This document shows, in pieces, positions 1 through 64,000 of a DNA stretch of 64,000 nucleotides. This DNA is from a virus. Within the stretch, counting starts at the first letter, position 1. Each line of letters begins with the position of its first letter. The DNA lies in IMG/VR virus record IMGVR_UViG_3300042894_007079, positions 1 to 64,000 of that record; one strand, 5' to 3'. The notes under the pieces were generated by a model, which saw nothing but the letters and a program-made list of their open reading frames with translations, ran no database searches and had not been told where the DNA came from. Made by a program: the position numbers and the translations under genes.

Positions 1-1
1 A

Positions 2-1999
2 AGAGCAGGTGTAACATTCAAAATGTCAGCTGATGAACAACAAGAGTATGTTAAATGTGCCTTAGATGTTCACTATTTTGTAGAAAAATACTGTAAAGTA
101 AAAAGAGAAGACGGTTCAATTGGTAATATTCTATTAAGAGATTATCAAAAAGAAATACTGGATAATTTCGTAAGTAGTCGATTTAATATTCTGATGGCAT
201 CTCGTCAGGTAGGAAAAACTATTTCATCTGCAATTTTTATGCTACATAAAATTCTTTTTGATAATGACAAAAACATTATGATTGTTGCCAACAAAGGTGA
301 TACGGCTGTTGAAATCGTAGATAAGATTAAATCTATTTACTCGCTTCTACCTTTCTTTTTGAAACCAGGTATCAAAACATGGAATCAAAAGTCACTAACA
401 TTCGAAAATGGATGTAGAATTAAAACATCAGCTAGAACAAAGACACCAGCCATTGGTTTTACCATTGACGTTCTTTACTTAGATGAGTTTGCTCATATTC
501 CTTCAAATATTATTGAACCTTACTATACTGCTGCTTTTCCAACAACTGCCGCTGTTCAGAACTCAAAGATTATCATAACATCTACGCCTAATGGTATGAA
601 CCTTTTTCATAAATTATTGACAGATGCTGAAAGACCTCAAGGTGATCCACTCAAAAACAACTATAAGGCAATGCGTGTCTATTGGTATCAAGTACCTGGT
701 AGATTTGTTACTTATATAAGATTAAACCATCATAATTTATATGAATATGGATTCACAAAAGAAGAAGTTTTTGAACAGTGTGTACAAAAGTGGGGCCATT
801 TGACTAAAATTGATATGGGTTATAATTCCGACCTACAAAAGGATGTTATCTATATTTTTAATAATGAAAATTGTTCTGATGATGATGTCAAAAATTCTTT
901 TGTTGTAGATTCAAAAGGTATTGAGATACCAATTAGAGCTTTATCAGAAGTTACGACCTGGAAGGAAGAGGCAATAAAAGATATTGGTGGAGAAGACGCG
1001 TTCAATCAGGAGTATGGTTTAAGATTTATTAATGCTTCAAAATCGCTTCTTAACGAATCAATTATAGATGAATTGTTGAAAAACAAAAAACTTTATGAGT
1101 GGGAGGAGTTAGATGAGTTTGAAAGAAAATTAAAATTTAGTTATAAAGATTTAAGATGGGTACAGGATGATGATTTGTTCTTACCGATAAAAAGAAAAGA
1201 GTATAAGTTTGTAGTTTCTGTTGATATTTCTGAAGGTTTAGGACAAGATTATTCCGTTATTAATGTTTTTAGAATAAATCACAAATCAAAAGATACTATA
1301 GAAGTACAAAAAGCGGCTTATAAATCACTGGTAGATTTTTTTAGATTAGACCAGGTAGCAATTTTTAGAAGTAATCTATGTTCCGTTAAGCAATTAGCCG
1401 AGTTTCTTTATGTTTTAGTATTTGAATATCTAAATCCAGAAAATGTAAGAGTGGTCTTAGAATTAAACAATTATGGTAATACGTTGTTAGCTGAAATGCC
1501 ACACGTGTTTGATGGTAACAATGATTATGGTTCATCTGTATTTGTTAGATATAAACACAGAGCTGATTCTACTGAAGAAAAGGTAGGTCTTAAAGTTGGT
1601 GAAAATAAAAATTTATTAGTAAAAGACTATCAAGACCTGATGATGTCTAAAGGATTTTATATCAATAACGAAGATACAATTCGTGAAATCACTACATTTG
1701 TTAAACATACTACAACAGCTGGTAATATCAGATATGCTGCTGATGTTGGTCATGATGATTGTGTTATGACAATCGTCAATGCTACATCTATATTTTCAAA
1801 ACCAGAGTTCAAAGAGTCTTGTGAAGAGTGGATGAACCGACATATTGACAAGAGTACATCATCTTATATAAACGAATGTTTAAAACAAGTCGATTTTGTC
1901 GAAGGTTTAGACTATAGTCAATTATTAAGAGTAAGAAGACAAGTGTTAAGTCGTAATAGAGGTCAGGGTGGTGCTGGAAACTGGTTTGGAACCAATTAA
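2..1999 (+). CDS. terL: Terminase large subunit, gp17-like (5' end outside the window)
   Basis: This is the DNA packaging motor: an ATPase that drives DNA into the prohead plus a nuclease that cuts concatemers. Counting from the ATG at 23, the Walker A motif ASRQVGKT lies at residues 59-66 and Walker B VLYLDE at 150-155, followed by the coupling motif TSTPNG near 187. The RNase H-fold nuclease begins at VVSVDISEG (Asp401, Asp409) and ends with a GHDDCV acidic motif. The frame stays open to the left edge, and the residues before the ATG look like family sequence, so the real start is probably outside the window. A stretch of about 70 residues between the ATPase and nuclease domains (about 226-300) seems longer than in T4. 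The gene converges directly on clpS with no spacer. Confidence 0.95.
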   Translation, partial: RAGVTFKMSADEQQEYVKCALDVHYFVEKYCKVKREDGSIGNILLRDYQKEILDNFVSSRFNILMASRQVGKTISSAIFMLHKILFDNDKNIMIVANKGDTAVEIVDKIKSIYSLLPFFLKPGIKTWNQKSLTFENGCRIKTSARTKTPAIGFTIDVLYLDEFAHIPSNIIEPYYTAAFPTTAAVQNSKIIITSTPNGMNLFHKLLTDAERPQGDPLKNNYKAMRVYWYQVPGRFVTYIRLNHHNLYEYGFTKEEVFEQCVQKWGHLTKIDMGYNSDLQKDVIYIFNNENCSDDDVKNSFVVDSKGIEIPIRALSEVTTWKEEAIKDIGGEDAFNQEYGLRFINASKSLLNESIIDELLKNKKLYEWEELDEFERKLKFSYKDLRWVQDDDLFLPIKRKEYKFVVSVDISEGLGQDYSVINVFRINHKSKDTIEVQKAAYKSLVDFFRLDQVAIFRSNLCSVKQLAEFLYVLVFEYLNPENVRVVLELNNYGNTLLAEMPHVFDGNNDYGSSVFVRYKHRADSTEEKVGLKVGENKNLLVKDYQDLMMSKGFYINNEDTIREITTFVKHTTTAGNIRYAADVGHDDCVMTIVNATSIFSKPEFKESCEEWMNRHIDKSTSSYINECLKQVDFVEGLDYSQLLRVRRQVLSRNRGQGGAGNWFGTN

Positions 2000-2284
2000 T
2001 TATTTGTTAACTTCCATAGTTACTGATAAACCTGAATTCTGCAATTTTTCTTTCATTGAAGAAATAGTATCATAATCACCGTATTTGACATCGCATTTTC
2101 CTTTGAAGTGTACAATATGAGCACATTGATTAGCCTGTTCAAATTCATGTCCACAGTGTTTCATTAAGCAGTTGATTACATGGTCAAACGTATTGTAGTC
2201 ATCATTATGAAGGTCTAATCGATAAGGTTTAGACAGTAATTCTTCGGCTTTAGATTGAGTTTGTTTTTTTGTAATTGTTGCCAT
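2000..2284 (-). CDS. clpS: ClpS-like N-degron adaptor
   Basis: ClpS delivers proteins with destabilising N-terminal residues to the ClpAP or ClpCP protease. At 94 residues it has family length. The ligand-binding residues are in place: NDD at 27-29 (the Asn and Asp that hold the substrate amino group), followed by YNTF in the form used by Bacteroidetes ClpS, and His59 in VHFKGKC. The C-terminal strand (GLSVTMEV) also fits. It lies downstream of the HAD gene on the same strand, with its own TTAATATATA box 18 nt before the start. A phage copy is unusual. It could redirect host proteolysis or block it as a decoy; the sequence does not say which. Confidence 0.88.
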   Translation of the reverse strand: MATITKKQTQSKAEELLSKPYRLDLHNDDYNTFDHVINCLMKHCGHEFEQANQCAHIVHFKGKCDVKYGDYDTISSMKEKLQNSGLSVTMEVNK

Positions 2285-2301
2285 AATTAAACAGTTTTAG
2301 A

Positions 2302-2877
2302 TTATATATTAAAATTTATACTTGTTGTGGTTTTTCTTACCACGTCTACGATGTCAATTGGAATTTGTTGATTATTAGCCCATTCTTCAAATCGCGGAAG
2401 ATGCTCATCTCTATCATCATACATAACAAATTTATCGCATTTTGTTATTTCGATTAATTTTTCAAATAATGTTGTCTTAAATGCAAAAGTATCACCACCC
2501 CAGTTAAGATAAATTCCTTTAGAACCGTTTCCATTTTGCTGTTCATCTGCTGATTTTATTGACCAGATTTCATCAAATGAAAAATTGTGTTTATTTAGAA
2601 TTTTTTCAATGTTTTGTCTCATGTTTGGAACTTTTTGAAGCCTACCAGTGGCTAAAATTCTAAGTGAATCTGTATCTTCTGTTGCTTTAAGATATTCTTT
2701 ATACACCCACTCATTTTTTGGTGTATCAAAAACTTCTAAATCTAGTGTTTCTGGTTTTGACCACCATCCTCTATGTGGCCACGGTTGACCAGTTTTTTCT
2801 TGCCAGATTGATTCGCCCGGATCGGGTAACATTGTGTGAAAAAGTGTATCATCAAAATCAAAAGAATATAAAGTCAT
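2302..2877 (-). CDS. HAD-superfamily phosphatase (swiss-army-knife RNA repair type)
   Basis: This 191-residue haloacid dehalogenase-like phosphohydrolase carries all four HAD motifs: DFDDTLF at residues 7-13 (nucleophile and acid/base Asp), ATGR (motif II Thr), FKTTLF (motif III Lys) and MYDDRDEH (motif IV acids). The spacing and the DRDEH motif resemble the HAD domains described in swiss-army-knife RNA repair proteins, but no partner domain is present here. The substrate is unknown; an RNA end or small phosphoester is possible. It is the first gene of a minus-strand pair with clpS, divergent from the coiled-coil gene at 2985. Confidence 0.75.
   Translation of the reverse strand: MTLYSFDFDDTLFHTMLPDPGESIWQEKTGQPWPHRGWWSKPETLDLEVFDTPKNEWVYKEYLKATEDTDSLRILATGRLQKVPNMRQNIEKILNKHNFSFDEIWSIKSADEQQNGNGSKGIYLNWGGDTFAFKTTLFEKLIEITKCDKFVMYDDRDEHLPRFEEWANNQQIPIDIVDVVRKTTTSINFNI
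2303..2312 (-). promoter_or_regulatory. Putative late promoter box (TTAATATATA) for clpS
   Basis: Reading the minus strand, TTTAATATATA ends 18 nt before the clpS ATG and overlaps the last codons of the HAD gene. The same box precedes many structural genes in this window. The promoter role is inferred from that recurrence. Confidence 0.5.
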
Positions 2878-2902
2878 TTCTTATTTATTAAAAAAATTTT
2901 TA

Positions 2903-2910
2903 CAAATATA
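2903..2910 (-). promoter_or_regulatory. Possible Bacteroidetes-type -7 element (TATATTTG)
   Basis: On the minus strand TATATTTG matches the Bacteroidetes -7 consensus TAnnTTTG, about 25 nt before the HAD start codon. No convincing TTTG -33 element is seen at the expected distance, so this is a weak call in AT-rich DNA. Confidence 0.3.
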
Positions 2911-2984
2911 GTAAAAAAACTAAAAATTACGAAAATTTAGAGAGTTTTATTATTTTATATATATCATAAATTTAATAAAAAGTT

Positions 2985-3401
2985 ATGAAGGTTAGGTTAG
3001 ATTTAAAGTCAATTGTTATAATTTCTTTAGCAGTTGTTTGTCTTTTATTTTTTTCTCTTTGGTTTCTAAAGGGTACCGGGTATAAAAAAGAGTTCAAATT
3101 GTTAGAGCAACAATATAAAAATTTACAACATACTAGAGATTCTTTACAAAGAGTAAATCTAAAATTAAAAAGTGATTTTAATAAAACTCAAAAATCAATT
3201 GATGATAGAGACAAAAAAATCAAACAAATTGAGAACGAACTAAATAAGTCTAAAACACAATTAAATAAAGCGAACTCTGAGTTGAGTAGAAACAAAAAAG
3301 ACTTGGATGAAACTAAGAAAAAAATTGAAGATCTTAAGAAAAGTCCTATCAAAAGAGAAGGTGAAGATTTGTTAAATTCCTTAAAAGAAAAATTAAAATA
3401 A
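2985..3401 (+). CDS. Membrane-anchored coiled-coil protein
   Basis: This 138-residue protein has a short basic N-terminus, one transmembrane segment (about residues 9-30), then about 100 charged residues rich in K, E, L and N with heptad-like spacing, expected to form a long helix outside the membrane. It sits 3 nt upstream of another membrane/coiled-coil gene on the same strand. The pair recalls two-component spanins (an inner-membrane coiled-coil protein with an exported partner), but no lipobox or lysozyme neighbour supports this, so the function stays open. Confidence 0.6.
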   Translation: MKVRLDLKSIVIISLAVVCLLFFSLWFLKGTGYKKEFKLLEQQYKNLQHTRDSLQRVNLKLKSDFNKTQKSIDDRDKKIKQIENELNKSKTQLNKANSELSRNKKDLDETKKKIEDLKKSPIKREGEDLLNSLKEKLK

Positions 3402-3404
3402 AAT

Positions 3405-3902
3405 ATGAAAAATATACTATTGTCATTTTTGTTTGTTGTAATATCATTAGTTGGTTATTCTCAAACATATCCAAGATTTGAAACCGATTCTACTGGTCAG
3501 AAACTATTAGTAATGACTTATGAGCAAGCACAGAAGATTGATAATGCTTTTGAGTTATTAAATTTACTTGAAAAGGCAGGTGCTGAATGTGACAATCTTA
3601 CTCTTTCGTATATTAAAGTGATAGATGAGTATAAACATCAAGTTAGTCTTTTACAAACCGATATTACACTCCATAAAGGACAAATTACAGATAAAGATAA
3701 TCAATTAGCAAATCTTGAACAAAGATTGGCTAACTGTGAAACAAACGTTGCGACCTGTGACCAACAAATAGAAGTAAGGAATAAACAAATAGGACTTTTG
3801 GAAAATGAGGTCAGAACGCTTAAGACAAAAAGAAATATCGCTTACGGTGTTGGCATAGGTGGTATTATAGGCGGTATTTTATTAGTTTTATTAATTCATT
3901 AA
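3405..3902 (+). CDS. Exported coiled-coil protein with C-terminal membrane anchor
   Basis: The 165-residue product starts with a clear signal peptide (basic MKN, hydrophobic core, ending GYSQ as is common in Bacteroidetes). It continues as a long coiled coil with several cysteines (about residues 50-140) and ends in one Gly/Ile-rich transmembrane helix (about 145-164). Signal peptide plus C-terminal anchor suggests a protein spanning the periplasm, compatible with a spanin-like lysis role. The cleavage region has no lipobox cysteine, so it is not a standard unimolecular spanin. It is co-directional with the preceding gene, 3 nt apart. Confidence 0.6.
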   Translation: MKNILLSFLFVVISLVGYSQTYPRFETDSTGQKLLVMTYEQAQKIDNAFELLNLLEKAGAECDNLTLSYIKVIDEYKHQVSLLQTDITLHKGQITDKDNQLANLEQRLANCETNVATCDQQIEVRNKQIGLLENEVRTLKTKRNIAYGVGIGGIIGGILLVLLIH

Positions 3903-3928
3903 AATGTATAAAAAATGAATTTTTTTAA

Positions 3929-3938
3929 TTAATATATA
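3929..3938 (+). promoter_or_regulatory. Putative late promoter box (TTAATATATA)
   Basis: This exact copy of the recurrent box ends 24 nt before the start of the Gln-rich leader protein. The promoter role is inferred from recurrence. Confidence 0.55.
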
Positions 3939-3962
3939 ACTCATAAAAAATATAATTTAAAA

Positions 3963-4682
3963 ATGAAGCACATAAGAACATTTGAAAGTTATCGTGTTAG
4001 AAAAAACAGAGAAGAGATTATTAAAGAATCTGTTCTTCAAGTAAACGATATCTATAAAGTTAAGACTATGATTGATATTCCTCAGTCATTAATCAATGCT
4101 TACGTTAAAAAAGTAAAAGATACTACTGGTAAAAACTTACGTCAGTTTTTTGGTGATGTTGATATCGCTGAAGAGATTGTTAAGTTTATTAATATGAATA
4201 ATCTGGATGTTGAAAAAATTCCAGGTAATGCTATTATGGGTGGTGCTCAGGGACAAACACAGGGTCAGGGTCAGTCACAAGTTCAAGTAGAAGGTGAAGC
4301 TCAGGCTCAACCACAAGTTGAAGCTCAACCACAAGCTGAAGCTCAACCAGAAGGTGGTCAGGCTCAGGCTCAGGAATTTGAAGAACCTCAAGGTCAAGCA
4401 CAAGGTCAAGCACAAGGTCAAGCACAAGGTCAAGCACAAGGTCAGGCACAAGGTCAGGCACAAGGTCAGGCACAAGGTCAAGCACAAGGTCAGGCACAAG
4501 GTCAGGCACAAGGTCAGGCACAAGGTCAGGCACAAGGTCAGGCACAAGGTCAAGCACAAGGTCAAGCACAAGGTCAAGCACAAGGTCAGGCACAAGGTCA
4601 GGCACAAGGTCAGGCACAAGGTCAAGCTCAGGCTCAAGCACAAGAAGAGGAAGAAGAGGGCGAGGAAGAATTACCAGCTTAA
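3963..4682 (+). CDS. Leader-bearing protein with long GQAQ repeat tail
   Basis: The 239-residue protein opens with [10 protein letters not shown], one of the capsid-targeting-like leaders found across this window, followed by a normal folded-looking region to about residue 93 with an IIKES motif at 19-23. From there to the end it is low complexity: first Gln/Glu/Ala/Pro-rich, then 20 copies of GQAQ, closing with an acidic tail. The tail is encoded by a 12-bp tandem repeat. No known fold is recognised. It is probably a virion or head-internal component; the repeat tail could act as a flexible spacer whose length changes by slippage. A terminator follows. Confidence 0.7.
4389..4628 (+). repeat. 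12-bp tandem repeat, 20 copies, coding GQAQ
   Basis: The unit CAAGGTCARGCA (R = A or G) repeats 20 times without interruption or frame change; the last copy ends GCT. The third-position A/G alternation is patchy, which suggests past duplication of blocks as well as single units. Repeats this uniform are prone to slippage, so copy number may vary between isolates. Confidence 0.95.
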
Positions 4683-4702
4683 TCTAATCAAAATATTTAG
4701 AG

Positions 4703-4730
4703 AACCCATCAGAAATGATGGGTTTTTTTA
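4703..4730 (+). terminator. Rho-independent terminator
   Basis: A 9-bp stem (AACCCATCA/TGATGGGTT) with GAAA tetraloop is followed by a T run, just after the GQAQ-repeat gene. Confidence 0.9.
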
Positions 4731-4731
4731 T

Positions 4732-4741
4732 TTAATATATA
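4732..4741 (+). promoter_or_regulatory. Putative late promoter box, 4 nt from the start codon
   Basis: TTAATATATA ends 4 nt before the ATG at 4746, directly after a terminator, so the next gene must start its own transcript here. A normal promoter geometry would put the RNA 5' end at or near the ATG (a leaderless mRNA). Confidence 0.55.
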
Positions 4742-4745
4742 ATTT

Positions 4746-5357
4746 ATGAAGTTTATTAAAACATTTGAAAGTTATAACGAAGACACTCTTATAATCGTTG
4801 ATGTTCAAAAATCATTCAAAAAGTATTTCTCAGAGATGTATTTGAATGAACTTAAAAAATATTGTAAAAACTTTCAAAATGTTTACCAACTTTGGGACAA
4901 TCACGTGGATGGCAAGATAGTAGATAAAGATTACTTATATGACGAATATCCAGAAATTCCTATTCATAGAGACTTATATCACTTTCCAAATCAAAAAGAA
5001 TTGATAGAAAAACGATACAACTATGATGTTGATGCTGATTTCTACAAAAGAATTTTAGACAAGTCGGTTTATGATGAGATAAGTAAAGGAGAAGAGAAAA
5101 AATCACTTAAAAAAGGAGATATTTTTCCTACAAAAGAAGGAACTGTAATTACTTTTATCAACAACAATCACGTTTGGTTTCATGTACCAAAAAAACTTTA
5201 TGATTTATTAGTTGGCTTAAAAGGTAAAGAAGTAGTTATTGTTGGTGGTGCTGATTCTGAGTGTTTAGAAGATGTAGTTACCACTGCGGAAAGTTTGGGA
5301 GTTAAAATCAAAAGAAATTATAAATTTATTTATACGGCTCAAAGCTGTCCAATATAG
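4746..5357 (+). CDS. Isochorismatase-like cysteine hydrolase with capsid-targeting-like leader
   Basis: Residues 1-12 (MKFIKTFESYNE) are the leader shared with other virion candidates. The rest (203 residues in all) has the pattern of the isochorismatase/nicotinamidase fold: LIIVDVQKSF near residue 16 supplies the catalytic Asp, and VIVGGADSECLED near 160 supplies the nucleophilic Cys on its usual turn, followed by the AESLGVKI strand typical of the family. The middle differs from well-known members and the substrate cannot be named. It lies alone between a terminator and the convergent gp25 gene. If the leader works as in T4, this is an enzyme carried in the head. Confidence 0.65.
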   Translation: MKFIKTFESYNEDTLIIVDVQKSFKKYFSEMYLNELKKYCKNFQNVYQLWDNHVDGKIVDKDYLYDEYPEIPIHRDLYHFPNQKELIEKRYNYDVDADFYKRILDKSVYDEISKGEEKKSLKKGDIFPTKEGTVITFINNNHVWFHVPKKLYDLLVGLKGKEVVIVGGADSECLEDVVTTAESLGVKIKRNYKFIYTAQSCPI

Positions 5358-5735
5358 TTATTTTACTCGAACATTCACCTCTACTTCACTTATTGAAAAG
5401 AAAATATACATATATTCTTGAAAATTATCTGGATCTTGATTTATTTCCACTGAAAGTTCATAATTTATACCTTCTAACTCTGGAATATAATCTGCAATTT
5501 GGGCTCTAATATCGCCTTCGATTGCTGGTGCTGAAAGTAATGTCTCATGTAGTAAGGCAGTTAAATCACATCCAAAGTTTGGATCGCCTAATAGCTCGCC
5601 TTTGTTGGTAAAAAGTATCATTTCATACTTTTGTAGAATTACTCTTACTGTGTCGTCTTCTATAAATTTATAACTAGTATAGTTTGGGTGACCTGGATAT
5701 TTTATATAAAAGTCAATGAAATTGAAATTTGCCAT
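5358..5735 (-). CDS. gp25: Baseplate wedge protein gp25-like
   Basis: The 125-residue protein has the length and pattern of the T4 gp25/GPW family, a small baseplate wedge subunit that joins the wedge to the tube-sheath start. Typical features are the early FTNKGELLGDPNFGC segment (family signature of a Gly/Asp turn before the helical stretch), a central helix with LLSAPAIEGDIRAQI, and a C-terminal strand pair. It starts 27 nt after the clamp loader stop on the same strand. A TATATATA-like element lies directly upstream. Confidence 0.85.
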   Translation of the reverse strand: MANFNFIDFYIKYPGHPNYTSYKFIEDDTVRVILQKYEMILFTNKGELLGDPNFGCDLTALLHETLLSAPAIEGDIRAQIADYIPELEGINYELSVEINQDPDNFQEYMYIFFSISEVEVNVRVK

Positions 5736-5761
5736 GAACTATATATAAATATATTTTATTT

Positions 5762-6724
5762 TCAATTTAGAAGGTCTCTGAATTTTCCAATAATTGTCAT
5801 TCCTAAAATAATTGGATCTGTATTTGTTTCTAATTTATCAGTATAATCGGCTATAATATAATTACATTCAAATAATTTTTCAACATTTTTATTCTCTGAA
5901 ATAGACCAATCAGTAAATGGTCTTCCTAATAATTTAATCAGAGTGTCGATTTTTTCAGCACCAAAGTTATTCATTAGAAAATGATAAACTTTTTCATAGT
6001 CTGATGATTTGTCATAAATACAATTATATAAATCTAACTTAACCTTGTTACTTACATTAGAAGAGTTCTCTCCAATATTTCCGGTTTGTAAGTAATTTTG
6101 TACTTCTACCATTATAGAACGGAAATCTGGAAACTTTTTCTGAACAATTTCAATTAGATGATCTTTTGGAATTTCTTTGCCTTCCGATGGAAGGATTTTT
6201 TTCATAATTCGTTTTGCAATTTCTTGTTTAAGATATTTTTCCTCTTCAATACTTTGACAATCAAAATTAATTTGTGGAATTCTAGATTTTATACCATCTG
6301 TAATTTTGTTAATGTGGTTGGTGGTTATAATGAACCTTACGTTTTTATTATACTTTTCAATAAATGCTTTGAATGCGTCTTGAAACTGAACTGATACCCT
6401 TTCAAACTCATCTAAGAAAATAAATTTTATATCAGATTCCGATTCCATCATCGGTGTGAATTTGCAAAAATTTTCAATTTCTCCTCTTAAAACATCAATT
6501 GATGTGTATAGTGAACTATTTAGTTCTAAATAAGGTGTGTTTTTTGTGTATTTACCTATGAGGATTCTTGCTAAACTGGTTTTCCCGGTTCCGTAGTTTC
6601 CATAAAAGATATAATTACCGTTTACGCCATTTTCGAAGTATTTTCGAATTCTGGGAAGTAGTATAACATCGTCCATGTTTTTTGGTCTCCACTTTTCCCA
6701 AAGTAGTAAATTATTTAAGCTCAT
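5762..6724 (-). CDS. gp44: Sliding clamp loader ATPase subunit, gp44-like
   Basis: This AAA+ protein of 320 residues belongs to the RFC/gp44 family, which loads the ring-shaped polymerase clamp at primer-template junctions. WEKWRPKNMDDVI near the N-terminus is the classic RFC box. Walker A is GNYGTGKTSL, Walker B is KFIFLDEFERV, sensor 1 is ITTNH, and the SR arginine finger is in IKSRIP. The C-terminal helical domain is present. The clamp (gp45) and small loader subunit (gp62) are not in this window. It is transcribed with gp25 and diverges from the gp15-like gene. Confidence 0.92.
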   Translation of the reverse strand: MSLNNLLLWEKWRPKNMDDVILLPRIRKYFENGVNGNYIFYGNYGTGKTSLARILIGKYTKNTPYLELNSSLYTSIDVLRGEIENFCKFTPMMESESDIKFIFLDEFERVSVQFQDAFKAFIEKYNKNVRFIITTNHINKITDGIKSRIPQINFDCQSIEEEKYLKQEIAKRIMKKILPSEGKEIPKDHLIEIVQKKFPDFRSIMVEVQNYLQTGNIGENSSNVSNKVKLDLYNCIYDKSSDYEKVYHFLMNNFGAEKIDTLIKLLGRPFTDWSISENKNVEKLFECNYIIADYTDKLETNTDPIILGMTIIGKFRDLLN

Positions 6725-6779
6725 ATAAAATATATTTTGATTAGTTAAGAAGTTTAGAAAGAAGTCTTTTTTTATATAT

Positions 6780-7961
6780 ATGATTATGATCGGTGAAAGA
6801 TTTAATATGGAGGATGTTTTCTTCCGAGATTTGACGGTTTGTGTTTTAGATACACTGGAGGGTCAAATTAGATGGGTTAACAGATTTTCTTCTGGAGATT
6901 TTCCGGTAGAAGTTCCTTTCTATTATTCTTTGACGGGTGATGAAAGATTTTTACTTGATACTTTTCAAGATGATATAGTTTCTGAAAATAGATTTATCGA
7001 GTTAAATACAGATGTTATACCTCGTGGTCACATCACGATGAAGTCATTTAATATTACTTCAGATGAATTTGCTAATCCAAATGTTTGGCTAAGAATGGTT
7101 GTTGAAAATGAACACGAAATCAGAAAAATATTAGCAAAGGTTAGAGCTGTGCCAATTGTAGTTGATTATGATTTGACTATATTACTTTCTAATGAAATTG
7201 ATACTTTCAAATGTTCTCAGGCAATTATGGATACACTTTGGATTTATAAATTTATGTATTTTGAACATAATTTTATGAATATAGATGCCGTTATGTTACT
7301 TCCTGATACAAATCAAATTGAAATCAACAGAGAAAAGAATTTAACAAGTGACAACACAATTAAATTAACAGTTTCTTTTCAGGTACAGACTTATTACCCA
7401 GCATTTAGAAAAGACCGAGTAAATCCTCAGGGTTATCCGAGATACTATGGTGATGGTATGACCGATATGAATGGTTATAACTTAACAGGTGGATTTTCTG
7501 ACTATTTTAGTGGTGTTGCAAATTCTGGAAGTCCATTAGATCCGTTGTCAGCTTCTTCTGGGCCTAATATACCAAATGGTGCTAGTTCTACTAGACCGCC
7601 TTTGGCACCCAATGGTTTTCCACCTGGTCGACCATTTCCACCTCCTCCTGTTAGTCCGATTTTCCCTTCGTCTGTTAGTGGTCAGCCTGTTTGGCAAAAC
7701 AATGGTCTTACTGGTGGTGGTGCTACGTTTAGTATAACTGTTGGTACTGGAAGCGTTAACACTAATCCTAATCCATCTACAAGTCCGTGGGGTGGAGATT
7801 CACCTACAGGTGCTGCGCCTTCTGATGATCCTAACTACTATATGTACGCTCCAAAGAGAACGAGATGGTTTAGTAACATATTAAGAGCGAGACAAAGATC
7901 TACTACTCCGATATTAAATCCCAATGCTGGAAACCCAAATCGGACTAATGGACCAAATTAA
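6780..7961 (+). CDS. gp15: Tail completion / sheath stabiliser protein, gp15-like
   Basis: Residues 1-230 follow the order of motifs in T4 gp15, which caps the tail tube and sheath: VPFYYSLTGDERF early on, ITMKSFNI, VVDYDLTILLSNE, the FMNIDAVMLLPD region, and a terminal KLTVSFQVQTYYPAF strand. The C-terminal 160 residues are Gly/Pro/Ser-rich and not obviously folded, longer than in T4 (total 393 against 272). The assignment rests on pattern comparison from memory. A TATATATA element lies just upstream of the start. Confidence 0.6.
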   Translation: MIMIGERFNMEDVFFRDLTVCVLDTLEGQIRWVNRFSSGDFPVEVPFYYSLTGDERFLLDTFQDDIVSENRFIELNTDVIPRGHITMKSFNITSDEFANPNVWLRMVVENEHEIRKILAKVRAVPIVVDYDLTILLSNEIDTFKCSQAIMDTLWIYKFMYFEHNFMNIDAVMLLPDTNQIEINREKNLTSDNTIKLTVSFQVQTYYPAFRKDRVNPQGYPRYYGDGMTDMNGYNLTGGFSDYFSGVANSGSPLDPLSASSGPNIPNGASSTRPPLAPNGFPPGRPFPPPPVSPIFPSSVSGQPVWQNNGLTGGGATFSITVGTGSVNTNPNPSTSPWGGDSPTGAAPSDDPNYYMYAPKRTRWFSNILRARQRSTTPILNPNAGNPNRTNGPN

Positions 7962-7989
7962 AAAAATAGCAAAAAACGGTTTTTTTCTA

Positions 7990-7999
7990 TTAATATATA
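7990..7999 (+). promoter_or_regulatory. Putative late promoter box (TTAATATATA)
   Basis: The box ends 31 nt before the ATG of the 426-residue gene. Confidence 0.5.
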
Positions 8000-8030
8000 G
8001 AGTAATAAATAAAAAAAAATATTATAAAAT

Positions 8031-9311
8031 ATGAAGAATCTTAAGCTAGAGTTGTTTAACTTCAAAAAGAATCTTTCGCTTGACCAAGAAGAGATTTCAG
8101 CAATCGTAGAAGGACACATGAATGCTTGTAACGAACATTCTGAAAAAACTATTGTTAATTCTCTCAATGAAAGATTAAAGGCTTATACATATGATAAAAG
8201 TGTTAAATCCTTATTAGAAAGCCTCAATGATGATGTGAAGAATTATGAATTATTGTATGAGTTAAAAAATTTATATAATGTATTAAATTCTAAAAATCAA
8301 GGAGAATTGTACAGACACCCAATTAACGTGCTTTTACAAACTATCAACTTGGATTCTGACCAAGATAGGATGTCAAAAGTTCTTAACGAATTGGCTATTT
8401 ATGATTGGGTTCCTGAGATTAAATTATTCGTTCATAATTTAACTACATCACCAGAGCAAAAGACTAATTTGTTGAGTGGTGGTAAAGGTGAATCAGTATT
8501 CACAATCGTTGAGCAAGTGGAAGATGGTCATATTGCACTTGTAAGAGATTCTTGGTTTATTTTAACTGAAAATTCAATTGAAAAAACTCTTCTTGAGACA
8601 CATGTTAAAGATGAGCAAGAACTTAGAAGCTTAAGATTGATTGAGTCTGCACTTAAATATGCTCAAATTTCAGATGATAGAGTAAATTTCAGAATTTCTG
8701 AATATTTAACTGTTGGTCTGGGTGTTAGTGGAAAAGGTATTTTTATCAATGATGATGAATTAGATGGTGAAACTACATTAGAATCACTTTTCAACTCACC
8801 AATCGTTCCAATCGTTAATAAAAATTTCTATCCAGTTCTTTTAGAAGTATCTCAAAATATGGATAAATTTGTTGAGTTAGATGTTGTTAAAAGAATTAAC
8901 AACTTAATTAACCCACATTTAGAGTGTTTTGCTTTCAATTACAAAAACAACACATTCTTATACAGATGTGACGAAAGATATGGTAATTCATTCTTCAAAT
9001 ATGAGTCTGCTATTGAATTAGTTAACGAAGTTAGAAACGAACTTAATTATGATTTAACTTATTTCTTTGAAAATAAATTAGATAAAGAGTTAGTTGTTAA
9101 GAGAAAATTAGAAGACAAAGAAAGAGAAGTTTCTTTAAAATTAGAAGATGTTAACTTCAATATTGAAAAAATTAAAGGTTCTATTGAATTAATCGGTGAG
9201 TCTGAAATTCTTTCTACGGCTCTTGGTAATCTTAGTAAGAGAAAAAACTCATTAGAAACAGAACTTAATGGAATTAAAGAATTAAAGTATAAAGAAAGAT
9301 TAAAACTTTAA
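8031..9311 (+). CDS. Unrecognised 426-residue protein, likely late/virion
   Basis: No known family is recognised. The N-terminal 120 residues look helical and the middle (about 130-330) looks mixed alpha/beta (for example IALVRDSWFIL). The last 80 residues are highly charged and predicted as coiled coil (KRKLEDKEREVSLKLED onward). The gene has its own late-type box and a strong terminator 20 nt downstream, so it is probably a single-gene transcript. Its place between tail and head genes suggests a structural or assembly role. Confidence 0.6.
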   Translation: MKNLKLELFNFKKNLSLDQEEISAIVEGHMNACNEHSEKTIVNSLNERLKAYTYDKSVKSLLESLNDDVKNYELLYELKNLYNVLNSKNQGELYRHPINVLLQTINLDSDQDRMSKVLNELAIYDWVPEIKLFVHNLTTSPEQKTNLLSGGKGESVFTIVEQVEDGHIALVRDSWFILTENSIEKTLLETHVKDEQELRSLRLIESALKYAQISDDRVNFRISEYLTVGLGVSGKGIFINDDELDGETTLESLFNSPIVPIVNKNFYPVLLEVSQNMDKFVELDVVKRINNLINPHLECFAFNYKNNTFLYRCDERYGNSFFKYESAIELVNEVRNELNYDLTYFFENKLDKELVVKRKLEDKEREVSLKLEDVNFNIEKIKGSIELIGESEILSTALGNLSKRKNSLETELNGIKELKYKERLKL

Positions 9312-9330
9312 TTTTATTAAATAATTAATT

Positions 9331-9362
9331 AAAACCTCAATTTTAAAAATTGAGGTTTTTTT
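9331..9362 (+). terminator. Rho-independent terminator
   Basis: A long stem (AACCTCAATTT paired with AAATTGAGGTT) is followed by a T run downstream of the 426-residue gene. Confidence 0.88.
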
Positions 9363-9364
9363 AT

Positions 9365-9374
9365 TTAATATATA
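9365..9374 (+). promoter_or_regulatory. Putative late promoter box next to the start codon
   Basis: TTAATATATA overlaps an ATG at 9374 by one base and ends 5 nt before the ATG at 9380. The preceding terminator means transcription must restart here. Confidence 0.5.
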
Positions 9375-9379
9375 TGAGT

Positions 9380-11446
9380 ATGAAATTATTTAGATACAAC
9401 CAGTTTGCAAATTCGCAACCACTTAATGAGAATTTAGATAAATCAAAGAAATTCTTAAAAGATCAATTTATAATCAAAAAATTGGCTAACGATTTAAAGT
9501 TCGTAGATGATGAGCTTGATTATAAAATGAGACATGGTGAAAAAAGAGGTCTTTCTAAAAATGACTTTACTCCGGAACAATTTAACGAAATCAGAATGAA
9601 AATGAGAGATGTTAGATTGACTGATGAACAAATTAGAAATCTTGAAAGGAATGAAGAGTTTGTTAAGTTGAGGGATTTATTTCAACCAAACATTGGATAT
9701 CTATATAATTTCGTTTATATGTATTTTGTTGAGGGAATTTCTTATGAAGAAATTGAAAGATTATATGCTCTTCTTATCGAGTATAAAGACTTATTAGATA
9801 GACTTCCCAAGAAATTTGATATTAACTTTATTGATGAAAGTATTCCAAATGAGAATAATAATCATACAAATGCTGAATTGCTTTCAGATGAATTAGATAG
9901 GTTGGGTGAGTATAGAAAAGTCAAAAGAATAATTGATACTCTCCCTCCTAAACTTAAAAAAGCCGCTAACTCAGCGACTGAGCTTCAAATGGAACAATTA
10001 GTAGAAATTGCTAATGGTTTTGAAAGTATCGAACCAGAAGAGAAGAAAGACATTGTTTGGAAAACTTTCTTTGGTGAAATGCTTGAAGATAGATACGAAA
10101 CAACAAGAGACGGAAAGCCTAATCCTACATTTGGAAAACTTGTTTGGAGAAGTCGTCTATTTAGATTCCAACAATTAGATAATCCACTTGTTGAGTTTAT
10201 CAGAGCCGCTAAACAACATTTAGATGCCTCTGGAACTGAGGGTTATTCTGATAGAGTTGAAAAAATTAATAAAGTAAACGACCTTCTTGGTGTAAAAGGA
10301 TGTAGAGTTATTTACAACGAAGCTGGTATTATGATAGTAGAGGTCAATTCCTACGCGGCTAACAAAATGTTAAACTCTCATTGCTCTCACTGTATAGTAA
10401 ATACCGAATCTCACTGGAATAGTTATTTAGGTGAGTATAATATTCAATATTATATTTATAACTTCAATCTATCGTCTACAAATAACAGGTGGACAATTGG
10501 GGTTACAATTCAACCAGATAGAACTTATAGCGGTGGGGCATGCCAGACGGTCAATAACTCATATATTGGTGGTGAATTTAAACGTCTTTTAAAAGAGTGG
10601 GAGACAGAATATAATTTAGATGCTGACCTTTGGAATATTTTACAACCACTTAGTAATGATGAAATCGAAAGAAGAAAAAGGGCAAAAGATGCTGAAAGAT
10701 TTATAATTAAGAAGACTATTCCGGATCCAGAGACTGGAAGAGAAAGAACAATTACTGCTGCTGATTTACAAGGATATGTTAAAGAATTTGGAGCTGATAT
10801 CAATAGAGATAACGGAAAAGCTCTTATCAATGCGGTTGAAGATAATGATATAGAAAGAGTCAAAATGATTTTTGCTTTAGGTGGAACACCTAACTTACAA
10901 AAAGGAGCTGATTCAGCCATTGCTAAAGCTAAAGATATGGAAATGATTAAATTATTAGTTTCTAATCACGCAGTTCTTACGGGTGATGTATTTAATAACA
11001 TTGTTTGTGATGAAGATGCTTTAGAGTTTTGTTTAAAAGCTGGAGCGGATGCTAATTTTAATTCAAATCTTCCAATCAGAAAAGTTTGTAAAGGATCTTG
11101 GAGAAGTCTTACAGAAATTGGAGAATCTTATTTTGCTGGATATCAAATGTTATTAAAATACGGAGTTAAAACAGAAGAATCGGGTAAAAACTTTGTTGTT
11201 AAATGGGCAGCTGAATATGGTAGAATGGATATCATTAATGACCAAATGTCAAAAGGTTGTAAATCTGGTTTTGTTGATGCTTTTGCATGGATGGGTCATA
11301 CAAGAAAGCTTCCAAATGGTGACTTAAAAAAACAAGTAGGTCAATTCTTAAAAGAAAATGCGATTAAATTCGAGCCTAATGAGTGGAAAGATATGTGTGA
11401 AAAACTTGAAAGAAGAGGTAAGAAGCCTTGGGTTGATGAAATGTAA
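9380..11446 (+). CDS. Large leader-bearing protein with ankyrin-like repeats
   Basis: Two in-frame ATGs lie close together (9374 and 9380). The second is chosen because it gives the leader MKLFRYNQF and does not overlap the promoter box. The leader is followed by a QPLNE site (Glu17) matching the protease-type motif seen in other virion candidates. Residues about 20-290 are helical. A conserved-looking central block (about 300-420) has HCSHCIV and WNSYLGEYNIQYYIY segments of a type seen in other large phages. The C-terminal third has repeats of ankyrin character (KALINAVEDNDIERVKMIFALGG, LEFCLKAGADANF, GYQMLLKYGVK). Ankyrin repeats bind proteins, so a packaged effector is plausible but unproven. 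Confidence 0.7.
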   Translation: MKLFRYNQFANSQPLNENLDKSKKFLKDQFIIKKLANDLKFVDDELDYKMRHGEKRGLSKNDFTPEQFNEIRMKMRDVRLTDEQIRNLERNEEFVKLRDLFQPNIGYLYNFVYMYFVEGISYEEIERLYALLIEYKDLLDRLPKKFDINFIDESIPNENNNHTNAELLSDELDRLGEYRKVKRIIDTLPPKLKKAANSATELQMEQLVEIANGFESIEPEEKKDIVWKTFFGEMLEDRYETTRDGKPNPTFGKLVWRSRLFRFQQLDNPLVEFIRAAKQHLDASGTEGYSDRVEKINKVNDLLGVKGCRVIYNEAGIMIVEVNSYAANKMLNSHCSHCIVNTESHWNSYLGEYNIQYYIYNFNLSSTNNRWTIGVTIQPDRTYSGGACQTVNNSYIGGEFKRLLKEWETEYNLDADLWNILQPLSNDEIERRKRAKDAERFIIKKTIPDPETGRERTITAADLQGYVKEFGADINRDNGKALINAVEDNDIERVKMIFALGGTPNLQKGADSAIAKAKDMEMIKLLVSNHAVLTGDVFNNIVCDEDALEFCLKAGADANFNSNLPIRKVCKGSWRSLTEIGESYFAGYQMLLKYGVKTEESGKNFVVKWAAEYGRMDIINDQMSKGCKSGFVDAFAWMGHTRKLPNGDLKKQVGQFLKENAIKFEPNEWKDMCEKLERRGKKPWVDEM

Positions 11447-11528
11447 AATAAACTTATTGATTACAATTCCATATAACATGAAACGCTAAGCATTATGGAA
11501 AAATCCACAAAAAATAAAATGCTAATTT

Positions 11529-11894
11529 ATGTATCTTAATAACAAAGAATTATATGTTGAAATAATCGTATCAAAAGCACAAGGAAAACTTACAAGAAAC
11601 GCCGAAAAAATGCTAGAGCTTCTAGCAAAGAAAACAATCAAAAAAATGAGATATTGGTCTAATGATGATAAATTAGACTGTTACCAATCAGGACTATTAG
11701 ATATGTTCCAAAACTGGTATAACTTCAATGAAGATAAATCAGTAAATGCATTCGCTTACTTTACAGAGGTATTTAAAAGAGGAATTGCTAAAGGCTTCAA
11801 CGAACTTTATAAGAAAAAAGGAGATAACGAAAACCTAATTAAATTGCTATCAATTGAAGGTAGTAACGATGGTCAAGGACTTCACTCAATCTAA
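11529..11894 (+). CDS. gp55: Late-transcription sigma factor, gp55-like
   Basis: T4 gp55 is a minimal sigma that directs host RNA polymerase to late promoters. This 121-residue protein shares the YLNNKEL opening (YVNNKEL in T4), the helix before it enters the core-binding region, and the block NWYNFNEDKSVNAFAYFTEVFKRGI, which parallels the T4 stretch with NFDETK and AYITQ. It is shorter than gp55 (185 residues) and lacks the C-terminal clamp-binding tail at full length. It should recognise a TATA-like -10 box; the TTAATATATA element repeated in this window is the obvious candidate. A bidirectional terminator separates it from glutamine synthetase. Confidence 0.8.
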   Translation: MYLNNKELYVEIIVSKAQGKLTRNAEKMLELLAKKTIKKMRYWSNDDKLDCYQSGLLDMFQNWYNFNEDKSVNAFAYFTEVFKRGIAKGFNELYKKKGDNENLIKLLSIEGSNDGQGLHSI

Positions 11895-11918
11895 AAAATT
11901 AAATAATAGATATAAAAA

Positions 11919-11945
11919 AACCCACTCAATTGAGTGGGTTTCTTT
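11919..11945. terminator. Bidirectional terminator (gp55-like / glnA)
   Basis: A perfect palindrome (AACCCACTCA on each arm around ATT) is flanked by A-rich and T-rich runs, placed between convergent genes. Confidence 0.9.
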
Positions 11946-13007
11946 TTATGAATAAACTGTTTCCAGCATTCTAAGTGATACCAAATAAGGGTCACAATTT
12001 GAAGCCGGTCTTCTGTCTTCAAAATATCCCCTACCTTCCACTAAAGATTGTGCTGGAATTCTAATTGACGTATCTCTAGTACTATACCCGTAACTAAATT
12101 CGTGAATGCCTGATGTTTCGTGTTCTCCTGTTAATCTTTGCTCATTGTGTAGACCATAAACCCCAATATGTTCCATATGAGATGATTCAAGTTTTGTCAT
12201 TGTTTCTTTGATTAATTCAATACCACCTTCTTCTCTCATTTCTTTAGAGGAGAAGTTAACGTGACATCCAGTTCCGTTCCAATCACCTTTGATTGGTTTT
12301 GGATGTAAAGAAACGTTGACACTATGTTTTTCAGCAACTCTTTGAAGAATATATCTTGATATCCAAAGTTGGTCAGAGCCATTAAGAGCAGTAACAGGGC
12401 CAATTTGATATTCCCATTGACCGAGTAGAACTTCGGCATTAATACCAGAAATATCTAATCCGATTTCTAAACACATATCCATATGTTCTTCAACAATTTG
12501 TCGACCAATAACAGTATCAGCGCCAATACCACAGTAATAATCACCTTGTGCTCTTGGTGTTTTACCAACTTCAAACCCTAAAGGTAAACCAACTCCTTCT
12601 CCAAAAGGCATATTTGGTTTATGAGTTAGAGTGTACTCTTGTTCCCAGCCGAACCAAGGAGCATCATTTTTAATTAAAGAATTAAGACTTAAACTATCTA
12701 CAATAGATGATAATTTTCTTCTACTGTTTGTTGGATGTGGAGTACCATCTGGACTTAAAACCTCACAAAATACTAATTTATTAGGATATTCTCTAAATGG
12801 ATCTTTGCAAACAAATACTGGTTTTAGTAAACAGTCTGTGTTTTTGCCCTTACCTGCTTCAGCTTGAAGTGTTGAACTACCATCAAAAGACCACATTGTG
12901 TAGTCTTCAGGATTCATTGTATCTGCTTTTTCTACAATTTTTGTTTTACTTCTGAGTTGTTGAGGTTCTGATCCATCTAACCAGATATATTCTAATTTAA
13001 TTTTCAT
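11946..13007 (-). CDS. glnA: Glutamine synthetase (GSII type)
   Basis: The enzyme makes glutamine from glutamate, ammonia and ATP. The 353-residue length and sequence match the short GSII-like synthetase of Bacteroidetes and eukaryotes, not the 470-residue GSI. Key segments are intact: WSFDGSS near 39 (beta-grasp), WEQEYTL with Glu122 and Glu124 (metal ligands), NGTGCHVNFS at 244-253 (metal/ATP), RLTGEHET at 291-298 (substrate loop), RDTSIRIP at 311-318, and YFEDRRPASN at 328-337. Nothing looks broken, so it is probably active. Glutamine feeds purine, pyrimidine and amino-sugar synthesis, which would serve replication. It is probably acquired from a host. Confidence 0.96.
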   Translation of the reverse strand: MKIKLEYIWLDGSEPQQLRSKTKIVEKADTMNPEDYTMWSFDGSSTLQAEAGKGKNTDCLLKPVFVCKDPFREYPNKLVFCEVLSPDGTPHPTNSRRKLSSIVDSLSLNSLIKNDAPWFGWEQEYTLTHKPNMPFGEGVGLPLGFEVGKTPRAQGDYYCGIGADTVIGRQIVEEHMDMCLEIGLDISGINAEVLLGQWEYQIGPVTALNGSDQLWISRYILQRVAEKHSVNVSLHPKPIKGDWNGTGCHVNFSSKEMREEGGIELIKETMTKLESSHMEHIGVYGLHNEQRLTGEHETSGIHEFSYGYSTRDTSIRIPAQSLVEGRGYFEDRRPASNCDPYLVSLRMLETVYS

Positions 13008-13080
13008 AAAGTGTTTTTTTTATTTTATTTTAAAAAACAACTTTGTTTAATTTTTCAATAAAAATGATTAAATTTGTTAT

Positions 13081-13380
13081 ATGAAAAAAGCTATTCTACA
13101 ATTGTGGGAAGAAACTGAAAGAGACGGTGTAATTCAACCGGATGGTTGTTCTTTACATTTTGATAAAATTGCACTTACTCAGTTCACTTCTGATTTTTAT
13201 TCTAATAGAACCGAGGATGTTGTTCCTGAGGTTTATGAAAGAGTTATTGGGGAGCCAATCGAAGTATCTGTTACAGAAAGTATTTATAACATTATTTCTG
13301 AAATGAAATCGGTTAGAATTCAGCAATATGAAATGAATAATCTTTTAGGTTTAAAAGAAATCAATATCGATGATATTTAA
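13081..13380 (+). CDS. Unrecognised 99-residue protein
   Basis: A small acidic soluble protein. The N-terminal half has KKAILQLWEETERDGVIQPDG and the tail is helical (SIYNIISEMKSVRIQQYEM). It diverges from glnA and overlaps the next membrane gene by 11 nt, which suggests translational coupling. A cupin-like or regulatory role cannot be shown. Confidence 0.55.
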   Translation: MKKAILQLWEETERDGVIQPDGCSLHFDKIALTQFTSDFYSNRTEDVVPEVYERVIGEPIEVSVTESIYNIISEMKSVRIQQYEMNNLLGLKEINIDDI

Positions 13381-13696
13381 TACGGTTTTAATTTTATTAT
13401 TTGTCTGGATGAATTTATATTCTCTGGCTAATTTGACTAAGATAGAAAAAAGATTTTATGAGTTTGAGACTATCTCTTTTAAACAATATTTTTACTATAT
13501 TTCAAAAGTAATTTATTGGATTTGGATTTTATTTGGATTATTTACAACATTCAAAATATATTTCTTTATTTTGGCATGTTTTCCTGTTTTAAAGTTTTTA
13601 TTGTTTTATCTTAACAAAAGACTTTTTAAAATTTTCAATGTTTTAATTCCTTTTGTATCAATTGCAATATTAATAATGTTTTTTTTCAAACATTAA
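13370..13696 (+). CDS. Small membrane protein
   Basis: 108 residues with three or four hydrophobic helices (about 2-18, 38-62, 65-80, 88-106) separated by short basic loops; no soluble domain. The start overlaps the previous gene's stop by 11 nt. The 3' end overlaps the convergent gp4-like gene by 11 nt. No family is recognised. Confidence 0.5.
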   Translation: MIFNTVLILLFVWMNLYSLANLTKIEKRFYEFETISFKQYFYYISKVIYWIWILFGLFTTFKIYFFILACFPVLKFLLFYLNKRLFKIFNVLIPFVSIAILIMFFFKH

Positions 13697-14213
13697 ATCT
13701 TTTAAGGTTTTCTTCGGTTATAATTATGAATTCATAGCCCTTTTTATTACACCAATTAATCATAGTTTCCCATTTGTTTTTGTTTTTGTATGCCATTTTT
13801 AGGTCATACTCAAAGTTTTTTAGTTTTTTAGTACCCTTTTGTGGAACTTCTAATTTTCCTTCGCTTAGTGCGATAACCATTTTATATTCTTTCATTGGTT
13901 TAACTTCTACTACAACTTGTTTTAAAACACCATCTTCTCCTCTCATTTCATAATAGAAATCCGGATAGTAACAATGTTCTTTAACTCTCATATCACCATT
14001 ATCAAAATGTGTCATTTGATATGGTATTTTCATACATTCTGCTCCCCATTTTATTATTTTATCATTGTGGTCTAACCAGGTCATTATTTTCTTTTCCCAA
14101 GAACTTCTGAAATAAACACCACCATTTGTGTTTAGTTTTATAACTTTGTCTTTGTTATTTGGTACGTAATTTCCCTGATTATAATTTGAATTAGATGGTT
14201 TCGAATTTAACAT
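13686..14213 (-). CDS. gp4: Head completion protein gp4-like (nuclease fold)
   Basis: T4 gp4 (gp50/65 family) is required to finish DNA-filled heads. This 175-residue protein keeps the family order: YFRSSWEKKIMTWLDH near residue 35, IIKWGAE and IPY, then YYPDFYYEM and VVVEVKP (a PD-(D/E)XK-like Asp...Glu-Val-Lys arrangement), and the closing WCNKKGYEFIIITEENL. The nuclease-type residues are present. It starts 45 nt from the divergent gene at 14258. Confidence 0.85.
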   Translation of the reverse strand: MLNSKPSNSNYNQGNYVPNNKDKVIKLNTNGGVYFRSSWEKKIMTWLDHNDKIIKWGAECMKIPYQMTHFDNGDMRVKEHCYYPDFYYEMRGEDGVLKQVVVEVKPMKEYKMVIALSEGKLEVPQKGTKKLKNFEYDLKMAYKNKNKWETMINWCNKKGYEFIIITEENLKRFNV

Positions 14214-14257
14214 AATAAATCTCAGTTTATTTTATATATAAAAGAAAATACTTCGCT

Positions 14258-14956
14258 GTGGGAATTCTATCAGAAAAAGTGAAATTGGCATTATTGGTAA
14301 ATGGTAATGGTGTTCCGGATAATTTTAAAAATAATTCTTTATGGTTTTATGAAAAGTATCAAAAATCAACACCGGAAATACTGAATATAAATGTTCAGGA
14401 TGTTTTTCCTGGTGGATTTTATTTCTTTCAGTATCAAGATAGTTCAAATTGGATGAAATGGGCTCCGGTTTTTGTTGCTGATTTTAAGAAGTTTTCAAAT
14501 AAAATTATTATATTTGCTTTAAATCTAAATATGATACCCTTAGAAGTAAGAGTATTAATTTTCGATAAGTTCATAACCGAAAGAGATTTTGAAAAAAATA
14601 GTTTTTTAAAAGTTGATTATGTTGGTTTGTATAATGAGTTAAGAAGTTTGGGTTTTGAGTATGCTCTTATGGAATTTGATGCCATTAGATTAGAACTAGT
14701 TCATAGAATACACTTGGAATTGTTACCAAGATTTTTGTATCATCAGCATCCAAAAAATGTGTATGATCCAAAAAAACTAAATGAAATATGGTTTGCTAAA
14801 ATAGGTGCTAGAGACCAAAGGCATAAAGAGATGATGATGTCTTCTATTGAAGATTTCTATAATATTGAGACAGAGATTTCGGAGAAATATGATGTTTTAA
14901 GAAATAAAATAATGAGAATAAGAAATAACGCTATTAAATACGGTAAATTAAAATAA
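14258..14956 (+). CDS. Unrecognised 232-residue protein (GTG start)
   Basis: No ATG fits the beginning of the open frame. GTG at 14258 (first residues MGILSEKVK) is the best start and lies about 20 nt after a TTTATATATA-like box. The middle has a beta-rich core (GGFYFFQYQDSSNWMKW, VFVADFKKF, IIFALNLNMIP) and the C-terminus is helical and charged. It lies directly before the portal operon, so a neck, portal-associated or baseplate role is plausible. No homologue can be named. Confidence 0.6.
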   Translation: MGILSEKVKLALLVNGNGVPDNFKNNSLWFYEKYQKSTPEILNINVQDVFPGGFYFFQYQDSSNWMKWAPVFVADFKKFSNKIIIFALNLNMIPLEVRVLIFDKFITERDFEKNSFLKVDYVGLYNELRSLGFEYALMEFDAIRLELVHRIHLELLPRFLYHQHPKNVYDPKKLNEIWFAKIGARDQRHKEMMMSSIEDFYNIETEISEKYDVLRNKIMRIRNNAIKYGKLK

Positions 14957-14957
14957 T

Positions 14958-15269
14958 ATGAAACTTAAAAGTATCTTCACAAAAAAACAAAAGTCAACAC
15001 CTTCGCCAATGTCTGTAATTACGACAGTGCCAAGACCAAAACAAGTCGTTAATAAACTTTCTGATGAAGAAAGAAAAAGAATGAATGATGATTTTTTCAA
15101 CAGAAAAAAACAAGAAGAGAAGATAAGTCCTTATTTTATACAAGAGATTTCTGATAGATTATACGGACCGGACTCTGATGATTATATCAATGCATTAAAT
15201 GAACTAAATTCTAAATTCAGACCAAGAGCCGGTCGAACTGGACCTCAAATCTATAGAGACGAGATTTAA
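14958..15269 (+). CDS. Unrecognised small basic protein
   Basis: 103 residues, Lys/Arg-rich N-terminus (MKLKSIFTKKQK), with Ser/Pro residues then a helical acidic-basic middle and an Arg-rich tail. It starts 1 nt after the previous stop, so the two are co-transcribed. A terminator stem begins inside its last codons. Possibly a small head or neck component. Confidence 0.55.
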   Translation: MKLKSIFTKKQKSTPSPMSVITTVPRPKQVVNKLSDEERKRMNDDFFNRKKQEEKISPYFIQEISDRLYGPDSDDYINALNELNSKFRPRAGRTGPQIYRDEI

Positions 15270-15281
15270 TCGTCTTTTTTT
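15257..15281 (+). terminator. Rho-independent terminator overlapping a stop codon
   Basis: A 6-bp stem (AGACGA/TCGTCT) with a 7-nt loop is followed by seven Ts. The left arm lies in the last codons of the preceding gene. Confidence 0.65.
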
Positions 15282-15302
15282 ATCTGGAGGAAAAACCAAA
15301 AT

Positions 15303-15312
15303 TTAATATATA
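15303..15312 (+). promoter_or_regulatory. Putative late promoter box for the portal gene
   Basis: TTAATATATA ends 25 nt before the portal ATG, just after a terminator. Confidence 0.6.
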
Positions 15313-15337
15313 AGTGAAATCTTTTATAAAAAAATAG

Positions 15338-17059
15338 ATGGCTACTTACAATAATTTTGGTTCTTCTTCAGAAAGAGATAACTTTGCCTTCGCTAACTCA
15401 GCAGTTGAAAATAAAGGTTTATTCTCAAGAATTTTAAGAAATTTATCAAACTTTGGAATGAACTATGATGATATGATCATCAGAAACCAAGTTGGTATCG
15501 GTATAAATGAGGATCCATATGCTGCTAAAGGAAATTCAATGTATGATTTCTTTTCTCAAAGAGCAGTTGCTTCTGTATTAAATAGAAAATCAATTCCTTA
15601 CTTAGATAAGGCTTATGCTGATAAAAGAAGAATACTTAGAGAGTATTCTATAAAAGATGAAATCAGAGATTTTGTCTCAACGGTTTGTGATGAAACTATT
15701 GTTTATAATGATGATAGAGATTTTTGTTCACCAAGAGCTTTATCTACTGATTATTCTCAAGAAGTTAAAGATAAGTATCAAGAATACTTTGAAAAGATAT
15801 ACACTAAATTTGGATTTGCTGATAACATCACTGCTTGGTCTATGATGAGAGACTTTTTAATTGATGGTTATATAGCAATTGAAATAATATACGATGATAA
15901 AAAGAAAAATATCATTGGTTTCAATAGATTGAGACCCGAAACATTAGTTCCTGCCTATGAGCCAAATATCGGACATCTTTGGATACAATTTCCAGAAGAT
16001 CCACAGTTAAGAAGAATATTTTTAGATTCTCAGTTAATATACATATCTTATTCAACTCAAAATGACTATTCCGAAACATCTTACGTTGAGGGTTTAATTA
16101 AACCTTATAACCAGTTAAAAATTCTTGAGCAAACAAGAATTATGTTTAATGTGCTTAATGCTCAGATTTATCAAAAGTTTACTATCCCAATTAAAGGTTT
16201 ATCTCGACAAAGAGCTGAAGAACAAATTGGTCAATTAATTCATGATTATTCAGAAGAGGTTGAGTGGGATGATAGCTTAGGTACTTTATCTATTAATGGT
16301 TCAAAGCACCTTCATTATAACAAACAGATATGGTTTCCAGATGGTGATGCGGGTACGCCTAATATGGAATTGGTAAAAAATGAAGGACATGACTTAAATG
16401 ATGAAACTATGTTGTCTTGGTTCTACAAAGCTTTAAAAAGAGCGTCGAAAATTCCAATGCAAAGATTTGAAGCTGAAAGTGGTGGTGGTAATTTAATTAG
16501 TGATTCAGCAGAAATGACAAGAGATGAAATTAAATTTCACAATTTCATTAGTAGATTGAGAGCCAACTTCAAGGAATTGGTTGTAAAACCATTAAAACTT
16601 CAGATGTTGATTGAATTTCCAGAAATGGCAAATGACGAAGTTTTTAATAATCAAGTTGATATAATATTTTATTCAAATCAAGTTTTTGAAGATTGGAAAA
16701 AAATTAATACTCTAGCAAAAAGGTCGGAAATTGTTGGTACATTACTTGGTGTAATGAATGGAGAAAAGCCTTATTTCCATATTGAATGGGTTATGGATAA
16801 CGTCTTTAAATTATCTCCTGAAGAAAAGGCTGAAAATCAAAGATATTGGGCACAGGACGCAACTGCCGCTGCTGCCGCTGCTGCCGCTGGTGGTGCTCCT
16901 ACCGAAGGTGGTGAGGCTGCTCCTGCTGAAGGTGGAGAAGCCGCGCCTGTCGAAGGTGGTGAGGTACAAGCTGGTGCTCAGGCCGCACCTGAAGCTCCTG
17001 CTGGTGAAGAAGGTGGTGGAGAAGCCCCAGCTGAAGGTGGAGGTGAATTTGAATTCTAA
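15338..17059 (+). CDS. gp20: Portal protein gp20-like
   Basis: The portal is a dodecameric ring at one head vertex through which DNA passes and on which head assembly starts. The 573 residues show the gp20 pattern: IPYLDKAYADKRRILREYS and IRDFVSTVCDE early, FLIDGYIAIEIIYDD followed by RLRPETLVPAYE, and the KIPMQRFEAESGGGN motif of the central crown/stem region. The last 70 residues are Ala/Gly/Glu-rich repeats that look unstructured and are not part of the usual portal core. The next gene begins 2 nt after the stop. Confidence 0.92.
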   Translation: MATYNNFGSSSERDNFAFANSAVENKGLFSRILRNLSNFGMNYDDMIIRNQVGIGINEDPYAAKGNSMYDFFSQRAVASVLNRKSIPYLDKAYADKRRILREYSIKDEIRDFVSTVCDETIVYNDDRDFCSPRALSTDYSQEVKDKYQEYFEKIYTKFGFADNITAWSMMRDFLIDGYIAIEIIYDDKKKNIIGFNRLRPETLVPAYEPNIGHLWIQFPEDPQLRRIFLDSQLIYISYSTQNDYSETSYVEGLIKPYNQLKILEQTRIMFNVLNAQIYQKFTIPIKGLSRQRAEEQIGQLIHDYSEEVEWDDSLGTLSINGSKHLHYNKQIWFPDGDAGTPNMELVKNEGHDLNDETMLSWFYKALKRASKIPMQRFEAESGGGNLISDSAEMTRDEIKFHNFISRLRANFKELVVKPLKLQMLIEFPEMANDEVFNNQVDIIFYSNQVFEDWKKINTLAKRSEIVGTLLGVMNGEKPYFHIEWVMDNVFKLSPEEKAENQRYWAQDATAAAAAAAAGGAPTEGGEAAPAEGGEAAPVEGGEVQAGAQAAPEAPAGEEGGGEAPAEGGGEFEF

Positions 17060-17061
17060 TC

Positions 17062-17958
17062 ATGAAAGTTGCTTTAACAACAGTCTCTGATGATAGAATG
17101 GGTAGAAAAGGTGGTAAGTATGCCGACACTCAAAATAAAATAAGAGATTACTTCGAGAAAAATATAAATTTTGGCATAAAAGATTTTTATTTTTATAACA
17201 TAGAAGATATCTTCAAAACCGAATTTTACAAACAGAACAAAAAAATAATAGACTGTTCAGAACCTGCCTTCAATGGTCGATGTTATAAACCATATGTTAT
17301 TCAACAAACACTTAATGAATTAGACTATGGTGATATTCTAATCTATAACGACGTCTCGCCAGAATGGTGGGAATCTATTTTTTTAGAACCAGTTTTGGAT
17401 TTGAATAATTACTCTTTAGATATAATTAAAGACTTATGTATACAAAACGGTGGTATATTGACAGTCGAGGCATTGTGGCACATAGGAGGTGAACAACATC
17501 CTCATACACATGAGTATTATACGCTTGAAGTCTGTATGAATAGAATGGGTATGTCTGAATTTAGGCATTCTTTACAACACGCATCTGGTATAGTAGTTTT
17601 GCAAAAATCTGAAAAAAGTATAAATTTTGTCGAGGATTGGTTGAAATATAATGTAATAGACGAATGTTGTTCTTTGATACAAATTAATGATGATGGGACC
17701 TATGGTAAGTATTATTGGGTTGAGGAAGTTGAGTTATACGGTAAGTTTGGTCACAGACACGATCAATCAATATCAGGATTGTTGATAAATAAAATGGGAA
17801 ATAAATTATTAAAATCAACTGGAAATTACAATTTTCTAAGTTATTGTCAAACAAATTTTAATTATCAATTTATTGATAGTGTAAAAGAACCTTTACCCTT
17901 TTATTACAAAAACACATTGATTGATGGTGAGTGGGTACCGGTTTTGTTAAGTAGATAA
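17062..17958 (+). CDS. Glycosyltransferase-like protein
   Basis: This 298-residue protein carries motifs of GT-A type sugar transferases found in capsule and surface-glycan loci: FNGRCYKPYVIQQTL, then YGDILIYNDVSPE (substrate pocket and acidic metal-binding stretch, an ND in place of a clean DxD), and FGHRHDQSISGLLINK near the end (HDQ motif of these families). It is coupled to the portal gene (2 nt gap), which is odd for a sugar enzyme and suggests modification of virion proteins or expression timed with late genes. Confidence 0.65.
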   Translation: MKVALTTVSDDRMGRKGGKYADTQNKIRDYFEKNINFGIKDFYFYNIEDIFKTEFYKQNKKIIDCSEPAFNGRCYKPYVIQQTLNELDYGDILIYNDVSPEWWESIFLEPVLDLNNYSLDIIKDLCIQNGGILTVEALWHIGGEQHPHTHEYYTLEVCMNRMGMSEFRHSLQHASGIVVLQKSEKSINFVEDWLKYNVIDECCSLIQINDDGTYGKYYWVEEVELYGKFGHRHDQSISGLLINKMGNKLLKSTGNYNFLSYCQTNFNYQFIDSVKEPLPFYYKNTLIDGEWVPVLLSR

Positions 17959-17961
17959 CCT

Positions 17962-18396
17962 TCAACATTCTAATATTTCATAGTCAATTTTAGTCAAAGA
18001 GCTTATGCCTTTTTCTAATATCTTATCTAATATATCATCTTTAGATACCCAATTTAATTTATACTCATTGATCAAATCGGTTATTTCTTTTTTCACTGAT
18101 TTCATTTTATAATTTTTAAATTTATTGGGAATTTTATTATCCAAAATAACATCTTTTGAGAGGTCATGTATTGAAAATTTAATTCCATATTTTGAATACA
18201 AATCCGCAAGTATATTGACATATTGGTCATTTAATATTGCATACATACACTCAAGTCCATTTTCATCTGTGTATTCTACCATAGAAACTTGAGAGTAGAT
18301 TTTTATAACATGGTCAACTTCTGGTCCTGACATAGACATTATAATTTCGTCAATTTCTGGTTGAGTATGTGTTGTTGTTACTTTAAAAAATTTCAT
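17962..18396 (-). CDS. Unrecognised 144-residue protein
   Basis: Mixed alpha/beta protein without recognised motif; the N-terminus MKFFKVTTTHTQPEIDEI is not of the leader type. It is the last gene of a minus-strand run: it overlaps the preceding gene by 4 nt, which in turn overlaps the rnr stop by 1 nt, so all three are translationally coupled. Confidence 0.55.
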   Translation of the reverse strand: MKFFKVTTTHTQPEIDEIIMSMSGPEVDHVIKIYSQVSMVEYTDENGLECMYAILNDQYVNILADLYSKYGIKFSIHDLSKDVILDNKIPNKFKNYKMKSVKKEITDLINEYKLNWVSKDDILDKILEKGISSLTKIDYEILEC

Positions 18397-18821
18397 GCTG
18401 CTTTTTTTGGTAGTTCAAAATAAAAATCAATTACTTGTCCTACTTTTATATGAGTATTTTGATAAAGTTTTAAATCTATATTGCTATCAAGTAAGTTTCT
18501 TAGAATATTTCCAAATGTTGTATTTAAAGCAGTTATCGAGACTTTTAAGTCAATGACATTATTTTCTAATATTATAAACGTTAGTTTGTTTATGACAGCG
18601 CACGCACCACTTGTATTCATTATATCAGTTGATATATTTACATAGAAAACACTTTGTGAATTAGGAATGTCAACTTCAAATTCTATCTTTTTATCTGATT
18701 CTAATAACTGATTTAGATTTATTTCTCGTTTGTATTTTTTCCAATTTGAAAATCTAGATAATAAATTCTCATAATCACTTATTTTATTATTATTTAACTC
18801 TACATTAAATTCACTTTTCAT
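18393..18821 (-). CDS. Unrecognised 142-residue protein
   Basis: A beta-rich protein (IEFEVDIPNSQSVFYVNIST, LTFIILENNVIDLKVSIT) with a helical N-terminus. No family recognised. It overlaps genes on both sides (1 nt with rnr, 4 nt with the next), so it may act with RNase R, but this is inferred from context only. Confidence 0.55.
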   Translation of the reverse strand: MKSEFNVELNNNKISDYENLLSRFSNWKKYKREINLNQLLESDKKIEFEVDIPNSQSVFYVNISTDIMNTSGACAVINKLTFIILENNVIDLKVSITALNTTFGNILRNLLDSNIDLKLYQNTHIKVGQVIDFYFELPKKAA

Positions 18822-20698
18822 TAGAATAAACTAAAATCAATTTGTTTCTTTTCTAAATCAACTCCCATAACTACAACTTTGATTGGGTCTCCCAATCTTA
18901 TTTTATTACCCATTTCATCTGATATCGTGTAATTATCCAGGTCTAGTTTTACTTTACCAATTGTTGAATATCTAACTAATCCCTCGCATTTAGATTCTGT
19001 TAATTCTACATACATTCCCCAATCTGTAACTCCTGATACAATTCCATCATAAACATGTCCAATTTTGTCTTGTAAGTATTCTGCTTGTTTATATTTTATA
19101 GAGTCTCTTTGAGCTTTTGAAGACAGTAATTCTCTATTAGAACACCATTTTGCTTGGTCTTCTATTTTACCGGGATTTCCTTGTTTTCCTTTATTTAGGT
19201 AATCAAAAAGAATTCTGTGTGTTATTAAGTCGGGATATCTTCTAATTGGTGAAGTAAAGTGTGAGTAGTGACTGAAACCTAATCCGTAATGACCGATGTT
19301 CTTAATCGTGTAAGTTGCTTTAGACATACATCTTGTAACAAGTGTTTGTATCATATTTTCTTCCGGTGTTCCTTTGATGTCCTTAAGAAGTTGATTTATT
19401 GATGATTTTAGTTCGTCTCCTTCTCCCTGAAGTGAGACACTGTGTCCGAAGTTTTGGCAAACATTTTCTAATTGAATTAATTTTTCTTCGTTTGGTGTGT
19501 CATGAACTCGATATACATTAAACCACTGGTTGTCTGAAAGAATTTTAGCAACTGATTTATTCGCCAGTAGCATAAATTCTTCAATTAGTTTGTTAGCCTC
19601 TTTTTGTTCTTTAAAGTAAACACCAATTGGTTTCTTGTTGTCTTCTGCTAATTTGAATCTTACTTCAATTCCACCCATCTCAATAGAACCATCTTTAATT
19701 CTTTTCTTTCTGATTTTTTGAGCAAGTCCATTTAGAATTCTAATTTCATTGTAAAAGTCACCGTCAAATCCTTCGATTATTTCTTGAGCTTCTTCATATG
19801 TAAATCTTCTATCAGAGTGAATTACTGTTTTACCGTGCCATTCTTTTAATATTTTACCATCTTTGTCAATGTTAAATATTACTGAAAATGCCAATCTATC
19901 TTCATGTGGTTTTAAAGAACATATTCCGTTACTCAATCTTTCCGGTAACATAGCAACACATCTATCGACGAGATATACAGATGTAGCTCTTTTAAAAGCT
20001 TCTTCATCTAATTTTGTACCTGGTTTAACATAATGCCCGACATCGGCAATATGAACACCAACTTCTATATTATTTTCATTGATTACTTGAATTGAAATGG
20101 CATCATCAAAATCTCTAGCATCTACTGGGTCGATTGTTATAGTAGTAATATTTCTAATATCTTTTCTTTTAATAATTTCATTTTCAAAGATAACTTCTGG
20201 TACTAATTCAGATTCATTTAGTACATCTTGTGGAAAATCAACTGGTAGGTTGTACTCGTACATAATTGAATTCATTTCGGCGTTGTTATCACCTGCGTCT
20301 CCGAGAATTTTAATTATTTTTCCTTGTGGTGATTTTGAGTCTTCCCATTTTGTTAGCTCGACTATAACTTTTTGACCATCTTTTGCGACTAAACCGCCTT
20401 TGATGTAAAAATCTACAGATAGTTTATCACTATCTGAAATTACAAATGTGGATTTTTTTCCAATTTGTACTCTACCGACAAATTCTTTTCTAAATCTTGA
20501 GATTACCTCTACTACTTTTCCTTCTAACTTCTTTTCACCTTTGAATATTTCTACAGTTACTGTATCTAAATGTAAAGATGTGTTGGTATTTTTTCGATGT
20601 ATAAAGATTGATTTGTCTTCTATTGTTAAACTAGCATTCCCGTTATTTGAGAATTCTATTTGACCTTTATATCGGTCACCTTCTATTAATTGTATCAT
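18821..20698 (-). CDS. rnr: RNase R-type 3'-5' exoribonuclease
   Basis: RNase R degrades structured RNA and, with tmRNA-SmpB, non-stop mRNA. The 625 residues hold two cold-shock domains (about 1-150), the RNB catalytic domain and a C-terminal S1 domain (about 550-625). The metal-binding aspartates are complete in TIDPVDARDFDDA (Asp190, 196, 198, 199); HFTSPIRRYPDL and GHYGLGFSHY are also intact. It lacks the N-terminal helix-turn-helix and the basic C-terminal tail of E. coli RNase R and closely resembles Bacteroidetes enzymes. It heads a three-gene coupled run. Its presence with a tmRNA gene on the same phage suggests a joint role. Confidence 0.95.
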   Translation of the reverse strand: MIQLIEGDRYKGQIEFSNNGNASLTIEDKSIFIHRKNTNTSLHLDTVTVEIFKGEKKLEGKVVEVISRFRKEFVGRVQIGKKSTFVISDSDKLSVDFYIKGGLVAKDGQKVIVELTKWEDSKSPQGKIIKILGDAGDNNAEMNSIMYEYNLPVDFPQDVLNESELVPEVIFENEIIKRKDIRNITTITIDPVDARDFDDAISIQVINENNIEVGVHIADVGHYVKPGTKLDEEAFKRATSVYLVDRCVAMLPERLSNGICSLKPHEDRLAFSVIFNIDKDGKILKEWHGKTVIHSDRRFTYEEAQEIIEGFDGDFYNEIRILNGLAQKIRKKRIKDGSIEMGGIEVRFKLAEDNKKPIGVYFKEQKEANKLIEEFMLLANKSVAKILSDNQWFNVYRVHDTPNEEKLIQLENVCQNFGHSVSLQGEGDELKSSINQLLKDIKGTPEENMIQTLVTRCMSKATYTIKNIGHYGLGFSHYSHFTSPIRRYPDLITHRILFDYLNKGKQGNPGKIEDQAKWCSNRELLSSKAQRDSIKYKQAEYLQDKIGHVYDGIVSGVTDWGMYVELTESKCEGLVRYSTIGKVKLDLDNYTISDEMGNKIRLGDPIKVVVMGVDLEKKQIDFSLF

Positions 20699-20714
20699 AG
20701 AAGTTTTATTATTA

Positions 20715-21107
20715 TTAATCTTTTTGTTTAGTATTTTTAGAAATGTTGTCTACTCCGTATTTTTTCATAAGAGTTTTTTTCATCTTACTCATAACTTTTT
20801 TATTTTGAATAGGATAGTCAACACCATAATTTTTTTGAAGACTTTCTTTGCGTTTCTTTTCTGAACATTTTCTACAACTATATTCACCCCATTTATTGTC
20901 GTATTTGACATAGTTTTTGAATATTACGTCTTTTTCAATTCCACAGGAATCACACTTACATTTAATTCTATAATGTGAACCTTTTGATAGTAGTTCTACT
21001 GGAATTAAAAGTTCTTCTCCTATAGTAATATCATCATAGCCCATGTTCTCATAGTATGAGAAATTGGCTTCATTTATTTTAATTGATATCTCTCTGGTTA
21101 TAATCAT
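20715..21107 (-). CDS. Zinc-finger protein with YGVD repeats, possible endonuclease remnant
   Basis: The 130-residue protein has a CxC-x2-C...CxxC cluster (CKCDSCGIEKD with YSCRKCSEKK), likely a zinc ribbon, followed by two KKYGVD-type repeats (LQKNYGVDYPIQNKK, LMKKYGVDNISKNTK). Such YGVDN repeats occur in long phage proteins associated with homing or restriction-like endonucleases. Here the frame stops right after the second repeat, so it may be a truncated relic. It lies 16 nt upstream of rnr. Confidence 0.5.
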   Translation of the reverse strand: MIITREISIKINEANFSYYENMGYDDITIGEELLIPVELLSKGSHYRIKCKCDSCGIEKDVIFKNYVKYDNKWGEYSCRKCSEKKRKESLQKNYGVDYPIQNKKVMSKMKKTLMKKYGVDNISKNTKQKD

Positions 21108-21286
21108 AAAAAACCGTCAAAAATTTAAGTTATTTATTAAATGATATCTTCTCCCTTTTGAATTTTACATGACTTTTTGATACCAATGGATTCCAACGAC
21201 TATAAAAAATCCACCTTTGAATTTTTTTAAAAAACCGCTTATTATATATACTTCATCTGAATAGGGTAAAAAATAATTATTTTTAA

Positions 21287-23392
21287 ATGAAACCAGTATT
21301 AATCGTAGAAAATTCAACGAATGCTCTAATACGAGAAAATGCGTCCGGTAAAAAAGACTACGTTTTAGGCGGTACCTTCACTGAATTTGGTGTGAAGAAC
21401 CGTAATGAGCGTATCTACACGGCCGACAGATTCTTGCCAGCATTGGACGAATTAAATGAAAGAATGAATAGCCTTGGTGCTGTTTATGGTGAGTTCGATC
21501 ACCCAGATGTTTTTGACACTTCGTTAGCAAGAGCATCCCACATTATCACAAAAGCACAGTATGTTAAAGAACAAAACATCGTTGCTGGTGAAATCCGACT
21601 TCTAAGCACTTATTGGGGTAAAGAGGCTAAAGCATTGGTAGACGATGGTTGTCCAGTATTCGTTTCTTCTAGAGCGGCTGGTATTACTGAGTCTGATGGT
21701 TCTGTTTCTTTAAAGAAGTTATTCACTTATGATATCGTAGCTGACCCAGGTTTTGCGTCAGCAAAAATGAGTGTAAAGGTTCTTAATGAGTCTTTAGGTT
21801 ACACTAATCCGCAATCTAACTTTAGGATATATGAAATGTCCGACGAGTCAAAAATAAATGAATTATTCAATATGAACAATAACGAGTTTGTAACTAAAAA
21901 ACAGTTAACAGATTATTCACAATATCTGGTAAACGAAATTGCTTCTACTAAAAAAGAGGTAAAAAGTGCTATCACTAAGGGTAATATGTCTCCTAAGAAA
22001 TTAGAGCAATTACTTGAGTACTATGAAGAATTAAACAACACTAATGAGAAAGTTGTTAAATATTTAGATTACTTAGCTGAAAAAATTCAAGTTGTAGTTA
22101 ATGAGAACAAATCTCTTAAATCAACAACTGAAAAATTAGCTAAACATAATGACTATTTAGCTGAAAATCTTGAGAAAGCAATTAACTACACTGAGTATGT
22201 TGCTGAAAATCTTGACAAAAATATCGAGTATTCTGAGTATTTAGCTGAGAATTTAGATAGAAACATTTCTTATTCGGAATATATTGCTGAAAACTTAGAT
22301 AAAAATATTTCTTACTCTGAGTATTTAGCTGAAAACTTAGATAAGAATATTGCTTACTCTGAGTATATCGCTGAAAATCTTGATAAAAACATCGCTTACT
22401 CTGAATACATCGCTGAAAACTTAGATAAGAATATTGCTTACTCTGAGTATATCGCTGAGCACGTTGATAATTCAATTGCTTATTCTGAATATTTAGCTGA
22501 GCATGTTGAGGGTAACATCGCTTACTCCGAATACATCGCTGAACATTTAGATGATAATATTGCTTATTCTGAATATATCGCTGAAAATCTTGACAAATCA
22601 ATTAACTATCAAGGAATGATTGTTGAGAAATTAAATACAAAAGGAAGTAGATTATTTGAATCTATGGATGAGGCTTTTCCTTCATTAACTTCTGCTGGTT
22701 TTGAAAACGTAGAAGATGAAAAAGAGGAAGAACAATCACATAATTATGATTATAAAGGAATGCCATCAAAAGAAGATGATGAAAAACATTATATGATGAA
22801 TAAAGATGATGAAGATGTAATGGATAAAGAAGAGAATATGGAACCAAACTCTTATGAGGTTTCTGGAAACAATGACTCTGAATTATCTGAATCTATTAAT
22901 AAACTTATTGAAGAAGCTAAAAAACGTAAAGTTTCTGAAACAACTGACTTGAATTTCTTAAAGTTCTTAAACAAGTCTCAAGTTGACAGCTATTATGCAC
23001 TATCCGATGAGGAACAAGAATCTGTAAAACTTCACATAAACGAAAGAAGTTACTTCACACAGAAAGATGTTCTTACATTAGTTGCTGAAGCTCTATCTAC
23101 TAAGAACGAAACTCTTGAAGAAAGAGTAATCAGATTAATGCCTGAAAACACTAAGGCTATCTGGGAACAGTTGACAGACTCTTCTAAAAAATCGGTGCTT
23201 TCACAAGCAAGACTTTATCCTGAAGATGTTTTAAAAACTGAATCACAAGTTGAACATTTCTGGTTAACTAGAAATCTCAAAAAGAATGAATCTGTGACTA
23301 AAAAATTAGTTTCTCACGAAGCTCTTATCCAAGAGGATAAACTTTCTGACAATGAAGCTCAAGCAATTTTAGAAAGATTCAAAAACATTTAA
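21287..23392 (+). CDS. gp21: Prohead protease (gp21-like) fused to a scaffold/core domain
   Basis: Residues 1-170 match the U9/S80 prohead protease: NRNERIYTADRFLPAL, then VYGEFDHPD (catalytic His72) and PVFVSSRAAG (catalytic Ser127/128). A KVLNES site (Glu168) at the end of the protease region fits self-cleavage. Residues 190-480 form a long coiled coil with eleven 14-residue repeats, followed by a Glu/Asp-rich linker and a helical C-terminal part (540-701). In T4, protease gp21 and scaffold gp22 are separate genes; here one 701-residue chain appears to do both jobs. A TTATTATATATA box lies about 36 nt upstream, and the major capsid gene follows. Confidence 0.85.
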   Translation: MKPVLIVENSTNALIRENASGKKDYVLGGTFTEFGVKNRNERIYTADRFLPALDELNERMNSLGAVYGEFDHPDVFDTSLARASHIITKAQYVKEQNIVAGEIRLLSTYWGKEAKALVDDGCPVFVSSRAAGITESDGSVSLKKLFTYDIVADPGFASAKMSVKVLNESLGYTNPQSNFRIYEMSDESKINELFNMNNNEFVTKKQLTDYSQYLVNEIASTKKEVKSAITKGNMSPKKLEQLLEYYEELNNTNEKVVKYLDYLAEKIQVVVNENKSLKSTTEKLAKHNDYLAENLEKAINYTEYVAENLDKNIEYSEYLAENLDRNISYSEYIAENLDKNISYSEYLAENLDKNIAYSEYIAENLDKNIAYSEYIAENLDKNIAYSEYIAEHVDNSIAYSEYLAEHVEGNIAYSEYIAEHLDDNIAYSEYIAENLDKSINYQGMIVEKLNTKGSRLFESMDEAFPSLTSAGFENVEDEKEEEQSHNYDYKGMPSKEDDEKHYMMNKDDEDVMDKEENMEPNSYEVSGNNDSELSESINKLIEEAKKRKVSETTDLNFLKFLNKSQVDSYYALSDEEQESVKLHINERSYFTQKDVLTLVAEALSTKNETLEERVIRLMPENTKAIWEQLTDSSKKSVLSQARLYPEDVLKTESQVEHFWLTRNLKKNESVTKKLVSHEALIQEDKLSDNEAQAILERFKNI
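22151..22612 (+). repeat. Eleven 42-bp repeats coding a 14-residue coiled-coil unit
   Basis: The consensus unit is EYIAENLDKNIAYS. Fourteen residues equal two heptads, so the array should form an uninterrupted coiled coil. Central copies are almost identical; the first and last diverge. Confidence 0.9.
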
Positions 23393-23471
23393 TCTATAAA
23401 AAATCCACACCTTCAAAAATAAGGTAAATAAAGGGTTATATATAGATAACAAAAAAAATAAAATTAAAACT

Positions 23472-25175
23472 ATGTCACACATTAGAATAGACAAATCAAA
23501 AGCTGTTAAGAAGTGGTCTCCAGTATTGGAAAACATGGGTGTTACGGGTGAAAGAGTAGAATGGATGGCGGAATACGCTGAGTTCCACTCAATCAACGAA
23601 AACGCTTACGTTAACGCTTCTAACGTATCAGGTATGGGCGCTGTTGTAGCTGCTCAGCCTGCTTCATTAGCAGGTCAAACTGCTCTTACATCTGGTTCAC
23701 AAATTGGATCAGGTGATGTTGGTCAAAACTTATTACCAGTTGCAATGAAAATTGCTGCTCAAACAATCGGTCTTGATCTTGTTGCTGTTAAACCTTCTCC
23801 AGGTCCAAAAATCGATTTACTTTACATTGACTTCCGTTATGATGATACAAGAGATGGAGCAAACGACGAGAGACCACAAGTATTCAAATTATACGCATCT
23901 AACGTTGCTGCTATCAACACTGCTATCGTAGCTGACTTAGCTGCTGCTACTCCAGCAATCGTACAATCATCAGGTGGTTTACAAGGTGGTAGATTATTCT
24001 ACAACATCAATACAGGTGCTTCTGCTACCACTGACACAGGATCTAAGCTAAACTTAGTTGAGTTCTTAGGTTTCTCTCGTGTAGATGGATATCCAATGTT
24101 CAAAGCTTACAGACAGTTTAACACTGCTCACACAGCGGTTGGAACTGCTGGTACTCTTTGGTCTTTCGATCCAACAAGAAACACATTTAACCCAACTGCT
24201 TCTATGGTATCTCAAATCGTTGATATCTCTGGTGTTGTTCCTAACGCTGGTACAAAAGAAATCCAATTGGTATCTGCTCTTGAAGATCATATCCCAGGAT
24301 TCTCTGCAAACTGGACACAAGGTGGAACTGGTTTCACAGGTAATTATCCAATGTCTCGTCAAGATGATGATGATACTTATTCTGGTGTTATTGGACCAAA
24401 AATCTCTTCTAAAACTATCGCAGTTGGTACTATCGAAGTATCTTCAGCTCTTAGAAGAACTGAAATTGAAGATATCAAAGCTAACACAGGTATGGATATC
24501 GTTCAAAAAATGGAATCTATCCTTGTTAATGAATTATCTCAAACAATTTCTAAGCAAATCGTTGCTAAGATTTTTGAAATGGGTGAACTTAACAGAACAT
24601 CTGCTCCTGCTGCTTCAAATACTTATTCTGGTAATATCACAAATATGACAATATTTGACTTAGATACAGAGTATGCTACAGGTGCTGGTGCTGCTGTAGG
24701 TGGTGAAACTACTCACGCTGTACAAAGAAAACTTATCACTAAGATTGCTCACGCTTCTAACTACATCGCTACTGAAGGTCGTGTAGGTCCAGCTCAATAC
24801 CTTATCACAAACGGAGGTCTTGCTGCAGCTCTTTCTGATATTTCTGGATACACAATCAATCCACTTAAGTCTAAATTAAACGGACAAGGTCAATTGTACC
24901 CTGTAGGTTCAATTGGTGATATCTCTATCTATGTTGATCCATACATGAGATATAATGACAACAGAGTTGTTCTTGGTAGAAAGAACAATCCTGACCAACC
25001 AGGTATCATTTTCGTACCTTACTTAATGGCTCAGTCAATCTCTATCATTTCTGAAGCTACATTCGCTCCAAGAATGTTACTAAGAAGTAGATATGCAGTT
25101 GCTGAAGTTGGTTGGTTCCCACAAAAGCAGTTTATGACTATTAGAGTTGACGACGCTTACGGTCTACTTAACTAA
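23472..25175 (+). CDS. gp23: Major capsid protein gp23-like
   Basis: A 567-residue HK97-fold capsid protein of the T4 gp23 group. Residues 1-43 form the delta-like N-terminal part (SKAVKKWSPVLENMG) ending at SINE43, followed by NAYVNAS; cleavage after Glu43 would match the T4-type hydrophobic-x-Glu rule. The segment ALRRTEIEDIKANTGMD and the helix with ESILVNELSQTI correspond to the gp23 spine-helix region, and SNYIATEGRVGPAQY and NNPDQPGIIFVPY to the P-domain/C-terminal part. Codon use here looks tuned (many GCT, GGT and AAC), as expected for a very highly expressed gene. It sits between the protease/scaffold and a terminator. Confidence 0.93.
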   Translation: MSHIRIDKSKAVKKWSPVLENMGVTGERVEWMAEYAEFHSINENAYVNASNVSGMGAVVAAQPASLAGQTALTSGSQIGSGDVGQNLLPVAMKIAAQTIGLDLVAVKPSPGPKIDLLYIDFRYDDTRDGANDERPQVFKLYASNVAAINTAIVADLAAATPAIVQSSGGLQGGRLFYNINTGASATTDTGSKLNLVEFLGFSRVDGYPMFKAYRQFNTAHTAVGTAGTLWSFDPTRNTFNPTASMVSQIVDISGVVPNAGTKEIQLVSALEDHIPGFSANWTQGGTGFTGNYPMSRQDDDDTYSGVIGPKISSKTIAVGTIEVSSALRRTEIEDIKANTGMDIVQKMESILVNELSQTISKQIVAKIFEMGELNRTSAPAASNTYSGNITNMTIFDLDTEYATGAGAAVGGETTHAVQRKLITKIAHASNYIATEGRVGPAQYLITNGGLAAALSDISGYTINPLKSKLNGQGQLYPVGSIGDISIYVDPYMRYNDNRVVLGRKNNPDQPGIIFVPYLMAQSISIISEATFAPRMLLRSRYAVAEVGWFPQKQFMTIRVDDAYGLLN

Positions 25176-25200
25176 TAATAGTTCTACTGAAATATTCAAA

Positions 25201-25230
25201 AAAGACCTCCAAATGGAGGTCTTTTTTGTT
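25201..25230 (+). terminator. Rho-independent terminator after the major capsid gene
   Basis: A 10-bp stem (AAAGACCTCC/GGAGGTCTTT) with an AAAT loop and T tail. Confidence 0.92.
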
Positions 25231-25239
25231 TTATATAAA

Positions 25240-25249
25240 TTAATATATA
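25240..25249 (+). promoter_or_regulatory. Putative late promoter box, 4 nt from the start codon
   Basis: TTAATATATA ends 4 nt before the ATG of the NFACT-R gene and directly follows a terminator. Confidence 0.6.
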
Positions 25250-25253
25250 TGAT

Positions 25254-25637
25254 ATGAAACATTTAAAACAATTTGAATCTAAAAAAGAAAAGTTTCCTGA
25301 TATTAAAAAAATGGAAGTAGATGGATATACTATTCAACTTGGTAGAAATGCTAAATCAAATGATTATTTAACTTTTATAGTTGCCGATGATGAAGACATT
25401 TGGATGCATGTTAAGGGTGTTCCTGGAAGCCATGTTGTTATAAGAGTTAGCGAAAACCTACCAACACAGGAAATAATAAAGTTTGCGGCTAACCTTGCTA
25501 AGAAAAATAGTAAAGCACCAAAAGACCAATCTGCAACTGTAGTTTTTTGCCAGAGAAAATATGTAAAAAAAGAAACTGGTATGAATGATGGTCAGGTAAG
25601 AGTTGATTACGTAAATGCGGAAGAAATCAGTATTTAA
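25254..25637 (+). CDS. Stand-alone NFACT-R (DUF814) RNA-binding protein with capsid-targeting-like leader
   Basis: After the leader MKHLKQFESKK, residues about 22-115 match the NFACT-R domain of RqcH/FbpA-type proteins, which in full-length RqcH helps hold stalled ribosomal complexes during alanine tailing. The hallmark motifs are all present in order: IQLGRNAKSNDYLTF, DIWMHVKGVPGSHVVIR, a helix with AANLAKKNSKA, and QRKYVKKETGMNDGQV. The NFACT-N, helix-hairpin-helix and coiled-coil parts of RqcH are absent. At 127 residues it is a one-domain protein. It could bind tRNA, rRNA or stalled complexes; the leader suggests delivery in the virion. Confidence 0.85.
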   Translation: MKHLKQFESKKEKFPDIKKMEVDGYTIQLGRNAKSNDYLTFIVADDEDIWMHVKGVPGSHVVIRVSENLPTQEIIKFAANLAKKNSKAPKDQSATVVFCQRKYVKKETGMNDGQVRVDYVNAEEISI

Positions 25638-25639
25638 AT

Positions 25640-25649
25640 TTAATATATA
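25640..25649 (+). promoter_or_regulatory. Putative late promoter box, 4 nt from the start codon
   Basis: TTAATATATA begins 3 nt after the NFACT-R gene ends and ends 4 nt before the metallopeptidase ATG. Confidence 0.55.
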
Positions 25650-25653
25650 ATCT

Positions 25654-27180
25654 ATGAATTTATTAAAATATAATAAAATTTTCGAATCCGGAACTCAATC
25701 TGACCCTGGTGCTCGTGGATACACTGGTGGTGGTTACAAATCTAAAGAAGAAGTCTTTGGAAAAAAAGAAGAACCTCAATCAGTAGATAAAACTGCGAGA
25801 ATTAAAATATCAAAAGAATTAGAAAAAGTACTTAAAACAATGGAAGATAATGATAGTTATCTGGCTTTTGAGATGCTTTGGTTAGGTGAACCAAGTTCAA
25901 AATATCAAAATGGTTTGGGTATTACTGATGTTACTGTATCTACTAAACCTTATTGCTTTGAAGTTACTATTACTGGAAAAAAATATGATATGAAAATTGG
26001 TAAGTTTTTCAGATATTATTGGCCTGGTTTACTTACAGAAGACGAAATAAAATCTTTTATTTATCAGTATAATGATATGACTTCTGATAATGTAGGCACT
26101 GACGCTACAACAACAGCTCGTAGAATTCAAGCTCCAACATTTTCATATAAACCTAAAGATGTTAAGGCTACATTCTTATCTTTAACAACTAAAACTTACC
26201 CACATGGATATGAAGATGAGGTTCTTCAGTTTTTACCTGATTTGAAAAAAGATGAAGTAGGTAATTATTATAAAATTATTGGCGAAGGTAAACAAAAAAC
26301 TATGTTTACTTGTCACTTAGACACTGCTGATAGAGACCAAAAAACAACAAAATTATTTGAATGTAATGGTCGAGTAGTGGAAGAAGGATATTCTTTTAGA
26401 CTTATCAAAACTGGTACTGGTGATGAGCACATTTATACGGATGGGCATTCTATATTAGGAGCTGATGATAAAGCGGGAACTGCTGTTATGCTTTATATGA
26501 TGGCTAATAATGTTCCTGGTATCTACTATTTCTTTATTGGTGAAGAAAGAGGTGGTATTGGCTCAAACGCTCTTTCTGCTATTTATGACAAAATGGATTT
26601 TTTATCTGATGTTAAGCATTGTGTTTCTTTTGATAGAAGAAGAACTACATCTGTAATCACTCATCAATTGGGAAGACAATGTTGTTCAAATGAGTTTGGA
26701 CAAGCACTTTGTGATGAGTATAACAAACACGGTTTAAATCTATCTTTAGATACAACCGGTGTTTATACTGATTCTGCTTCACTTATGGAAGATATCGCTG
26801 AGTGTACAAATATATCAGTTGGTTATTATAATGAACACCGAGGAACTGAAATGTTAAACATAACACACTTAATTAAACTAGCTGAGGCTTCGGTCAAAGT
26901 TAATTGGTCTGATTTGCCTGTTAAAAGAAAAATTGGATATAATGAAGAGCTATTTGCTAAACACAAAACACTTATCAATGAAATAAAGAAAAATGTGTTT
27001 GGTATTGATGTAAAAGTTGTTGGTAAAGATGATAGAATATTTATTAGTTTAGATATGGAAGAACCTGATATGAGTGAGGTTTATGATTCTCTTATTAGAG
27101 TACAAACAATATTAAATAAGTATAAAATCGAAGATACTGGCTTATTTGAAGAAACATATTTTAAAATTGAATTAAGATAA
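25654..27180 (+). CDS. Zinc metallopeptidase (M20/M28/M42-like) with leader and extra domains
   Basis: The 508-residue protein starts with MNLLKYNKIFES, a capsid-targeting-like leader (IFE then Ser, Glu11). Residues 48-150 form an additional mixed domain. The peptidase domain (165-415) has the full co-catalytic zinc set: HLD at 221-223, GADDKAG near 269-275, GEERGG with Glu297/298, SFDRR with Asp327, and EHRG with His395. The C-terminal 80 residues add a small alpha/beta domain. A second copy lacking the leader and flanking domains lies at 58934-59725. The substrate is unknown. The leader implies packaging into heads, so it may act right after DNA entry. Confidence 0.85.
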   Translation: MNLLKYNKIFESGTQSDPGARGYTGGGYKSKEEVFGKKEEPQSVDKTARIKISKELEKVLKTMEDNDSYLAFEMLWLGEPSSKYQNGLGITDVTVSTKPYCFEVTITGKKYDMKIGKFFRYYWPGLLTEDEIKSFIYQYNDMTSDNVGTDATTTARRIQAPTFSYKPKDVKATFLSLTTKTYPHGYEDEVLQFLPDLKKDEVGNYYKIIGEGKQKTMFTCHLDTADRDQKTTKLFECNGRVVEEGYSFRLIKTGTGDEHIYTDGHSILGADDKAGTAVMLYMMANNVPGIYYFFIGEERGGIGSNALSAIYDKMDFLSDVKHCVSFDRRRTTSVITHQLGRQCCSNEFGQALCDEYNKHGLNLSLDTTGVYTDSASLMEDIAECTNISVGYYNEHRGTEMLNITHLIKLAEASVKVNWSDLPVKRKIGYNEELFAKHKTLINEIKKNVFGIDVKVVGKDDRIFISLDMEEPDMSEVYDSLIRVQTILNKYKIEDTGLFEETYFKIELR

Positions 27181-27181
27181 A

Positions 27182-27757
27182 ATGAAAGTTAAAACATTTA
27201 TAAAATATTTAGAGAATATCAGAAAAGACGACTTCAGTCATCTTAATGATGATTTATCGGCTAATAAAAAGAATGAGGGTCGTTGGCCAGATGATGACTA
27301 TGATTATGGTGATGATTCTACAAAAGATTATGGTGATTATGATGATTGGTATGATGATGAAGATGAGAAGTATTATTCTGGTCGTAAATCTTCTAACCCT
27401 AAATTTGACGATGATGATAATGATGATGACTATACTTACGGTGATGATGATGGTGATGACGATGATGTTCAACATTTAACTTACTTACTTAGACAAATGT
27501 TTAGAAATTCAGGAGTTGATAATGTCCAAATCACCGCTAAACGAAACGAAGATATTGTTATTGAAGTTTATATGGGTAAAAAAGATACTCTTAGAAACAT
27601 AATAAAAGTTTTTGAAGTTGCTAATAAACTAAAAAGAGATATATTAGCTCAATACGATGCTGAGTTTGATATATGGACTGCAAAAAATGGCGCAGGTATA
27701 CTTTCATTTGGATTTACCTTAGATGAGGGATTAGATGATGATAATATACCATTTTAA
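27182..27757 (+). CDS. Very acidic leader-bearing protein
   Basis: 191 residues. The leader MKVKTFIKYLEN is followed by an Asp/Tyr/Gly-rich tract (about 36-96) with more than 30 aspartates, then a compact C-terminal domain (98-191; HLTYLLRQMFRNSGVDNVQIT onward). The start is 1 nt after the metallopeptidase stop. The acidic tract could mimic DNA or bind cations in the head; no homologue is recognised. It is followed by the tmRNA promoter. Confidence 0.6.
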   Translation: MKVKTFIKYLENIRKDDFSHLNDDLSANKKNEGRWPDDDYDYGDDSTKDYGDYDDWYDDEDEKYYSGRKSSNPKFDDDDNDDDYTYGDDDGDDDDVQHLTYLLRQMFRNSGVDNVQITAKRNEDIVIEVYMGKKDTLRNIIKVFEVANKLKRDILAQYDAEFDIWTAKNGAGILSFGFTLDEGLDDDNIPF

Positions 27758-27766
27758 TTAAACTTT

Positions 27767-27797
27767 TTTGTATTTACAGATATTATATATACATTTG
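27767..27797 (+). promoter_or_regulatory. Bacteroidetes-type housekeeping promoter for the tmRNA
   Basis: TTTG (27767-27770), a 19-bp spacer and TACATTTG (27790-27797) match the Bacteroidetes consensus TTTG / TAnnTTTG. A start about 6 nt downstream gives a leader of roughly 17 nt before the mature tmRNA 5' end. This differs from the TTAATATATA box of the structural genes. Confidence 0.7.
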
Positions 27798-27819
27798 TAA
27801 GATAATTACAATATACTAT

Positions 27820-28195
27820 GGGGATGTCATAGAATAGATTCATAGAGTAGTGGTAGTTATGCAGGTGTCGGATGGTCAAGTAACCGACTAATAAATTTGG
27901 TGACAAAAAGTCGTAAATGGCAAAACAAATGAAGTAGCATCCCGTGAAGATTTAGTAGCGGCGTTACAAAACAACATGCTTAAGGCAGAAGAGCTATCTT
28001 TAGTTTAATATTTTAAGCTTTCGAAAAAATTCTCCAGCTGAATCACACAGTTAAAAATGTGAAACCAGAATTGTTAGAGTGATGGGTTGTTCAACTAACT
28101 ATTTTGTAAGTTTCGAAAAACTTTCTAAGCCTGTGAATGAATAATTATTGTTAACTAGGGAAGACACGATGGGCAGTACATCGTCATCTCCACTA
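27820..28195 (+). ncRNA. ssrA: Phage-encoded tmRNA (ssrA)
   Basis: tmRNA rescues ribosomes from non-stop mRNA and tags the unfinished protein. The acceptor stem pairs GGGGATG (27820-27826) with CATCTCC (28185-28191), giving a G3-U70 wobble (27822/28189) and discriminator A (28192), the alanine identity signals. P2 pairs TAGTTA (27854-27859) with TAACTA (28152-28157), extended by GCAGG/CCTGT (27861-27865/28130-28134). Pseudoknot PK1 is GTCGG/CCGAC (27867-27871/27884-27888) plus GTCA/TGAC (27875-27878/27901-27904). GTC just before the resume codon matches E. coli. Several stems follow the tag frame. The 3' end reads ACTA where ACCA would be expected, so CCA must be added. The T-arm loop (GGCAGTA) lacks the usual TTC. 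No smpB gene is visible, so host SmpB would be needed. Confidence 0.9.
27913..28008 (+). other. tmRNA tag-peptide reading frame (31 codons plus TAA)
   Basis: The resume codon GTA (27913) directly follows GTC and the A-rich spacer after PK1. The frame encodes 31 residues beginning VNGKTNE, with EDLVAA in the middle and ending AEELSLV. Host Bacteroidetes tags are about 8-10 residues ending in LAA. The tag is long, hydrophobic at its end and lacks the ALAA terminus read by ClpXP. Confidence 0.82.
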
Positions 28196-28202
28196 AAAAA
28201 TT

Positions 28203-28228
28203 AAAGTCCACTTTGGTGGACTTTTTTG
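28203..28228 (+). terminator. Rho-independent terminator of the tmRNA gene
   Basis: A 7-bp stem (AGTCCAC/GTGGACT) extended by A-T pairs, a TTTG loop and a T run, 10 nt after the tmRNA 3' end. Confidence 0.92.
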
Positions 28229-28248
28229 TTTAAATAGATATAATTTGT

Positions 28249-28785
28249 ATGAGTTATATCAATTCTTTTAAAGGTCGGTACTTTTTTCTATCTAATTTTT
28301 ATCCGTGTGAAATTACACACAAAGGAATTACATATCCTTCTGTTGAACACTACTATGTTGCTTTAAAAGTTACTACGATGCAATTTATAGATGGTGTTTA
28401 TTATACAGCACCTGATTTTAGAGAGTTAATTGCTAGAATAAAAGAACCTGGTGATGTAAAAAAAATGGGAAGGCGTGTAAAGGTCAGAAGTGACTGGGAT
28501 GAAAAAAGATTAGGATTTATGGAGTGGGGTATAAAAGAAAAATTCAAAAATCCTAAATTAGCTGAAATGTTAATTGAGACTGGTGATTTAGATTTGATTG
28601 AAGGTAATAATTGGCATGATGTGTGGTGGGGCCAATGTTCTTGTCCAAAATGCAAAGGTGGTGGTCACAATTATTTGGGTAAAATTTTAATGCAAATTAG
28701 AAGTGAATTAAGACAACAAAATGCGAGACCTTCACTAGAAGAAGAAATAAAAAACAAATTAAATAAAGAAAATGGCAGTCATTAG
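28249..28785 (+). CDS. NADAR (YbiA-like, DUF1768) protein
   Basis: NADAR proteins are N-glycosidases acting on NAD-derived or riboflavin-pathway metabolites, and some remove ADP-ribose from guanine in DNA. The 178-residue protein has the family signature GRYFFLSNFYPCEI...YPSVEHYYVALK at the N-terminus, then GRRVKVRSDWDEKRLGFMEWGI and a late IEGNNWHDVWWG block, all typical. A CSCPKC pair inserted before the last helix may bind zinc and is less usual. It overlaps the adenine methyltransferase gene by 14 nt, so the two are coupled. An anti-defence role is possible (inference). Confidence 0.85.
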   Translation: MSYINSFKGRYFFLSNFYPCEITHKGITYPSVEHYYVALKVTTMQFIDGVYYTAPDFRELIARIKEPGDVKKMGRRVKVRSDWDEKRLGFMEWGIKEKFKNPKLAEMLIETGDLDLIEGNNWHDVWWGQCSCPKCKGGGHNYLGKILMQIRSELRQQNARPSLEEEIKNKLNKENGSH

Positions 28786-29716
28786 TTATTTTGGTGGTAA
28801 GAGTTCCTCCGCATTTCAAGAATTAATCAATACTAAAATTCCCAAAACAGGAATTAAAACATATTTAGAGCCTTTCTCTGGCTCAATGGGAACATATATG
28901 GACGACCCAAACTTAAAGTTTGATGTAGTTATCTATAATGATAAAAATCGTCACCAGGTGAACTTATACAAGTGCGCATCGGAGCCTGAAACTTTTCTAA
29001 AATATTTAGAAAGATTAAAAGAAACTTTACTAAAGACTGATGAGACAGATCCGCTAAAAAAGTGGGACTTTTATAAGAAAATTTACAAAAAATATCAAAA
29101 GAATAACTTTCTTGATGATATGAATTTTGAAATTGGTGATTTTGGAAAAGCAGCAATCTATGCTTTTCTTATTACATCAGCTCATAATTCAGTTTATCCA
29201 AGAGGTGCTGGTTTTAATGGTTACAAAAAAGATAAAGACCGTCTTAAATTAGAAGTCCTTATTGATAAATTAAAAAAGAATAAATATACGCCTAAATTAA
29301 AATCAATTACTGATTTTTTAAACATTGATTTTGAAGAACTTATCAATAGATATGACGCTGAAGATACTTATCTTTATTTAGATCCACCATATGCTAGATT
29401 TAATGAAGATAAAGGTGAAGATGATGCTAAAAGACTTTTCTGGTATGGTGCTGATACTGAAGGTGTTTTTGGACCAGCTTCGCACAGAAGACTTTTGGAG
29501 CTATTAAAAAATACAAAATGTCGTTGGTCTTTATCATATTATTATTTTCCTTTACTGGAAGAGTTATTACCTAAAGATAAATACGTTTGGACTGAGAAAG
29601 AAGTATTTAGAAGCTCGGCACATGGTGGAAATAACTCTGATTTAAAAACAGAACAAGCTAAAGGAGTTGAATTGTTAATTATGAATTATAATCCAAAAAC
29701 TGGTGAAAAGTTATAA
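28772..29716 (+). CDS. DNA adenine-N6 methyltransferase (D12 class)
   Basis: This 314-residue Dam-like enzyme transfers methyl groups from SAM to adenine N6. Motif I appears as YFGGKSS at residues 5-11 with LEPFSGSMG near 34, and the catalytic motif IV is DPPY in YLYLDPPYARF near 207. The central region is helical, as in target-recognition domains of the class. Its recognition sequence cannot be read from the protein. It probably protects phage DNA from host restriction. Confidence 0.9.
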   Translation: MAVISYFGGKSSSAFQELINTKIPKTGIKTYLEPFSGSMGTYMDDPNLKFDVVIYNDKNRHQVNLYKCASEPETFLKYLERLKETLLKTDETDPLKKWDFYKKIYKKYQKNNFLDDMNFEIGDFGKAAIYAFLITSAHNSVYPRGAGFNGYKKDKDRLKLEVLIDKLKKNKYTPKLKSITDFLNIDFEELINRYDAEDTYLYLDPPYARFNEDKGEDDAKRLFWYGADTEGVFGPASHRRLLELLKNTKCRWSLSYYYFPLLEELLPKDKYVWTEKEVFRSSAHGGNNSDLKTEQAKGVELLIMNYNPKTGEKL

Positions 29717-29994
29717 TGGTTACTAAAAAAAACAACATATATAATAACACATTAATTGGTTCTGGTTTAACCTCTAATACTAATAGCACTTTTGCTGTAA
29801 ATTCTTCTTCTGGAGATAATGTGATTACGGTGGGTCCTGATGGATATTGTGTTATAAATAAATTGGCGCTTGTTGATGATATCACTGGGAATAAGTGGGA
29901 AGTAAGAGTATCAAATGGTGAAATTATAGTAGAGCCAATTGAATTAGAAGATAAAAGAGAGTTTAAGATTAATAAAGTTTTTAAAAATGACTGA
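29716..29994 (+). CDS. Small beta-rich protein
   Basis: 92 residues, Ser/Thr/Asn-rich beginning and then a beta-hairpin pattern (KWEVRVSNGEIIVEPIELED). It starts on the last base of the methyltransferase stop. It resembles short structural or decoration proteins of phages in style, but no family is recognised. Confidence 0.5.
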   Translation: MVTKKNNIYNNTLIGSGLTSNTNSTFAVNSSSGDNVITVGPDGYCVINKLALVDDITGNKWEVRVSNGEIIVEPIELEDKREFKINKVFKND

Positions 29995-30313
29995 TCACTT
30001 AGATAGAATTGAAAAATTAGGTTTTATTGTACAACTTAATTGGAATAAGTCTTTTGAAATTATCTATGATGACGATAGTCCACTTGATATTAGAGTCTTA
30101 TTTTGTTCTTACAATGATTTTTCTGAGCCTTCTTATGAAGATGTTGTAGAAACTGCATGTGACTTCTTTTATATGTGGTATAATAAAAACATTAACTTAT
30201 TGGCTGATTATGAGATGAATTCAAGTAATTTTGATGAATTGATTGATTGTTGCTTAGGTGATATCACAACTCAGGTTTATAGAGATTTCAATATTGATAA
30301 CTTATTGGACTAA
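29987..30313 (+). CDS. Unrecognised acidic 108-residue protein
   Basis: Strongly acidic, with aromatic-rich helices (ACDFFYMWYNKNINLLADYEM). It overlaps its upstream neighbour by 8 nt and the convergent gene by 12 nt. Small size and acidity fit an inhibitor or adaptor, but nothing specific can be shown. Confidence 0.5.
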   Translation: MTDHLDRIEKLGFIVQLNWNKSFEIIYDDDSPLDIRVLFCSYNDFSEPSYEDVVETACDFFYMWYNKNINLLADYEMNSSNFDELIDCCLGDITTQVYRDFNIDNLLD

Positions 30314-30568
30314 CTTTAGTAACTTAATTTTTAAGTCACCTGTTCCTTTTATTAGTCTATGATAAGCACCCATTGGTATAAATACTTCTCCTTCTATTAT
30401 TTTAGGTAGTTCGTTATCAATTTGTATTTTCCAGTCTGTATCTTCAATAGATTCAATTATTCTATCTTCTCTATCACGGTGCCACATAAACTCACCAGAA
30501 TCAGTATCTTGACTGAATACTCTGATAAATTCATTATCACTTAATTTAGTTTCTTGAAATGGTAACAT
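30302..30568 (-). CDS. Small cupin-like protein
   Basis: 88 residues with a repeated beta-strand pattern: FMWHRDREDRIIESIEDTDWKIQIDNE, then EGEVFIPMGAYHRLIKG. The two His positions and the IP-x3-YHR turn resemble the metal-binding motifs of small cupins, and similar short proteins occur in marine phages. Function unknown. It starts where the next minus-strand gene's stop codon ends (1-nt overlap). Confidence 0.5.
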   Translation of the reverse strand: MLPFQETKLSDNEFIRVFSQDTDSGEFMWHRDREDRIIESIEDTDWKIQIDNELPKIIEGEVFIPMGAYHRLIKGTGDLKIKLLKLVQ

Positions 30569-30960
30569 TAACTTACTATTTGTTTATATCTTTCTTTGAA
30601 TTTATCAATTTTAACTAACCAATTATCTTTCACATCACAGTCTTCCACATATTCTTTGACTCTTGGTTCAACATATAATAAAAGTTCTCTTATTTGTCCT
30701 ATAAATGCTGATAACAACTTAGGATTATTGTATAATAAACTAGTATCATCAATTATTTGAGTATAGGTTTTCCCATTTATAAGAGGTTCTCTAAGTCTTT
30801 TCATCATATCGGTTAATTCATTAGTTGCTTTTTGATCGACTCCTCTTTTAGTTATTTGTGAGAAGCCCATCGTTATTAACATGCCAAAATCAAGCAGAAA
30901 GTCAGTGATGAATTTTCTGTTAGCAGATTCAAATATTTGATATGTTTTTAAGTGTTTCAT
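30568..30960 (-). CDS. Leader-bearing protein (MKHLKTYQIFES)
   Basis: 130 residues. The first 12 residues form the capsid-targeting-like leader with IFE then Ser (Glu11), nearly identical to the metallopeptidase leader. The rest is all-helical (FITDFLLDFGMLITMGFSQI and several amphipathic helices). A TTATATATA-type box lies just upstream of the ATG. Possible head-internal protein of unknown activity. Confidence 0.6.
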   Translation of the reverse strand: MKHLKTYQIFESANRKFITDFLLDFGMLITMGFSQITKRGVDQKATNELTDMMKRLREPLINGKTYTQIIDDTSLLYNNPKLLSAFIGQIRELLLYVEPRVKEYVEDCDVKDNWLVKIDKFKERYKQIVS

Positions 30961-30998
30961 ATACTATATATAAAAATAGTCAGGATAATCTCTAATAA

Positions 30999-31934
30999 CT
31001 ACCAGTACCCAGGGTAGGTTCGGCCATTCCAAAGATGTCCGTACTTCGTCAGGCGGCACGCCCAGTAACCTGCTTTAGTCTTATCTTTCTTAGTTGAACA
31101 TTTATGACGAGCTGCAAATGATTTTCTAGCTTCAGGATTACTTACTTTAGCAGTTAACCCACCGTGAACATCTCCGAAAGAAATCTTTTTAACATTTCCT
31201 GTTTTTGGATTTTTAACATATACATAGTATTTTTTCCCACCGCCGCTATTTCTCATTGGATGATTTAATTTCACTTCTTTTCCTTTATATTCTGCTTCAG
31301 AAACAAATTCTATATTTTCCATAGGTAAATCTAAAGGAACTAATTCTCCGTTAAAGTAACCAAATTTACCAATTTCTGTTGATTCATAAATTTCTTTATC
31401 TATTTCACATAATTCGACTTTTCCTTCATCAAATAATTGGCGAGCCTCTTTAATAACTTGATAGAAAGCTTCCGAGCCTGGTCTGAAAATATTTTCAGTT
31501 ATTGGTTTATTATTTTCTAAATGATACTTTAAACTCTCTGAAAAAATAACATTTACAAAGTCAGATGCTTTTTTAACATTTTCATCAGTATCACATTTGC
31601 AGTCATCACATCCACAATAACAACCTTCCTCTCCTGTACAGTCATCACAACATCCACAGCCAGATGTTTCACTTTCTTCGTAGTCTGAATCAAAGTCATC
31701 TTCAGTTTGCCATTCTATATTCTCTACATTATCAATATTTACAGTTATAAAGGATTCAAATTTTTCAATTTTATTGATATTTTTTTTGAATTCTTTTTCT
31801 ACTTTTTCTTGGTCTTCAATTGAAGTTTTAAAAGATGGTTTATCATCTTTAGATTTTTCTAAAGATTTGGCCGAAAACTTAACTTCTTGTTGTTCTGTTT
31901 TTTCTTTTTTAGTATTTACTTTTTTTATCTTCAT
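30999..31934 (-). CDS. Cysteine-rich protein with DUF5872-type C-terminal domain
   Basis: 311 residues. The N-terminal third is Lys/Glu-rich and disordered and contains an internal EKFESF motif. Residues about 90-115 hold ten cysteines in a compact CGCC...CGCDDCKC cluster, likely zinc binding. The C-terminal 90 residues (NHPMRNSGGGKKYYVYVKN, KKISFGDVHGG, RKSFAARHKCS, GYWACRL) match a conserved domain of many large phages, often in virion-associated proteins. It lies in a run of minus-strand leader-type genes. Confidence 0.6.
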   Translation of the reverse strand: MKIKKVNTKKEKTEQQEVKFSAKSLEKSKDDKPSFKTSIEDQEKVEKEFKKNINKIEKFESFITVNIDNVENIEWQTEDDFDSDYEESETSGCGCCDDCTGEEGCYCGCDDCKCDTDENVKKASDFVNVIFSESLKYHLENNKPITENIFRPGSEAFYQVIKEARQLFDEGKVELCEIDKEIYESTEIGKFGYFNGELVPLDLPMENIEFVSEAEYKGKEVKLNHPMRNSGGGKKYYVYVKNPKTGNVKKISFGDVHGGLTAKVSNPEARKSFAARHKCSTKKDKTKAGYWACRLTKYGHLWNGRTYPGYW

Positions 31935-31944
31935 GTTATTGAGA

Positions 31945-32154
31945 TTATTTTTTTTGAAACATTCCGTCTAAAACTTGATACATTGCATCTACAACACCAT
32001 AAGAATCGACTCCAAAATCATCTTTGTACTTTTCTACTAATTCTGTCATATCTTTCTCAAGCATAGACCATTTATCTTGTTGATTTTCTGTTCTACCAGT
32101 TCTTAAAACTTCATCCCAGTCAAACTCTTCATTAAATTTTTTTATGTGTTTCAT
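31945..32154 (-). CDS. Small leader-type protein (MKHIKKFNEEF)
   Basis: 69 residues, starting with a leader-like MKHIKKFNEEFDWDE and continuing as an acidic helical protein. The FNE at 7-9 resembles the other putative cleavage sites. It sits 10 nt upstream of the Cys-rich protein and 1 nt downstream of the next leader-type gene, forming a small operon. Confidence 0.5.
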   Translation of the reverse strand: MKHIKKFNEEFDWDEVLRTGRTENQQDKWSMLEKDMTELVEKYKDDFGVDSYGVVDAMYQVLDGMFQKK

Positions 32155-32155
32155 A

Positions 32156-32515
32156 TTAACGATTTAATTTTTTTAAAACTTTAGCACATTTTTCATATTC
32201 TTCTGCAAGTTCTAACTCTTTAAGATATTCTTTCAGTTGTGGAGTGTCTGATAACTCTAATCTTATGCCAAATCTTATCTCTTGAAGTTCTTTCATATTT
32301 ATTGCTGTCTTATCTATTATTTTATTAACAACATCTCTGTCAAATGGTGATGATTTCATAAAGTCATTCCAATCGTAAATACCATTGTCATTTAAAAATT
32401 TAATAATTTCATCTATCGACTGTTGAGTTCCATTTTTTGTTTTTTTAGAATTCTTTCTTAATTTTTTAAAAAATTCTTCATTAATAAAATCTAAATAACC
32501 TTCGATTCTTTTCAT
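32156..32515 (-). CDS. Small leader-type protein (MKRIEGYLDFINEE)
   Basis: 119 residues. The N-terminus contains FINE (Glu13) like other leader proteins in this window, then a basic stretch and a helical C-terminal region. First gene of a minus-strand run that diverges from the 1951-residue gene. An AATAATATATA variant of the late box lies just upstream. Confidence 0.5.
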   Translation of the reverse strand: MKRIEGYLDFINEEFFKKLRKNSKKTKNGTQQSIDEIIKFLNDNGIYDWNDFMKSSPFDRDVVNKIIDKTAINMKELQEIRFGIRLELSDTPQLKEYLKELELAEEYEKCAKVLKKLNR

Positions 32516-32553
32516 ATCTTATATATTATTTTAGATTATCAAAGAAAGGTAAA

Positions 32554-32563
32554 TTAATATATA
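32554..32563 (+). promoter_or_regulatory. Putative late promoter box for the 1951-residue gene
   Basis: TTAATATATA ends 24 nt before the ATG. Confidence 0.6.
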
Positions 32564-32587
32564 AACAAAACTATTTACACTGTATAG

Positions 32588-35500
32588 ATGTTAAATCATA
32601 AAAATCTGATTTTCTTCAACAAAGAAGGTGATGCATTAAATTTTAATTATAATAACACTCTTGATAGATTTGAGGGTAGTATGTTATTCCATGAAAATTC
32701 TAATGATACCTTTAAGACATATGGTCTATATATGTTTGAAAAAGTTGAGGACTTCGAGTTTGAAGTGCCGGGTGAACTTACAACAAATAAATTTCAATTA
32801 TTTAATGAATATGGATTGCATCTTTATGGTGCTAAATATAGTCAACAACAAATAGAAAGAATTGAGCCGGTAAATAATGATTCTGATTTTTATACAAAAT
32901 GGATTTATGGTGAAAATTTTCATGTAAAGTTTCCAATAGGTACTATTATTAAATTTGATTCTACTATTTATGAGTTTTTAGACACAAATAGAACATATGT
33001 AGTTGTTGGTCAAAAATTAGGTGCTATTATGATTGTTTCTCAAATGGATAATGATACATTTGAGACCAGTTATTATAATCAATATACCGCAGCTGGTTTC
33101 GTAATTAGTAATCTTAATGGAACGGGTACTAATTTAGCTACTTCATCTACACAGTCAATTTATTTTGGTAAAACAATCACTGGAGTTAATGCTGTTGGTG
33201 TTTATAATTATATTGATAGTCTATACAACGACAATCTTTCTCTTTGGAATGAACCAAGTTTTTATGATAAATATTATGTTGGTAAAAAACTTAACATAAT
33301 GAATTCGGCTAAACAGGCTGATGATAGTATTAGTTTTCCTCCATACTACACTCCACTTATTGTCACTGTTGATAATCCTGATTTGACTGACCAATCACAT
33401 TTTGAGTACATATTGAGTAAGAATGATCTTCCAGTGGATACTGATTTAATTATTGAAGTTATTACAAGAACCGATGTTCCAAAAGTTTATGAAGGTCAAC
33501 TTACAATTTCAAATGATGGTAAAATTTTAGCAGAAAGTTATCCACAGATACTTAAACCTGGAACCGAGTTTAAAATTATTGGTTCTCTTAATAATACTAA
33601 CTTTTTTAATGTTTCATATGCTCCTGAGTGGAATGGTATAGTAAATGAGACATTTTTTGCTACTTATTCCCAAGTCGTTTATAATAATCAAATATATGAG
33701 TGTCAACAAGCTTATACACAAAGTTTTGGATCTGCTTCTACTCAGTTTATTACACCAGATGATGTAAACTATTGGGGTCAACCTACTTATATCTATGTGG
33801 ACCAAGGTACTGCAGCTGAGTCAATTTTATTTGGTCAAATTTACTTAACAACTGACAAGTATTATTACGTTTATCCATTTACTCAATCACAACAAACTAC
33901 ATTGGCTTCTGCTGCTGAAAAATATGTTGATGATTTAAAAATCTTTAATATTGACCTTTATTATCAAAAAAATAGATTAAACGCTGATTTAATTTATCCA
34001 AGTAAATATGCTAAGGTCAATTTCTATCATACAAGTGTTGGTCTGACTTATTCTATTGGTGGAGTAAAACAAACTGTAGAAAGACTATGTGGTGTAAAGC
34101 AAGAACTTAATTATGAATTAAACTATGACATATCTGAAAATTTCGAATATAATGTTGTATTTACTGATTTAGATGAGTATGGTTTTAAAATTTTAATTAA
34201 CGGTCAAGTTTACGAAGAAGAATTAGCTTCTGTTTACAGTGGGGCTTTCTTAGATATGGAAAGAACCATTGATAGAACATTAAGAAACTGGTTACAAAGA
34301 AATTTTATTAGACTTTATACAATTGGTATTAGAGCTGACTTGGCTTATACTGGAAATTTCACATCAGTTTTTTATAATTCAATAAGATTTAAAACTCAAT
34401 ATCCTAACGTACCATTAGAACTTGAAGAAGTTATTGTTGGAATTACGGCAGATTATTTTATAGAACATTCTAGAATTTTATTTAATACCGGTACTTATTC
34501 AATGCCTTACTTAAGTTTAAAAATAAATGGCACTGATTATTCCGTTTCATCGGTTCCTGTAAGTTCAAATGTTACTGATGTTCCTGCTACAATAACTAAA
34601 TGGGTTGAAGAACATTCTTTGACTTTATTAGAAAGAGGTATAATTGTTAAAGATATTAATTATTTATTAAAAATTGATGTAAAATCCGTTCAGAACAATT
34701 TAGAAATAGTTGTTAGTAATGGTAGAGTAAACATACCTGGTCTTTTAGATTGGACAGTGACTAAAAAGATTAAAGGAAATATTGGTATGTTTGTTGCTTC
34801 GAATGAGGTATTATTACCTACTTCTTCTACAGCCTCTTTTGAACAAGCTGGTTTTGCTACTGGTATGTTGTTTGGTATAAACAATACAGTTTGGCCTTGG
34901 GTAAATCAAGAATTTAATGTACAATTCTTAGATCCACATGTCATGAATTTAAGCTACCAAGGACCTTTTTGGGGATTGACCGATAGTGTATGTAATTCAT
35001 CGGCATTTATTACACTGGCATTTAATTTAGGATTTGGACAAACCGCTTGTGTTGTACCTGTTGGACCTACCGGAACTGGTGGTCCTTTTGACTTACTGGC
35101 ATTTAGTTCAGGATTTAGTTTAACTTATATAACAAACACATATAATACAAATGCTTACAACTTATCTTCATATCCTGGTTCATCTGGTTTAGTTGATATA
35201 AAGTATGTTCAAATATCAAATTCTTTATATGGATTTGGAGATTCATTAGTTGTGGTTGATGCTTATTTGGGTCAATATTTACAAACTATAAATCTACCTG
35301 GAAATACTCAAAGTATAGAAATGGAGTATAATCCAATAAACAATTATCTGTATTGTTTGTCTGAACAAAATATTTATGTTGTTGATCCAATAGTAAATAT
35401 GTTGATTAGTCAAATATCATTTACGGCTTCTACATCATTTCCTGATCCTACTTGCTTGGCTCGAGATATTGAAATTAATCCAGTAAATGGTGATGTTTAT

Positions 35501-38443
35501 ATCACTTATCAAAACAGAGCACGAGTTGACATTTGGTCTGAGAATAATTTGACTAATAATAGAAGTGCTTACTTAGACAGCTCTACAACTAATTTTCCAT
35601 CTGGTGTCACTACTACTGGTAGAATGGTATTCAATGATTTTGAAGGAGATATGTATATTACTACTGATTCTACATTAGGATATGTCATGAGAGTTAATTC
35701 AAATAGGTCTATACAAACAAACTATGCAATTCCTGGATTAACACATTCAATTTTTTATGAACCGGTTTATGAATCAATTTATGTTTATGGTTCATCAAAT
35801 TTATATCAAATTGATAATGGTGTAACTCAGTCTATATCAATCAATACTTCTGGTTTTAATGATGTTATATTTAATAACTTGACTGGAGAGATGAATATTT
35901 CTGATTCTTCACTTAACTTTACTAAGTTAGATTTGACTACTGATTTACCGACTCAATACGGACTTGCGGATTATGGATATTTAGAACTAAATCAATTCGA
36001 TGGTGATGTTTATTTATCGTCACAATCCTTTAATAAAATTTTAGTTATTCGACCATCTGATGGTTCTGTTCAAAGTTCAATTCCTTTATCGGCTGGTACT
36101 ACAAAATTAGTTTATAATCCAGAAAGAAAGTCTATTTGGTCAATACAACCATCTCTTAATACTCTTATTGAAGTTGAGGTTACAGTTAATAGTCAAATAA
36201 ATATTTTACCGGCTACTTACAGTCCAGTTGATGATAATTTATACGGAACATTAGATCCGAATTATGTACCAAAGACTGATATGTGGATAAAAACTCGTGA
36301 ATATATCAGAAGACCAAGAGAGAATTATGAAGGTGATATTTCTGTTCAATACTACTGGAGATGGATAAATGATCAAAGACCGGAGTTTTTCTTCTATGAT
36401 TTTTCTGGTGACCAATTGCCGATAACCGGTTCGTATGCTTATATTGGTCCAAAGCCACTTGAGCCTGCTACTTTAAATAGAAATCCAAATAAAGATTATA
36501 TGCTTGTTTCGGAACCGGCTTTTCAACAAACAATATTTAGTAGCGTTACAAAGACTTTAAGTTACATAGATGATAATGATGATATATCTATTGAGCCTGA
36601 ACCATTACAATTGTTTATGGGCTTTAAATCTGAAGATGAGGGTCCACTTGGTCAGGTTTTACAATTAATAAAAAAAGAAGATATATCTGTAACAATAGAT
36701 TCAAACCTAACAACTGGTATAAGTATGTATACTTCAGTCGATGGTGGTGATAGAAGAGGTATAATTAATATTGATAGCACTTCTTCTGAAGTTTTTACAG
36801 GATATGGATTGAAACCTAAACAAATTATTGTTTTAAATCTTTATGATGTAACGAATAGTGAAAATCAATATGCTTCTGCAAATCATGCTTCTTTATTTTT
36901 AATTAGAGAAGTTTATACAAAGACAATTGTTTTAGATTTTATAAACAACACTGATACTCTTTTTAATGAAAGAACAGTGGTGCCTAATTTTCCAACTTCT
37001 GGTAATGTTACTTATCTTAGAATGGAAATTAAAGTCAAAGACAGAGAGTTAGGTAGATTTGCGGTCTATGGTCAAACAGAAGAAGAGGATGAAAGATTTA
37101 AAATAGAGTTAAGTAATGTTGGTAAATTGATAGCTCCTGATGAAGTTTTTATTTTTAAAGAATATGATATTTTAGAAGGTGGTATTGATTGGACAATTCT
37201 TAATAGAAAAAGAAAAGAAATGTTAATGATGAAGCATTTGATATATCCATATATCGGTGCTTACAAATCAATTATTAATGCTATCAACTATTTTGGTTAC
37301 AATGATTTGCAATTAAATGAATATTATAAAAATATAAATAGAAATTCTCCCGACTTCTTAAAACTATTTAAAGTGGAAATTCCAGATATATTTGACAATA
37401 CTGTTGAAGGCTGGACAGAAAACGATTATATAAGTAATACTTATCCTAATGAAAATTTTGAGGAAACAAATTTATTTAACTTAACTTATTTCATAACAGA
37501 TAAAGATGGTAATAACGTATTAAATTATAGTTTAGATGAAGTAATAATTAAACTACAGGGTTTAAAGTATTGGTTAAAGAAAAATATAATACCACTAACA
37601 CATAAAATTTTAGATATTACTGGTAGATCCTATTTCAATCACGGTACATATATTACTCATAAAATGGTTGATATAAGAAGTATAAAAATTAAAGATGATA
37701 TGTCACCAGTGACATTTAAGTTGAATGAGACTTATTTAATGCCTGTGAATAGTGGTTCTACTGTTTATAATTGTGTTTTAGACTTTTACTCTATTTTACC
37801 TGGATTCGGTGCTGAAATCAAACCTTCTAGATTTGGAATTCAAGAAAAACCAAAAGTTTATTTAGGAATGACTGTTAGTTTGCCTGATACTTTTGATGTC
37901 AAAATTAGAACTTACAAAACTTATAAAGAGTGGGCTCCGTTTGTCACCTATAATACTGGTGACAAAGTAACCTATTTTGGTAAACTTTACGAATCTGTTA
38001 TTGATAATAATAGAGTTAAAAATCCAAGAAGATTTGAAAACACAACATCCTGGACATCTGATATTACATATCAAACAGCTACAGTTGTAAACTACGACAG
38101 AGAGTTTTATTCTTATAGTGGTTTAGGTTCTACTCAGTCAGTTGCTAGTCCTAATTTAGATGCTGGTAATTGGTTAAAGATTACAGAGTGGAAACAAATT
38201 GATTTTGAACCTGTTCAGACAATAAATGAATTTAGAGAAGGAACAAATTTACTTCCATTCAATTTTGTAATAGATTCAAATATCGATCCATTTTTAGTTA
38301 TAGAGGTGACTAGTGATAATGGATATGGAGAAGTTTTTAGAGATAGGAAAAATTATGAAATTAGAGGTCTTAAAGATTTACAAGAGCCTTATAGATTTAT
38401 CGATCCAATAGGTCCATTTGTTCCTATTAGTCCAGTTTATTAA
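32588..38443 (+). CDS. Giant tail/baseplate structural protein with beta-propeller and carbohydrate-binding-like repeats
   Basis: A 1951-residue protein, mostly beta. The N-terminal half has repeated beta domains of unknown type. Residues about 860-1210 contain blades of an NHL/YVTN-like propeller (LVVVDAYLGQYLQTI, NIYVVDPIVNMLISQI, ILVIRPSDGSVQSSI). Residues about 1500-1760 look like a baseplate wedge type region (helical YPYIGAYKSIINAINYFGY). Near 1775-1870 are two tandem modules of the pattern W..Y..GD.V.Y.GK.Y.S, as in carbohydrate-binding CBM5/12-like repeats. Size, own late box and terminator, and the neighbouring tape measure support a baseplate wedge or receptor-binding role. Confidence 0.7.
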   Translation: MLNHKNLIFFNKEGDALNFNYNNTLDRFEGSMLFHENSNDTFKTYGLYMFEKVEDFEFEVPGELTTNKFQLFNEYGLHLYGAKYSQQQIERIEPVNNDSDFYTKWIYGENFHVKFPIGTIIKFDSTIYEFLDTNRTYVVVGQKLGAIMIVSQMDNDTFETSYYNQYTAAGFVISNLNGTGTNLATSSTQSIYFGKTITGVNAVGVYNYIDSLYNDNLSLWNEPSFYDKYYVGKKLNIMNSAKQADDSISFPPYYTPLIVTVDNPDLTDQSHFEYILSKNDLPVDTDLIIEVITRTDVPKVYEGQLTISNDGKILAESYPQILKPGTEFKIIGSLNNTNFFNVSYAPEWNGIVNETFFATYSQVVYNNQIYECQQAYTQSFGSASTQFITPDDVNYWGQPTYIYVDQGTAAESILFGQIYLTTDKYYYVYPFTQSQQTTLASAAEKYVDDLKIFNIDLYYQKNRLNADLIYPSKYAKVNFYHTSVGLTYSIGGVKQTVERLCGVKQELNYELNYDISENFEYNVVFTDLDEYGFKILINGQVYEEELASVYSGAFLDMERTIDRTLRNWLQRNFIRLYTIGIRADLAYTGNFTSVFYNSIRFKTQYPNVPLELEEVIVGITADYFIEHSRILFNTGTYSMPYLSLKINGTDYSVSSVPVSSNVTDVPATITKWVEEHSLTLLERGIIVKDINYLLKIDVKSVQNNLEIVVSNGRVNIPGLLDWTVTKKIKGNIGMFVASNEVLLPTSSTASFEQAGFATGMLFGINNTVWPWVNQEFNVQFLDPHVMNLSYQGPFWGLTDSVCNSSAFITLAFNLGFGQTACVVPVGPTGTGGPFDLLAFSSGFSLTYITNTYNTNAYNLSSYPGSSGLVDIKYVQISNSLYGFGDSLVVVDAYLGQYLQTINLPGNTQSIEMEYNPINNYLYCLSEQNIYVVDPIVNMLISQISFTASTSFPDPTCLARDIEINPVNGDVYITYQNRARVDIWSENNLTNNRSAYLDSSTTNFPSGVTTTGRMVFNDFEGDMYITTDSTLGYVMRVNSNRSIQTNYAIPGLTHSIFYEPVYESIYVYGSSNLYQIDNGVTQSISINTSGFNDVIFNNLTGEMNISDSSLNFTKLDLTTDLPTQYGLADYGYLELNQFDGDVYLSSQSFNKILVIRPSDGSVQSSIPLSAGTTKLVYNPERKSIWSIQPSLNTLIEVEVTVNSQINILPATYSPVDDNLYGTLDPNYVPKTDMWIKTREYIRRPRENYEGDISVQYYWRWINDQRPEFFFYDFSGDQLPITGSYAYIGPKPLEPATLNRNPNKDYMLVSEPAFQQTIFSSVTKTLSYIDDNDDISIEPEPLQLFMGFKSEDEGPLGQVLQLIKKEDISVTIDSNLTTGISMYTSVDGGDRRGIINIDSTSSEVFTGYGLKPKQIIVLNLYDVTNSENQYASANHASLFLIREVYTKTIVLDFINNTDTLFNERTVVPNFPTSGNVTYLRMEIKVKDRELGRFAVYGQTEEEDERFKIELSNVGKLIAPDEVFIFKEYDILEGGIDWTILNRKRKEMLMMKHLIYPYIGAYKSIINAINYFGYNDLQLNEYYKNINRNSPDFLKLFKVEIPDIFDNTVEGWTENDYISNTYPNENFEETNLFNLTYFITDKDGNNVLNYSLDEVIIKLQGLKYWLKKNIIPLTHKILDITGRSYFNHGTYITHKMVDIRSIKIKDDMSPVTFKLNETYLMPVNSGSTVYNCVLDFYSILPGFGAEIKPSRFGIQEKPKVYLGMTVSLPDTFDVKIRTYKTYKEWAPFVTYNTGDKVTYFGKLYESVIDNNRVKNPRRFENTTSWTSDITYQTATVVNYDREFYSYSGLGSTQSVASPNLDAGNWLKITEWKQIDFEPVQTINEFREGTNLLPFNFVIDSNIDPFLVIEVTSDNGYGEVFRDRKNYEIRGLKDLQEPYRFIDPIGPFVPISPVY

Positions 38444-38450
38444 AACAAAA

Positions 38451-38476
38451 AAACCCACTTTGAAAGTGGGTTTTTT
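38451..38476. terminator. Bidirectional terminator
   Basis: A 10-bp stem (AAACCCACTT/AAGTGGGTTT), TGA loop, A-rich and T-rich flanks, between convergent genes. Confidence 0.9.
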
Positions 38477-38494
38477 ATTTGGTAAATTTATTTA

Positions 38495-39151
38495 TTAAAG
38501 AACTTCACCCTGTAATGTTTCAACAGTTCTCTCTTCTTCAATACTAACACCATCCTCAAATGTAGCACACCAGTTTTGAATTTCACCGCTAAGATTTTTA
38601 GCTGCTGTGTCGTAGAAATTAAATACTTTTGAAATATCACCAATTCTTTTCAAAATATTAGCAAAAGTATAAGAGTCTTTTGTAAGACCTTTAACTTTAT
38701 GTTTTGCAATTAGGTGATAGATATATGTAATCTCAGTTGCGTCAACTTCAAAAGCAATCAATTGATCGTCATTTGTAAATTTTGTATCTTTCATTGAAGC
38801 CAAAAGATTGGTTAATTCAATAGCAAAAAATACCGTATTTACATCGTATTCTAATTTTGTAAGAAGTAAATCTGTTAAAAATTTCCATTGAGGTCTAGTC
38901 AGATGAAAATTGTACTTAGCAACTCTTAAAATATCTGTGTATTCTTTCCACATTATTTGAGCGTTTTTGTAAAGTTCGTCTTTTTCTTGTTCAGATTTTC
39001 CTTTACCCTCGTTAGTTTTCATGTAAGTCTCAATTAAATTAATTTGAGAATCTAATCTTACTTCATTTTCTGTTGAAATCAAAAGATTTTGTACTTCATT
39101 TTCAAAGAAAGATACTTCTGGTTTTACCACATTTGTTTCTATTTTAGCCAT
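38495..39151 (-). CDS. Unrecognised 218-residue helical protein
   Basis: Mostly helical, acidic. Segments such as NLLISTENEVRLDSQINLIETYM and LTRPQWKFLTDLLLTKLEYDVN suggest a bundle. It is the last gene of the minus-strand tape-measure run, so it may be a tail assembly chaperone or minor tail protein (context only). Confidence 0.55.
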   Translation of the reverse strand: MAKIETNVVKPEVSFFENEVQNLLISTENEVRLDSQINLIETYMKTNEGKGKSEQEKDELYKNAQIMWKEYTDILRVAKYNFHLTRPQWKFLTDLLLTKLEYDVNTVFFAIELTNLLASMKDTKFTNDDQLIAFEVDATEITYIYHLIAKHKVKGLTKDSYTFANILKRIGDISKVFNFYDTAAKNLSGEIQNWCATFEDGVSIEEERTVETLQGEVL

Positions 39152-39173
39152 ATTCTTTATTTTTTATTTTTTT

Positions 39174-39425
39174 TTATCCTTTAATAACGTTTGTTGATGT
39201 TATATCAAATAATTCATCTAAAGATGATAATTTGTCTTTAGCATTTGTATATTTTTCAATCCACTTGTCGTGCTCTTCCATCAAATCGGAGTGTTCTCCA
39301 ATTGCTACTAAATTTGTTGTGTAAAGAGCTAAGTTTGCTTTAGCTTCTTCGATTTCAGCTTCGTATTTTTTTCTTAGAGCTGAAATGTAATTCTTTCCTA
39401 ATTCGCTTGTTGTAATCATAATCAA
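39174..39425 (-). CDS. Small coiled-coil protein
   Basis: 83 residues, two long amphipathic helices (KNYISALRKKYEAEIEEAKANLALYTTNL; HDKWIEKYTNAKDKLSSLDELF). The start overlaps the preceding gene's stop by 4 nt. Possibly a tail assembly helper; no family recognised. Confidence 0.5.
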   Translation of the reverse strand: MIMITTSELGKNYISALRKKYEAEIEEAKANLALYTTNLVAIGEHSDLMEEHDKWIEKYTNAKDKLSSLDELFDITSTNVIKG

Positions 39426-39850
39426 ATAATAAATTCTTCGTCTTTAGCATCTTTTTGTTGCTCCTGATATAATTCTTCTACTTTGTTAGCTCTGGCTACT
39501 TTTTCAACGCCATATTTGTTAACAAGAGATGAAAATGTGTTTAGGTCGGTTTTGACCAATTTTACTTTTCCACTATCAATATTAATATTGATTTTATCAA
39601 TTTCTTGTTCAAACAAAATAGTCGAAGATTCCTCGTCATAAGCGTTCAATAAATCTTCGTTTATTGTTATTTTTAATTCTTTTTGTAAAATAAAAGAATA
39701 GTCATCTGCAATTTTTGCAATTTTGACTAGGTTTTTTTGTTTTGAATCACCAATAAATTGAAATTTAAGTGAAATTGGAAATGATTTTTTATTAAAAATG
39801 TTATAAAAATCATCAATGGTGTCTTGCGACAATTCATAAAATCTGTCCAT
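39422..39850 (-). CDS. Unrecognised 142-residue protein
   Basis: An alpha/beta protein with ILQKELKITINEDLLNAYDEES and DLNTFSSLVNKYGVEKVARANKVEELY segments, conserved-looking but unnamed. It overlaps the downstream coiled-coil gene by 4 nt, part of the tape-measure operon. Confidence 0.55.
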   Translation of the reverse strand: MDRFYELSQDTIDDFYNIFNKKSFPISLKFQFIGDSKQKNLVKIAKIADDYSFILQKELKITINEDLLNAYDEESSTILFEQEIDKININIDSGKVKLVKTDLNTFSSLVNKYGVEKVARANKVEELYQEQQKDAKDEEFII

Positions 39851-39893
39851 AGAAAAGTTATTTTTTTATTATAACTTATTTAATTGACAAAGT

Positions 39894-40352
39894 TTATAAA
39901 AATAAAAAAAATAATAAAGATGTAATTGTAATAACAGAAGCTGGAATTACTTTCCAATATAAATTGTTATAATATTTGTTGCTCTGAAATTGCGAGAATC
40001 CATAAACTAAAAGATATGAATATTTATCTACTTTTTTAATTTCATAATATTCATAAAGTTCAGTTAGACCTTTTGTATCTAAGAACTTTTTTAGTTCCAT
40101 TCCGTACTCGGTGATAAAGTTTTCTGAAATTTTATCTATATCTGATTTACGAAGAGAATATTCTTCACCAATTAATTCCTCTGGAATATTTAAAACGGTA
40201 TACATTCTATGCGCGCCATCAATTCTTAAATTAAACTTTGATTCTAATTCTTTCTTAGAATCTTTAACAATTTTTTTATAACTATTAAATAATTTAATTT
40301 TTTTCCAAAGTGAAATATTTTTTTTCATACCCCTTATATTGTTATTCTTCAT
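39894..40352 (-). CDS. C-terminally membrane-anchored protein
   Basis: 152 residues: a basic helical N-terminus, a soluble alpha/beta middle (FNLRIDGAHRMYTVLNIPEEL), and one terminal hydrophobic helix (VIPASVITITSLLFFLFL). It lies 5 nt downstream of the tape-measure gene. An alternative start (MKKNISLW) lies 8 codons in. Function unknown. Confidence 0.5.
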   Translation of the reverse strand: MKNNNIRGMKKNISLWKKIKLFNSYKKIVKDSKKELESKFNLRIDGAHRMYTVLNIPEELIGEEYSLRKSDIDKISENFITEYGMELKKFLDTKGLTELYEYYEIKKVDKYSYLLVYGFSQFQSNKYYNNLYWKVIPASVITITSLLFFLFL

Positions 40353-40357
40353 TTTGT

Positions 40358-43300
40358 TTAGAATAATTGTCCTCCTGATGATGGATATTTTCCTTCTGAT
40401 TGGTCTGAAATAAACTCATCTACTGAAGCAACTGATCTATCTATATTTTTTAACACTTTTAAGATTTCATCCATTCTTTTAAATAATTTACGTTCTTTTT
40501 CTGCATCTTTATTCATAGGTCCAGCTCCTCTTCCAATTCCTTCTTTTACTCTAGTAATTTCAGACCTGACTGCAGCCATCGGTCTTGTAGGTTGTGGTCC
40601 ACCTTCTTTTACAGATCTACCATCTGCTATAGCTCGTGTTATTCCACCTAACATTCTAGCATCAGATATGTTCAATACTTTCATAGCGCCTCCTAATTTC
40701 ATAAGAGCCGTGGCTAATTTATCATATGCGCCGGCTAATGTTATCATTCTTCTTGCAATCTTAGAGATTGGGTCATTTCCAAATAATCCATTAATACCAT
40801 CACCCATAGATTTTAAGAAACCTTTACTATCTTCTGCTTCTGCTAATTTTTTAACTATAAAGTTGAAATCTAACATATTTTTTCCAACCTTTTTCATATA
40901 GTTAGGGTCTATATCAAGTTTAAAGAATTTTCTACCTTGAAATAATATTCTTGCTACTCTGACCATTCTAAGTGCGGTGTCTGCTACAATGTCACCTGTC
41001 GATTTACTTGATGCTCCTGTTGCTTTCATTATTAAAAAACCAACTGGATTTGCTACGGCTAGTAAACCTTCACCTAATGCACCAAGCGCGCCTTTATTCA
41101 TCGACTTTTCTTGAGTCTTCAACCACTTAGTTAAATTCATAAATTGATAAAAAATACCATTTGGTCTGAGTAAATAATTACCCCATCTATATACATCATC
41201 TGAAACACGTAGGTCAAATGCTTTTCTATTTTTCCAAAAAATTTGAGCAGTTCCTGCTAACCCTTTAGCGATATTCTGAGTTCTCCATATTTCTTTTTGA
41301 CTGGCTTTAAGTGTTCTTGCTGTTCTACTAAAAGATTGTAAAGCGTTTTTAACTTTCCAACTCCACTTTTTTGACGGTACTCCTGTTTCTGATAGTTGAA
41401 GCCAGTTTTTTACTTCTCCGAATTTCTTAGCACTAAAAACAATTGCTGATGAAATAGCTTTTATACTTGATATCATAAGTGAGACTTTAGTTGCTCCTTC
41501 CATAACTTCTGATTTCATAAGAGTTTTTATTACTGGTGAGAATGCACCGATTGCTTTGGAAACCCCTGATGCCCATTTCACACTTGGGTAGTTATCAAAT
41601 TGTGCTTTGTTTTTTGAGAAAATTTTAGCAGATTCAACAATACCATAAGTTATTGCCTTTATTCCTTTTTTGACCGCATAAATTGAAACACCTGTACCAA
41701 AAAGACCTTTCTGTTCCATCAGAATCTTATAAACCGGTGCAAAAGCTCCGATTGCTTTTCCTACTCCTTCGGACCATTCTTTTTTCGGTCCACCGGTGAA
41801 GGCTACCTTTGCTCCCGCAAAGAACCAAGCGGCATCAACTATACCCTGAGATATTGTTTTAATTGCTTGTGCGAATTGTTTAGGACTTGGTCCAACTCCT
41901 GAGAATAAAGTTAGAATACCACCCTTCATCATCATTTTATAAACTGGTGCAAACGCACCTAAAGAAATTGCTACACCTTCGGCCCACTCTTTTGTTGGTC
42001 CTTTTTTAAATGCTGCGCTACTTTTATTAAATATCCATGCCACATCTACAATTGATTGCGCAATTATTTTAACAGCACTCTGACCCGCTTTTAGAGCCAC
42101 ATATCCTAATCCTAGTGAACCAACAATAAAACCACCTAACGTAAGTACAGATAGACCAAATACGGTCATTAACGAACCTACACTGACCGCCCACTGCCAT
42201 CCTGGATACTTATCATATTTACCACCTGAGATTATTTTATCTACTTTTACAATTGTTTTTGCAATTAGTGGAACTGCTAAAGTACCCGCCACTATTGCCA
42301 CTGCTCCTAATCCAAAACCTGTAATTGCTAATATACCTAAAGATACCACAGCGTATCCAAATCCAGTCATTGTGGTACCAACACTAAGTATCCATTTCCA
42401 ATCAGGGTATTTAGTATACTTTCCTTTTGATATAATCTTATCAACATCAACAATAGTTTGAGCTATTTTTGGAACCATTTTAGTTCCTATGATAATTGCT
42501 AATGCGCCAAGTCCCATACCTTGAATTGAAAGTATACCTAAGGCAACAACGGCAGCTCCAAATCCAGTCATTGTTATTCCTACACTTGCTATCCACTCTG
42601 CTCCTGGATACTTATTATATTTACCTTTACTGATTATCTTATCAACATCAACAATAGTTTGAGCTATTTTTGGAACCATTTTAGTTCCTATGATAATTGC
42701 TAATGCGCCTAATCCTAAACCAGTTATTGATAATATACCTAATCCTACTACTGCGGCTCCAAATAAAGTCATTGATGTTCCAACACTTGCTATCCAACCG
42801 AGACCAGGATATTTATTGTATTTACCTTTACTAATAATGCTATCTGTTTTGACAATTGTTTTTGCTATTAGAGGTACCATTAAAGTACCAATCATTATTG
42901 CTGCTGCTCCTAACCCTAAACCTGTAAGTGCTATGAAACCTAATCCTACTACTGCTGCTCCAAATCCAGTCATTGCAAGTCCTACTGCCAATACCCATCC
43001 TAAACTAGGGTATTTAGTATATTTACCCATAGCTATTATATGTGAAGATATTGCAACTGCTGCGGCGATTAATGGTACCATCAATACACCTAAAGCGATT
43101 GCACCTGCTCCAACACCTGATACTGCGGCTATACCAACTAATAATACGGCTGGTAACATTGCAAGAACTACAAGTCCTAAACCTATACCAAATAAAACTA
43201 TATTTAATATTTGTGTAGGATCCATTTTAGCTGTCATTGCCAAAATATGAGATGATAACATTATTGCTAGTGATAATGCAACGAAAATTAATGGTATAAG

Positions 43301-44593
43301 AAGTGATGCTCCTTTTCCTACAATTTTATCAATTACAGTAACTCCAAGAGCTATTGGTACAAAGAAGTAAGACATCACGGCAAACAATATGGCTATACCA
43401 AGTGCTGTTAAGAATTGAAATAAACCAATTGGTGCAACTAATTGTAGTATCCAGGATGAAAGTGTTATTGCGGTTGCTATTGCGACTAAAACAAGTGGTA
43501 GTAACCAAGCAGCTTTTTTCGCATTTAACAGTTTATCTATTAAGACTATAGCCGCTGCAATCTCAACCATAGTAAATCCAATAATCATAAAGATTGCTGA
43601 GATAGCTATTGCTGTAAGTGCTTGTAATAAACCTATTGGTACAATTAACTGCATAATCCAAGAAGACATTGTAATTGCTGTGGCTACTGCTACTAATACC
43701 AATGGAAATATCCAAGTCGCTTTTTTCCCTAATATTTTATCAGTTAGTAAAATTGCCGTTGCGATTCTTTGTAGAGAAAGTCCAATTATGGCAAATACTG
43801 CCGAAATGGCTATTGCTGTAAGTGCTTGTAGCATACCAATTGGTACGATAGCAGACATTACCCAAGATGACATTGTTACTGCGGTTGCTATTGCCACCAT
43901 TATCAGTGGAACTGCCCATAGGTTTTTAGTACCCAATATTCTATGAAATGCTACAATACCTATTGCGAGTTTTTCTAAGCTCATTCCAATAATAGCAAAC
44001 ATTCCGGCAATTGCTCCGGCTGTCAATAGTTGTATAACACCGACTGGTACAATCATTCTAAGTATCCAGGATGACATAGTTATAGCAATAGACATTGTGA
44101 CCATTGTTAATGATGCAACCATTGCTTCTTTTAAAGATAGTTTTAGTCTAGCAACTTTTTCAAAAGCTTGCGCAACAACCCAAATAGCAAGTCCAAGTGC
44201 AATTACTGATATAAAGTCTATTTTTCCAACTAGTTTGAAGGCCATACCAATTGCTAGTACTGCTACTGCTATAAGTAAGATTGTACCGATGCCTTTTTTA
44301 AGAGCACTTTCTTTCTTTTTGTCTTTGCCTATATCTTCCATAAAAGCATCTTTTTTAGATTCTTTTTCTTTGGAAATTGCTGGAATAGTTTTTTGTTGTT
44401 TTAAAATCTCTTGAGTATCTGCCTTAATTGATTTTAGTTGAGTATTAATACTTTGAAGTTGTTTACCAAAGTCACCACCTTGTAAAGCTTGCACAGAAGA
44501 GCTTTTAGCTTCTTGCTTACTTTCTAAAGCGGAAGCTATCTCTTCTAAGACAGTGCCTAAGTTTTCTAATGCTGCGAGTAATCTTTGGTCCAT
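40358..44593 (-). CDS. Tape-measure protein candidate with many membrane-type repeats
   Basis: 1411 residues. Residues 1-100 are soluble and coiled-coil-like. From about 105 to 860 the chain is a series of hydrophobic repeats: first about five units with AITMSSWIxQLIVPIGLLQALTA, then five or more units of the type GKYxKYPGxxWxxSVGxxMTGFGAAVV followed by GLGALAIIIGTKMVPKIAQTIV. The rest (860-1411) is helical and more polar. Length, repeat structure and hydrophobicity fit a tail tape measure that forms a membrane channel on DNA entry; by the usual 0.15 nm per residue it would imply a tail near 210 nm. An unrelated membrane protein cannot be excluded. Confidence 0.65.
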   Translation of the reverse strand: MDQRLLAALENLGTVLEEIASALESKQEAKSSSVQALQGGDFGKQLQSINTQLKSIKADTQEILKQQKTIPAISKEKESKKDAFMEDIGKDKKKESALKKGIGTILLIAVAVLAIGMAFKLVGKIDFISVIALGLAIWVVAQAFEKVARLKLSLKEAMVASLTMVTMSIAITMSSWILRMIVPVGVIQLLTAGAIAGMFAIIGMSLEKLAIGIVAFHRILGTKNLWAVPLIMVAIATAVTMSSWVMSAIVPIGMLQALTAIAISAVFAIIGLSLQRIATAILLTDKILGKKATWIFPLVLVAVATAITMSSWIMQLIVPIGLLQALTAIAISAIFMIIGFTMVEIAAAIVLIDKLLNAKKAAWLLPLVLVAIATAITLSSWILQLVAPIGLFQFLTALGIAILFAVMSYFFVPIALGVTVIDKIVGKGASLLIPLIFVALSLAIMLSSHILAMTAKMDPTQILNIVLFGIGLGLVVLAMLPAVLLVGIAAVSGVGAGAIALGVLMVPLIAAAVAISSHIIAMGKYTKYPSLGWVLAVGLAMTGFGAAVVGLGFIALTGLGLGAAAIMIGTLMVPLIAKTIVKTDSIISKGKYNKYPGLGWIASVGTSMTLFGAAVVGLGILSITGLGLGALAIIIGTKMVPKIAQTIVDVDKIISKGKYNKYPGAEWIASVGITMTGFGAAVVALGILSIQGMGLGALAIIIGTKMVPKIAQTIVDVDKIISKGKYTKYPDWKWILSVGTTMTGFGYAVVSLGILAITGFGLGAVAIVAGTLAVPLIAKTIVKVDKIISGGKYDKYPGWQWAVSVGSLMTVFGLSVLTLGGFIVGSLGLGYVALKAGQSAVKIIAQSIVDVAWIFNKSSAAFKKGPTKEWAEGVAISLGAFAPVYKMMMKGGILTLFSGVGPSPKQFAQAIKTISQGIVDAAWFFAGAKVAFTGGPKKEWSEGVGKAIGAFAPVYKILMEQKGLFGTGVSIYAVKKGIKAITYGIVESAKIFSKNKAQFDNYPSVKWASGVSKAIGAFSPVIKTLMKSEVMEGATKVSLMISSIKAISSAIVFSAKKFGEVKNWLQLSETGVPSKKWSWKVKNALQSFSRTARTLKASQKEIWRTQNIAKGLAGTAQIFWKNRKAFDLRVSDDVYRWGNYLLRPNGIFYQFMNLTKWLKTQEKSMNKGALGALGEGLLAVANPVGFLIMKATGASSKSTGDIVADTALRMVRVARILFQGRKFFKLDIDPNYMKKVGKNMLDFNFIVKKLAEAEDSKGFLKSMGDGINGLFGNDPISKIARRMITLAGAYDKLATALMKLGGAMKVLNISDARMLGGITRAIADGRSVKEGGPQPTRPMAAVRSEITRVKEGIGRGAGPMNKDAEKERKLFKRMDEILKVLKNIDRSVASVDEFISDQSEGKYPSSGGQLF

Positions 44594-44610
44594 ATTTAAT
44601 TGATTCCAAT

Positions 44611-44620
44611 TATATATTAA
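44611..44620 (-). promoter_or_regulatory. Putative late promoter box for the tape-measure gene
   Basis: On the minus strand TTAATATATA ends 17 nt before the ATG. A plus-strand copy lies 18 nt away for the divergent gene. Confidence 0.6.
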
Positions 44621-44638
44621 AAACTAACTATTCTTTAC

Positions 44639-44648
44639 TTAATATATA
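44639..44648 (+). promoter_or_regulatory. Putative late promoter box (divergent partner)
   Basis: TTAATATATA ends 17 nt before the ATG at 44666, mirroring the spacing of the minus-strand box. Confidence 0.6.
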
Positions 44649-44665
44649 TAGAAAATAAAAGTCGT

Positions 44666-45124
44666 ATGACAGAAGTGAAAAGACTAATTAAATATTACCT
44701 TTTAGGTGAGTCTTTGAAAGAGATTGAGATGAACAAAATTCTCGATAAAATCTCAAGAAAAAAGAAATTGACAATTAGAGAAAAGAATTTCTTAGAATTG
44801 TATAATGAAACATCTGAAGATGATGCAAGAGATTATATGATGTTATCAAAAAATGTGGCTTTCAAAAGATTAAAACATTTATTAGATAATGGAAAAAAGA
44901 TAATTTGTGACTTACATGATAGAAATGGTAAAATTGGTCTACAGATTATTGATTTAGAAAATGATATTGAAAATGAATTTTGTGAAATAAAATTAAAAGA
45001 CCAATCAATATTCAAATTACAAGACAAATTTTTATATAACATAACATATAACTTAAAGAAAAATCTTTATTCTTTGACAGAACAAGATGAATACTTCGAA
45101 AAAATAGAACATACAAATGATTAA
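44666..45124 (+). CDS. Unrecognised 152-residue protein
   Basis: Basic helical N-terminal half (KKLTIREKNFLELYNETSEDDARDYM) and a small beta-rich C-terminal part with GKKIICDLHDRNGKIGLQI. It shares an 8-nt overlap with the next leader-type gene, so the two are coupled. No family recognised. Confidence 0.55.
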   Translation: MTEVKRLIKYYLLGESLKEIEMNKILDKISRKKKLTIREKNFLELYNETSEDDARDYMMLSKNVAFKRLKHLLDNGKKIICDLHDRNGKIGLQIIDLENDIENEFCEIKLKDQSIFKLQDKFLYNITYNLKKNLYSLTEQDEYFEKIEHTND

Positions 45125-45440
45125 AAAATTTAAAGAATTTATTAATGAAGAAGTTTCTGGTACTGAAATTCCACAAAAGAATAAAGGTAGTTATTTTGGA
45201 CCGGCTTATGGAGATACCGTAAGTCCAAACACAATCAATGCTTTTCACACAAGTATGACGAGTGTTGGTGGTGTTGATAATAAAAACTCTAAAAACGATT
45301 TAACTTCTGATATTTTTACAATAGACGACTATAAAGAAATGAGAATAGAATATCTTAAAGCCGGTGGAAAAGAATCAGATTTAAGTGGTGATAAAGAGGT
45401 AGATATTCCTATAATGTCTGAATTTTTAAACAATGATTAA
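45117..45440 (+). CDS. Small leader-bearing protein (MIKKFKEFINEE)
   Basis: 107 residues. The first 12 residues are the closest match here to the T4 capsid-targeting sequence (MKTYQEFIAE): basic start, aromatic residues, then FINE (Glu11). The rest is Gly/Ser/Asp-rich with an acidic helical tail. Probably a head-internal protein. Confidence 0.6.
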   Translation: MIKKFKEFINEEVSGTEIPQKNKGSYFGPAYGDTVSPNTINAFHTSMTSVGGVDNKNSKNDLTSDIFTIDDYKEMRIEYLKAGGKESDLSGDKEVDIPIMSEFLNND

Positions 45441-45480
45441 GGAATTGAATATATAAATTGATAAAAACAGAAATCAAATT

Positions 45481-46812
45481 ATGGCAAAATTAGTAACTAT
45501 TAATGGTTTAAATGACAATGAGCTTTTATCAGGTATTTTATCTGATGAAATTATTGTATATGAAGACATACAAGGAAGTAAAATATGGGTTAATTGGAAC
45601 GGCAAAGAGTTCACTATTAAACCAAAGTCACTTTCTAATGAACCAATCAATTTAATTGATTTGGCAATGCAGAATTATTACAATCCTGTAATAAATTATT
45701 TTAATTCTTTAGATGAAAGAGTAAAAGGACTACTTAATAAAAAATGGTCTTTTTGTTTTGAGTATTTCCCTGATAACCAACCAGCTAATATTGAATATGA
45801 TAAAGTTCCAAAAAATCAACTTGTACTTACTTTTATCAATAAATCTGGTAAGTATGAATTTAATATTGATGAGTTAGATGAATATGCTAGACTTTTAGAT
45901 GTTGAGATGTTGCCTATAATATATCAGGGTAAATTGACTGAAACTATGAAAGAGGCTATAAAATACTTTATCAATACTTCGGAAAAAGATTTAGAGTATA
46001 TTTTTGGTGAAAAATCATTTGCTTATTTCTTTTATAAAATTTTAAATCCAAGCATTAAAAATTCATTTTTGATGAACGGTGAAGAGTTTCAACATAATGT
46101 TGAAAAGTTAATCATAAGAACTTCTACTGATGATATGAGTTTTGAGTTATTAAATCCACTTTATTCAAGAATGAGTCAAGATAACGATACTGATTTTGTT
46201 GAGATATACACATTAATATTGGTCAATTTTCTTAACTTCTGTCAATCTGTAAATATTAAACAGGTAAAACTAAAAGGTGAAAAAAAAGACGAGTGTTACA
46301 TTTATTTAATTTGTAAACTTTATAATATTTATGTTGGTGAAGTAAAAGAAGATTTGTTAAATTTTGATTTTATTGTACCAGAATTTTTTGATAAAGAAAA
46401 ATTTAAAATTAATACTGAGTTGATTAGTAATAAATTAACAAAAGATTACATTGAAGACGATCCAAAATTAGAATATATTTTCAAAGTAATTTTAGGTTCT
46501 TTTAATAAAAAGAAAAAAAAACCTATTGGAATTTTTACTGAAAATACAGTAAAGTTATTTAATAAGTTTGTTGAAGAAATTGACATTCATATTAGTCAAT
46601 ATTTAAACAAAATGCATGAGATTGAATTAGGAAGAGCTGGTCTATTAGACTTTGGTGACTTCTTTGAAATACAATATGATACCGATTCTGAGGGTAATGT
46701 TTATCCTGATGTCTATGATGAGATACAAAAAGGTTCTTCTGATAAAAAGAAAAAAGGTAAAGGTGGTAAAATGCCAATAACTCCAGAGGAAACTACTAAA
46801 AAAATTAGTTAA
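45481..46812 (+). CDS. 443-residue protein with possible nucleotidyltransferase (ligase-like) fold
   Basis: The first 220 residues resemble the RNA/DNA ligase order of motifs: a Lys-x-Trp-Val-x-Trp-Asn-Gly stretch at about 33-40 where motif I (KxDG) would be, KWSFCFEYF near 88 (motif III-like) and VEKLIIRT near 210 (motif IV-like). The exact catalytic KxDG is not seen, so activity is doubtful. The C-terminal half is helical with a very basic KKKKKPIG and Lys/Gly-rich tail. It lies among leader-type virion genes. It may be a structural protein with a borrowed fold. Confidence 0.5.
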   Translation: MAKLVTINGLNDNELLSGILSDEIIVYEDIQGSKIWVNWNGKEFTIKPKSLSNEPINLIDLAMQNYYNPVINYFNSLDERVKGLLNKKWSFCFEYFPDNQPANIEYDKVPKNQLVLTFINKSGKYEFNIDELDEYARLLDVEMLPIIYQGKLTETMKEAIKYFINTSEKDLEYIFGEKSFAYFFYKILNPSIKNSFLMNGEEFQHNVEKLIIRTSTDDMSFELLNPLYSRMSQDNDTDFVEIYTLILVNFLNFCQSVNIKQVKLKGEKKDECYIYLICKLYNIYVGEVKEDLLNFDFIVPEFFDKEKFKINTELISNKLTKDYIEDDPKLEYIFKVILGSFNKKKKKPIGIFTENTVKLFNKFVEEIDIHISQYLNKMHEIELGRAGLLDFGDFFEIQYDTDSEGNVYPDVYDEIQKGSSDKKKKGKGGKMPITPEETTKKIS

Positions 46813-46828
46813 AAAACACTTTTTTAAT

Positions 46829-46838
46829 TTAATATATA
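46829..46838 (+). promoter_or_regulatory. Putative late promoter box (TTAATATATA)
   Basis: Ends 19 nt before the ATG at 46858. Confidence 0.55.
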
Positions 46839-46857
46839 CTAAAAAATAAACAAAGGT

Positions 46858-47442
46858 ATGAAATATATCAAAACTTATGAAAATTTTAATTATCAACCTG
46901 TAAACGAAGAACTATTTGGTTTGTGGGAAAAAATTAAAGGTATGTATTCCAAAGCTAAAGAAGTCGTAGACAAAATTGTTCAAAGTATGAGTCCTGAGCA
47001 ACTACAAGATGCTGCAAATTATCTTTCTGATAAAGGATTAACTCCTGAGTTGGCAAAACAAGCCGCTGAGAAGTTGGGTGTTGAAAAAAATGAACCATCA
47101 CCAGAAGTCGCTGAAGACATAGCTGAGATTGTTGAGGTTGAAACTTCAGAAAATTCTAAATATTTAAAAGAAGGTGTTGAAGAAACTGTAAAATTTAGAT
47201 TGATTAAATGGTTGGGTATGCCAGCTCTTACTACATTTTTTGCTTGGCTATACTCAATAGTAGGTAGAGCAGCGGCAGTTGGTTGGGCATCAGAGCCGAA
47301 ATGGATTACAGATCTTCACGATGCACTTGGTGGATTTGGTGGTCCGCTATCGTTTATTTTAGTAGCAATTACTTTCATATTGTTTATTATTACAGTTATG
47401 AAAATGACAACTAAAGGGCCTGTTTTCACAAAAAAATTCTAA
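46858..47442 (+). CDS. Leader-bearing membrane protein
   Basis: 194 residues. The leader MKYIKTYENFNYQPVNEE ends in a PVNE site (Glu17), the same position as in the ankyrin protein. Residues 20-110 are helical and polar. The C-terminal half has two transmembrane segments (about 124-140 and 162-182) with Gly/Trp-rich residues between. A head protein able to insert in the host membrane after entry is an attractive reading, but inferred. A strong terminator follows. Confidence 0.6.
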   Translation: MKYIKTYENFNYQPVNEELFGLWEKIKGMYSKAKEVVDKIVQSMSPEQLQDAANYLSDKGLTPELAKQAAEKLGVEKNEPSPEVAEDIAEIVEVETSENSKYLKEGVEETVKFRLIKWLGMPALTTFFAWLYSIVGRAAAVGWASEPKWITDLHDALGGFGGPLSFILVAITFILFIITVMKMTTKGPVFTKKF

Positions 47443-47460
47443 TATAATTTAATTAACAAA

Positions 47461-47490
47461 AAAAAGTGATACGAAAGTATCACTTTTTTT
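47461..47490. terminator. Bidirectional terminator
   Basis: A 12-bp stem (AAAAAGTGATAC/GTATCACTTTTT) with GAAA loop between convergent genes; it extends into the last codons of the minus-strand gene. Confidence 0.92.
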
Positions 47491-47797
47491 GTTTAAGATG
47501 ATTTCTAATAGTAGAGATTAAAAAATCAAAAGATTTATTTTCTTGTTTATATTTTTCTTTTTCGATTAATTTTTTACTAAAAAATAACCAGAAAATAAAA
47601 TGACATACCAATCCTATAAATACATTGAATCCAAAAATATAGAATGAAAAAAGTGTGCTAAATAAAGATAATGAAAAATATCCTGCCTCATTATTTATTA
47701 ATTTGAGTGCTGTCAAAATAAATATTTTTTTTCTATTTGAAAAATTAGACTTTTTTTCAAATCCTTCAATTTCTTTAAGTAGTTGTGTCTTATCCAT
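47480..47797 (-). CDS. Small membrane protein
   Basis: 105 residues with two hydrophobic segments in the middle (FSLSLFSTLFSFYIFGF, FIGLVCHFIFWLFF) and basic ends. It has its own Bacteroidetes-type promoter, unlike the neighbouring late genes, so it may be expressed early. A superinfection-exclusion or host-membrane role is possible (inference). Confidence 0.5.
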   Translation of the reverse strand: MDKTQLLKEIEGFEKKSNFSNRKKIFILTALKLINNEAGYFSLSLFSTLFSFYIFGFNVFIGLVCHFIFWLFFSKKLIEKEKYKQENKSFDFLISTIRNHLKQKK

Positions 47798-47814
47798 TTT
47801 ATTTATATATTTTA

Positions 47815-47844
47815 CAAATATAACACAAAAATCTTAATTACAAA
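47815..47844 (-). promoter_or_regulatory. Bacteroidetes-type promoter for the small membrane protein
   Basis: On the minus strand TTTG (47844-47841), an 18-bp spacer and TATATTTG (47822-47815) match TTTG / TAnnTTTG. The predicted RNA start lies about 10 nt before the ATG. Confidence 0.55.
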
Positions 47845-47874
47845 AACAAAATCTTAATTTTTTATAAAAATTGT

Positions 47875-48090
47875 ATGAGACAAATTAATATTGAAATTCA
47901 ATCGACCGAAGTTAAGTCTGTGATGAAGCCTATCAAAACAAGATGGTCTTATGAGATAATAACTGATTTAAATGATAAAAACGGTTTCTATGGAATTGAT
48001 AATGAAACCGCTAAAGAATTAGCAATTGCGATTAGAAGAGAGATGCGCCTTAAATCAATCAAAAATATATTTTCTGAACAAAAACCATAA
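47875..48090 (+). CDS. Unrecognised 71-residue protein
   Basis: Small basic protein: beta-rich start (MRQINIEIQSTEVK), WSYEIITDLNDKNGFYGID, then a helix (NETAKELAIAIRREMRLKSIKN). No family recognised. It is upstream of the polymerase-palm-like gene on the same strand. Confidence 0.5.
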   Translation: MRQINIEIQSTEVKSVMKPIKTRWSYEIITDLNDKNGFYGIDNETAKELAIAIRREMRLKSIKNIFSEQKP

Positions 48091-48113
48091 GATAGATTTC
48101 ATATATAATCTAT

Positions 48114-49343
48114 ATGCAAATCAATAACAATCTTCAATCATATTATCAATCAAACATAAAACAAAAACTTACCAAAAAAAATAAATCTTTACAATTTTTA
48201 CCAAGTTGTTTAGAAGATATTTCTACTAAAAAGACAATCATTTATAAGTCTCAAAAGATTAAACCCGCATACTTAATAGATATAGTTCATAATCTACTAT
48301 TAAAATATTATTTTAAAAAAGATAATAAATTCGCATTAAATGCCACTGTATTAAAGGATAGATATGGTCATCTTTATAAACTATATGTAGATTATCTAAT
48401 TGAAAACAATGTTATACATATGATTTATAACTATAGAGCTGGAAAAAACTCTAGAATTTACGCACTTAATTCTTCTATATTTAAACAAAAAATTAACAGA
48501 ACAAGTAACTTTGATAAAACTTTACTTAAAAAGTATAAGAAAAAAATATTTGATACTTTAGACTTTGTTGATGAAAATGTTTCTACAATCGGTCCCGAGA
48601 TTAGAGAAAAACTAATATCAGATCTTTTTTCAGTTGATATTGATTTTGAAAGAAGTTTATTTTATTTAAATATGTTAAAGAAGTCTGATGTCGACATTTA
48701 TAATAGAAATATCTACTCAGTTGAATCAATTAACGATAAACATATCTTTTATCATTTTGATGACTATGGTCGCTTACATACAAATTTTACCATTTTAAAA
48801 TCTTTCATAAGAAAAAACTGTTTAACTATTGATGGTGAAGAGACTTGTGAAATTGATATCAAAAATAGTCAACCACTTTTTCTTTGTAAATTAATTCAAG
48901 ATACACAAACTGCTTGGGTCAATAAAGATGAGTTTAGATTTTTTAAACAGTTAGTTGTAAGTGGTAATTTTTATCAATATTTGATGCAGGTTACCGGTGA
49001 AAAAGATAGAAAAGTAATAAAAGAAATGACATATAAAGTATTATTTGGACATAATAGATCAAACTCTAAAGTTGATATCATTTTTTGTTCCAATTTTCCA
49101 ACGATACACAATTTTATAAAGTTATATAAAAAAGAGTTTGGAAGTCACAAAGTTTTGGCGCATGATTTACAGAGAGCTGAATCTAATTTGATTTACAATA
49201 AAATTATTAAAAAGATAATGTTGATTTTTCCAGATATAAAGATTGTGACTGTCCATGATAGTCTTATTTTTTCAAAAAAATGGAAAAATGAAATAGAACA
49301 AATTTTCAATAATGAGCTTGATTTAGAGTTGAATTTAAAGTAG
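48114..49343 (+). CDS. Protein with family-A polymerase-like palm motifs
   Basis: 409 residues. The N-terminal 210 residues are helical and basic. The C-terminal half carries motifs arranged as in family A DNA polymerases and single-subunit RNA polymerases: FDDYGRLHTNF, then CEIDIKNSQPLF (motif A, Asp with following SQ), EMTYKVLFGHNR (motif B-like helix with K...YKVLFG), and IVTVHDSLIF (motif C, HDS). Total length is too short for a standard Pol I. Similar unnamed proteins are found, as I recall, in Bacteroidetes mobile elements. It may copy or extend a primer, or make RNA; no direct evidence. A SELENOID-like exonuclease domain is absent. Confidence 0.6.
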   Translation: MQINNNLQSYYQSNIKQKLTKKNKSLQFLPSCLEDISTKKTIIYKSQKIKPAYLIDIVHNLLLKYYFKKDNKFALNATVLKDRYGHLYKLYVDYLIENNVIHMIYNYRAGKNSRIYALNSSIFKQKINRTSNFDKTLLKKYKKKIFDTLDFVDENVSTIGPEIREKLISDLFSVDIDFERSLFYLNMLKKSDVDIYNRNIYSVESINDKHIFYHFDDYGRLHTNFTILKSFIRKNCLTIDGEETCEIDIKNSQPLFLCKLIQDTQTAWVNKDEFRFFKQLVVSGNFYQYLMQVTGEKDRKVIKEMTYKVLFGHNRSNSKVDIIFCSNFPTIHNFIKLYKKEFGSHKVLAHDLQRAESNLIYNKIIKKIMLIFPDIKIVTVHDSLIFSKKWKNEIEQIFNNELDLELNLK

Positions 49344-49352
49344 TTCATAATA

Positions 49353-49362
49353 TTAATATATA
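49353..49362 (+). promoter_or_regulatory. Putative late promoter box, 4 nt from a GTG start
   Basis: TTAATATATA ends 4 nt before the GTG at 49367, the same spacing as in three ATG-started genes, which supports that GTG as the start. Confidence 0.55.
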
Positions 49363-49366
49363 CTTT

Positions 49367-49906
49367 GTGTTAAATTTAAGTAGTCCAGAATTGTCTTTTA
49401 TTTTATTATCCGCTTCTAGTTTAGAGGATATGATGTCTATATTATGGGCAAAAAACTATCAGATACTACCAATACAGGGTTATTACCAAGAAAAATATGA
49501 AAACGCAGCATTAGCTTTTTCGGCAATTGATAATGATGAATTAAGAAAAGATTTGATTTTTTTACTTAATCATTTTCATCAAGATTGTGGTATAATCAAA
49601 TATAAAGGAGAATCTGGATCAAAGAAAGTTTTTAAAGATGGTTCAGAAAAGCCTTTAGGTATAGTTCTTTATAATACAGATGCTGATAATATATCATATC
49701 TATATAATGGTACTTCTTTTTCTTTTGTTGAACAAGTTAGATATTGGAAGCCAACTTGTAAAGAGGATTTAAAAGCCGGTATGATTGTGGAATATTTTAG
49801 TAATAAAAATTGGACAAAAAAAGAAATTAAAAACTTAGACATCGAATTTGAAGATATGTATAAGTTATTAATTAAGTATGATAAGATTAGAGTGGTATCT
49901 ATCTAA
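49367..49906 (+). CDS. Unrecognised 179-residue protein (GTG start)
   Basis: No ATG occurs before codon 22, and the late-type box sits 4 nt before the GTG, so GTG is chosen. The N-terminus (LSSPELSFILLSASSLEDMMSILW) and the middle (HFHQDCGIIKYKGE, GIVLYNTDADNISYLYN) suggest a small alpha/beta fold. No family recognised. It converges on the methyltransferase gene. Confidence 0.55.
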   Translation: MLNLSSPELSFILLSASSLEDMMSILWAKNYQILPIQGYYQEKYENAALAFSAIDNDELRKDLIFLLNHFHQDCGIIKYKGESGSKKVFKDGSEKPLGIVLYNTDADNISYLYNGTSFSFVEQVRYWKPTCKEDLKAGMIVEYFSNKNWTKKEIKNLDIEFEDMYKLLIKYDKIRVVSI

Positions 49907-49909
49907 ACT

Positions 49910-50530
49910 TTATATTTTTCTAAAAATAAAAATATCGTCTATTTCAATTTTTTCTAAACCTTCAACTTTTTCTAAAACAGACTTTAGACCAAGACCACTT
50001 TCGCGGTTTTCTATAATTAGTGAACCTGGTTTAATTTCATTTTTAAGTTTAGTATAATAATTGAATAAATCATTTTCTTCAATATATGGTGAATAAGAAT
50101 ATACTATATCGTAATTAGAAAAGTCACTTGTGGCAATGTCCGCTTCTATTAGATTTAATTCGCCATTCCAAAATTCAATTAGATTTTCTTTTAAATATTC
50201 AATATATTTAGTTTGTTTTTCTATACCATAAAAGGTGAATTTTATACCATTAATATCTTTTGATTGTAAATATAAATCAAAAAGAGCCGAGCCTAATCCA
50301 ATACCCGCGTCACAAATTTTAGTTTCTGATTTTAATAGATTTTTTTCGTTTAATCTTTGTAGTAAAAAAATGTTTTGTTCTAAATTGCTCATTATATAAT
50401 GCCACTCATTTGATGAAAGTTGATTCATTTTAACAGTCAGTTCCGTCATATTATCAAATGCTGTCCAAAGAGCATTTGAAGTTTTGACATATCTGACTAA
50501 CAGTGGATGTGGTTCGATTGTTTCTGTCAT
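49910..50530 (-). CDS. SAM-dependent methyltransferase-like protein
   Basis: 206 residues. Motif I of class I methyltransferases is KICDAGIGLGSALFDL (about 68-83), followed by FYGIEKQTKYIEYLKEN (acidic residue binding the ribose), NLIEADIATSDF and YDIVYSYSPY at the catalytic position. The last strand is short. The target could be protein, sugar or small molecule. It sits at the end of a minus-strand cluster with the capsid paralogue and a glycosyltransferase. Confidence 0.7.
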   Translation of the reverse strand: MTETIEPHPLLVRYVKTSNALWTAFDNMTELTVKMNQLSSNEWHYIMSNLEQNIFLLQRLNEKNLLKSETKICDAGIGLGSALFDLYLQSKDINGIKFTFYGIEKQTKYIEYLKENLIEFWNGELNLIEADIATSDFSNYDIVYSYSPYIEENDLFNYYTKLKNEIKPGSLIIENRESGLGLKSVLEKVEGLEKIEIDDIFIFRKI

Positions 50531-50535
50531 TTTTT

Positions 50536-51282
50536 TTAAATTATTTTAAACCAACAATATTGTTTATTCCAGTTTGGTGTTTGATTAAAGAAGTAATTTC
50601 CGGTTGTTGAATTATCTATAAATATTAATCCTGGTTGATCTATATTATTAGCTCTACAAACAATTATTTTATCATCATCTACTAAGTCACTATAGTGAGC
50701 TATTAATCCGTTGATATTATTTGAACCAAATTGATTGATTGCATTGTTGATATATGGTATTAATTTTTTACCGTAAAGTATAGATTTTGCAGGTCCTATT
50801 CTGCCATCCATCGCAATTATATTAGAACACATTAGTATCTTTGAGATTATCTTTCTATAATCTGTTTCGTATTCATCTATCAATTTATAGTCTAAGCTTT
50901 GATTTCTATGTTGAAGACTTTTCGGGCTTTGTGTATTTTGATTTAAAAAGTCAACTAATTGAATCCAAACTTTTTCATAACTCTCAAATCTCTGAGCAGT
51001 CATATTAATTTGCATTATTTTTGGACTTATAACACCCATTTGAGATGTTGAGTTATATTGTTGAGAAACATCAGTAACTTGATTTTCTCTAAATATGTTT
51101 AACTCTTCAACTTTGTCATCTAATATAGCATCAACAACTAGTTCTCGATTTTGTTGCTTCACTTTTCTCTGATATTCTTCATCGTCCGATGATATCATAT
51201 CAACATACATTAATTGAGCCTTTGGTAAGCTCATTTGTTTATCTGAGTAATTACAGATATTTTTTAAATCAGAAGGTGTCAT
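50536..51282 (-). CDS. Shortened paralogue of the major capsid protein
   Basis: 248 residues. The C-terminal half aligns by eye with the end of the major capsid protein: SNIIAMDGRIGPAKSI against SNYIATEGRVGPAQYL, and IIVCRANNIDQPGLIFID against VVLGRKNNPDQPGIIFVP. The N-terminal 100 residues do not obviously match. It is less than half the length of the capsid protein, so it cannot be a full shell subunit. It may be a vertex or minor head protein, or a decaying duplicate. It overlaps the next glycosyltransferase gene by 14 nt. Confidence 0.7.
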   Translation of the reverse strand: MTPSDLKNICNYSDKQMSLPKAQLMYVDMISSDDEEYQRKVKQQNRELVVDAILDDKVEELNIFRENQVTDVSQQYNSTSQMGVISPKIMQINMTAQRFESYEKVWIQLVDFLNQNTQSPKSLQHRNQSLDYKLIDEYETDYRKIISKILMCSNIIAMDGRIGPAKSILYGKKLIPYINNAINQFGSNNINGLIAHYSDLVDDDKIIVCRANNIDQPGLIFIDNSTTGNYFFNQTPNWNKQYCWFKII

Positions 51283-52030
51283 ATTTGTTCTTCAAACCGA
51301 TTTTTGGAGAGCTCATTGCAATAGACCTTTGAATTTCTTCTCTGGATAGTTGACTTGATTTTTGTAATATTTGTAAAGTTTTTTGATATTGTTTTTGGTC
51401 TAAAGTCTCTCTACTATGGTATAAATGATAGCATTTAGCTTTCAATTCGGACCATTTCAAAAAGTGTTGTACTTTTATAGTTTGGAAATCATCTTCTCCA
51501 CCCCAGCCTACAAAATCCTCGGACCAACCACCAATTTTTAAGGCAGATTCTTTTCTGAAAATAGCTATACCACCAGAAATGTTTATTTTTTGGTTATCGG
51601 TTTCGCCTCTACCAGGTCGTTCTATTTTAATTACTTGTTCTAAAGGAAGTCCGCTTTCTTGTGGTGTTAAGTCTAAAACTGAAGAGTATGGGCTGACCAT
51701 TTCAAATTCTGACATGGCTTTAAGACCGTTGATAAAATCTTCAGGATTCATAATTAAATCAGAATCTCCAAATACTACAATTTGTGATTTAGCATACTTG
51801 AGACCTACATTAAAGGCCCAAGAACGATTGTACGGCATATTTGATTTTACAAAAATATGTTCGCATCGTAAATTAAGATGTGATATCTTAGTGTGTTTAT
51901 CTTGTTCAACTAAAATTATTTGAACGTTTGTGAAGCCGTTTACCCAGTCTAATGTTCTTCTTAGATTGTTAAGTCTATCTGCTCGGTGTCTATAACCTAT
52001 AATATAGGTAAAAGATGGTTGATAAGTCAT
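51269..52030 (-). CDS. Glycosyltransferase (GT-A fold, GT7C-like C-terminus)
   Basis: 253 residues. The start (FTYIIGYRHRADRLNNLRRTLDW) and VVFGDSDLIMNPEDF (DSD metal-binding motif) are of GT2 type. GGWSEDFVGWGGEDDF near 175-190 is the galactosyltransferase-7 C-terminal motif that closes the acceptor site. It should act in the cytoplasm on a nucleotide sugar. Acceptor unknown. It is coupled to the capsid paralogue by a 14-nt overlap, which may hint at glycosylation of virion protein. Confidence 0.82.
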   Translation of the reverse strand: MTYQPSFTYIIGYRHRADRLNNLRRTLDWVNGFTNVQIILVEQDKHTKISHLNLRCEHIFVKSNMPYNRSWAFNVGLKYAKSQIVVFGDSDLIMNPEDFINGLKAMSEFEMVSPYSSVLDLTPQESGLPLEQVIKIERPGRGETDNQKINISGGIAIFRKESALKIGGWSEDFVGWGGEDDFQTIKVQHFLKWSELKAKCYHLYHSRETLDQKQYQKTLQILQKSSQLSREEIQRSIAMSSPKIGLKNKYDTF

Positions 52031-52081
52031 TTAAAAATAATTATTTTTATTTTATATCTTTAAATGAGTGTTTTGTTTATA

Positions 52082-53110
52082 TTAGAAATTTTTAAACTTC
52101 TTGATTTTACCAAATTGATAGCTTTCGTACTTTTCAGAGTATTTTCTTTTTAATTCAGCTAATTCTGCTGCTGCCTCATCATCTGATATTTCATCTGTAA
52201 TTTCGGGTAAACTTAAATCAACATTGGGTCCATCATTACTTGGTGGTGTTGGTGGAAGTAGTTTTGATTGTTTATATCTTTCCATTTCTTCACCATAAGC
52301 TCTTTTGAAATCTTCAATTTCGCTTTTAATATAGTCGCTAATTATTTTTACAAGTTTTTGAAATAGGCTTGGTATTTTTTTAACCATTTCTAAAAGTTTA
52401 GTAAAAGGCCAAGCACAAACTAATAAAATAGCTGATGCGATTTGTCCTGCTTTTTTAAGACCAGTGCTAAGTGCATTATAAACAATTTCTCCAAGTCTTT
52501 TAAAAGCTTCAATTGTTGAATTCTTTGCTTTTTCAGCATATTCTTTAATTTTTGCCCAACTTTCAGATAACCACTCTGATAATCTACCACCAAGTGCTAA
52601 AAGTTTATCTTTTGTAGTTTTAACTAAACTTTTTACATTTTCTACAAGTTTATGCCACATATCTACGCACCATTCTGAAAACTGTGCGATTTTTCCAGAA
52701 AACTTTTGCCAAGCTGATTTGATACCTTCAATGGCTGAGTAGTAAGCATTTGTAACATACTCTACAAATTTTTTGAAATTGGTTGTACACCAATTGACTG
52801 CTGTTTTGAAACCTTCTTTTACACCATTTGCTATTTTCATAGCTAAATCTTTAATCCAGTTCCACGCCTGTGTAGCGTATTTTTTTCCTGTATTGTACCA
52901 ACTTTTTGCTCTGTCTGGTAAGCTCTTAAAAAAATTTGTTGCTTTACCAAAAGCAGTACCCAACCAAGATCCAAGTCCTTCGTTAAGACCATCTTCAAAA
53001 CCTTTGATTAAAGCTTGTCTTTCTACAGATGATATTGATTCGTTTACTGAATAAACTTTTTCAAATATCAAGTCTATTTCTTTTTCAAATTTTCTAACTT
53101 CGAATTGCAT
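52082..53110 (-). CDS. Amphipathic helical protein, virion candidate
   Basis: 342 residues. The N-terminus MQFEVRKFEKEIDLIFEK resembles a variant leader, followed by YSVNES (Glu24), matching the (L/I/V)NE motif. Residues 30-280 are Trp/Lys/Ala-rich amphipathic helices (SWYNTGKKYATQAWNWIKD, FGKATNFFKSL and similar), a composition seen in membrane-active or head-internal proteins. A Pro-rich linker and a charged helical tail end in YESYQFGKIKKFKNF. A late-type box lies 20 nt upstream. Confidence 0.55.
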   Translation of the reverse strand: MQFEVRKFEKEIDLIFEKVYSVNESISSVERQALIKGFEDGLNEGLGSWLGTAFGKATNFFKSLPDRAKSWYNTGKKYATQAWNWIKDLAMKIANGVKEGFKTAVNWCTTNFKKFVEYVTNAYYSAIEGIKSAWQKFSGKIAQFSEWCVDMWHKLVENVKSLVKTTKDKLLALGGRLSEWLSESWAKIKEYAEKAKNSTIEAFKRLGEIVYNALSTGLKKAGQIASAILLVCAWPFTKLLEMVKKIPSLFQKLVKIISDYIKSEIEDFKRAYGEEMERYKQSKLLPPTPPSNDGPNVDLSLPEITDEISDDEAAAELAELKRKYSEKYESYQFGKIKKFKNF

Positions 53111-53130
53111 GTTTATAGTGTAATTTTTCT

Positions 53131-53140
53131 TATATATTAA
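53131..53140 (-). promoter_or_regulatory. Putative late promoter box
   Basis: On the minus strand TTAATATATA ends 20 nt before the ATG at 53110. Confidence 0.55.
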
Positions 53141-53186
53141 ATTTGATAATTAAATATTTTACATCTTTTTGTATCAAAATTTATTT

Positions 53187-53786
53187 TTATATAAAATAAA
53201 TTTTCCACTTTTCATCTAAGATATTAAAATCAAATTCATATTTAAACATATCGAATTCATCATTCCAATAGTTATTGATACTGTGATTCCATAAAAGACA
53301 TTTTTCCAATGGGTTAACACCTCCATATTTTCTTTTAAACCAACTATATGGATTATTTGGTATATTACATAATATATTATTAAATGTTGACTTTTTTAGT
53401 GGATATATTTCATCTTCTGTTAATTCTGATGATATTCCATATTCTATTTCATTATTTCTTTTAAGGAAGAAGATATCTATTGATTCGTCTTCTATACTTG
53501 CTCTATATAATTTATCATCTACTGGTGATTCTGTTATCTTTATATTCATATTGATATTCAAAACTGTTTCTAGATATTCCTGTGGAATGCATATATCTAT
53601 ATCATCATCCCATGGTATAAATCCCTTATGTCTAAGACATCCTATCAATGTGCCGTATCCTAACCAGTGGTCTATTTTATTTTTATCCAATTCATCTATT
53701 AACTCATTAAGTAATTTTAATAGTTTTTTTTGTTTTTTTACAAATTTTGCATTTATTATTTTTTCCAAAATCTCGTTAGGATTCAT
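53187..53786 (-). CDS. LicD-family nucleotidyltransferase-fold protein
   Basis: 199 residues. LicD proteins transfer phosphocholine, phosphoglycerol or similar groups from CDP donors to surface glycans. The signature is intact: WLGYGTLIGCLRHKGFIPWDD followed by DIDICIP (metal-binding aspartates), and SWFKRKYGG further on. It overlaps the stop of the 1397-residue gene by 4 nt, and that protein ends in a cytidylyltransferase, which would make the CDP donor. The pairing suggests a coupled pathway. Confidence 0.88.
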   Translation of the reverse strand: MNPNEILEKIINAKFVKKQKKLLKLLNELIDELDKNKIDHWLGYGTLIGCLRHKGFIPWDDDIDICIPQEYLETVLNINMNIKITESPVDDKLYRASIEDESIDIFFLKRNNEIEYGISSELTEDEIYPLKKSTFNNILCNIPNNPYSWFKRKYGGVNPLEKCLLWNHSINNYWNDEFDMFKYEFDFNILDEKWKIYFI

Positions 53787-56700
53787 AATATTTTTTTAAT
53801 TTCTGTAGAACTTATATTTTCTGTTCTTGGAAGATATACAACATCACATGGTAGATTGTCAAATTTACCTTTCCAGTCATCACCCATAACAAATGTGTTT
53901 ACTTTGTATTTTCTTATATCATCTACCTTTTGTTCCCAACTTTCTTCAGGTATTACTAAATCTACTTGTTTAATAGATTCTATCCATTCTTTTCTTTGTT
54001 CATAGTTAAATCTACTTATTTTATTTTTTAATAAGTTAAAACTATCGGTTGATATACCTACTATTAAATAATCTCCCATCTTTTTGGCTCTTTTTATGAT
54101 TTCCATATGTCCAAAGTGAAAGGTGTCAAAAGTTCCATAAGTTATGATTACTTTTTTATTTAGATTTTCAATCTCCTCTAAATAACTTGGTATATTATTT
54201 AATTGTAAGTCTTGAATTATTTGAAAATCCTTTCTATCTCTTTCGTCTATAAGACCTTCTCTGTGTTCAAATTCATCTATATCTAATCTTTTAATTTCGT
54301 AGAAACATGGATCTTCAAATCTTAGTGCAATCGAAGAGTTTGCGTATTTTCTATCTACATACTCACATCTAATTGCGTCTTCCCATTTTACTCCGTTAGA
54401 CAGAGAGAATCCTCTATATTCATCATAGAATGAATCCTTATTAATATACTTTTTTTCATCTTTAATGAATACAGTTTCTCCAGTAAACCACATTGAGAAT
54501 TTATCATCTCTTGTTCTCAATGAATAAGATGTTATTAGTTTGTTTAGATTTTCTCTATTTGCTATAAAGTCAGCATCCCATTTAAATATGGTTTTTCTTG
54601 TAGATTTACTCAGACAGAAGTTATAATATTGAGCTATACTATTACCCAATATATTTATATTATTTTGATAGTTAGGTCCTGGTTTTGGTATTTCTCTATC
54701 ATATCTGAAAACTTTTAAGTTATCATAAATTTTACTTAACTCTAATGCTTTTTCATATGTTCCGTCTGTAGATAAATGGTCTACAAAAATAATTTCATCT
54801 GCTATATCACTAATACTATCTATACAATCTTGTATATTTAATATTTCATTTCTAGCTCTAATAACAAAGCTTACTCCTTCTTTGTATCCTCCATAAAGGA
54901 AGTCTAAATAATATTTAGCATTTTCAGAGCTTCTATGATACTTTATCCTTTCTATTATTTTATTCTTATCTATTGTATTTTTATTTAGAATAGATTTTAT
55001 TTCATTGACAAACATATCTATCTCAAAATCTTTAAACCTGGAGAATATATAATCATCACTTGAAGGATCAAATGATTTTCTTTGTTTCATTTCTATTACA
55101 GACCCACATCCTGATAGCACCAAAGGTATCTCACCATGTGAAGGATATACACAGTGAATACCTATTGACATTTGCTCAAGTAGTGATATTGGTAATCCCT
55201 CACTTGGAGAAGTATTTATAGCTATATTAAAGCACGACGCGTATTTTATAACATCTTCGTTATTTACATGTCCTGTTATAATTACTCTATCTTGTAGGTT
55301 GTATTTTTTTATTTCATCTAATACCTCATTTTTATAGGGTTTTGACTCTTCTTTTTCCGGTGCGTCTCCAACAATAAGTAGTTTAGTGTTATTATCTAAT
55401 TTGCTCAAAATTTTAATTGCATCTAGAATATTTTTATCAGGAGAAATTCTAGTGATCATTCCAATAATAAATTCGTTATTAAGTATTCTAAATTTTCTCT
55501 TTAGATTTCTATTATCAAAGTTTTTATAGGAGTCTTGGATTTTATAAAATTCTACATAATTTGGAACTGTTGATATTCTTGTATTACATACACCCTTTTT
55601 ATTTAATTCATTTCTAATTTTGTCATGAATCACAATATATTTGTCTGTTATAATATCATGTTTATAGACTTCATTTGTTACCCATTCTATATCAGAGTGC
55701 GCTATGGTATAATATTTAAAATTTTTATTTTCTTTTACTTTATGTATGTATTCAGAAATTCCGAAGTAGTTGCAATTATAAACTATATCAACATCATTCG
55801 TTAATGATTCCAAAACTTCATATACTTTTGATTTATCTATTTCATTTAACTTTGAGTGGTATAGATCGACATCTAATAGTTTAGTTTTTTCAAAAAACAT
55901 TCCTTTTCCTGCTGAAATTACAACTACATTGTATCCAAGTTCTTTACAGGCTTTGATGTGTTGATATGATACATATTCAGCGCCGCCTGTATCGTTTAAG
56001 TATATTAGAAATAGAATACTTTTTTTACTGGTCTTGGTCGTTGATTTTTTTACTAACTCTATATGATTTGATTTTATTAGTTTTTCCAGAGAGTTTGGTG
56101 ATACTACATCATCAATATTGAAATTGAACGACTCTAAATTCCATTTCATTAATTTTGAATATTCATCCATTGATTTGCTTTGTCTTATGTCCGATTGAGA
56201 GACATCTGAAATTACTATATTTGGATAAATAACAAAACTCTGATTATTTTTTAATTGATATTCGGAAAGAAGATTGTCTATTGATTTTCTTTTTGTTTCA
56301 AATAGTTCAAGTAAATCATCATAAATGTTTGAATTTATAGCATAAGCAAATGTTCCTAATGTATTTGAGCATTTATAAAAACCATTATTAACTTTTACTC
56401 CTGTCCAATTAAATTGAGATGCGCCTAAATAAAGTAGTTCCCAGCTTAATTTATTTATTTGAGAAATTCTTTCGTTAAATTCATTTGATAAAATCACATC
56501 ATCCTCAAAAATAAGTATTCTTTTATACTTGGCTGACTTTGCTTCTTTTATGATTTCTATATGAGACATAAGGCAACCAAGTGCATACTTATTTTCAATT
56601 AAACCTAATTTACTTGAATCAACTTCGGATATTTTTCTATTTGATATTTCGTTGAATTCATCGTCTGTTATGTCATTGCCATCAATTCCTAAAAATCTAT

Positions 56701-57976
56701 CTACATTTATATTAAGCTCCTTAAATTGTGTATTTGTTTTTTGCCATTTTTCACTATTTCTTTCCAGATTTAAACAGTAAATTTTATCAAAATATGAGTT
56801 TATATCAAATTTATTTTGTCCGATTGATTCAAATAATCTTTGAAATTCAGCATCTTCAATAAATCTATCAGTCTTTCTACCATCCCAATTAGTGTAACTT
56901 TTCCCTAAATGAATTATATGGTTTTTAATAGTTTGTTTTTGTGTAAATTTATCTCTAAATAACAAATCTGAAAATGCAGCATTCTCTGATGTTTCTGGAT
57001 AGCTAATTGCCTTTGAGTAGTGAAACAGTTGAAAAAATCCTAATCCTCTATCTGATTCGTTTTTTATATGTTTTTTTAGAGAGTTTACATCTGTCTCCCA
57101 TTTATATAAGTCATCGTAAGTTTCACACATCCATCTATCTGAAGTATAAAGTGTTTCTGTGTCTAAGTATTCTGTATTTATTCTGTCCTTTACGATAATA
57201 TCAGCGTCTATAAGTAAAATGAATCCTGGATCTTTTATTGAATTTATAGCTAAGTTTATGGCTTTTCCTTTATTAAATTTGGCTCCTTCGTCATACATTA
57301 TATCTGTTGTGATATAATTAACTTTAAATTTTTCACAAATCATTTGGCACATTTTATCTTCATTACTGGTGACAACAGTAATATTATCAAAAGTTTCAAT
57401 ATTCCTTGTGAGTGTCGGTAAAAGAAAGTCATTATAGTTTACAGAGACTATTATTACATTTAGTTTTTTAAATACGTCTAAATTTTTAGATTTTACTAAA
57501 TCACCTTTTCTTCTAATATTTTCTAGTTTTAATTCTTTTTCAATCGGATTATTTTTTTTATGAATAGTTCCAAAGTCAATTGTGGATATTTTAGGATTTT
57601 TAAAATGTTCATCAATAACCAAATCTTTACTAATTTTAGTATCTTTATTAATAATAATAAAATCTTTTGTCTTGTAGATAGATGGTTCTGTCAATAAAAA
57701 CCTTAAATCTTCATTGAAACCAATTAGTGATTTTTTTGACCAAATTATTTTACTTTGTGATGTGTATTTTTTAGAAATTTCTAATAATTGATATTCGTCA
57801 TATTTTTTTACAAAGTATTTTATTTTTGGATGTTTAGGTAGGTCTTTATTATCACCATCAATGAAGACAAATATTTCAGATATGTATCCATTATTTGAAT
57901 TATGGATTAAACAATTTATATGTTCCTGCTTATAACTTAGAAAATCACCAAATGAAATTTTGTTTATTAATAACAT
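53783..57976 (-). CDS. Multi-domain glycosyltransferase fused to a cytidylyltransferase
   Basis: A 1397-residue chain with at least five catalytic modules: a GT-A domain at about 170-385 (LIDADI at 255-260, donor metal site); a GT25/LPS-type domain at 394-600 (FEDDV at 490-494); a GT4 GT-B domain at 652-1020 (TGGAEYVS, TRISPDKN, SPSEGLPISLLEQ); a GT2 domain at 1035-1265 (VDHLSTDGT, KWDADF); and a TagD-type cytidylyltransferase at 1274-1397 (GTFDTFHFGH at 1281-1290, RTENISSTE). Residues 1-150 are another GT-A-like region. All key motifs look intact. It likely builds an oligosaccharide and a CDP-linked polyol, used with the adjacent LicD protein on virion proteins or the cell surface. Confidence 0.88.
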   Translation of the reverse strand: MLLINKISFGDFLSYKQEHINCLIHNSNNGYISEIFVFIDGDNKDLPKHPKIKYFVKKYDEYQLLEISKKYTSQSKIIWSKKSLIGFNEDLRFLLTEPSIYKTKDFIIINKDTKISKDLVIDEHFKNPKISTIDFGTIHKKNNPIEKELKLENIRRKGDLVKSKNLDVFKKLNVIIVSVNYNDFLLPTLTRNIETFDNITVVTSNEDKMCQMICEKFKVNYITTDIMYDEGAKFNKGKAINLAINSIKDPGFILLIDADIIVKDRINTEYLDTETLYTSDRWMCETYDDLYKWETDVNSLKKHIKNESDRGLGFFQLFHYSKAISYPETSENAAFSDLLFRDKFTQKQTIKNHIIHLGKSYTNWDGRKTDRFIEDAEFQRLFESIGQNKFDINSYFDKIYCLNLERNSEKWQKTNTQFKELNINVDRFLGIDGNDITDDEFNEISNRKISEVDSSKLGLIENKYALGCLMSHIEIIKEAKSAKYKRILIFEDDVILSNEFNERISQINKLSWELLYLGASQFNWTGVKVNNGFYKCSNTLGTFAYAINSNIYDDLLELFETKRKSIDNLLSEYQLKNNQSFVIYPNIVISDVSQSDIRQSKSMDEYSKLMKWNLESFNFNIDDVVSPNSLEKLIKSNHIELVKKSTTKTSKKSILFLIYLNDTGGAEYVSYQHIKACKELGYNVVVISAGKGMFFEKTKLLDVDLYHSKLNEIDKSKVYEVLESLTNDVDIVYNCNYFGISEYIHKVKENKNFKYYTIAHSDIEWVTNEVYKHDIITDKYIVIHDKIRNELNKKGVCNTRISTVPNYVEFYKIQDSYKNFDNRNLKRKFRILNNEFIIGMITRISPDKNILDAIKILSKLDNNTKLLIVGDAPEKEESKPYKNEVLDEIKKYNLQDRVIITGHVNNEDVIKYASCFNIAINTSPSEGLPISLLEQMSIGIHCVYPSHGEIPLVLSGCGSVIEMKQRKSFDPSSDDYIFSRFKDFEIDMFVNEIKSILNKNTIDKNKIIERIKYHRSSENAKYYLDFLYGGYKEGVSFVIRARNEILNIQDCIDSISDIADEIIFVDHLSTDGTYEKALELSKIYDNLKVFRYDREIPKPGPNYQNNINILGNSIAQYYNFCLSKSTRKTIFKWDADFIANRENLNKLITSYSLRTRDDKFSMWFTGETVFIKDEKKYINKDSFYDEYRGFSLSNGVKWEDAIRCEYVDRKYANSSIALRFEDPCFYEIKRLDIDEFEHREGLIDERDRKDFQIIQDLQLNNIPSYLEEIENLNKKVIITYGTFDTFHFGHMEIIKRAKKMGDYLIVGISTDSFNLLKNKISRFNYEQRKEWIESIKQVDLVIPEESWEQKVDDIRKYKVNTFVMGDDWKGKFDNLPCDVVYLPRTENISSTEIKKIL

Positions 57977-58006
57977 ATTTTTATATATTATAAAAAACCA
58001 TTCTCT

Positions 58007-58408
58007 ATGACAAAAATTATAGGACGTACTGAAAAAATTTATTTTCCAAAATTAAACGAAGGTGTGATTTTAGCTAAGGTAGATACTGGAGCTTTTAGTG
58101 CGGCTTTACATGTTGATTATGTAAAAATTGAAGATTGTGGTTTAAAAGTTAAAATTGAAAATAACACTTACATATTTAACAAATGGTCTGAGTTGGAAGT
58201 TAAAAGTTCCAATGGTAAAGTTCAAAAAAGATATGGAGTTAAGCTAAAAATTCAAATTGGTAAAAAGAGATATAATACATTTGTTTCATTAACAAATAGA
58301 AAAGATATGAAATTTAGATTATTAATTGGTAGAAAGTTTCTACATACTAATAATTTTTTAGTTGATGTAAAGAAAAAAAACGTTTATGGTAGACCTAAAG
58401 AAATATAA
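58007..58408 (+). CDS. Retropepsin-like aspartic protease (RimK-associated type)
   Basis: 133 residues. AKVDTGAFSAALH (Asp26) and LLIGRKFL near 105 are the two signatures of the small pepsin-like domain found next to RimK-type ATP-grasp ligases (once called ATP-dependent zinc protease). Active as a dimer in related families. No RimK gene lies here. Its 3' end overlaps the next gene by 23 nt. Confidence 0.8.
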   Translation: MTKIIGRTEKIYFPKLNEGVILAKVDTGAFSAALHVDYVKIEDCGLKVKIENNTYIFNKWSELEVKSSNGKVQKRYGVKLKIQIGKKRYNTFVSLTNRKDMKFRLLIGRKFLHTNNFLVDVKKKNVYGRPKEI

Positions 58409-58919
58409 CTATTTCACTGGTGATATCAGTGAAGTTGGCTCCGGTGTTGGTCAAATAGTCAATTTTTTTGATTTAGCCGGAAGAAATTATGTACTTTTTA
58501 CACCACATAAACCAAGTTCTTCAAGTAAGTATCATGATCTGTGTCTTTATCATTATCTAAATAATAAAATTGAATTTTCAAACTTTGATGATTTTTTTCA
58601 AAAAATAAATGATAAATCAAATCTATTTAGAGTGGACCTTCTTGTTTTTGACTTCTGGTCAATTTCTAAAAATAACATGTGGCAATTTATTGATGAAATA
58701 GATAAACTAAAAATTGATGCTGTAATTGTGGCAAAAGAATTCCATTATAAAACCGGTGATGATGTGAATGAATTTCATATTAGAAAGGAATATAAAGACT
58801 TACACAAAGTTGATACTTGGATTACTGATAGAATAAATAATTCAACATCTACAATAGAATCTTTAAAGTTGGCTTACATAAGAGATAAAAAGTTACAACA
58901 CTTATTTGACAATGAATAA
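58386..58919 (+). CDS. Unrecognised 177-residue protein
   Basis: An alpha/beta protein with IVNFFDLAGRNYVLFTPHKPSSSS and LLVFDFWSISKNNMWQFIDEID segments, resembling a small Rossmann-like fold but without clear motifs. Starts inside the retropepsin gene (23-nt overlap) and precedes the metallopeptidase by 14 nt, so it belongs to a protease-linked operon. Confidence 0.55.
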   Translation: MVDLKKYNYFTGDISEVGSGVGQIVNFFDLAGRNYVLFTPHKPSSSSKYHDLCLYHYLNNKIEFSNFDDFFQKINDKSNLFRVDLLVFDFWSISKNNMWQFIDEIDKLKIDAVIVAKEFHYKTGDDVNEFHIRKEYKDLHKVDTWITDRINNSTSTIESLKLAYIRDKKLQHLFDNE

Positions 58920-58933
58920 AAAAAATATAACAG

Positions 58934-59725
58934 ATGAATATAAAAGAGAAATTTTTGCAACTAACAAGCAAAACATACCCACACGGTACCGAAGGGGATT
59001 TATTAAAATACTTACCGGAAAATTATAAAGAAGATGAGTTTGGTAATTACTATTTTGAAATCGGTAATCGTGCTACTACTATGTTTACTTGTCACCTCGA
59101 TACTGCAGATCGTAAACAAGAAAAGGTAAAACATATAATTGATGGAAATATAATTAAATCTGACGGTCATACAATATTAGGTGCTGATGATAAAGCTGGA
59201 ATGACAGTTTTACTTTATATGATTGAAAAAAAGATACCGGGTCTTTATTACTTTTTTGTTGGTGAAGAAAGAGGTTGTGTTGGTTCTTCAAAGCTTTCTA
59301 ATAATTGGTTTGAGACTGAATTTTCAAATTACATAACTAAGTGTGTATCTTTTGACCGTCGAGGAACAGGTTCTATTATTACTGATCAATTATATGGTGA
59401 GTGTTGTTCAAATGAATTTGCAATTGAATTGTCAAAAAGATTAAATGCGGTTGACGTAGACTTTTCGTATAGACCAGATCCTACCGGAATTTATACAGAT
59501 TCCGCACAGTTTACCAATTTAATTTCAGAGTGTACTAACATTTCTGTTGGTTATTATAATGAACATTCTGTTTCCGAAAGGCAAGATATTTTACACCTAA
59601 ATAAATTATGTGAAGCTGTTTGTAAAATTGATTGGGAGGATTTACCCATTGTTGGAGTTGCTAAAAAATCTCATGGTTGGGATGACTATGATGATTATCC
59701 GGTGAATACTAAATTTGAGGGTTGA
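58934..59725 (+). CDS. Zinc metallopeptidase, leaderless paralogue
   Basis: 263 residues, collinear with residues about 170-430 of the metallopeptidase at 25654 (shared TSKTYPHG, CHLDTADR, LGADDKAG, YYFFVGEERG, VSFDRRG, GIYTDSA and SVGYYNEH). All metal ligands are kept (His54/Asp56, Asp85, Glu111/112). It lacks the capsid leader, the N-terminal extra domain and the C-terminal domain. So one copy seems made for the infected cell and the other for the virion. A promoter box was not found here, consistent with read-through from the retropepsin gene. Confidence 0.85.
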   Translation: MNIKEKFLQLTSKTYPHGTEGDLLKYLPENYKEDEFGNYYFEIGNRATTMFTCHLDTADRKQEKVKHIIDGNIIKSDGHTILGADDKAGMTVLLYMIEKKIPGLYYFFVGEERGCVGSSKLSNNWFETEFSNYITKCVSFDRRGTGSIITDQLYGECCSNEFAIELSKRLNAVDVDFSYRPDPTGIYTDSAQFTNLISECTNISVGYYNEHSVSERQDILHLNKLCEAVCKIDWEDLPIVGVAKKSHGWDDYDDYPVNTKFEG

Positions 59726-59864
59726 TGAAACCTGGTTGACTTGTAACAATCAACATTTGACCAGTTGTTAGTTCATTGAAGTTCCAATTTTTTTCTTTAC
59801 AGAACTTAACAATAAATTTTTCTCTTAATAAGTCTTTTTCTTGTTTGGTTAATTTCTTTTTCAT
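59709..59864 (-). CDS. Small 51-residue protein
   Basis: The sequence starts MKKKLTKQEKDLLREKF and ends SQPGFINPQI; FNELTTGQMLIVT is a conserved-looking patch. It begins 2 nt after the stop of the upstream membrane gene and overlaps the convergent metallopeptidase end by 17 nt. Length and operon position support a real gene; function unknown. Confidence 0.55.
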   Translation of the reverse strand: MKKKLTKQEKDLLREKFIVKFCKEKNWNFNELTTGQMLIVTSQPGFINPQI

Positions 59865-59866
59865 AA

Positions 59867-60268
59867 TTACATAAAAAATAAGTAGATAAATATTTGTAAA
59901 GTTATACCTAAAATTATCATAGGTTCTCTAATATCTGTATTTTTTTCTTTGATTTGAATTTCTTGTTCGGATTTTGTTTTTTCAATTTTATTTACGGTGC
60001 AACTATATGATAATTTATGTAAGAAATGAAACATAAATATTTGACCTATAATAAATGGAATTGCAATCAAACCAATTGTGTGTAACATTATACCACCTGT
60101 TGCGAAAAGTACTAGTAATCTTTGAATAAGAAACATTCTTTTGAAATTATAACCTAATTTGTTTCTGTATGTGTTTCTATAATGATTAAAAAAACCTTCT
60201 CTAACACCTTCGGTCAAACAATAGAACATCCAAATTAAATTTGATACAGTAATTACCACAAAATCCAT
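59867..60268 (-). CDS. Small membrane protein
   Basis: 133 residues with hydrophobic segments at about 2-16, 46-76 (possibly two helices) and 115-132, separated by a basic loop and a Lys/Glu-rich linker. Preceded by a TTAATATATA box. Co-transcribed with the 51-residue gene. No family recognised. Confidence 0.5.
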   Translation of the reverse strand: MDFVVITVSNLIWMFYCLTEGVREGFFNHYRNTYRNKLGYNFKRMFLIQRLLVLFATGGIMLHTIGLIAIPFIIGQIFMFHFLHKLSYSCTVNKIEKTKSEQEIQIKEKNTDIREPMIILGITLQIFIYLFFM

Positions 60269-60287
60269 ATATTAATCTAATTTTTTG

Positions 60288-60297
60288 TATATATTAA
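60288..60297 (-). promoter_or_regulatory. Putative late promoter box
   Basis: On the minus strand TTAATATATA ends 19 nt before the ATG at 60268. Confidence 0.5.
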
Positions 60298-60304
60298 AAT
60301 AAAA

Positions 60305-60787
60305 ATGTATATTTGCGACATGTTTGAGATGAAAGGTACTTTAGTATTTAATCCTATCAATGTGACTAAAAAGCACAATGCTCAATCCGCGTGGAAAAAA
60401 GTAGCTATTGTAAAATTTGATTGTGACTTATATGAGTATTACTCTTGGTTTCTAAAGAAAAGGTTTAATTTATTTTTAAATAAACCACTTAGAGGTACTC
60501 ACTTAACATTCATCAATGATATTGTTGATGATGAAGTTTACTTACAAGCTAAAGAATTATTTGATGGTAAACAAGTCACTGTTGTATATGATCCAACTAT
60601 TGTTCGTTCTAATAAAAAAGGACACTGGTGGTTAAAAGCTGAGTCTTTAGATTGTGTTAATATCAGAACATCTATGGGTTTGGGCGATCCTTATTTTGGT
60701 TATCACATTACTATAGGATTAGCAACTCACTTGCAATTAGAACACTCTAAATATATCACTGAACAATGTATAAAATTTGATCTATAA
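60305..60787 (+). CDS. 2H phosphoesterase-like protein
   Basis: 160 residues with two HxT motifs, THLTFI (about 72) and YHITIG (about 138), spaced as in the 2H phosphoesterase superfamily, which cuts 2',3'-cyclic phosphates and related bonds. Some phage 2H enzymes destroy the cyclic nucleotides of CBASS defence; others repair RNA. Which applies here cannot be told. A second ATG at 60320 (MFEMKG) is an alternative start. Confidence 0.7.
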   Translation: MYICDMFEMKGTLVFNPINVTKKHNAQSAWKKVAIVKFDCDLYEYYSWFLKKRFNLFLNKPLRGTHLTFINDIVDDEVYLQAKELFDGKQVTVVYDPTIVRSNKKGHWWLKAESLDCVNIRTSMGLGDPYFGYHITIGLATHLQLEHSKYITEQCIKFDL

Positions 60788-60792
60788 AAAAT

Positions 60793-61125
60793 ATGAACTA
60801 TCACGATGTTAAAAATCAAGAGTTAAAAAACACAAAAGACTTCTCTGATAAAAAATTAGAAAGGTATATAAAAGCACACAAAGTGCTTCTCAATTTATCA
60901 TCAGAGTTTTTCTTTTGGTTTCTATCGTTTGTTGTTTTTATGTTATATCCCATTTTTCTAGATAATACTACAGGAGTGTATCTATTTTTCTTAGTATCAC
61001 ATCTTTTTTACTGGAGGTGGTTAGGTCTTAAATGGTACAATAAGGAAATGACTAGTTTTGTAGACGAGTTGGAATTAACTATAGAAGTTTTAAAAGACAT
61101 ACAAACAGAAAGAATTAAAAATTAA
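60793..61125 (+). CDS. Small membrane protein
   Basis: 110 residues with a helical hydrophilic start, two hydrophobic helices (about 35-55 and 62-78) and a helical acidic tail. 5 nt after the 2H gene. No family recognised. Confidence 0.5.
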   Translation: MNYHDVKNQELKNTKDFSDKKLERYIKAHKVLLNLSSEFFFWFLSFVVFMLYPIFLDNTTGVYLFFLVSHLFYWRWLGLKWYNKEMTSFVDELELTIEVLKDIQTERIKN

Positions 61126-61141
61126 TTGAATAGATTATTAA

Positions 61142-61492
61142 ATGGATGATTTTTTTGACAGTTTTAAGGGAAAACCAAAACACGATCATAAAGTCAGAGT
61201 AGTTCATTTTAAAAAAGAACCTTTTGATATTTATATTGGTCGTCTTCCTGGTGGAAAATATAACAAATGGGCTTATCCTAAAGAACTTCGTGATACTTTT
61301 CCAGACGGAACGCCGAGAAAAACAATTGTAGATGCTTATGAACAGTATCTTCTTTCTAATGAAGAATTAATGAATGATTTACATGAATTAAAAGATAAAA
61401 CACTCGGATGTTGGTGTAAAAATTTAGGCGGTGGTGGTAAATCTTGTCATGGTGATATACTTGTTAAATGGGTAAAGAAAACTTGTAACTAA
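61142..61492 (+). CDS. DUF4326 domain protein
   Basis: 116 residues with the DUF4326 pattern: VRVVHFKKEPFDIYIGRLPGG, WAYPKEL, a helix with IVDAYEQYLLSNEEL, and LGCWCKN...SCHGDILVKWV, in which Cys and His may bind a metal. The family's activity is not established to my knowledge; it often occurs in phages near nucleotide and base-modifying genes. Here it precedes a Fpg-like glycosylase and ThyA. Confidence 0.8.
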   Translation: MDDFFDSFKGKPKHDHKVRVVHFKKEPFDIYIGRLPGGKYNKWAYPKELRDTFPDGTPRKTIVDAYEQYLLSNEELMNDLHELKDKTLGCWCKNLGGGGKSCHGDILVKWVKKTCN

Positions 61493-61527
61493 AATTTGAT
61501 ATAATCATTATCAAATTTATATCAAAT
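61492..61527 (+). promoter_or_regulatory. Hairpin and direct repeat over the glycosylase start codon
   Basis: A 10-bp inverted repeat (AAATTTGATA / TATCAAATTT, 7-nt loop) is followed by a second TATCAAAT that overlaps the ATG at 61526. The left arm could pair with either copy, which might hide the start codon. There is no T tail, so it is not a terminator. Confidence 0.4.
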
Positions 61528-62350
61528 GCCTGAACTAGCGGAATTAAAAATCATGGCTGATTATATTAATCAGAATGTAAAGGATAAAACCTTCAAAAAA
61601 ATATATCACGTTGAAAAGGGTAATAATGCTATTGACTCTAATCTAATTGAAAACTTCAAAGTTGAATCTGTTTCTAATGGTAAAGAGTTAATATTAAGAG
61701 CCTATCATGATGATGCCGAACTTAAAATCTCAATATTTATGGGAATGTCTGGTAATTGGTTATTCACACCGACTGAAACTTGGTCTGATAGAAAGTTTAC
61801 TAGATTAAGACTGGATACTACTGATGGTAACTCACTACTTCTTTATGGTCTTTATATGGGTCCTAAATATCGAGTAGGTGGTTTTACTGGTGTTAAAAGA
61901 GGCTTTGATCCAACTAAAGAATTTGATAACTTCAAAAAAGAAGTTATCTCTAATTTAGATAAAAAAGTATTTGACAAGCCTATTTGTGAGGCTTTATTAG
62001 ACCAAAAATACTTTAATGGTATTGGTAACTATCTCAGAAGTACCATTTTATACTATCTTGATGTAAATCCATTTGAAGAAGCCAGAAAAATAATTAAATC
62101 ATATCCACAAATTTTAGATATGTGTAAAGACATTCCACTAAAAGCTTATAGTCTCAATGGTGGTCAGTTACAAGATTGGAAAAATCCTTTTGATACTGAT
62201 TATTTTGATTTTCAAGAATGGGTCTTTTATCAAAAAGGTGTCTATTGTAAAGATAAAACCGGAAGAACATTCTGGTTTAGTGAAAAATGGATCGATAAGT
62301 GTCCATATGATGTTAATCAAAAAAAATTATCTATAGTTTATGAAAAATAA
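61526..62350 (+). CDS. Fpg/Nei-family DNA glycosylase-like protein
   Basis: These enzymes remove oxidised bases and nick the strand. The 274-residue protein starts MPELAEL (catalytic Pro2 and Glu3 after Met removal; the usual P before E6 is replaced by A), has the H2TH segment with LLDQKYFNGIGNYLRSTIL (about 160-178), and a C-terminal remnant near YCKDKTGRTFWF where Fpg has a zinc finger; the four cysteines are not all present, so it may be of the zincless type. It overlaps thyA by 11 nt. Confidence 0.85.
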   Translation: MPELAELKIMADYINQNVKDKTFKKIYHVEKGNNAIDSNLIENFKVESVSNGKELILRAYHDDAELKISIFMGMSGNWLFTPTETWSDRKFTRLRLDTTDGNSLLLYGLYMGPKYRVGGFTGVKRGFDPTKEFDNFKKEVISNLDKKVFDKPICEALLDQKYFNGIGNYLRSTILYYLDVNPFEEARKIIKSYPQILDMCKDIPLKAYSLNGGQLQDWKNPFDTDYFDFQEWVFYQKGVYCKDKTGRTFWFSEKWIDKCPYDVNQKKLSIVYEK

Positions 62351-63443
62351 TGTTGACAAACAATACCTTAGTTTCTTAGAAAACATACTCAATAATGGTG
62401 TTGAAAAAGAAGACAGAACCGGAACAGGAACCATTTCAATATTTGGATATCAAATGAGGTTCAATATGAAAGAGGGATTTCCACTTCTTACTTCAAAAAA
62501 GATATTCACTAAAGGAGTAATTCATGAATTAATCTGGTTTCTAAGAGGTGATACTAATATCAGGTATTTACTAGAAAACGGTGTACATATCTGGGACGGT
62601 GATGCTTATAAAAACTACATTAAAAATGTTACTTTAGATAGCTCCGGTGAGTGGTGTAAAGTAGTAAATGGATCTGATGGTAATGCGCACCCAGAACCAT
62701 ATTCTAAAGAAGAGTTTATACAAGAAATACTTAATGATGATGAATTTTGTCAAAAGTGGGGAGAGCTAGGTCCAGTTTACGGTGCTCAGTGGCGTAAATG
62801 GGGTGGTAAAGAAAATATTGTGTCTGGTTGGTATCACGGTTCACCATCAGATTATAGAATGGTGAATAAAAATGACCAAATTACAGATTTAATTAATGAT
62901 TTAAAGACTAGTCCAGATAGTAGGCGATTAATTGTATCAGCTTGGAATGTTGAAAAATTATCTCAAATGACACTTCCTCCTTGTCATTTTGTTTTTCAAT
63001 GTTATACAACTCAAATGTCCCACGGTGAAAGAATAAAATTTTGGTGCGATTCTTTAGGCAAAAGTCTACACTACGCAGAAGACTTTACTAAAGAAAAACT
63101 TGATAGTCTTGGAGTTCCTTCAAGAAAACTTGACTTGATGTGGACACAAAGAAGTTGTGATGCGCCTTTGGGAATTCCATTCAATATAGCTTCTTATGCT
63201 TTACTTCTTCATTTATTAGCCAAAGAAGTGAATATGGTTGCGAATGATTTGATTTTTTCAGGTGGAGATTGTCACATTTATGTAAATCAAGTAAAGGGAG
63301 TAAATGAACAACTAAAAAGAGAAACTTTTGAACTTCCAAAATTAAAATTGCATAATAAATCAATTTTTGATTTAAAATATGATGATATTGAAATTTTAAA
63401 TTATCAATCTTCACCAACAATACATTTTCCACTTTCAAATTAA
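62340..63443 (+). CDS. thyA: Thymidylate synthase ThyA with insertions
   Basis: ThyA methylates dUMP to dTMP using methylenetetrahydrofolate. Motifs are complete: EDRTGTGTISIFGYQMRF at the N-terminus, ELIWFLRGDTNI, GPVYGAQWRKWGG, LPPCHFVFQCY (catalytic Cys), and the DxxF/FNIASYALL and DCHIYVNQ segments. At 367 residues it is about 100 longer than E. coli ThyA, with insertions around DSSGEWCKVVNG (near 103) and after QCYTTQMSHGERIKFWCDS. It would raise dTMP supply for an AT-rich genome. Confidence 0.95.
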   Translation: MKNNVDKQYLSFLENILNNGVEKEDRTGTGTISIFGYQMRFNMKEGFPLLTSKKIFTKGVIHELIWFLRGDTNIRYLLENGVHIWDGDAYKNYIKNVTLDSSGEWCKVVNGSDGNAHPEPYSKEEFIQEILNDDEFCQKWGELGPVYGAQWRKWGGKENIVSGWYHGSPSDYRMVNKNDQITDLINDLKTSPDSRRLIVSAWNVEKLSQMTLPPCHFVFQCYTTQMSHGERIKFWCDSLGKSLHYAEDFTKEKLDSLGVPSRKLDLMWTQRSCDAPLGIPFNIASYALLLHLLAKEVNMVANDLIFSGGDCHIYVNQVKGVNEQLKRETFELPKLKLHNKSIFDLKYDDIEILNYQSSPTIHFPLSN

Positions 63444-63472
63444 ACAATTAATAATATAAAAGTATAAAACTT

Positions 63473-63664
63473 ATGAAAAAATCAGGAACAAAAAATGTGG
63501 TTGCGATTAATGAATCAATAAAAAATATTGAGACTTTAACCGAACAGTTTAAAAGAAAGAGATTATCACAAGATGAATACGTTCTGAGAGTTAATCAGAA
63601 TTTATCTAAAATGACCGATGAAAGAAACTATATTGAGTATCTAATTAATATTGGTCAATATTAA
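63473..63664 (+). CDS. Unrecognised 63-residue protein
   Basis: Small, basic, helical (INESIKNIETLTEQFKRKRL and SKMTDERNYIEYLINIG). It follows thyA by 29 nt. No family recognised. Confidence 0.45.
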   Translation: MKKSGTKNVVAINESIKNIETLTEQFKRKRLSQDEYVLRVNQNLSKMTDERNYIEYLINIGQY

Positions 63665-63680
63665 AAATAAAATAAAATCT

Positions 63681-64000
63681 ATGATTATTAAAAGTGATTA
63701 TAAGGAACAACTTCTAGAGGCAATTAAATCTTTGAATACCGAAGGTTTATCCGATGAAATGGAAATAGTATCAACATCTAAAATTATTGAAGAACAAAAA
63801 ATTTACTTTTGGATAAGACTTTATTTAAGTGAAGAGGATCTGAATATTCAGGTTGGTGATGATATTACGATATCTTATGAACCATCTGGTGAAGAATTGG
63901 TTACTAAATTTATTTGTTATGGTAAATCTGGTTTAGAAAGAGACCATAATGATGAAGTTATTAATTATAATCCTGAAGATGATAAAAAGATTTTATGTCT
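63681..64000 (+). CDS. Partial gene at the right edge
   Basis: ATG at 63681 opens a frame that stays open for 106 codons to the window edge. It begins MIIKSDYKEQLLEAIKS and continues with an acidic alpha/beta pattern (IYFWIRLYLSEEDLNIQVGDD, VTKFICYGKSG). No family recognised; the end lies outside the window. Confidence 0.6.
   Translation, partial: MIIKSDYKEQLLEAIKSLNTEGLSDEMEIVSTSKIIEEQKIYFWIRLYLSEEDLNIQVGDDITISYEPSGEELVTKFICYGKSGLERDHNDEVINYNPEDDKKILC

Follow-up and report, generated by a model that had tools for sequence, protein, structure and literature searches.

Genomic context of the tmRNA locus

The window, that is, the whole stretch of 64,000 nucleotides that was analyzed, carries an element with the parts of a one-piece tmRNA, which lies downstream of the major capsid protein gene (Table 1). 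An earlier note, made from the letters of this DNA, had listed an acceptor stem with the G3-U70 alanine signal, P2, an H-type pseudoknot, GTC before the resume codon, a 31-codon frame and a terminator, and all of these, the long P2 helix included, can be read in the window.

Table 1. Features of the tmRNA gene and its neighbors, in positions of the window.
Feature	Position	Strand	Basis or remark
RNase R (VacB)	18821-20698	-	NCBIfam TIGR02063 RNase_R equivalog, 652.6 bits against a cut-off of 597.9
Prohead protease-like protein (S77, weak)	21287-23392		Long array of YSEYxAENLDKNI-type repeats
Major capsid protein (Gp23 family)	23472-25175	+	PF07068, 9.8e-27; anchor for the search of relatives
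Stand-alone NFACT-R domain protein	25254-25637	+	PF05670, 1.5e-13; between capsid gene and tmRNA in most relatives
Peptidase (phrog_4191)	25654-27180		Between capsid gene and tmRNA
Putative promoter	27760-27797	+	AAACTTTTTTG box at 27760-27770; TACATTTG at 27790-27797, 22 nt upstream of the mature 5' end
tmRNA, mature RNA of 373 nt, CCA not encoded	27820-28192	+	Full-length alignment with RF00023; homologues
P1 acceptor, 5' strand GGGGATG with G3-U70	27820-27826	+	Pairs 7/7 with 28185-28191
D-loop core TAGAAT (A18 = 27831, G19 = 27832)	27830-27835	+	Sequence comparison
PK1, H-type: S1 GTCGG/CCGAC, S2 GTCA/TGAC	27867-27904	+	Covariation
GTC, then resume codon GTA (Val)	27910-27915	+	Alignment with E. 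coli GCA-AAC-GAC
Tag frame, 31 codons and TAA (28006-28008): VNGKTNEVASREDLVAALQNNMLKAEELSLV	27913-28008	+	Codons 27913-28005 open
Extra hairpin inside the tag frame	27978-27994	+	Weak in the window copy (GCUU/GAGC)
Hairpin at the stop codon (H5-like)	28002-28019	+	In nearly all relatives, stems differing
PK2: S1 GCTG/CAGT, S2 TCAC/GTGA	28037-28062	+	Comparison of relatives
T arm ACGATG-GGCAGTA-CATCGT, non-canonical loop (G54 G55 C56 A57 G58)	28166-28184	+	Covariation
P1 acceptor, 3' strand CATCTCC, and discriminator A28192	28185-28192	+	Pairing with 27820-27826
Intrinsic terminator, stem then T run	28203-28224	+	Sequence
NADAR-domain gene	28249-28785		Directly 3' of the tmRNA terminator in the family
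Dam-type methylase gene	28772-29716		Directly 3' of the tmRNA terminator in the family, with NADAR

An IMG/VR scan with the capsid protein of the window gave 201 relatives, of which the best 80 loci were kept. The search for the element combined these best 80 of 201 capsid loci with a DNA-pattern scan and an iterated nucleotide profile, and it recovered the element in at least 70 loci, which give 49 distinct sequences of full or nearly full length. By blastn, the element also matched two complete genomes of uncultured huge phages, LR745206 (634,780 bp, 80% identity) and LR756502 (642,428 bp, 70%). Among the best 80 of the 201 capsid relatives, 50 of the 54 loci whose downstream flank measures 6 kb or more carry the tmRNA. 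Four capsid loci with such a flank (L070, L074, L075 and L082) did not match the family profile, and an Rfam scan of L070, L074 and L082 returned no tmRNA; in these four the gene appears to be absent or to have moved.

In nearly all of the 49 distinct relatives, the element keeps its place near the capsid gene. The order of the block is conserved as RNase R - S77 protease - capsid protein - NFACT-R - peptidase - orf191 - tmRNA - NADAR - Dam. In L009, L014, L019 and L050, the tmRNA-NADAR-Dam block 3' of the capsid gene is wholly or partly inverted, which fits an independent transcription of the tmRNA. NFACT-R is the RNA-binding domain of the ribosome quality control (RQC) factor RqcH/NEMF, and its gene is missing or diverged in L022, L028, L040, L045, L047, L057 and L063. 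RNase R, the exonuclease that in E. coli removes nonstop mRNA together with tmRNA-SmpB, lies upstream of the capsid gene, on the other strand, and its synteny is conserved; it has homologues in LR745206 (75%) and LR756502 (56-58%). The peptidase, NFACT-R and RNase R might share one clean-up function.

Identification of the tmRNA gene

The earlier note had placed the element at 27820-28195 and had proposed a covariance search and ARAGORN as a check. In a permissive search of 481 nt, RF00023 aligned end to end with exactly these positions (model positions 1-374, 18.6 bits, E=1.3e-5, a value that applies to the 481 nt and that scales, by our own calculation, to about 2e-3 for the 64-kb window); the mature RNA, however, ends at A28192, and its CCA is not encoded. 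The score of 18.6 bits, though, lies below the gathering score of 47, Rfam at its gathering threshold gave no match in the window, and ARAGORN found no tmRNA there. ARAGORN (v1.2.41) found none in the aligned relatives either. RF00023 searches of the whole window record, LR745206 and LR756502 missed the gene and returned only short tRNA-sized matches, none above the cut-off in either relative. The minimum free energy of the window copy alone is no better than that of shuffled sequences (z -0.08).

From the window sequence alone, the case for a tmRNA would be suggestive only. Its identity is settled by the comparative data, namely the 49 distinct relatives, the covariation and the conserved frame, and with them 27820-28192 is almost certainly a one-piece tmRNA gene on a huge-phage fragment. 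By its sequence, this gene of a huge (Mahaphage-type) phage looks functional and independently transcribed.

Structure of the RNA and its transcription signals

Helices were counted in 45 unique mature sequences and tag frames in the 49 distinct relatives. Gap placement in the MAFFT alignment kept RNAalifold from finding more than part of the structure, and helices were therefore counted by anchored extraction. P1 is 100% paired in the 45 sequences, with covariation at pairs 5 and 6, and G3-U70 is invariant (45/45). The 6-bp T-stem is 98.9% paired, compared with 68% when partners are shuffled among the 45 sequences, and five of its six pairs covary.

The acceptor stem, paired 7/7, is as the earlier note had it, but the T-loop, which it did not mention, is non-canonical. 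GGCAGTA is the commonest loop (22/45), and GTCAGTG/T is found in three. With positions 54-60 inferred by tRNA numbering, C56, R57 and G19 of the canonical TTCRANN arrangement are kept, and U54, U55, A58 and G18 are replaced in 42/45. A18 occurs with G55 in these 42 sequences, while G18 occurs with U55 in three (L022, L057 and L063), which may descend from one event and are counted as one swap rather than three. We regard the loop as a deviation of detail in a tmRNA that is complete in other respects, and it probably explains why ARAGORN misses the family. Contacts between the D- and T-loops are required for SmpB binding, according to a passage of PMC3968760 that cites Barends 2002; the loss of U54, U55 and A58 could impair tmRNA function unless SmpB has adapted.

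The H-type pseudoknot of the earlier note corresponds to PK1, whose S1 covaries at two positions in the 45 sequences; S2 was fitted per sequence and is the weaker evidence. It is not the only one, since at least one further pseudoknot, PK2, is present. An H-type pseudoknot with at least three G-C pairs follows the tag in 41/45 sequences, against a mean of 5.6 (maximum 9) in shuffles, and both S1 and S2 of PK2 covary. The stop codon lies within a hairpin in nearly all relatives, like H5 of known tmRNAs.

Upstream of the gene, TACATTTG is of the Bacteroidota -7 type TANNTTTG, a motif found within 55 nt upstream in 30/45 relatives (shuffles: mean 2.1, maximum 7), and an AACTTTT-type box is present in 41/45. 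A minority of relatives lack TTTG yet keep TATAATATATA, so the promoter may be phage-type. The terminator that the note had read in the window recurs in 42/45 relatives, with a sequence that differs between them.

The tag reading frame

The tag frame is open in 49/49 relatives, with 31 codons in 36 and 29 codons in 13, and it encodes 33 unique tags. Over the first 18 codons, pN/pS is 0.50 in this frame compared with 0.78 and 1.01 in the shifted frames, which indicates purifying selection on the frame. The 31-codon frame proposed for the window is borne out by both observations, and the frame from 27913 is very probably the tag. Its core is [VL]-N-G-[KN]-[TV]-N-[EQK]-V-[AG]-[ST]-x-EDLV-x-x-L. 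The last residue is always V (30/49) or A (19/49), the ends being ATV (9), ELV (8), VVA (6), SLV (5, the end of the window tag), ATA (4), ELA (3) and others, and the -AA end typical of ClpXP-read ssrA tags occurs in 0/49.

The resume codon, placed by alignment, is GUA or UUA (Val/Leu) in 49/49, where tmRNAs mostly have Ala and sometimes Gly (PMC3968760). The E. coli GCA-AAC-GAC is replaced by NUA-AAY-G[GA], with GUA/UUA in the family, AUA in LR756501 and UUA in the Lak phages. Among the 596 unique tags of the ARAGORN list, nine start with V, none with L, 12 end in V and 522 end in -AA. Tags of at least 29 aa make up only 3 of its 1269 entries; the published range runs from 8 to 35 residues (PMC3968760), so a long tag is in itself nothing new. 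The earlier note held the tag to be unlike those of hosts and pointed to long tags in some mycobacteriophages; in the ARAGORN list, Bacteroidota tags are indeed 9 aa long (GENNYALAA and similar), and the Bxz1/Catera tag has 25 aa and ends in AALV.

The in-tag hairpin is strong in most relatives, e.g. GATCTT..AAGATC, and its variants are compensatory: GATCTT/AAGATC, GCTCTT/AAGAGC, GTTCTT/AAGAAC, GATCC/GGATC, TTGGAG/CTCCAG and TCGGAG/CTCCGG. The tag length could accordingly be a by-product of RNA structure, an inserted hairpin whose pairing constrains the residues while host ClpXP reads the end as usual. Besides the compensatory changes seen in most relatives, this explanation would account for the high variability of the C-terminal half, where residues follow the palindrome (ILVEDL, LLVEEP, ISNRDL). 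We nevertheless consider it unlikely, as the first 18 codons, which lie outside the hairpin, are conserved as amino acids (EDLVAAL in most, pN/pS 0.50) and indels comprise whole codons (31 or 29 aa).

Partner genes in complete relatives

No SmpB or Clp gene lies within the 64-kb window; the record is a 64.8 kb fragment, about one-tenth of such a genome, and these partners are taken from relatives. SmpB is encoded in LR745206 and LR756502 (E about 1e-50; NCBIfam equivalog for LR756502), with a conserved tail of the KGKKxYDKRxxxKxR type in both. Two IMG/VR relatives agree with this: a contig of 385 kb (G025) encodes SmpB and a ClpC-like ATPase, and one of 118 kb (G020) encodes SmpB.

LR745206 has two ClpP paralogues and LR756502 three, and each has one ClpC-like ATPase of about 700 aa with a UVR motif and no Clp N domain, which scores below the ClpA/ClpB equivalog cut-offs of NCBIfam, so that its substrate preference is not predictable. 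In LR745206, there is no ClpX homologue, a motif test found neither Lon nor FtsH, and the ClpC-like ATPase is the only match of the Walker-A pattern used. In LR756502, the ClpC-like ATPase is likewise found without ClpX. We also examined LR745206 proteins for avoidance of C-terminal V/A, as a sign of a protease that reads these residues, and there was no clear signal (V 6.4% against 5.6% background, A 2.4% against 3.3%).

tmRNAs of other Mahaphages

A DNA search with the window tmRNA in Lak, LR756501 and LR756504 gave only chance pieces. The Rfam model did locate tmRNAs in Lak-A1, Lak-B5, Lak-C1, LR756504 (636 kb) and LR756501 (735 kb), all five of which encode SmpB. The Lak tag, LNDDEIDFRMAA, has 12 aa and ends in MAA, with a canonical T-loop; that of LR756504, LNDNVNSFEQSILNELFAPVEMAVAA, has 26 aa and ends in VAA; and that of LR756501, INGDYKMNAEDMMSIPTSLTGKVATESFVEDLVLA, has 35 aa and no -AA end. 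All begin with [VLI]-N-[GD]. In LR756501 (L123), the tmRNA (1272-1844, minus strand) has its T-loop split between UU and CGAAU by a group I intron (RF00028, 96 bits).

The phages with -AA tags, Lak and LR756504, encode ClpX (an NCBIfam equivalog in Lak-B5 and in LR756504), while LR745206, LR756502 and LR756501, with tags lacking -AA, have only ClpC-like ATPases and no ClpX; no ClpP was found by Pfam in LR756501. It appears that -AA tags go with a phage ClpX and other tags go without it, a pattern that covers four lineages at most and is a lead, not a proof. The ClpX of Lak-A1 (L151) carries a long intein-like insertion, and that of Lak-B5 is without it.

Proposed function of the tmRNA

Taken as a whole, these observations are best explained by a trans-translation system that belongs to the phage and uses a divergent degradation tag, an explanation in which we have good confidence. 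During infection, the tmRNA would be charged with alanine via G3-U70, bind the phage's own SmpB, rescue ribosomes stalled on broken mRNA, and add Ala and 31 residues to the unfinished proteins. Together with the phage RNase R, for mRNA decay, and the Clp proteins, it would form a phage-owned set for ribosome rescue and clean-up. The tag would most likely act as a C-terminal degradation signal of changed specificity, with a small hydrophobic end, V or A, instead of LAA. That it is a degradation signal of some kind we consider probable. In E. coli, ssrA variants ending in LVA and AAV are used to mark proteins for breakdown (PMC9382460); a V or A at the end is not known to make a tag inert.

The earlier note supposed that tagged products escape ClpXP, go to another protease or are stabilized. 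Escape from host ClpXP is possible. Another protease is the more interesting branch, as two complete relatives carry their own ClpP and a ClpC-like ATPase without ClpX. In these, the phage ClpC-like ATPase with the phage ClpP would be the best candidate reader, and host Clp proteases may read the tag too; that ClpC-ClpP is the main reader is a tentative proposal, to which we give somewhat less than an even chance. A bolder version, which we find rather doubtful, is an orthogonal viral system in which the altered D/T contact suits the phage SmpB rather than that of the host and the tag leads to phage ClpC-ClpP, not to host ClpXP.

Stabilization belongs to a reading in which ribosomes are recycled and the long V/A-ended tag does not degrade, sparing products from ClpXP or stabilizing them. 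Most tags of the family lack the -AA end common to 522/596 tags of the ARAGORN list, 30/49 end in V, and the conserved part is the N-terminal half, so another binding function might exist. Yet in 19/49 the last residue is A, among them tags with LVVA-, LATA- and ELELA-type ends, the LVA and AAV variants are used for degradation in E. coli (PMC9382460), and phages of this group devote genes to ClpP and a Clp ATPase; we consider a non-degrading tag distinctly unlikely. Far less probable still is that the tmRNA is an inhibitor or decoy of host trans-translation that titrates host SmpB, for which the altered T/D-loop contacts would suit host factors poorly and the TLD-only type molecule of mycobacteriophage DS6A is a precedent (PMC4131195): a decoy has no need for a 29-31 codon tag frame, a stop-codon hairpin and pseudoknots conserved in 49 sequences, nor for a phage SmpB with an intact KGKKxYDKRxxxKxR tail. 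Finally, chance resemblance or a decayed tmRNA remnant, with which the negative ARAGORN result, the Rfam score below gathering and the MFE z-score of about 0 would agree, is refuted by the covariation, conserved frame, synteny and regulatory signals in 49 relatives and keeps practically no probability.

Relation to known systems and significance

The phage-owned system that we favor resembles bacterial one-piece tmRNA (ssrA, RF00023) in P1 with G3-U70, the stem-less D region, T arm, long P2, PK1, tag frame, stop codon in a hairpin and pseudoknot after it, with the same order and lengths of parts. It differs in the GGCAGTA T-loop (against TTCRANN), A18/G55 (against G18/U55), the Val/Leu resume codon (against Ala/Gly) and the 31-codon tag with an internal hairpin. 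Phage tmRNAs are known from mycobacteriophages and phage G (PMC4131195), and a 2021 survey counted them in 402 phages (PMC9004378). In huge phages, including Lak phages and LR756504, tmRNA has been reported with SmpB (Al-Shayeb et al. 2020, PMC7162821), the tmRNAs being assigned with ARAGORN, and Bacteroidetes hosts were predicted for Mahaphages above 634 kb. Our family belongs to the same phage group, with tmRNA and phage SmpB, and LR745206 and LR756502 are such records; unlike Lak (12 aa, MAA, canonical T-loop) and LR756504 (26 aa, VAA), it has tags of 29-31 aa with a V/A end.

The tmRNA of mycobacteriophage Bxz1/Catera (tag ATDTDATVTDAEIEAFFAEEAAALV, 25 aa) is also phage-borne, with a long tag and an LV end, but it shows no sequence similarity, has an Ala resume codon and an actinobacterial host, and is already in the ARAGORN list. 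In Mesoplasma/Mycoplasma, tags of 23-31 aa are read by Lon (PMC9382460), which offers a precedent for a long tag without LAA and for a switch of protease specificity; that system is cellular, with a NYAFA-like end and Lon as reader, whereas here the candidate reader is ClpC-ClpP and LR745206 has no Lon motif. There were thus precedents for tmRNAs in phages, for SmpB in huge phages and for long tags; relative to the literature and databases compared, the family, its T-loop, its resume codon, the in-tag hairpin and the pattern of tag end and ClpX appear to be new.

An abundant tmRNA family that ARAGORN misses and that falls below the Rfam cut-off implies that counts of phage tmRNAs are too low. 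The family breaks two tmRNA rules, the TTCRANN T-loop and the Ala/Gly resume codon, and its natural 18/55 swap offers a way to study the recognition of the tRNA-like domain by SmpB. A further question that it raises is whether phages alter the tag that marks proteins for degradation and supply a protease to match; an orthogonal system, if true, would give the phage a private line of quality control and amino-acid recycling during infection.
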